This document shows, piece after piece, positions 1 to 20,523 of a stretch of 20,523 nt of DNA. A model generated the notes under the pieces. It was not told the origin of the DNA. It was given only the letters and a program-made list of their open reading frames with translations, and did not search any database. Made by a program: the position numbers and the translations under genes. Source of the stretch: a virus; the IMG/VR virus record IMGVR_UViG_3300042555_002712, positions 1 through 20,523 of that record; one strand, given 5' to 3'. Numbering within the stretch: position 1 is the first letter of the stretch; every line of letters starts with the position of its first letter.

Positions 1-26
1 TATAAATGTACTCTGGTGCATTTATA
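1..26 (+). other. RNA hairpin upstream of connector gene
   Basis: Bases 1-11 and 16-26 form an 11-bp stem: an 8-bp perfect TATAAATG/CATTTATA part, one T-G wobble and two more pairs, with a TCTG loop. It is followed by AAAAC rather than a T-run, so it does not look like an intrinsic terminator. It lies just 5' of the ribosome binding site of the gene at 47. An RNA stability or processing element is an inference. Confidence 0.5.
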
Positions 27-46
27 AAACAAGAAAGGTATGCTAA

Positions 47-613
47 ATGGGACTAAATTTAATCACAAAAGCGGAATATAAAACATACGCTAGCATCACC
101 AGTACTAATCAAGATGCAGAAATCGACCTACTGATTCCAAAAGTAAGCGAACTAGTAAAAACATATTGCCGCCGCACATTCGTAGACTACTACGACGAAG
201 CAAAAACTGAAGTATTTGACGGAGGCTACGGCTCGCTGATCTTAAAAGAAACACCTGTCACACAAGTTATCAGTGTTCAACAAAGCACAGACTATGGCCA
301 AACTTACGCTAAGTTAACCAAGTTCGCAGACTGGGTACCAACAGGAGACTTTGTAGTAGCAATTGATCCCAGCGGATTTAAGCCAATGATCAATGGTTAT
401 AAAGTGAGTTATTTTGCTGGATACGAAACAGTACCAGAAGACCTGCGTTTGGCAGTACTAGACTTAGTTACATACTATCGCAAAAATGACGGTGCTATTC
501 ATTCAACTAAAGCACCTGGCACAAATGCTGTGCAAATTGAATACATTTCAACTACTAGCTTGCCTGCACACATTAAACGCGTCTTAGACTTTTATGTGGC
601 GGATTATACATGA
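47..613 (+). CDS. Head-tail connector (adaptor) protein, gp6-like
   Basis: This 188-aa protein resembles the mostly helical phage connector family (HK97 gp6-like), which forms a ring under the portal and links the DNA-filled head to the tail. Features that fit are an N-terminal YKTYASIT-type helix start, the segment LIPKVSELVKTYCRRTF at about residues 29-45, a central beta-rich part with GYKVSYFAGYETVPEDLRLAV, and a helical C-terminus. AGAAAGG (32-38) lies 8 nt before the ATG. An ATG at 39 in another frame is too close to this Shine-Dalgarno and gives only a short peptide. The stop overlaps the next start (ATGA), implying translational coupling. Its place first in a connector / neck / terminator / tube series supports the call. 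Family membership is judged from sequence feel and order, not from a search. Confidence 0.75.
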   Translation: MGLNLITKAEYKTYASITSTNQDAEIDLLIPKVSELVKTYCRRTFVDYYDEAKTEVFDGGYGSLILKETPVTQVISVQQSTDYGQTYAKLTKFADWVPTGDFVVAIDPSGFKPMINGYKVSYFAGYETVPEDLRLAVLDLVTYYRKNDGAIHSTKAPGTNAVQIEYISTTSLPAHIKRVLDFYVADYT

Positions 614-2010
614 GTATAGCAGATTTTAGTGAAGCTTTAAAATCTCCGGCACTCAAGGCTTGGTTTCAACGACTGAGCACAGATAATATCTTAAAAATGT
701 CTGCAAAAGACATTCGTAAAAAAGAATCAAGCAAAGAGTTTAACTCTTTTTATATCACTACTAAAACAGTATCGGATATAATTGAGAAACTATCTGGAGC
801 ACAAGCCTCCCCAGACCAAGTTACAGAAGTATTCAAAAAACTAGCTTCTGTTAAATATGGTCGCGGAAGTTCCGGCAAAGACATTAACGAGCCTTATGTT
901 GAGGGCCAAGCGCTGTATTATCCAAGAATTAGTATGGGTAATATATCGACGCTGTTGGACACAGGATTTGAAACTGTACTAGAAGAAGCCAAGAAAAGAA
1001 ATCCAGAAATCCAGATAAGTGATTACTTCCAAAAAGGTCACGTTTTTGGTATTTTTCCTAAAAAGCTGGCACAAACTCGCAAATCTCTTGCTACAAATAA
1101 TACACTAACAGATCAAGCCAGAAAGCTGTTAGTAGGATTCTTAGAAGATCTCGAAAAGCAACTAGAAGCTGAAGACTTAGCTACTTCTAATTTAAAAACG
1201 CCAGGGTATGGCTTATACGCAAAATACAGAAAAAGACCTAATAGTTATCTAGTTGAAATGCAACTAGTAGAGGACAATGAAGCCGCTGGTCGAGCACAAG
1301 CAACATTATCTAAGGCGGTACGTAAATATCTAAATCCAGGTGCAATTAAATTTACCCAAGGTGGCGGAATTAAGTTTACCGAAGGTGACGCAGAGCAGCG
1401 TATTAGGCAGTTAATGGAAGACAACGTGGAGAAGCTACTTGGTTCAAAGGGCTCGCCTTCGATGTTGGACTTAATCAAAGAAACTATGGTAGCCACATTA
1501 CGTGGTAAACAAGTTAGTTCTAAAGAATACAGATCGCCTAATGTAAAAGTAGCTCATGCAAAGCCTGCAGCAATAGACGCTAGGGTGGCAAAAACTCAGA
1601 TAAAAAAAGACCTAGCTCAAGTTAAAAAACTAAAGCAGTCTGTTAAAGCAGTACCTAAGTTTGAGCAAAACAGGCCAAGCAGCACAAACCTAACTAGCCT
1701 GCAAAACTTAATAAATAGCCGACTGCAGGATGCGGTCAGTGCCAACATGGGTGACGGAGATAGTCGTCGAGTACTAAACTACCGAACAGGTCGACTAGCT
1801 GCCAGCGCTAAAGTTGAAAGACTAACCGAGTCTCGCACAGGCATGATTACTGCTTTTTATAGTTATATGAAAAACCCGTATGCAACGTTTAGTGAAGGTG
1901 GACAGCAACAGTCTCCCAAATCACGTGACCCTAAAGCATTAATCTCCAGGTCAATCAGAGAAATTGCTGCAGAATATGCAGTAACTAAATTAAGGGCGGT
2001 AAACGTATGA
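610..2010 (+). CDS. Large neck / tail completion protein, unrecognised family
   Basis: This 466-aa soluble protein has no signal peptide or membrane segment. Residues 1-300 are mainly charged and helical and match nothing I recognise. Residues about 300-360 are Lys/Ala-rich and look like a linker. The last about 90 residues (RRVLNYRTGRLAASAKVERL, then FYSYMKNPYATFSEGG) resemble the C-terminal part of phage head-closure or tail-completion proteins (lambda gpZ / HK97 gp10-type), where a beta-rich domain ends in a helix. It overlaps both neighbours by ATGA junctions and sits between connector and tail terminator, the slot of lambda Z. It is more than twice the length of lambda gpZ (about 190 aa), so the N-terminal part is an extra domain of unknown role. 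A structural neck role is an inference from position. Confidence 0.6.
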   Translation: MSIADFSEALKSPALKAWFQRLSTDNILKMSAKDIRKKESSKEFNSFYITTKTVSDIIEKLSGAQASPDQVTEVFKKLASVKYGRGSSGKDINEPYVEGQALYYPRISMGNISTLLDTGFETVLEEAKKRNPEIQISDYFQKGHVFGIFPKKLAQTRKSLATNNTLTDQARKLLVGFLEDLEKQLEAEDLATSNLKTPGYGLYAKYRKRPNSYLVEMQLVEDNEAAGRAQATLSKAVRKYLNPGAIKFTQGGGIKFTEGDAEQRIRQLMEDNVEKLLGSKGSPSMLDLIKETMVATLRGKQVSSKEYRSPNVKVAHAKPAAIDARVAKTQIKKDLAQVKKLKQSVKAVPKFEQNRPSSTNLTSLQNLINSRLQDAVSANMGDGDSRRVLNYRTGRLAASAKVERLTESRTGMITAFYSYMKNPYATFSEGGQQQSPKSRDPKALISRSIREIAAEYAVTKLRAVNV

Positions 2011-2444
2011 GTCGTAGAACTTCAATTGTAAAAGCGCTAGCAGAAAAACTTAAACTAATTGACGGCAACCTACCTTATCAAGTCAATCTTAATAACAACG
2101 CATACGCAAAGCTAAAGTTCTGGGACGAAGTCCAAGACTTTCCTGCGGTGTATTGTACGCCTGGTTCGGAAATGCGTGAATACCATCCAGGCGATTTCGC
2201 ATGGGGATTTTTAGGTGTTGCTGTTAAAGTTTACTGTCGCGGCGAAGAAGCTCAAGACGAGCTTGAAAAACTATTAGAAGACATAGAGCGTTGCGTAGAC
2301 AGCAATAGAAATCTGGTCTATGATACCAATACTGGATATGATACCACAGAGATTTTAATCCAGTCAATTACAACTGATGAAGGGCTATTAGCTCCCTATG
2401 CAGTTGGTGAAATTAACTTACAAGTCCGATACCAGATTATGTAA
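2007..2444 (+). CDS. Tail terminator protein (lambda gpU-like)
   Basis: This 145-aa protein has the size and pattern of tail terminators, which cap the finished tube as a hexamer and bind the neck. It has an N-terminal helix (RRTSIVKALAEKLKLIDG), a strand with WDEVQDFPAVYCTPGSEMREY, the FLGVAVKVYCRGEEAQDELEKLLEDIERCV strand-helix unit (about residues 70-100), and a final strand (AVGEINLQVRYQIM). The 'DFPAVYVTPG...R' and 'A-LE-LLEDIE' pattern is typical of this family as I recall it. It is coupled to the upstream gene by ATGA and directly precedes the tube protein, as lambda U precedes V. Confidence is good on family type and position. Confidence 0.78.
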   Translation: MSRRTSIVKALAEKLKLIDGNLPYQVNLNNNAYAKLKFWDEVQDFPAVYCTPGSEMREYHPGDFAWGFLGVAVKVYCRGEEAQDELEKLLEDIERCVDSNRNLVYDTNTGYDTTEILIQSITTDEGLLAPYAVGEINLQVRYQIM

Positions 2445-2521
2445 GAAACCGTACCGAACGTGCCAGCAACAGATAAATGTCTAGTTAAGGTACCGTGGTA
2501 CTAACTAAAAGGAAATGAGAT
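2445..2521 (+). promoter_or_regulatory. Leader with hairpin and strong RBS of tube gene
   Basis: This 77-base gap holds an imperfect inverted repeat: TAGTTA (2482-2487), a 2-nt bulge, GTAC (2490-2493), loop CGTG, GTAC (2498-2501), TAACTA (2502-2507). It gives 10 bp and ends one base before AAAGGAAATGAG, the Shine-Dalgarno of the tube gene. No T-run follows and I see no -35/-10 pair. It may stabilise or process the mRNA 5' of a highly expressed gene; that is an inference. Confidence 0.5.
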
Positions 2522-3655
2522 ATGTCATTTAATTTAATTCGCAACAGTCGAGTATTCTTTACTACGAACGTTAATTCAGGCACAGGTGTAGTGGCCTCAA
2601 CAGGCTTTACTCCAACTAACACACGCGAAATCCAAGTATTGGATGGTTTCAGCTTTAGCCAAAACACAACTCAAGAAACTGTTACACTAAACGAAGCCGG
2701 TGCTACACCTGTTCGTGGTCAGCGCAGTTTTAACACAGCTCTTGATCCAGCAGACTTTTCGTTTACAACTTATATGCGCCCTGCTGATGCTGGTGTTAAT
2801 ATTACTTGTGAAGAATCTGTGTTATGGAACGCAATGTTCTCTGATGATGCTATTGGCAGTGCTACAGCTGCTTGGGCTGACGGAATTCCCAAGGCCACTT
2901 GTACAGTTGAAAACAGTAATACTCACCAGCTACAAAAGTTTGGTATGATTATTACTATTGACACCACTACATTTATTATTGATAACTGTGTGTTAAACAC
3001 AGCCACAATTGATTTTGGACTAGACGCTATTGCATCAATTCAGTGGGCAGGTCAAGGCGGTGTGCTACGTCAAATCACAACACCAACGCTAAGCGGTACA
3101 GGTACTATTACTTTTGCAGGCAGCTTAACGGGTACTGCGCTGGGCAAGAACACAACAGCTCCTTATATTGCCAACAAATTGTCAACTGTTAGCTTGGATG
3201 CTGGCATTGGCGCAGGTGGTACAGCATACACACTAGCATTAACTGGTGGTAGCTTAACAATCTCTAACAACGTTACTTACTTAACGCCAGCTAACTTAGC
3301 TGAAGTTAACAAGCCAGTTACTTACTTTACTAGCACTCGTGCTATTAGTGGTACCCTAAACTGCTACTTACGTACAGGAAGTGGAAACAGTGCCGACCTA
3401 ATGTCGCAAATGTTAGCAACTTCTAGCAGCGACGTTAACCCTGCTTTCTATATTAAGATTGCAGTTGGTGGCAGTGCAAACGTAACTCACGTTGACTTTA
3501 CAATGCCTGCCGTTGTACTTTCTATTCCAGCTGTAAACGCTGAACAAGTTGTTTCAACAACTATCAACTTTACTGCACAAGGTTACACAGGTTCTGCATT
3601 TGACATTGGTCAATCAAACGAACTAACTATCGACTACGTTACAGCAAACGCTTAA
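2522..3655 (+). CDS. Major tail tube protein
   Basis: This 377-aa beta-rich protein is rich in Thr, Ser, Gly and Asn and has few Lys, typical of tail tube subunits, which stack as rings around the tape measure to form the DNA channel. It lies exactly in the lambda V slot, has a strong RBS (AAAGGA, 2508-2513) and its own leader hairpin, and is followed by a terminator, fitting a high-copy virion protein. Tube-type signatures occur twice: YMRP followed by LWNAMFSDDA (about residues 83-108) and a strand pair ending SIQWAGQGG (about 170-178), then CYLRTG followed by LMSQML (about 280-298) and a strand pair ending INFTAQGY (about 343-351). This suggests two tandem tube domains. It is longer than lambda gpV (246 aa). 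No C-terminal Ig-like domain is obvious. The assignment is confident; the duplication is an inference. Confidence 0.85.
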   Translation: MSFNLIRNSRVFFTTNVNSGTGVVASTGFTPTNTREIQVLDGFSFSQNTTQETVTLNEAGATPVRGQRSFNTALDPADFSFTTYMRPADAGVNITCEESVLWNAMFSDDAIGSATAAWADGIPKATCTVENSNTHQLQKFGMIITIDTTTFIIDNCVLNTATIDFGLDAIASIQWAGQGGVLRQITTPTLSGTGTITFAGSLTGTALGKNTTAPYIANKLSTVSLDAGIGAGGTAYTLALTGGSLTISNNVTYLTPANLAEVNKPVTYFTSTRAISGTLNCYLRTGSGNSADLMSQMLATSSSDVNPAFYIKIAVGGSANVTHVDFTMPAVVLSIPAVNAEQVVSTTINFTAQGYTGSAFDIGQSNELTIDYVTANA

Positions 3656-3668
3656 TCGGTCTTTTTAA

Positions 3669-3699
3669 AGGGTTGGCCTGATCCCCAACCCTCTTTTTT
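3669..3699 (+). terminator. Rho-independent terminator after tube gene
   Basis: An 8-bp perfect stem, AGGGTTGG (3669-3676) with CCAACCCT (3685-3692), has an 8-nt loop and is followed by C and six T (3694-3699). It lies 13 bases after the tube-protein stop. No promoter follows before the next gene, so it probably lowers rather than stops expression of the chaperones. Confidence 0.85.
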
Positions 3700-3716
3700 C
3701 AACCTAATACAATAAT

Positions 3717-4136
3717 ATGTCAAATATCTCTTTAAAATCTCTGTTAGTTCCTTCAAAATCTGTAGAGGTCGAGTACCCTGGGTTTGCTGGGTTTAAAATT
3801 AGTGTGGCGTTCTTATCGCGTGAAACACTTTTAAACATTCGTAAAAAGTCAACTAAGACCAGCTTCAAAAACCGTCAGGCATCTGACGATTTCAACGAAG
3901 ACATGTTCTTACAGCTTTATGTTGAAAATGCTGTAAAAGGTTGGAGTGGGCTAAAACTAAGTTACTTGGAGCAGCTAGCACCGGTTGACTTAACAGGACA
4001 AAATCTTGAAGATGAGCTGGAGTATACTGCAGAAAACGCACTGTACTTGATGAAAAATTCCAGTAACTTTGACGCATTTATTAGTGAACAGGTATCAGAC
4101 TTGGGAAACTTTTCCACGAGCAGCAACAAACGCTAA
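3717..4136 (+). CDS. Tail assembly chaperone, short form (lambda gpG-like)
   Basis: This 139-aa protein is the zero-frame product of the chaperone pair. In lambda, gpG and its frameshift product gpGT bind the tape measure and recruit tube subunits, and are absent from the virion. Features are a beta-rich start (LLVPSKSVEVEYPGFAGFKI), the segment FNEDMFLQLYVENAVKGWSG (about residues 59-78) typical of phage chaperone and tube-adjacent proteins, and an acidic helical end. The order tube / chaperone / tape measure and the -1 slippery site at 4103-4109 make the call firm. No Shine-Dalgarno precedes ATG 3717 (CAACCTAATACAATAAT), an in-frame TAA at 3705-3707 blocks any upstream start, and a terminator lies just ahead. 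Low expression is therefore likely, which suits a non-structural chaperone. Confidence 0.85.
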   Translation: MSNISLKSLLVPSKSVEVEYPGFAGFKISVAFLSRETLLNIRKKSTKTSFKNRQASDDFNEDMFLQLYVENAVKGWSGLKLSYLEQLAPVDLTGQNLEDELEYTAENALYLMKNSSNFDAFISEQVSDLGNFSTSSNKR

Positions 4137-4495
4137 GCGAGCTGCTCACTAACTACATGCAAAACTCCAGTGTTGGTATGACCAAAGACCAATACTACGA
4201 GATGTGTGAAGCACTTGGTACTGAACCGCTTGAGCATGAAGTACCAGTGGAGTTAGAAGATTTTCCAATTGAAATGCAGCAAGCATTTGCAGTGTACCGA
4301 ATGTTACGAGATGAGTGGGATAGTATGAGTGGTCTTTACCTAGGCAAAAGCCTAATAGGTATCACAGAAGTATTGTCAGCCACAGAAATCGAAGCAGAAG
4401 ACACTAAGTTTATTACTATGTTAGTTAGGTTAATAGACTATGTTCGTGCGCAAGAAATAAACACCAAAAAAGCAAACCAAAAACCCGCGACTTAA
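3717..4495 (+). CDS. Frameshifted tail assembly chaperone (gpGT-like fusion)
   Basis: A -1 slip on G GGA AAC (4103-4109) joins the first 131 residues of the short chaperone to 128 residues read from CTT at 4109 to the TAA at 4493-4495, giving a 259-aa fusion. The -1 frame has no stop between the slip and an internal ATG at 4157, and that ATG has no Shine-Dalgarno, so the T part is most likely made only by frameshifting. The T part begins LFHEQQQTLSELLTNYMQNS and contains MTKDQYYEMCEALGTEP, an acidic stretch and FITMLVRLIDYVRAQE, typical of second tail chaperones that bind tube subunits in lambda. The gene ends inside a terminator stem. The frameshift is inferred from sequence only. Confidence 0.85.
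4103..4147 (+). promoter_or_regulatory. Programmed -1 ribosomal frameshift signal
   Basis: GGGAAAC at 4103-4109 lies in the zero frame as G GGA AAC, the canonical X XXY YYZ arrangement (lambda G uses GGGAAAG). Eight bases later GAGCAGC (4118-4124) pairs perfectly with GCTGCTC (4141-4147). The loop contains a smaller CGC/GCG hairpin with the zero-frame stop TAA (4134-4136) at its tip. Slippery site, spacer and stem together make a complete signal. Confidence 0.88.
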
Positions 4496-4512
4496 AACCT
4501 CGCGGGTTTTTT
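4480..4512 (+). terminator. Rho-independent terminator overlapping chaperone stop
   Basis: AAAACCCGCGA (4480-4490) pairs perfectly over 11 bp with TCGCGGGTTTT (4500-4510), with a 9-nt loop and a T-run at 4507-4512. The left arm encodes the last codons of the T chaperone and its TAA stop lies in the loop. It ends about 20 bases before the next promoter's -35 box. Confidence 0.9.
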
Positions 4513-4531
4513 GCGTTAAAAATTTTTTGGT

Positions 4532-4560
4532 TTGACACTGGAATGGTTACATGATATAAT
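4532..4560 (+). promoter_or_regulatory. Full-consensus sigma70 promoter for tape measure operon
   Basis: TTGACA (4532-4537), a 17-bp spacer and TATAAT (4555-4560) match the sigma70 consensus exactly. The spacer ends TGA, so an extended -10 (TGnTATAAT) is also present. An A/T tract (4518-4528) just upstream could act as an UP element. The expected start is near 4567, giving a leader of about 54 nt before the tape measure ATG. Confidence 0.9.
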
Positions 4561-4571
4561 GGTCTGTAGCA

Positions 4572-4588
4572 AAAATTGATGCAATTTT
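4572..4588 (+). other. Hairpin in tape measure mRNA leader
   Basis: AAAATTG (4572-4578) and CAATTTT (4582-4588) form a 7-bp perfect stem with a 3-nt loop within the first bases of the transcript expected from the promoter at 4532-4560. It is AT-rich and so weak. The RBS AAAGGAG follows about 20 bases later. A role as 5' mRNA stabiliser is possible. Confidence 0.4.
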
Positions 4589-4620
4589 AAAAGCCAATAG
4601 TTCTAAGTAAAGGAGCAATA

Positions 4621-7600
4621 ATGGCAACAGTAAAAATTAATTTAAGTCTTGAAGATACTAGTAATAGTGTTAAAGCACGTAAAAAAGACGTTGAAGATTT
4701 AAACAAAGAATTAACAAAAACAAAACAGCTTAGTACTGGAACTCAAAGTGGTAGTCGAGCTGTAAAAGCAAGCCTTACGCCTGGTATGGGCGGAGAAGGC
4801 ACAGAGTATGGTCGAGCTCGTGGCGGTATGGGTGCCACAGGTGCAGCAGGCCGTGACTTTGCTAACCAAGCGCAAGGCTTGGGCGGATTAGTTCGCCTAT
4901 ATGCAACATATGCTGCCAACGTATTTGCAGTAAGTGCTGCTTTTAATGCACTGTCTCAGGCAATGAATACCACTAACATGGTAAAAGGTTTGGATCAGCT
5001 TGGTGCAGCCAGTGGCGTAGCTTTAGGCAGCTTAGCTAAACGATTTGAGCAAGCTAGTGGCGGTGCTATTAGTTTGCGTGAGAGTATGGAAGCCACAGCC
5101 AAGGCTGTTTCAAGTGGGCTATCGCAAGCACAGTTCTTGAAACTTGGTGAAGTAGCTAAAAAAGCTTCTCAGGCACTTGGCGTAGGCATGAGTGATGCAG
5201 TTAGTCGTCTAACACGCGGTATTACTAAACTAGAACCTGAATTGCTGGACGAATTGGGTATTTTTACCAAAGTTGGTAAAGCCACAGAAGACTATGCTCG
5301 TAGTGTTGGTAAAAGCGCAAATGCACTAACAGACTTTGAACGTCGTCAAGCATTTGCAAATGCTGTGCTAGCTGAGGGAGCCCAAAAATTTGGTGAAATT
5401 AAGATTGATACCAATCCTTACGATAAGTTACTGGCTACATTAAAAAACGTAGCTCAAAGTATTGGTGAAATAATTAACGTGGCAATTGTTCCGCTTGTAG
5501 GCTTACTAGCTTCTAGCCCTGCAGCCCTTACACTTGGTATCGCTGCACTTGGTTCTATGATTGTCAAGCAAGCAATTCCTGCTATTGGCGAATATCGTAA
5601 AAGTCTAAAAGAGGCTGCGGAAGTGTCTAAGGGGTTAGCAGATGAAAAGTTAAAGCGCGCAGTGTCTGCTGCTGAATCTCGTCGTCAAGATATTGAAGCT
5701 AGGTCTCAAGCTTCTGCTGAAGCGGCCGCAACAAAGCTAGGCGATTTAGAAAATAAAATACGAGAACAAGCCAAGGGGCGGATTCGTAAAGATGTAGCAG
5801 CTATTATATCAACACCTAATATACTTGATATAAAAGATACTCAAGTAGATAAATTGGATAATATCAGTAAAAAGTTAAAAAACCAAGATAATATATATAA
5901 GCAATTAGCCAGTACAATACGAGAAGCAAAACAGGCAGCTTTAGATAATATTAAAGTACAGGACAAACTAGAAGCAGAACGTAAAACCGAACCCGGAAAA
6001 GCCTCTACCATAGGCGTGTTACGTGCTGATGCAGAGCGTCAGCGAAAAAGTGCTGCTGGTTCTGCTATTATTAGCAAAGCCGGAGATACTGCTGCTATTG
6101 ATGGATTCCGTGTGGCTTACGCGGAAATGATCGAACAGATTAAAACTGAAAAACTTGGTAAAGTACGCGGAGCTATAACCGGTATAGCTGGAGCAGCTAA
6201 TGCAGCCATTACTCGTATAGGCGGACTCGTCAGTGCTTTTAGTGGCTGGATAGCAGTAATTACAGCAGTTATTGGGGCTTACCAAATGTTAAGCGGATTA
6301 CTATCTAGTAATGCGGCAGAACAAGAAAAACTAAATGAAACATTAACTAACGGAACAGAAGCCGTCAAAGCTTTAAACTTAACTTACGATAAGTACCGTA
6401 CTAGTTTAAGCAGTGATGCTATTATTGCTACTGCAACTGCATTTACAAATCTAAGTGACAATATAGGATCTACAGTAAAAGCTCTTCAAGAAGCCGACGC
6501 TAAGTCGGGAGTGTTTGATCGATTTATTGATGGTATAAAATCTGTGTTTGGTCAAGACCTAAAATCAGATTTTGAGCGAGGCATTGCTTTTCAAGTATCG
6601 GAAGGTTTAAAAGGCATCACCGACCCTAAACTTAAGAAAACCGCAGAAAATAAACTAAAAGAACTACTTGGCATACAAACACTAACAGCCAAAGCTATTA
6701 GCGGAGCACTAGACGATATTGACAAGTCCGAGATTATTGCCAAAGGTGAACAAATTGCCAAAGTGTTCGATGCAGCAAGCCGTGCCGGACAAAAAACAGC
6801 AAATACCTTGAGTGCAATAAAAGACGGTTTTACTGCACTTGACCGATCATATACAACCTTATCTAATTCAATAACTCAAAAAGATCCGCTAACAGACTTT
6901 GGCAGAGAACTTGCAATGCAAGGTTTTAACTTAGCCGAAGCGTTTAAGGATCCTGTGGCAAGTGTAAGCGCACTTCGTGATATCTTAACTGATGTTAGTA
7001 AATTAAAGCTACTGTCTCCTGAATCACAACAGATTTTAATACAAAGCAAGGACGCATTTCTATCTTTGGCTAATTCTGCTGAATTTTATGAAAAATTAAT
7101 AGTTGAATCAGAAAAACGCGTAAAAGGTCTAGAAAAGCAACGCGATAGTAGACTTAATAAAGCCCCTATACAAAAACAGCTTGATCGTGAACAATCCGAC
7201 CTTGCCCGTTTCCGTGATAGATTATCAGATACTAAGTCAGGGCTACAGGTAATTTCCAAAGAGTTTGCACGTGCTAGTGAAGAATCAATCAAAAAAGGCT
7301 TTGAATTAGTAGAAGGAAGCTTTTCCAGAGCTCTAGCAGCCGGAGTTTTAAATAATCAAAAAGCTTTGCTGGATTACTTACCTAAAACAGAGGGTACGCT
7401 GTCTCTGGGTGTGTCAATAGAAAATCAAAAACTTGAGCTACAAAAACAAGAAATATTGGAAACTCAACGTCTAATTAAAGAAATGGAACTGTTGCCTATA
7501 CGCCTTGAAAAGGCATTGCTAAGTGCTGATATAGAAAAACTTCTTTTAACTGAAACTTCCGGACCAGTCAGACAAGCGGCTAGGGATAATCCAAGACTAA

Positions 7601-9249
7601 AAGAGCTAGAAAAACGTGAAAAAGTATTAACCAGTAAAAATATATCAAAAGGTATTAGCAGCGGTGAATTTGAAAAAACTCCAGAAACGTTAAAAGCTTT
7701 GCAAGATCAACAGGGTACTTTTGCAAAAATAGCAGCTATATCTAGTCAACAGCAGATGAACCTTGTTAAAACACAAGCAGATACAGTTGCTGCACAGTTT
7801 GCCAAAACAAAAAATGAAATAGATAATGAACTAAAGCAAGCTATACAAGATCGCGAAACTTACTTAAAAGGTGACGGGTTCCGCAGAGATACCTTAGAAG
7901 AGCAGCAAGACACTATTGCCGCATATACAGCCAACGAAGCAAGACTAAATAAGCAAATATCACTACTGGGCACCCAAGAACAAATAGCTGTTTTTACAAA
8001 AATACAAATAGAAGCTCAAGGCAAAGGGTATAAAGAAATAGCCAAACTAGCAGGCAGTGCTGTTGAAACAGCAAAAACTCAGCTGGGAATATCTTCTGGT
8101 CTTATTGATGCCTCGAACGAAACTAACAAGAATGAAACTGACAGAAAAAACAATCTTGATAGTCAATTAGAAATAATGAAACTTCAAAACATTGCGCTAG
8201 AACGTGATACAGCACTAACAAAAATTACCGGAGATACTGAGCTGGCTTTGTTAGATATACGTAAACAAGAATTACAGCTAGAGTACGAAAAGGGTATGAT
8301 TACCTTAGATAATTATAACCAACAGCTAAACTCTTTGGGCCAAATTGATCGTGCAAAACAGCGTGAAGCCAAAACAACTGCACTTGTGCAAAAATATACT
8401 GTAGATATGCTTGCGTATGCAAAAGAGTTTTCAAGTGCTACAAAAGCTCAATTACCCGAAATATTGGCAAGATACAATGCAACAAACACCGTATACCAAA
8501 AAGAGCTAGAGGGTATCAACAAAGTGTATACAGCAACAGAAGCACTTGCTGAACAGCAACGAGCATTACCACAACGCCAACAAGCATACGCGGAACTATT
8601 TACAAGTGCATTTAAATCAATGGAAGATGCAATTGTGGAGTTTACCCGTACAGGTAAACTAAGCTTTAGCTCTATGATTGAGAGTTTTATAGAAGGCTTA
8701 TTACGTTACGAACTTCAGCAACAACAAGCAATGTTATTTAAAGGGCTGGGTGGAGCTTCAGGTATAGTTGGAGCAGGTATGAACCTGCTAGGTCTTTCTA
8801 GTGGCGCTTATGGAAGTGGATATACTGCCGCGCAACTAGCAACATTACCAATGGCCAAAGGTGGAGCTTGGGACTACGGAGTTCAAGCATTTGCCAAAGG
8901 CGGTGCATTTACCAACCAAATAGTTGACTCACCCACACTGTTTAAATTTGCCAAAGGCACGGGTTTAATGGGCGAAGCCGGCCCAGAAGCCATTATGCCC
9001 CTAAAGCGTGACAGCAACGGCAACCTTGGAGTTAGTAACCCCGGTGGTGGTGGTAATGTTGAAGTGGTTGTCAACAACTATTCAACAGCACAAGCCGAAA
9101 CACGTGAAACAACCGACTCGCGCGGTAATCGTCGTATTGAAGTTGTGGTTGGCGACATGGTTGCACAAGAAGTGGCTAAAACTGGTTCCGCAACACAAAA
9201 TGCATTCTCTAGTACTTATGGTACTAGACCTGCCCTAGCAAGGAGATAA
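4621..9249 (+). CDS. Tail tape measure protein (lambda gpH-like)
   Basis: This 1542-aa protein sets tail length by stretching through the growing tube. Residues 1-150 include VRLYATYAANVFAVSAAFNAL and LDQLGAASGVALGSLA, typical tape measure N-terminal segments. Two long hydrophobic Ala/Gly/Ile stretches lie near residues 275-325 and 517-565. Long charged coiled coils fill most of residues 330-520 and 830-1320. At about 1327-1372 is the lambda-family C-terminal unit (FKSMEDAIVEFTRTGKLSFS). A Gly-rich tail follows with LMGEAGPEAIMPLKRDSNGN near 1449-1468, the signature shared with lambda gpH. RBS AAAGGAG lies 8-9 nt before the ATG. It has its own promoter and terminator-defined upstream boundary, so it is transcribed apart from its chaperones. 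Its 3' end carries the RBS of the next gene. Confidence 0.95.
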   Translation: MATVKINLSLEDTSNSVKARKKDVEDLNKELTKTKQLSTGTQSGSRAVKASLTPGMGGEGTEYGRARGGMGATGAAGRDFANQAQGLGGLVRLYATYAANVFAVSAAFNALSQAMNTTNMVKGLDQLGAASGVALGSLAKRFEQASGGAISLRESMEATAKAVSSGLSQAQFLKLGEVAKKASQALGVGMSDAVSRLTRGITKLEPELLDELGIFTKVGKATEDYARSVGKSANALTDFERRQAFANAVLAEGAQKFGEIKIDTNPYDKLLATLKNVAQSIGEIINVAIVPLVGLLASSPAALTLGIAALGSMIVKQAIPAIGEYRKSLKEAAEVSKGLADEKLKRAVSAAESRRQDIEARSQASAEAAATKLGDLENKIREQAKGRIRKDVAAIISTPNILDIKDTQVDKLDNISKKLKNQDNIYKQLASTIREAKQAALDNIKVQDKLEAERKTEPGKASTIGVLRADAERQRKSAAGSAIISKAGDTAAIDGFRVAYAEMIEQIKTEKLGKVRGAITGIAGAANAAITRIGGLVSAFSGWIAVITAVIGAYQMLSGLLSSNAAEQEKLNETLTNGTEAVKALNLTYDKYRTSLSSDAIIATATAFTNLSDNIGSTVKALQEADAKSGVFDRFIDGIKSVFGQDLKSDFERGIAFQVSEGLKGITDPKLKKTAENKLKELLGIQTLTAKAISGALDDIDKSEIIAKGEQIAKVFDAASRAGQKTANTLSAIKDGFTALDRSYTTLSNSITQKDPLTDFGRELAMQGFNLAEAFKDPVASVSALRDILTDVSKLKLLSPESQQILIQSKDAFLSLANSAEFYEKLIVESEKRVKGLEKQRDSRLNKAPIQKQLDREQSDLARFRDRLSDTKSGLQVISKEFARASEESIKKGFELVEGSFSRALAAGVLNNQKALLDYLPKTEGTLSLGVSIENQKLELQKQEILETQRLIKEMELLPIRLEKALLSADIEKLLLTETSGPVRQAARDNPRLKELEKREKVLTSKNISKGISSGEFEKTPETLKALQDQQGTFAKIAAISSQQQMNLVKTQADTVAAQFAKTKNEIDNELKQAIQDRETYLKGDGFRRDTLEEQQDTIAAYTANEARLNKQISLLGTQEQIAVFTKIQIEAQGKGYKEIAKLAGSAVETAKTQLGISSGLIDASNETNKNETDRKNNLDSQLEIMKLQNIALERDTALTKITGDTELALLDIRKQELQLEYEKGMITLDNYNQQLNSLGQIDRAKQREAKTTALVQKYTVDMLAYAKEFSSATKAQLPEILARYNATNTVYQKELEGINKVYTATEALAEQQRALPQRQQAYAELFTSAFKSMEDAIVEFTRTGKLSFSSMIESFIEGLLRYELQQQQAMLFKGLGGASGIVGAGMNLLGLSSGAYGSGYTAAQLATLPMAKGGAWDYGVQAFAKGGAFTNQIVDSPTLFKFAKGTGLMGEAGPEAIMPLKRDSNGNLGVSNPGGGGNVEVVVNNYSTAQAETRETTDSRGNRRIEVVVGDMVAQEVAKTGSATQNAFSSTYGTRPALARR

Positions 9250-9252
9250 AAT

Positions 9253-9621
9253 ATGGCAATTCCAAACTGGCCAACAGCAGGCAACTTTCCGCAAAGCCCC
9301 CAAAAGGGGTTTTCGGAAAGCATTGGTGTTAACGTAATACGAACTCAAACCGACATGGGTCCGGCAAAGCAACGCCGCCGAAGCAAGCGTCCAAGTACCA
9401 TGGACGTTAGCTTTATACTAACCACAGCTCAAACTCAAACACTAGAAACTTTTATCAACAATGACTTGCAGGGAGTAAACCGATTTAAGTTTACTCACCC
9501 ACGTCTTTATACTACTATCGATGTTCGCATTGTTCCACAAAGCGATGGCGAATTTTTTAAACTGCAGTACCTTGCACCAGGCTACTGGCAGACTTCCCTT
9601 AAACTAGAAGTGTTACCATGA
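9253..9621 (+). CDS. Minor tail protein / distal tail protein (lambda gpM-like)
   Basis: This 122-aa protein is close in size to lambda gpM (109 aa) and sits directly after the tape measure, as M follows H. Such proteins form the ring that joins the tube to the tip. Visible features are the N-terminal IPNWPTAGNFPQSPQKGFSE, a basic patch AKQRRRSKRPST (about residues 38-49), the strand MDVSFILTTAQTQTLETFI, and a C-terminal APGYWQTSLKLEVLP, matching the 'YWxVSLxLEV' ending common in this family. The RBS AAGGAG (9240-9245) lies in the last codons of the tape measure. The stop overlaps the next start (ATGA). Confidence 0.75.
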   Translation: MAIPNWPTAGNFPQSPQKGFSESIGVNVIRTQTDMGPAKQRRRSKRPSTMDVSFILTTAQTQTLETFINNDLQGVNRFKFTHPRLYTTIDVRIVPQSDGEFFKLQYLAPGYWQTSLKLEVLP

Positions 9622-10148
9622 GCAGAATAAGCACATTAAGCGCAGCGGCCGTTCGTGCAATGTTTTCGTCAGAAACGTCGGAAACATTAATAATGCTGCT
9701 TACTATTTACGATCCTGATACCAGTACTACCCCAGTATTTCGTTTCGCTGATAGTTATACTGGCAGATTAGCTAGCCTAACCACAGACGCAGAAATTGTA
9801 TATGGTGTACCAAGCCGTGGTCAAAATTATGTGTTCTTGCCAATGAACCTAAACTTGCCTGCTGAACAAGACACAGGGGTTGGTACTTGCTCACTTACCT
9901 TACAGTACGTAACACGCGAAGCAATTGAACTTATTCGCACAGAATTAACAAAACCTGTGCGAGTAGGTATTGAACTTGTATTGAGCGGTACGCCCAATAC
10001 TGTGGAAGCAAGTTTTCCTGGCTTTTATATTACATCAGCTACGTATAATGCGGATGCGATTACTTTTGAGTTAACAATGATTAACTTATCACGTGAACCA
10101 TTTCCGTGCTATAATTTTATTCCCAGCTACTTTCCAGGACTATTCTAA
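9618..10148 (+). CDS. DUF1833 tail protein (lambda gpL-like position)
   Basis: This 176-aa beta-rich protein has the hallmarks of DUF1833: a start like SETSETLIMLLTIYDP, a central LNLPAEQDTGVGTCSLTLQYV (about residues 75-94), and the ending NLSREPFPCYNFIPSYFPGLF. It occupies the slot of lambda gpL, a tail-tip protein, and is coupled upstream by ATGA and downstream by a TAATG junction to the K-I-J fusion. I see no Cys cluster like the iron-sulfur site of lambda gpL; only two Cys are present. A role as an adaptor between the distal ring and the tip is inferred from order. Confidence 0.78.
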   Translation: MSRISTLSAAAVRAMFSSETSETLIMLLTIYDPDTSTTPVFRFADSYTGRLASLTTDAEIVYGVPSRGQNYVFLPMNLNLPAEQDTGVGTCSLTLQYVTREAIELIRTELTKPVRVGIELVLSGTPNTVEASFPGFYITSATYNADAITFELTMINLSREPFPCYNFIPSYFPGLF

Positions 10149-13100
10149 TGGATTACAACAAGTACATAGGGTTACCCTACAAAGACAATGGCAGAGACAC
10201 AAGTGGCGTAGACTGCTGGGGCTTAGCCAGACTATTTTATCAGCAAGAACTTGGTATTGAATTACCAAGCTATACGGAGCTGTATGCTGGAGCACACGAC
10301 CCGCAAGTTTCACAAGCCCTTGACGCCTACAAAGATTCGTGGCAAGTTGCTGAGTATGGTGTGGCAGGTGACCTGTGCTTGTTTAATATTTATGGTGAAC
10401 CAGCACACGTGGGTGTGTACATTGGTGAGCGTAAGTTCCTGCACGCTCGCGAGGGCCGCGATAGTGTAGTAGAGTCATTGGACAGTGCGCAGTGGTCAAA
10501 GCGTTTTGCAGGATTTTACAAGTATACTGCAAAACCATCTGCTATTCAACTAACCGGAGTACCACATCCGCTGCAAACACAGGTCTTATACGACTGGACT
10601 GTGGCAGGTACCACCGTACAAGACTTAGCCAATTTTGTAAAACAAAAGTATAGTGTAAGTGAGCGACTGGCCAGCAAATTGGTTATTTTAATAGACGGAG
10701 TACCTATTGCACAGGACCAGTGGGATAGTACTGTGTTACTGGAAGGCCAGACAGTTGCCTACAAGTGCGTAGCCGCAGGTGGCAATACCACAAGATTGCT
10801 GCTAACATTAGCTGTTGTAGCAATAGCTACTTATGTTGCAGGCCCTGGTGGGGGTGCCAAAGCACTTAGCGCAGCAACAGGGTTTTCTACTGCAGTATCT
10901 ACAGCTCTAATAGTAACTAGCGTTAACATGGCCGGCATGGCATTAGTAAACGCTATTGCGCCTGTGCGTATGCCGGGTCAAGCACCTGACCCTGGCAGCG
11001 CAGCAGGCCTAAACTTGTTTACGGGTGCTAGCAATCAGGCAAGTCGTTTTGGCGCAATTCCCGTGGTGCTGGGAAAAATGCGCGTTACAGGCGTACTTGG
11101 TGCCACTCCTTATGTGGATACTCTAACTGACACAAGCTTGTTAAACTTGTTAATTGTGTGGGGCTACGGTCCACTAAAAGTAGACGATATTTGTGTGGGC
11201 ACAAACCCAATCAGCAACTACTACAACAAAAAAGATGATGCTGACCTAGAATTTGCACAAGATATTCCACTGCCTGTTACATTATACGGTAACGCAACCG
11301 ATCCAGGTAGCGCTGCAGAAATTGCATTCAACAAATTGTACGGCCGTGATGTTGAACAGCAGCAAGTTAATATTCAGCTTGTAAACAACTCTGAAGATGG
11401 TAATCCTTGGCAAGAAGTAGCTTTTGCACAAGACAATACCACAGCAGTTGACTTAGCTTTTACTTTTCCAGAAGGCATGCGTCAACTGGTAATCAGCGGA
11501 GATGCCGCAGGTGCTATACAGCAAGCCACAGCAGCAGTTGAAATTCAACTACGTAAGAAAAAATCTGATGGAACTTGGCCAGCCTGGGCTCCTAGACCAA
11601 GCTATGCTTTTGGTGACTATAGTGCACAAACACCCAACTCTGTGGCCTATAGTGACATATTACTTCCTATTCCTGATAGATTTAGTACTCAAGAAGGCAT
11701 CTACAAAACTTTAACTCAACGACACGTGTATGCACTAAGCGACACCGGTACAATAGTTAAGTTTAGTGGTGCGGTAGCCGATGACTATACTAGTATAAGC
11801 GCCGAACTATTAGCAGAATATAAATCTGGCAGCTATGCTGGATTAGCTGGCAATGATGCTGATCAAACAACTTATACCATAAATCCAGTATTACCCTTAA
11901 ACGGATATAAAAAAATATGTACTGTAATACAGCAAGGCGGTAGTTTATTTAGTATAGAAAACCACCTGTCTTCGTATACCGGTTACTACGGGCTTGAAGC
12001 TACCGCTACTCAACTAAATATATTTAATAGCTATAGTGGAGGAGACGAAGGAGGTAATTTTTATCTCGTAAATAACGGTATAAAAGTAGAAATTAAAAGT
12101 GGTGCAATATACGCACTAACTAGTAATCAACCTGTAGCAGGTCAGTCTGTTGTTGTGTTTAATCGCAGCAATCTTACAACTTATGGAGCAGTTGCAGCCA
12201 ACAGTGACAGAGCTTGGTCTAAATTCTTGCAAGAAAACGCAGTATGGTCACCAGGGTCTAGCCCTACATTTGATATGACTGTAAATGTAGAGTTTCCATA
12301 TACTGGATACTACCATGTTGAAGCCAGTGCAGACGATGAAGGCACTGTGTACGTAGACAACCGCCAAGTTGTTGGAATACCAATTCCTGGATTTGCAAGC
12401 ACCGTTAGTAACTTAGTGTATTTAGAGGCAGGTACTTATCCTGTTAGAGTTTTTGCAAAAAATAGTGGTGGTCCGGCCGGAATAGCTTGTACTATTACTT
12501 TTAATGAAAACGGTGGCCTAAATAATCTACCAACGCCAGACACTATTTTGGTATTTGGTACTCCTGGATTTTATCACAAACGCAAAGATGCTTTTAACTT
12601 TGTTTACAAGATCAAAAACTTGCCACAAGGATTTTACGAAGCACGAGTACGTCGTGTAAATGACGATGTAACAGAGCCCGAAAGTTCTCTGAGAAATTAT
12701 AATAAGGTTGCACTACTAAGTGCTACAGCCTATGGTAATGCAATTGACCCGATTACTAACCTGCCGCAGGGGCCAATTAATAAAATACCAAACACTAACT
12801 TAGCAAAAACAGCTATACGTATACAAAGTACCAGCAAAGCCAACGGTAGTATTGATGGTGTAAATGCCTTAGTACAAACCATATGCCCAGACTGGGATCA
12901 GTATATGGGGTGGACTCCCAAAGCTACAAGTAATCCTGCTAGTTTATTTGTTTATGTACTAACACATCCTGGCAATGCTTACCGCATTAAAGCACAGGAT
13001 GTTGAGTCTCAAATAGACTTACCAACAATACAAAATTGGCATGGGTACTGTAAAAATCGCAAGTTTGAGTTTAATAGCGTAATTACGCAAACTCAAAGCG

Positions 13101-14668
13101 TAATGGACGTATTACGAGATATTTGTGCAGCAGGTAAAGCTAGTCCAAGTTATGTTGATGGTAAGTGGACTGTTGTGGTTGACCAAGCTCGTCCATATGT
13201 TACACAGCATTTTACACCTCACAATAGTTGGGGCTTTGAATCTACCAAATTACTACCAAGGCTGCCGGACGCGTTCCGCGTTACTTTTGCTAACAGCGAC
13301 AAAGCCTATCAAGCAGATGAAATTTTAGTATTTAATTTTGGCAAAACCAAAGCCACAGCAGAAGTATTCGAAGAACTTAGTCTGCCTGGTGTAACCAACG
13401 CCAAGCAAGCAAAACACCTAGCCCGTTGGCACTTAGCACAAACAAAGTTACGTCCTGAAGTCTATACTCTTAACGTAGATTTTGAGTACTTGGTGTGTAA
13501 CCGCGGAGACCTAGTGCGTGTAGCTCATGATGTGCCTCTTTGGGGTACCGGCACAGGACGTATTGTAAGTGTTAGTGGAAGCACTATAACACTAAGTGAG
13601 CCAGTTTATCTAACTACTGGCACACAGTATCAGATACGTATTCGTACTAATTCACCATCAACTCTGCCTGGTTCAGAAAATAGTGAAACATATTTTCTAA
13701 ATCCAATCAGTGCTTCCGGAACATACACTACTCTTACAGCCAGCCAGGCTTTTGGCGATGCTGTGGAATCGGATAACCTGTATATGTTAGGTGAAATAGG
13801 AAAAGAATCTCAAGAACTTGTGGTACTATCCATAGAGCCCAGCGATAATACCAGCGCACGTTTAACACTAACAGACTACAGTCCAGAAATTTATACCATA
13901 AACATGAATTCGGACGACGATCTTCCAAGCTTTGATCCTAACATTAGTGGTGGCAGCAATCAATCTGTGCTGAATACTATCACACAGGCACCCGTTATTG
14001 TTGGAGCCAGCAGCGGCAGTAGCCTAGCCGAAGAAATTGCCACTGGAACGTTTCAAAACGTATTGTTAATAAGTTTTGGTAATGTACCAGCATTAAGCGA
14101 AGCAGCGCAAAAAATTCAAGTTCAAGTTGTGCTTGGCGACAGCGACTTTAGTTCTGGAAGCTTATTTGGTACTTACCTGCTGGATAAATCCACAGGCAGC
14201 TTAAGTTTAACAGGCCTAAAGACTCTTACTATTTACAAAATTCGTGCACGTTATATAAATGCAACAGGCTCTATAAGTGGACCTTGGAGTCCTATCTTCT
14301 ACACTACTTCCACAGGTAAGGTAGACAACGACTATATTGTGGACTCGCTGATAGTCGAGCTAGAAGATATATTTATTACTGCAATACCTGCTACCACACT
14401 GGATAAACCAGCAGACTTTAAAACTTTTGAGTACAGGTTGTACAAAGACACTGGCAACGAAGATTTCTGGGAACTTGATCCAGCCACTAATGGAATCCTT
14501 GTAGTACAAACAACCGATGTTGCAAGATTTAACTTGTTAAACGTACCACAACCAAGAATTTCTACTGCGGGTATAACATATCGAGTAGCATGCAGAGCCT
14601 TGGATAACAACAACAACTATAGCGCACAAAGTGCTTTGGGTACAATAGTTATTGCAACTATTAAATGA
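10148..14668 (+). CDS. Tail tip fusion: NlpC/P60 peptidase + gpI-like + gpJ-like
   Basis: This 1506-aa protein combines three lambda tip functions. Residues 1-125 are an NlpC/P60 domain with Cys23 in GVDCWG, His87 in PAHVGVYIG and His99 in FLHA, a likely Cys-His-His site for cutting cell-wall peptides (lambda gpK C-terminal part). Residues about 130-208 look like the beta-grasp part of lambda gpI and are followed by two hydrophobic stretches (about 210-270). From about 290 (SRFGAIPVVLGKMRV) the protein is J-like. A roughly 300-residue insertion (about 500-810) includes a PA14-like domain (about 685-795). J-type segments resume with LPQGFYEARVRRVNDD, then FEFNSVITQTQSVMDVLRDI (about 975) and NRGDLVRVAHDVPLWGTGTG (about 1118). 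FnIII-like repeats fill about 1270-1506. Its start overlaps the previous stop by one base (TAATG). Confidence 0.88.
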   Translation: MDYNKYIGLPYKDNGRDTSGVDCWGLARLFYQQELGIELPSYTELYAGAHDPQVSQALDAYKDSWQVAEYGVAGDLCLFNIYGEPAHVGVYIGERKFLHAREGRDSVVESLDSAQWSKRFAGFYKYTAKPSAIQLTGVPHPLQTQVLYDWTVAGTTVQDLANFVKQKYSVSERLASKLVILIDGVPIAQDQWDSTVLLEGQTVAYKCVAAGGNTTRLLLTLAVVAIATYVAGPGGGAKALSAATGFSTAVSTALIVTSVNMAGMALVNAIAPVRMPGQAPDPGSAAGLNLFTGASNQASRFGAIPVVLGKMRVTGVLGATPYVDTLTDTSLLNLLIVWGYGPLKVDDICVGTNPISNYYNKKDDADLEFAQDIPLPVTLYGNATDPGSAAEIAFNKLYGRDVEQQQVNIQLVNNSEDGNPWQEVAFAQDNTTAVDLAFTFPEGMRQLVISGDAAGAIQQATAAVEIQLRKKKSDGTWPAWAPRPSYAFGDYSAQTPNSVAYSDILLPIPDRFSTQEGIYKTLTQRHVYALSDTGTIVKFSGAVADDYTSISAELLAEYKSGSYAGLAGNDADQTTYTINPVLPLNGYKKICTVIQQGGSLFSIENHLSSYTGYYGLEATATQLNIFNSYSGGDEGGNFYLVNNGIKVEIKSGAIYALTSNQPVAGQSVVVFNRSNLTTYGAVAANSDRAWSKFLQENAVWSPGSSPTFDMTVNVEFPYTGYYHVEASADDEGTVYVDNRQVVGIPIPGFASTVSNLVYLEAGTYPVRVFAKNSGGPAGIACTITFNENGGLNNLPTPDTILVFGTPGFYHKRKDAFNFVYKIKNLPQGFYEARVRRVNDDVTEPESSLRNYNKVALLSATAYGNAIDPITNLPQGPINKIPNTNLAKTAIRIQSTSKANGSIDGVNALVQTICPDWDQYMGWTPKATSNPASLFVYVLTHPGNAYRIKAQDVESQIDLPTIQNWHGYCKNRKFEFNSVITQTQSVMDVLRDICAAGKASPSYVDGKWTVVVDQARPYVTQHFTPHNSWGFESTKLLPRLPDAFRVTFANSDKAYQADEILVFNFGKTKATAEVFEELSLPGVTNAKQAKHLARWHLAQTKLRPEVYTLNVDFEYLVCNRGDLVRVAHDVPLWGTGTGRIVSVSGSTITLSEPVYLTTGTQYQIRIRTNSPSTLPGSENSETYFLNPISASGTYTTLTASQAFGDAVESDNLYMLGEIGKESQELVVLSIEPSDNTSARLTLTDYSPEIYTINMNSDDDLPSFDPNISGGSNQSVLNTITQAPVIVGASSGSSLAEEIATGTFQNVLLISFGNVPALSEAAQKIQVQVVLGDSDFSSGSLFGTYLLDKSTGSLSLTGLKTLTIYKIRARYINATGSISGPWSPIFYTTSTGKVDNDYIVDSLIVELEDIFITAIPATTLDKPADFKTFEYRLYKDTGNEDFWELDPATNGILVVQTTDVARFNLLNVPQPRISTAGITYRVACRALDNNNNYSAQSALGTIVIATIK

Positions 14669-14678
14669 AAGAGATAAT

Positions 14679-17600
14679 ATGACAACATCAGCTGTGCTAT
14701 CGCCAGGGATTAAATCCCTGCACCTTAGCTTAGATACTCCTGTTGACCTCGTTACCGGAAAGGTCCGTCGTGACCTTTCTGGTATTCGTGTTTGGTATTC
14801 TACACAAAGCGGATTCAATCCCAATAATAGTGAAGGAACCCAAGCTTTCAACGGTCTCAGTTCAGATATCACTATCAGTAACTTATTGGAAAGTACTCAG
14901 TACTTTGTTAGATACGCATTTATTAGTGCTATAGACCCTACTGTTTACACAATCTCACCACAGCTATCGGCACTAACTTACGACGAAAACGTCAGCGTTT
15001 ACGGAAGTTTAACTAATCCAAGTAGTATAATTCAAACAAATAATGCTGGAACTAATGGTGATTATACTGTAGCAGGCGGCGTATTCAAAGTATACAAGTA
15101 CAGTACTGAAGTTACTGGTATGGGGGTTGAGTATGCGCTAGAAAGTGGCACTATAGTAGGTGGCCTGGCAGTAAGCATTAATCCAAATACTGGAGCATAC
15201 GCTGTAACTGGCTTAACTGATGACTATGGTTCAGTTATCTTGTCTGCTACATATGACGGCGTTACTATTCAAACCACACTGGTAGTAATTAAAGCTCGTG
15301 CTGGTGTGGACGGTACTAATGCGCAGCTATTAACAATTAATGCTGAAGGCACAGCCTTTGTGTTTAAAGATGCAGCAGCTAGCTCCAGCGACACTGCTAA
15401 ACTAACGCTAATTGCCAACCTTAAAAATGTAACTGGCACAGTAACCTGGACAGCAACCGCTTTTAATGTTAATAATGTAAGTTTAGGTCCTATTACTTTT
15501 ACCCAAACAGGTAACGCAATTGATATTAGTGCACAACAATTTAATCCACCCGCTTATGCTAACACAGTTGCTTATGTTACGGTAACTGCTAGTCGTGTAC
15601 TGCTATCAGACACAGTTACACTATATCGTATTAACAACGGCACAGATCAGATAATTCTTGAGCTTACCAACGAGTCGCATACTATTCCTGCTTACTATGA
15701 CGGAACTACCGTACCTGCTAGCTATATTGGTAGTGGTACAGAAATACGTGTAAAACAAGGCAATCAATATTTAACTGTTGATAACACAGTACCATACGCG
15801 CCAGGAACTTGGACAGTTACTGCTGCCAACGGTGTAAATATTACACCAGACACAACACCTGGTATTTTTAGCAGCTACATTAACTATGACACTCATAGTA
15901 ACATGACAGCTGATCGTGCATACATTGACTATACTGTAACAGGTACCAGCTTAACTGGTGCGCCGTTTTCAATCTCACGCCGTCAAAGTTTTGCAAAGTC
16001 AGTGGCAGGTGAGCCAGGTGCAACAGCTACCCTAGTTAGATTAACTACTACTGAGCTGGTATTTATTAAGTTCAAGGATGGTACTTATAGTTCAAATAGC
16101 GTTACCATATACGCTAACACTCAAAATATTCCTACACCAGTATTTGTATGGGACGACGGTATTAACCCACCAGTTACCAAAGACAGTACTGTAACAGCCA
16201 GTGCAAATCAGTTTGTATTTAACCGTCCAGCGGAGCTGGGTGTTTACACAATCACAGTAAGTGTAACGGACAAGACTAATACCGCACTGGGTACTGCTGT
16301 GGATTCTATGTCCATTGCTTTTATTGAAGAGGGCAGTGATGCCTACACGTTTCTTTTCAAAGATCCTGTAGCACAATTGAGTGCCAATAGTCTTGGAATC
16401 GTCGAAGGCGGCGTTACCAGTGTTGTAAACCACATTATTGGGGCACAAGGTATCGCACTGCTAGTGCCTGGTGTGGACATTGTATACAGCATAGACAGCA
16501 CAGAAAACTGTACAGCTACATTGGGTATCGTAACTGGAACGTGGAACCAGCAATTTACAGTTAGTGGAGCATTTTTTACAAATGCCAGCATTACATCAGC
16601 CAGCGTAACCATCAAGTGCCAAGTGCCTGGCGGTATATACTACTTGATGAAAACTTCCTATGCAAAAGTACGCAAAGGTGAAACCGGTGCTGCCGGAGCT
16701 GCTGGAGCCAATGCCGTTTTTGCAGACTTGTTAAGTGAAGCAGATGTTGTCACCACACTAACAGACGGTACTGGATACACACTGCCTAGTGGTAATGCCC
16801 TGCAATTATACAGCGGGGGTACACTGGTTACTACGGGCGTTACTTATGGTGGCGGTGCTACTAAGAATGGTCTAACACTTGCTATTAATGCAACTGGTGC
16901 GATCACACTAAGTGGTGCTGCTTGGACCAGCAATCAAGAAACTTTTAACGTAACAGCAACACTTGCTGGCACAGCTTATACTGCAATCTATACAATTGCA
17001 AAATCAAAAGCCGGTAGCGATGCCGTGTTTGTAGACTTGTTAAGTGAAGCAGAAGTGGTTAACAGCGCAGCTGATGGTACTGGATACACCCTACCAACTG
17101 GCAATAGCATGCGCCTATTCAAAGGCGGTGTGCAAGTAACTAGTGGAGTCACCTACAGTGGCGGTGCCTCACAGAATGGCTTAACACTGGCAATTAATAG
17201 CAGCACTGGAGCAATCACACTGAGTGGTGCAGCCTGGACTAGCACCAAAGAAACATTTACATTAACTGCTACTTACAGTGGTGTAGCGTATACCTATACC
17301 TACAAGATTACCAAAGCTCGTCAAGGAACCACAGGTACACCAGGTACACCTGGAACTAATGGAACCAACGGTACAAATGGAACTAATGGAACCAATGGCG
17401 TAAACGCAGTAAAGTCCACAAGCGGATATATCTACTATACTAGTTCAACTGGCAGTAATCCAGGTACCCCAAGTGCCAGTAGTTTTAACTTTACCAACGG
17501 TAGTTTTACAGGTCTAACTGCTGGCTGGAGCACTACCATTACCATGACAGGTAACGGAACTTACTGGGCAACACGTTATGTGGTAACAGAATCAGCCTTT

Positions 17601-18857
17601 GGCACTAACACCGGAACACCTAGCTTTGGTACGCCTTTTAATCACCAAAATTTTACTGGACTAGTAACTTTTACGGATCAGAGTAGCGCACTAAGTGGTT
17701 ATGCTACTCAAACTTATGCTACTAATCAAGCCGATGCTTATGGTAGTTATTATGGTAACTATTACGCTAATGGTGTTAAAAACGGACTAGCAACTCAAAA
17801 CTACACAGCTATTCATGGCGGTAATATTAGTACAGGTACGCTAACAGCAGATCGTATTCAAGCAGGTAGTTCAAATATTTCTAACAATACTGAATTTGCT
17901 TTTGGTACAGGAAGCGTTATTGCAGGTATTGCTACAGTTGGTTATTTTAAGAGCCAAAATTCAAGTGTTCTAGGGCTTGGGGTACTATCGAGCGGTAATA
18001 TAGCATTTGCTGCAAGTACTGTGTATGCAGGATCCGCTGGTGGTTTTGGTAACCGTAACGGTGTTGGTATTGGTATTGATGATATTAGTAGTGGTTATAA
18101 TAAAACTATGGCTAATTTTGCTGCTGCTACAATGGCTGGGTTTTTTCAAAAGCGTAGTCAAGGTGGTACTGCAAATATTATGTCTCAAGACGGCAATACC
18201 GAAGTATTTGTAAAAGTAGCTTTTAATGAGGGCGGAGGTAACGTTGCACTTCAAGCTTTAAATTCTGGAAATGGCTATTACGCCAATCTTGGAACACCCT
18301 CTCACGCTTTATATGCAAATGGACCAGTAAGCCCTTTTACCGGAGCACACGATGGGTTATTAAACAAATTAGTAACACCTACACCAGGTGACATTATGGT
18401 AGACCTTAATATTATTGCCAGCAAAGGTGTCTCAGATAGTATAGCAACTATTGAGCTATCTAGCAGAAGCAATCAACCGGCAGCAATTGGAATATACGTA
18501 GATACCTCTAGTCAAATACCCGTACCACTGCTTATTACAGTAGAAGAAGCCACAGAAGGAATAGACGGTCCTAGTACAACAACTGTACAAAAATTAAATC
18601 CAATATATGAATCACTGGTTGAAACGCATAACTATGTAATTATAAACTCACTTGGTGAAGGTCAGATCAACGTATGTGGTGAAGCCGGCACAATTGAGCT
18701 TGGCGACTTAATTGTTACTAGCTCTGTACCTGGCAAAGGTATGCGACAAAGCGACGACATTGTGCGATCAACTACAGTTGCCAAAGCTCGTGAAACTGTT
18801 ACGTTTGATTCACCCACCCAAGTCAAACAAATAGCTTGCATTTACCTGTGCGGCTAA
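14679..18857 (+). CDS. Central tail fibre with Ig-like modules and C-terminal head
   Basis: I chose ATG 14679 (1392 aa), 6 nt after GAAAGAG (14667-14673). An in-frame TTG at 14652 overlaps the end of the tip gene and has no visible RBS. Residues about 5-95 are FnIII-like, continuing the FnIII series of the tip protein. Residues about 100-880 are beta modules of 103-120 aa divided by short Gly linkers (GVDGTN, GEPGAT, GETGAAGAAGAN, AGSDA). The last two modules (679-781, 782-885) are near duplicates. A collagen-like (Gly-Thr-Asn/Pro) stretch lies at 883-906. After a less regular region comes GNISTGTLTADRIQAGS (about 1046), a motif of trimeric fibres. A C-terminal part with PFTGAHDGLL and GDLIVTSSVPGKGMRQSDDI (about 1220-1392) resembles fibre heads or maturation domains. 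A receptor-contacting role is an inference. The gene ends before a terminator. Confidence 0.82.
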   Translation: MTTSAVLSPGIKSLHLSLDTPVDLVTGKVRRDLSGIRVWYSTQSGFNPNNSEGTQAFNGLSSDITISNLLESTQYFVRYAFISAIDPTVYTISPQLSALTYDENVSVYGSLTNPSSIIQTNNAGTNGDYTVAGGVFKVYKYSTEVTGMGVEYALESGTIVGGLAVSINPNTGAYAVTGLTDDYGSVILSATYDGVTIQTTLVVIKARAGVDGTNAQLLTINAEGTAFVFKDAAASSSDTAKLTLIANLKNVTGTVTWTATAFNVNNVSLGPITFTQTGNAIDISAQQFNPPAYANTVAYVTVTASRVLLSDTVTLYRINNGTDQIILELTNESHTIPAYYDGTTVPASYIGSGTEIRVKQGNQYLTVDNTVPYAPGTWTVTAANGVNITPDTTPGIFSSYINYDTHSNMTADRAYIDYTVTGTSLTGAPFSISRRQSFAKSVAGEPGATATLVRLTTTELVFIKFKDGTYSSNSVTIYANTQNIPTPVFVWDDGINPPVTKDSTVTASANQFVFNRPAELGVYTITVSVTDKTNTALGTAVDSMSIAFIEEGSDAYTFLFKDPVAQLSANSLGIVEGGVTSVVNHIIGAQGIALLVPGVDIVYSIDSTENCTATLGIVTGTWNQQFTVSGAFFTNASITSASVTIKCQVPGGIYYLMKTSYAKVRKGETGAAGAAGANAVFADLLSEADVVTTLTDGTGYTLPSGNALQLYSGGTLVTTGVTYGGGATKNGLTLAINATGAITLSGAAWTSNQETFNVTATLAGTAYTAIYTIAKSKAGSDAVFVDLLSEAEVVNSAADGTGYTLPTGNSMRLFKGGVQVTSGVTYSGGASQNGLTLAINSSTGAITLSGAAWTSTKETFTLTATYSGVAYTYTYKITKARQGTTGTPGTPGTNGTNGTNGTNGTNGVNAVKSTSGYIYYTSSTGSNPGTPSASSFNFTNGSFTGLTAGWSTTITMTGNGTYWATRYVVTESAFGTNTGTPSFGTPFNHQNFTGLVTFTDQSSALSGYATQTYATNQADAYGSYYGNYYANGVKNGLATQNYTAIHGGNISTGTLTADRIQAGSSNISNNTEFAFGTGSVIAGIATVGYFKSQNSSVLGLGVLSSGNIAFAASTVYAGSAGGFGNRNGVGIGIDDISSGYNKTMANFAAATMAGFFQKRSQGGTANIMSQDGNTEVFVKVAFNEGGGNVALQALNSGNGYYANLGTPSHALYANGPVSPFTGAHDGLLNKLVTPTPGDIMVDLNIIASKGVSDSIATIELSSRSNQPAAIGIYVDTSSQIPVPLLITVEEATEGIDGPSTTTVQKLNPIYESLVETHNYVIINSLGEGQINVCGEAGTIELGDLIVTSSVPGKGMRQSDDIVRSTTVAKARETVTFDSPTQVKQIACIYLCG
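16713..17333 (+). repeat. Tandem 309/312-nt duplication in fibre gene
   Basis: The unit starting at 16713 is repeated from 17022, a period of 309 nt (103 aa). The second copy is one codon longer (INSSTGAIT against INATGAIT). Both carry DLLSEA, DGTGYTLP, GVTY(G/S)GGA, NGLTLAIN and TGAITLSGAAWTS. Many codons are identical, including GACTTGTTAAGTGAAGCAGA in both. Confidence 0.9.
17325..17396 (+). repeat. Collagen-like Gly-X-Y repeat, 9-nt periodicity
   Basis: Eight consecutive Gly-X-Y triplets (GTT, GTP, GTP and five GTN) are encoded by 9-nt units such as GGAACTAAT. Synonymous changes (ACT/ACC/ACA, AAT/AAC, GGA/GGT) break the DNA repeat. It forms a short trimeric linker between the beta modules and the distal fibre. 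Slippage here could vary fibre length. Confidence 0.85.
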
Positions 18858-18867
18858 CACCAAACTT

Positions 18868-18900
18868 AAAAATACCTGTCCAATGGGCAGGTATTTTTTT
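18868..18900 (+). terminator. Rho-independent terminator after fibre gene
   Basis: AAAAATACCTGTCC (18868-18881) pairs with GGGCAGGTATTTTT (18885-18898) over 14 bp with one G-T wobble and an AAT loop, and is followed by further T to 18900. The A and T arms make it partly bidirectional in form. It begins 10 bases after the fibre stop and ends 3 bases before the next -35 box. Confidence 0.92.
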
Positions 18901-18903
18901 GTG

Positions 18904-18932
18904 TTGACAGTTATATGCCTCTGTGCTATAAT
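18904..18932 (+). promoter_or_regulatory. Full-consensus sigma70 promoter for right-end operon
   Basis: TTGACA (18904-18909), a 17-bp spacer and TATAAT (18927-18932) are exact consensus. The bases TGC before the -10 complete an extended -10. The T-tract of the preceding terminator abuts the -35 box and could act as an UP element. The start is expected near 18939. Confidence 0.92.
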
Positions 18933-19054
18933 ATACCAAAATGTCCGCGAGCTCCCAATTTTTAGGTTAAATCAGAGTTACGTTGAATAAAATCAGTTAA
19001 ATATACTAAGTGGCGGTAAGTATTACAGCCAGTAATAATAGGGAGTACTAACTT
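18933..19054 (+). promoter_or_regulatory. Leader of right-end operon
   Basis: About 115 nt of untranslated RNA is predicted before ATG 19055. The Shine-Dalgarno is GGGAG (19041-19045), 9 nt from the start. I see only a weak GTAA/TTAC inverted repeat near 19017 and a 9-codon ATG frame at 18941. CTCCC at 18952-18956 is complementary to the Shine-Dalgarno but only over 5 bp. No riboswitch or conserved RNA is recognised. Confidence 0.4.
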
Positions 19055-19417
19055 ATGTTGGAGTCTAATTTTGAGCAAACCTTACAAGCCGTCAGCCTGG
19101 TAGCATTAGCAGTAATGGGGGTTTTTATTGGTGTGCAAAAAATCTTAAAGAATTGGCGAAGTACTGAAGCAGAGACTTCGCTTATAACACTTATGCACAC
19201 AGAGCTAGAGCGCATTAACGAGCAGAACACTAAGCTTAGCGTAGAACTAGGCAGGTTGCATATAGAAATAATTGCTTTAAATAAAGAGTTGCAGAAACTA
19301 ACAGTTGAAAATCAACACCTACGAAACGAGGTTTGCGCCCTTACTCAAGAAGTAAGCAACTTCAAACAATTGTCGGTGGCACAGAAAGGCAAAATATATG
19401 CAGCCAGCAAAACTTAA
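19055..19417 (+). CDS. Small membrane-anchored coiled-coil protein, function unknown
   Basis: This 120-aa protein has one hydrophobic helix at about residues 11-30 (QAVSLVALAVMGVFIGVQKI), then a basic patch KNWR, then a long heptad-rich helix at about 45-112 with repeated Leu, Ile, Glu and Asn (LERINEQNTKLSVELGRLHI). There is no signal-peptidase or lipobox site. The positive charges follow the membrane helix, which favours a cytoplasmic coiled coil by the positive-inside rule; a phage inner-membrane spanin would have it in the periplasm. It could be a holin-type or spanin-like lysis protein, or a membrane accessory factor. It is first in the operon of the second consensus promoter, and its end overlaps the next gene by 20 bases. 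I do not recognise its family with confidence. Confidence 0.7.
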   Translation: MLESNFEQTLQAVSLVALAVMGVFIGVQKILKNWRSTEAETSLITLMHTELERINEQNTKLSVELGRLHIEIIALNKELQKLTVENQHLRNEVCALTQEVSNFKQLSVAQKGKIYAASKT

Positions 19418-19994
19418 TTATAAAATTTACCAAGGCAGCACCTTTGAAGAAATGTATCGCTGGGAATCTGAAACAAAAGTTTATGTACCCATTCAAGCAG
19501 TTTCAAAAAGCGCACCTTGTGTAATAACTACTACGCAACCACATGCACTACCACAAGGTTGGAGGTTTCGTGTGATAGGTGCAGGCGGTATAAAAGAACT
19601 TAATAGTATTGGGGACAGTTTTTACTTAGCCACAAGCGTAACCGCAAGCACCGTTACCATTAATCAAACAAACAGCCTACAGTACACAGCTTATACCGGC
19701 GGCGGTGTCATAGAATACAATCAACCTGTTCCACTAGGCAGCTATAGTGCACGTATGCAGATTCGTGAAACAGTAGACAGCCCCACAGTAATATACTCTG
19801 GCACCAGCGGCACGGGCGGACACATTAGCTTAGACTTGGTTTCAAATACAATTAATATTCGTATACCTGCTGCAGTAACTCAAAATTTTGATTTTACCAC
19901 AGCAGTGTACAGTGTTGAGCTGTATGAGGCAGGTGGGTTAGTGATTCCGTTTTTAGCTGGTAACCTAACACTAGTGCCGGAGGTTACAAGATGA
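19398..19994 (+). CDS. Tail/fibre accessory protein with inserted FCCH-like domain
   Basis: This 198-aa protein shows a phage structural pattern: KLNYKIYQGSTFEEMYRWES at the start, PVPLGSYSARMQIR (about residues 110-123), a Gly-rich strand turn, and the ending GNLTLVPEVTR. Proteins of this type commonly sit beside tail fibre genes and are thought to be small virion parts. Between residues about 33 and 107 the pattern is broken by an extra beta domain (ITTTQPHALPQGWRFRVIG, KELNSIGDSFYLAT, YTAYTGGGVIEY) that resembles the FCCH-like fold of phage baseplate and fibre proteins ('HgL..G..v...G...lNg'). RBS AGAAAGG (19383-19389) lies 8 nt before the ATG and within the previous gene. It is coupled to the next gene by ATGA. 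The exact role is unknown. Confidence 0.7.
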   Translation: MQPAKLNYKIYQGSTFEEMYRWESETKVYVPIQAVSKSAPCVITTTQPHALPQGWRFRVIGAGGIKELNSIGDSFYLATSVTASTVTINQTNSLQYTAYTGGGVIEYNQPVPLGSYSARMQIRETVDSPTVIYSGTSGTGGHISLDLVSNTINIRIPAAVTQNFDFTTAVYSVELYEAGGLVIPFLAGNLTLVPEVTR

Positions 19995-20227
19995 ATCGAA
20001 TTGTTGTAGTAGACGAAAACCAAACAGTAGTCGTACAAGCAAACGTACCCAGAACTATTGTAACAGGTATGATGGGACCCAGAGGTGCTGCTAGTTTTGC
20101 AGAGTTGCAAGACATTGATTTAGCACAACTAGGGCCCGGATCATTATTAGTATATAATAACCAAACGCAGAGATGGACTGCAACCACACTCCTAGACCAG
20201 CAAACGGTTGAGTCTGGACAATTTTAA
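19991..20227 (+). CDS. Small tail/fibre-associated protein
   Basis: This 78-aa protein has an N-terminal beta stretch (IVVVDENQTVVVQ), a MMGPRGAA turn of collagen-like type (about residues 27-34), then LQDIDLAQLGPGSLLVYNNQ and the ending RWTATTLLDQQTVESGQF. The 'sdvDls.l.dGslLvyn....kW.att.l..q.ieggqF' pattern is familiar from small proteins, or fibre N-terminal segments, next to tail fibre genes in many aquatic phages. It overlaps the previous gene by ATGA and precedes a fibre gene by 12 bases, which suggests that it connects a fibre to the virion. That role is inferred. Confidence 0.7.
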   Translation: MNRIVVVDENQTVVVQANVPRTIVTGMMGPRGAASFAELQDIDLAQLGPGSLLVYNNQTQRWTATTLLDQQTVESGQF

Positions 20228-20239
20228 AGGAAAAAGAAC

Positions 20240-20523
20240 ATGGCTTCTATTTTAAGAATAAAACGCAGTGAGGTTAGTGGCAACCCAGCTGTATTAGGTG
20301 CAGGTGAACTTGCATACTCAGCACTAGCGGATAATGGTTCCAATGGTGGTGATCGCTTATACATTGGTATGGGCACCGAAACCGCAGGAAACGCCGTTAA
20401 TCGTATAGTAATTGGCGGTAAATATTTTACTGACTTAGTTACTGCCGCAACTCCGCTGAACACTGCTTCAACTCTTGTTCGTCGTGATGCTACCGGCAGC
20501 ATTGTGGTTAACGTAACAGGTGC
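20240..20523 (+). CDS. Tail fibre N-terminal region (partial, runs off right end)
   Basis: The reading frame is open from ATG 20240 to the window end, giving 94 complete codons with no stop. AAAGGAAAAAG (20226-20236) provides the RBS. The protein starts MASILRIKRSEVSGNPAVLG and continues with GAGELAYSALADNG, DRLYIGMGTE and IVIGGKYFTDLV. The 'lriKRS...g.P..L..GELAys....DrLyiG' pattern is a common N-terminus of phage fibres and tropism proteins, where it anchors the fibre to the tail and is followed by repeats. The last residues, TLVRRDATGSIVVNVTG, fit the beginning of a beta-helical repeat region. The C-terminal receptor-binding part lies outside the window. Confidence 0.8.
   Translation, partial: MASILRIKRSEVSGNPAVLGAGELAYSALADNGSNGGDRLYIGMGTETAGNAVNRIVIGGKYFTDLVTAATPLNTASTLVRRDATGSIVVNVTG

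Follow-up and report, generated by a model that had tools for sequence, protein, structure and literature searches.

The chaperone/tape-measure junction of this phage raises the question of what a full-consensus sigma70 promoter does within a late tail gene cluster, directly behind a terminator, and how its output would be timed. For T5-type phages, the reason for the early silence of strong sigma70 late promoters is stated to be unknown (PMC7472727). We consider it likely that the junction marks a boundary between late genes in a T5-related phage, at which a terminator, probably a conditional one, ends or throttles the tail-chaperone transcript and a sigma70 promoter restarts transcription for the tape-measure and tip genes.

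Origin and gene order of the window

The window (i.e. the whole 20.5-kb virus record analysed, 20,523 nt) encodes a tail tube, a tail terminator, chaperones and a tape measure that match tail families in profile searches. The tail tube and tail terminator proteins matched ∼900 phage records by tblastn, chiefly T5-like and all at identities below 60%, whereas a related 104-kb contig, G001, encodes a tail tube protein 97% identical to that of the window. G001 also carries T5-type homologues (∼30–48% identity) of the terminase, portal, capsid, polymerase, ligase, D5, D10 and D15, among others. Structural and replication genes homologous to those of Demerecviridae are thus found via G001, which places the window's phage among the T5-related phages; the window is a fragment of such a phage from freshwater. 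The first-step-transfer genes A1/A2 gave no match in four related contigs of 100–104 kb, which may be incomplete, and no DNA-level similarity to cultured phages was found. As no relative was found in the bacterial genomes searched for a clue to the host, the sigma70 preferences of the host are only assumed. An Rfam search returned nothing at the gathering threshold.

All features of the window described below lie on the + strand. The major tail protein gene (2522–3655; T5 pb6/N4 family, PHROG 3575, E 9e-56, 902 phage records by tblastn, chiefly T5-like) is followed by a terminator-like hairpin at 3669–3692 (−12.6 kcal/mol, z −3.1) that has no promoter behind it and is conserved in G001 and in two further relatives, G003 and G005. 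The predicted tail assembly chaperones 1 (3717–4136; PHROG 313, E 4e-17) and 2 (4157–4495; PHROG 3914, E 3e-11) come next, followed by the junction itself. Beyond it lie the gene of the putative tape measure protein (4621–9249, 1542 aa; PHROG 3779/1716, E ∼1e-43), preceded by a ribosome-binding site AAGGAG at 4610–4615, and four tail-tip genes (9253–18857; 122, 176, 1506 and 1401 aa). The 3-nt gap after the tape-measure gene holds neither terminator nor promoter, and the tip genes would belong to the same presumed unit. The block is closed by a second terminator hairpin of 14 bp (18868–18898; −19.3 kcal/mol, z −5.8) and a second full-consensus extended −10 promoter found by consensus scan (18904–18932), and this second terminator–promoter unit recurs in G001, G003, G005 and G006.

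A terminator followed by a full-consensus promoter

The junction opens with a G+C-rich hairpin at 4479–4511, the arms of which (AAAAACCCGCGA/TCGCGGGTTTTT) pair over 12 bp around a 9-nt loop (MFE −16.9 kcal/mol, z = −4.3 versus shuffles), and which runs into a T-run at 4507–4512, as expected of an intrinsic terminator (4479–4512). The consensus terminator scanner, set to a loop limit of 8, missed this hairpin only because its loop is 9 nt long. The first-pass annotation had described an 11-bp terminator; folding and the T-run bear out the hairpin, and the stem counts 12 bp. The −35 box starts 20 nt downstream of the hairpin end, and the AAAAATTTTTTGGT stretch in between is UP-like in position and composition; the A/T tract AAAAATTTTTT and the GGT ahead of the −35 box (4518–4531) fall within conserved columns −13 to −2 of 25 non-redundant junctions. 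The promoter that follows (4532–4560) was identified exactly by that annotation as TTGACA-N17-TATAAT with TGn, some 20 bases past the terminator. It consists of TTGACA at 4532–4537, TG at 4552–4553, one base ahead of TATAAT at 4555–4560, and a spacer of 17 nt, and thus agrees with the sigma70 extended −10 consensus (boxes 16–18 nt apart) at 12/12 positions, with a predicted start at ∼4567.

A functionless match in AT-rich phage DNA would draw on the frequency of weak promoter-like sites, which is about the same in the window (54) as in shuffles (43 ± 7). The full pattern TTGACA-N14-TGn-TATAAT, however, is expected by chance in only ∼0.0002 copies on the + strand, and the window contains two (4532 and 18904); none of 200 shuffles contained even TTGACA-N17-TATAAT, and the reversed pattern gave no match in the window. 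As a site of this kind is moreover retained in 61/61 related junctions, the chance reading is refuted by conservation and we give it practically no weight. The locus is most likely a working sigma70 promoter that opens the tape-measure/tip unit, and from its sequence and conservation we infer activity, strength, late timing and use by the host polymerase. A full match to the consensus need not mean strong output (PMC10911233).

Conservation of the junction

Sixty-one related loci reach the chaperone/tape-measure junction, and every one of them carries the promoter in the same place, in support of the earlier proposal that the tape-measure and tip genes have a host-type promoter of their own. 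The promoter scores 12/12 in 57 of the 61 loci and 11/12 in the other four, in which either the −35 box reads TTGACT (L054, L064) or the −10 box reads TATACT (L081, L082). Among 25 non-redundant copies (under 80% similarity across 99 nt), 25/25 have a spacer of 17 nt together with TGn, TATAAT and TTGAC, whereas most spacer positions are near background. The elements are therefore invariant while most of the spacer drifts, which argues that the promoter is under selection and not merely inherited. The hairpin is present in 36/36 distinct upstream sequences, with stems that are altered yet still paired; its distance to the −35 box is mostly 20–26 nt across the 36 distinct junctions and shrinks to 10 or 16 nt in the three shortest cases. 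Terminator and promoter are thus conserved jointly, and drift around them is evident. Also conserved are the A/T tract, the GG ahead of the −35 box and spacer positions 8–9. These last form a mid-spacer G/C pair (4545–4546 in the window) that is found in 24/25 and 25/25 copies, the spacers being otherwise AT-rich.

Beyond the sigma70 elements, no operator or palindrome is conserved in the junction alignments (25 non-redundant, 36 distinct). The first-pass annotation, which expected so strong a promoter to be active upon entry of the DNA if nothing blocked it, had suggested a search for repressor sites conserved near the promoter; the alignment shows no conserved palindrome there, and a repressor site is rejected for now. 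The presence of nothing but sigma70 elements, the A/T tract and the mid-spacer G/C pair favours a constitutive promoter, which would fire from the moment the DNA has entered the cell and free sigma70 polymerase is available; the promoter itself would exert no temporal control, and the copy number after replication would mimic lateness. Against such a scheme, the T5 late promoters PJ5 and PG25 are of sigma70 type, yet by primer extension their transcripts appear only from ∼30 min (PMC7472727), and a homologue of D5, which the T5 annotation describes as needed for late transcription, is found in 4/4 near-complete relatives (PHROG 323, ‘transcriptional regulator, D5-like’). We regard constitutive firing as a possibility to be taken seriously, if hardly a favoured one.

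Most copies in the clade retain all elements at consensus, which is also compatible with a promoter trap, in which the full consensus binds polymerase early and escape occurs only after a late phage factor has weakened the hold. According to reviewed data, escape can limit promoters of exact consensus, and output in vivo was highest for promoters in which one box departs from consensus (PMC10911233). Escape is, however, not limiting at high NTP (PMC10911233), and we hold the trap to be improbable.

The chaperone stop codon lies within the hairpin

The stop codon of the second chaperone (4493–4495) is situated in the loop of the terminator hairpin. This overlap holds for 36/36 distinct junctions: the stop codon lies in the loop or straddles it in 30/36 and lies in the left arm in 6/36, two of these at the first base of the arm. 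The other late terminators found in the four near-complete relatives, by comparison, begin 9–25 nt past their stop codons. In Escherichia coli, shortening the distance between a stop codon and a downstream terminator from 28 to 5 bp reduces termination from ∼90% to <10%, and termination is regained once translation is removed (PMC4824070). The conserved position of the stop codon thus suggests a ribosome-sensitive terminator, although the overlap could instead stem from genome compaction.

The preferred reading of the boundary can now be set out in steps. The intrinsic terminator would end or throttle the transcript of the major tail protein and the tail chaperones, and host sigma70 polymerase would restart 20 nt downstream, at the full-consensus extended −10 promoter with its UP-like A/T tract. 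The restarted transcript would cover the tape-measure and tail-tip genes, up to the unit at 18868–18932. The terminator is probably conditional, as a ribosome finishing the second chaperone would sit on the hairpin, so that well-translated messages would be read through and lagging ones would stop. The first-pass annotation held that the tape-measure and tip genes are decoupled from the chaperones. This is supported in part; the decoupling itself is uncertain, because a translating ribosome at the in-hairpin stop codon should suppress termination, and judged from the stop-codon position and the E. coli data it probably applies only where the ribosome falls behind. Coupled translation would make read-through likely, and the terminator may therefore matter little in vivo. 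If the conserved overlap does act in this manner, the ribosome finishing the chaperone decides whether transcription continues into the tape-measure gene.

Early- and late-region promoters and candidate regulators

We collected promoters from G001, G003, G005 and G006 that are intergenic, have an exact −10 box, at most two mismatches in the −35 box and spacers of 17 or 18 nt, with early and late labels assigned from gene content (the early-type region is that on the opposite strand with replication and tRNA genes). Promoters of the late region (+ strand) carry TTGACA in 10/17 cases and TGn in 12/17, whereas those of the opposite-strand early-type region do so in 4/65 and 18/65, respectively (Fisher p = 6e-6 for TTGACA and 0.002 for TGn, values that overstate independence because the four genomes are related). 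The common early-type −35 boxes are TTGATT, TTGAAC, TTGTCA and TTGAAA, and early-type discriminators are often ATATACTTA- or ATAGTCT-like. The annotated promoters of T5 follow the same trend, in that the early ones mostly have TTGCTT/TTGCTA and the late PG25 and PJ5 have TTGATA and TTGACA, respectively; PK28b, which is early yet has TTGACA, is an exception.

In T5, early and late genes both have sigma70 promoters, and the early ones share a discriminator motif, the contact to which is weakened by gpT5.026 (PMC7472727). Such findings would suit a modification of the polymerase that separates the classes: early promoters combine a poor −35 box with an A/T-rich discriminator, late ones a consensus −35 box with TGn, and either a host polymerase changed by the phage or an activator acting close to the −35 box, such as D5, would switch the preference to consensus −35 promoters. 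The contrast in TTGACA is a point in favour, tempered by the kinship of the four genomes, which inflates the p-value, by class labels that derive from gene content and by the T5 exceptions. No T5.026 homologue was found in the four near-complete relatives. The model of a D5 relative, which is of moderate confidence (pLDDT 78, pTM 0.37), contains four helix-turn-helix-like modules, one of which gives a match to Pfam sigma region 4 that is sub-threshold (25.0 versus a cut-off of 25.7 bits). The fold search with D5 gave no sigma-like or other informative match; with the profile match below its cut-off, we do not claim D5 as a sigma-region-4 protein, and its homologue is a candidate regulator only. 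Taken together, we see polymerase modification as conceivable and somewhat doubtful.

The −35 contrast may also bear on the early/late switch of T5. More speculatively, and in our estimate rather unlikely, the −35 box would be the principal cue for the switch in T5-related phages: an exact −10 box paired with a degenerate −35 box would mark early promoters and a consensus −35 box (here with TGn) late ones, the two being discriminated by a host polymerase altered by the phage or by a D5-type factor. This clade offers many diverged copies of one late promoter together with dozens of early-region promoters from the same genomes, and the discriminating features (the −35 box, TGn, the mid-spacer G/C pair and the discriminator) can therefore be named and tested singly.

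Other candidates for a phage-borne transcription apparatus were considered. No match to sigma region 2 or 4 was found in seven related contigs, in which the controls were detected; a phage-encoded sigma was rejected, which fits the use of host sigma70 polymerase. A single-subunit polymerase gave no match in the related contigs either, an absence that is weak because that search had no detected control.

A third class of promoters, ∼seven per genome, was observed with a spacer of 18 nt and GGCGC directly downstream of the −10 box; these full-consensus promoters have a CACGGGCC..AATTAT..TGG spacer and share TTTGGCGC just after the −10 box. These cluster beside the terminase end of the genome (12193–19768, + strand, of L094 in G001; also in G003, G005 and G006). 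Weak similarity to D5 (phmmer E ∼1e-4) is seen in small proteins encoded on the opposite strand in or beside the cluster (L094:14015-14602:-, L094:15503-15835:- and L095:263-586:-).

Comparison with lambda, T5 and other phages

In lambda, the late genes are served by one late promoter together with Q antitermination. The order of tail genes in the lambda late operon is similar to that of the window; unlike in lambda, the late cluster here and in T5 is split by terminator–promoter units, which in the window are predicted from sequence at 4479–4560 and 18868–18932, so that a single uninterrupted late transcript of the lambda type does not describe it. The comparison with lambda made in the first-pass annotation is thus misleading. 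Lambda is the wrong yardstick because the phage is T5-related and T5 itself has a late terminator with a strong sigma70 promoter, its tail cluster being already annotated with PG25 behind a terminator. PMC7472727 discusses this arrangement of strong sigma70 promoters downstream of terminators among the late tail genes of T5.

In the late tail cluster of T5 (AY543070), a terminator (92087–92113) directly precedes PG25, a promoter with an A/T tract upstream, and the pair spans 92013–92113 on the minus strand. The window likewise has, among late tail genes, a terminator with a predicted strong sigma70 promoter directly behind it. The two differ in position: the PG25 unit separates the tape-measure gene (pb2), which it follows, from T5.139/pb3 and the distal tail genes, whereas the unit of the window precedes the tape-measure gene, a junction at which T5 has a bare terminator. 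They differ also in detail, as the −35 box of PG25 is TTGATA without TGn and that of the window is TTGACA with TGn, the stop codon here lying inside the hairpin.

Cultured T5-like phages (L117, which is T5, and L122, L124, L125, L126, L127 and L128) share a TCCTCCA..GGGCGTTCCACGA-like stretch just ahead of the junction hairpin. It is possibly a conserved RNA element; the T5 copy had no Rfam match at the gathering threshold.

Seven cultured Demerecviridae (VCPH, JSF10, DU_PP_V, Kamaji, pVp-1, PSTCR5 and D239) resemble the window in having a tail-cluster terminator with a sigma70-like promoter (9/12 to 12/12, the latter in PSTCR5), and differ in that the unit follows the tape-measure gene in 7/7. 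Upstream of their tape-measure gene, or of the gene preceding it, no more than a terminator-like hairpin was found, and no promoter within two mismatches of the consensus. Klebsiella phage K7_rec12, compared up to the chaperone junction, has a hairpin alone there. Curvibacter phage P26059A shares the gene order, which runs from the tail tube through a pair of small genes to the tape measure and on through another pair of small genes, of comparable size, to a large tip gene; its best promoter (11/12, with TGn, behind a terminator) precedes the first chaperone, whereas its chaperone/tape-measure junction has a hairpin only. Comparison of P26059A, the cultured T5-like phages and the present clade therefore places such a unit at three different sites in related tail clusters. 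Judged from these sequences, the unit described here is known in kind and different in place, its novelty lying in the position of a terminator–promoter unit and not in the principle.
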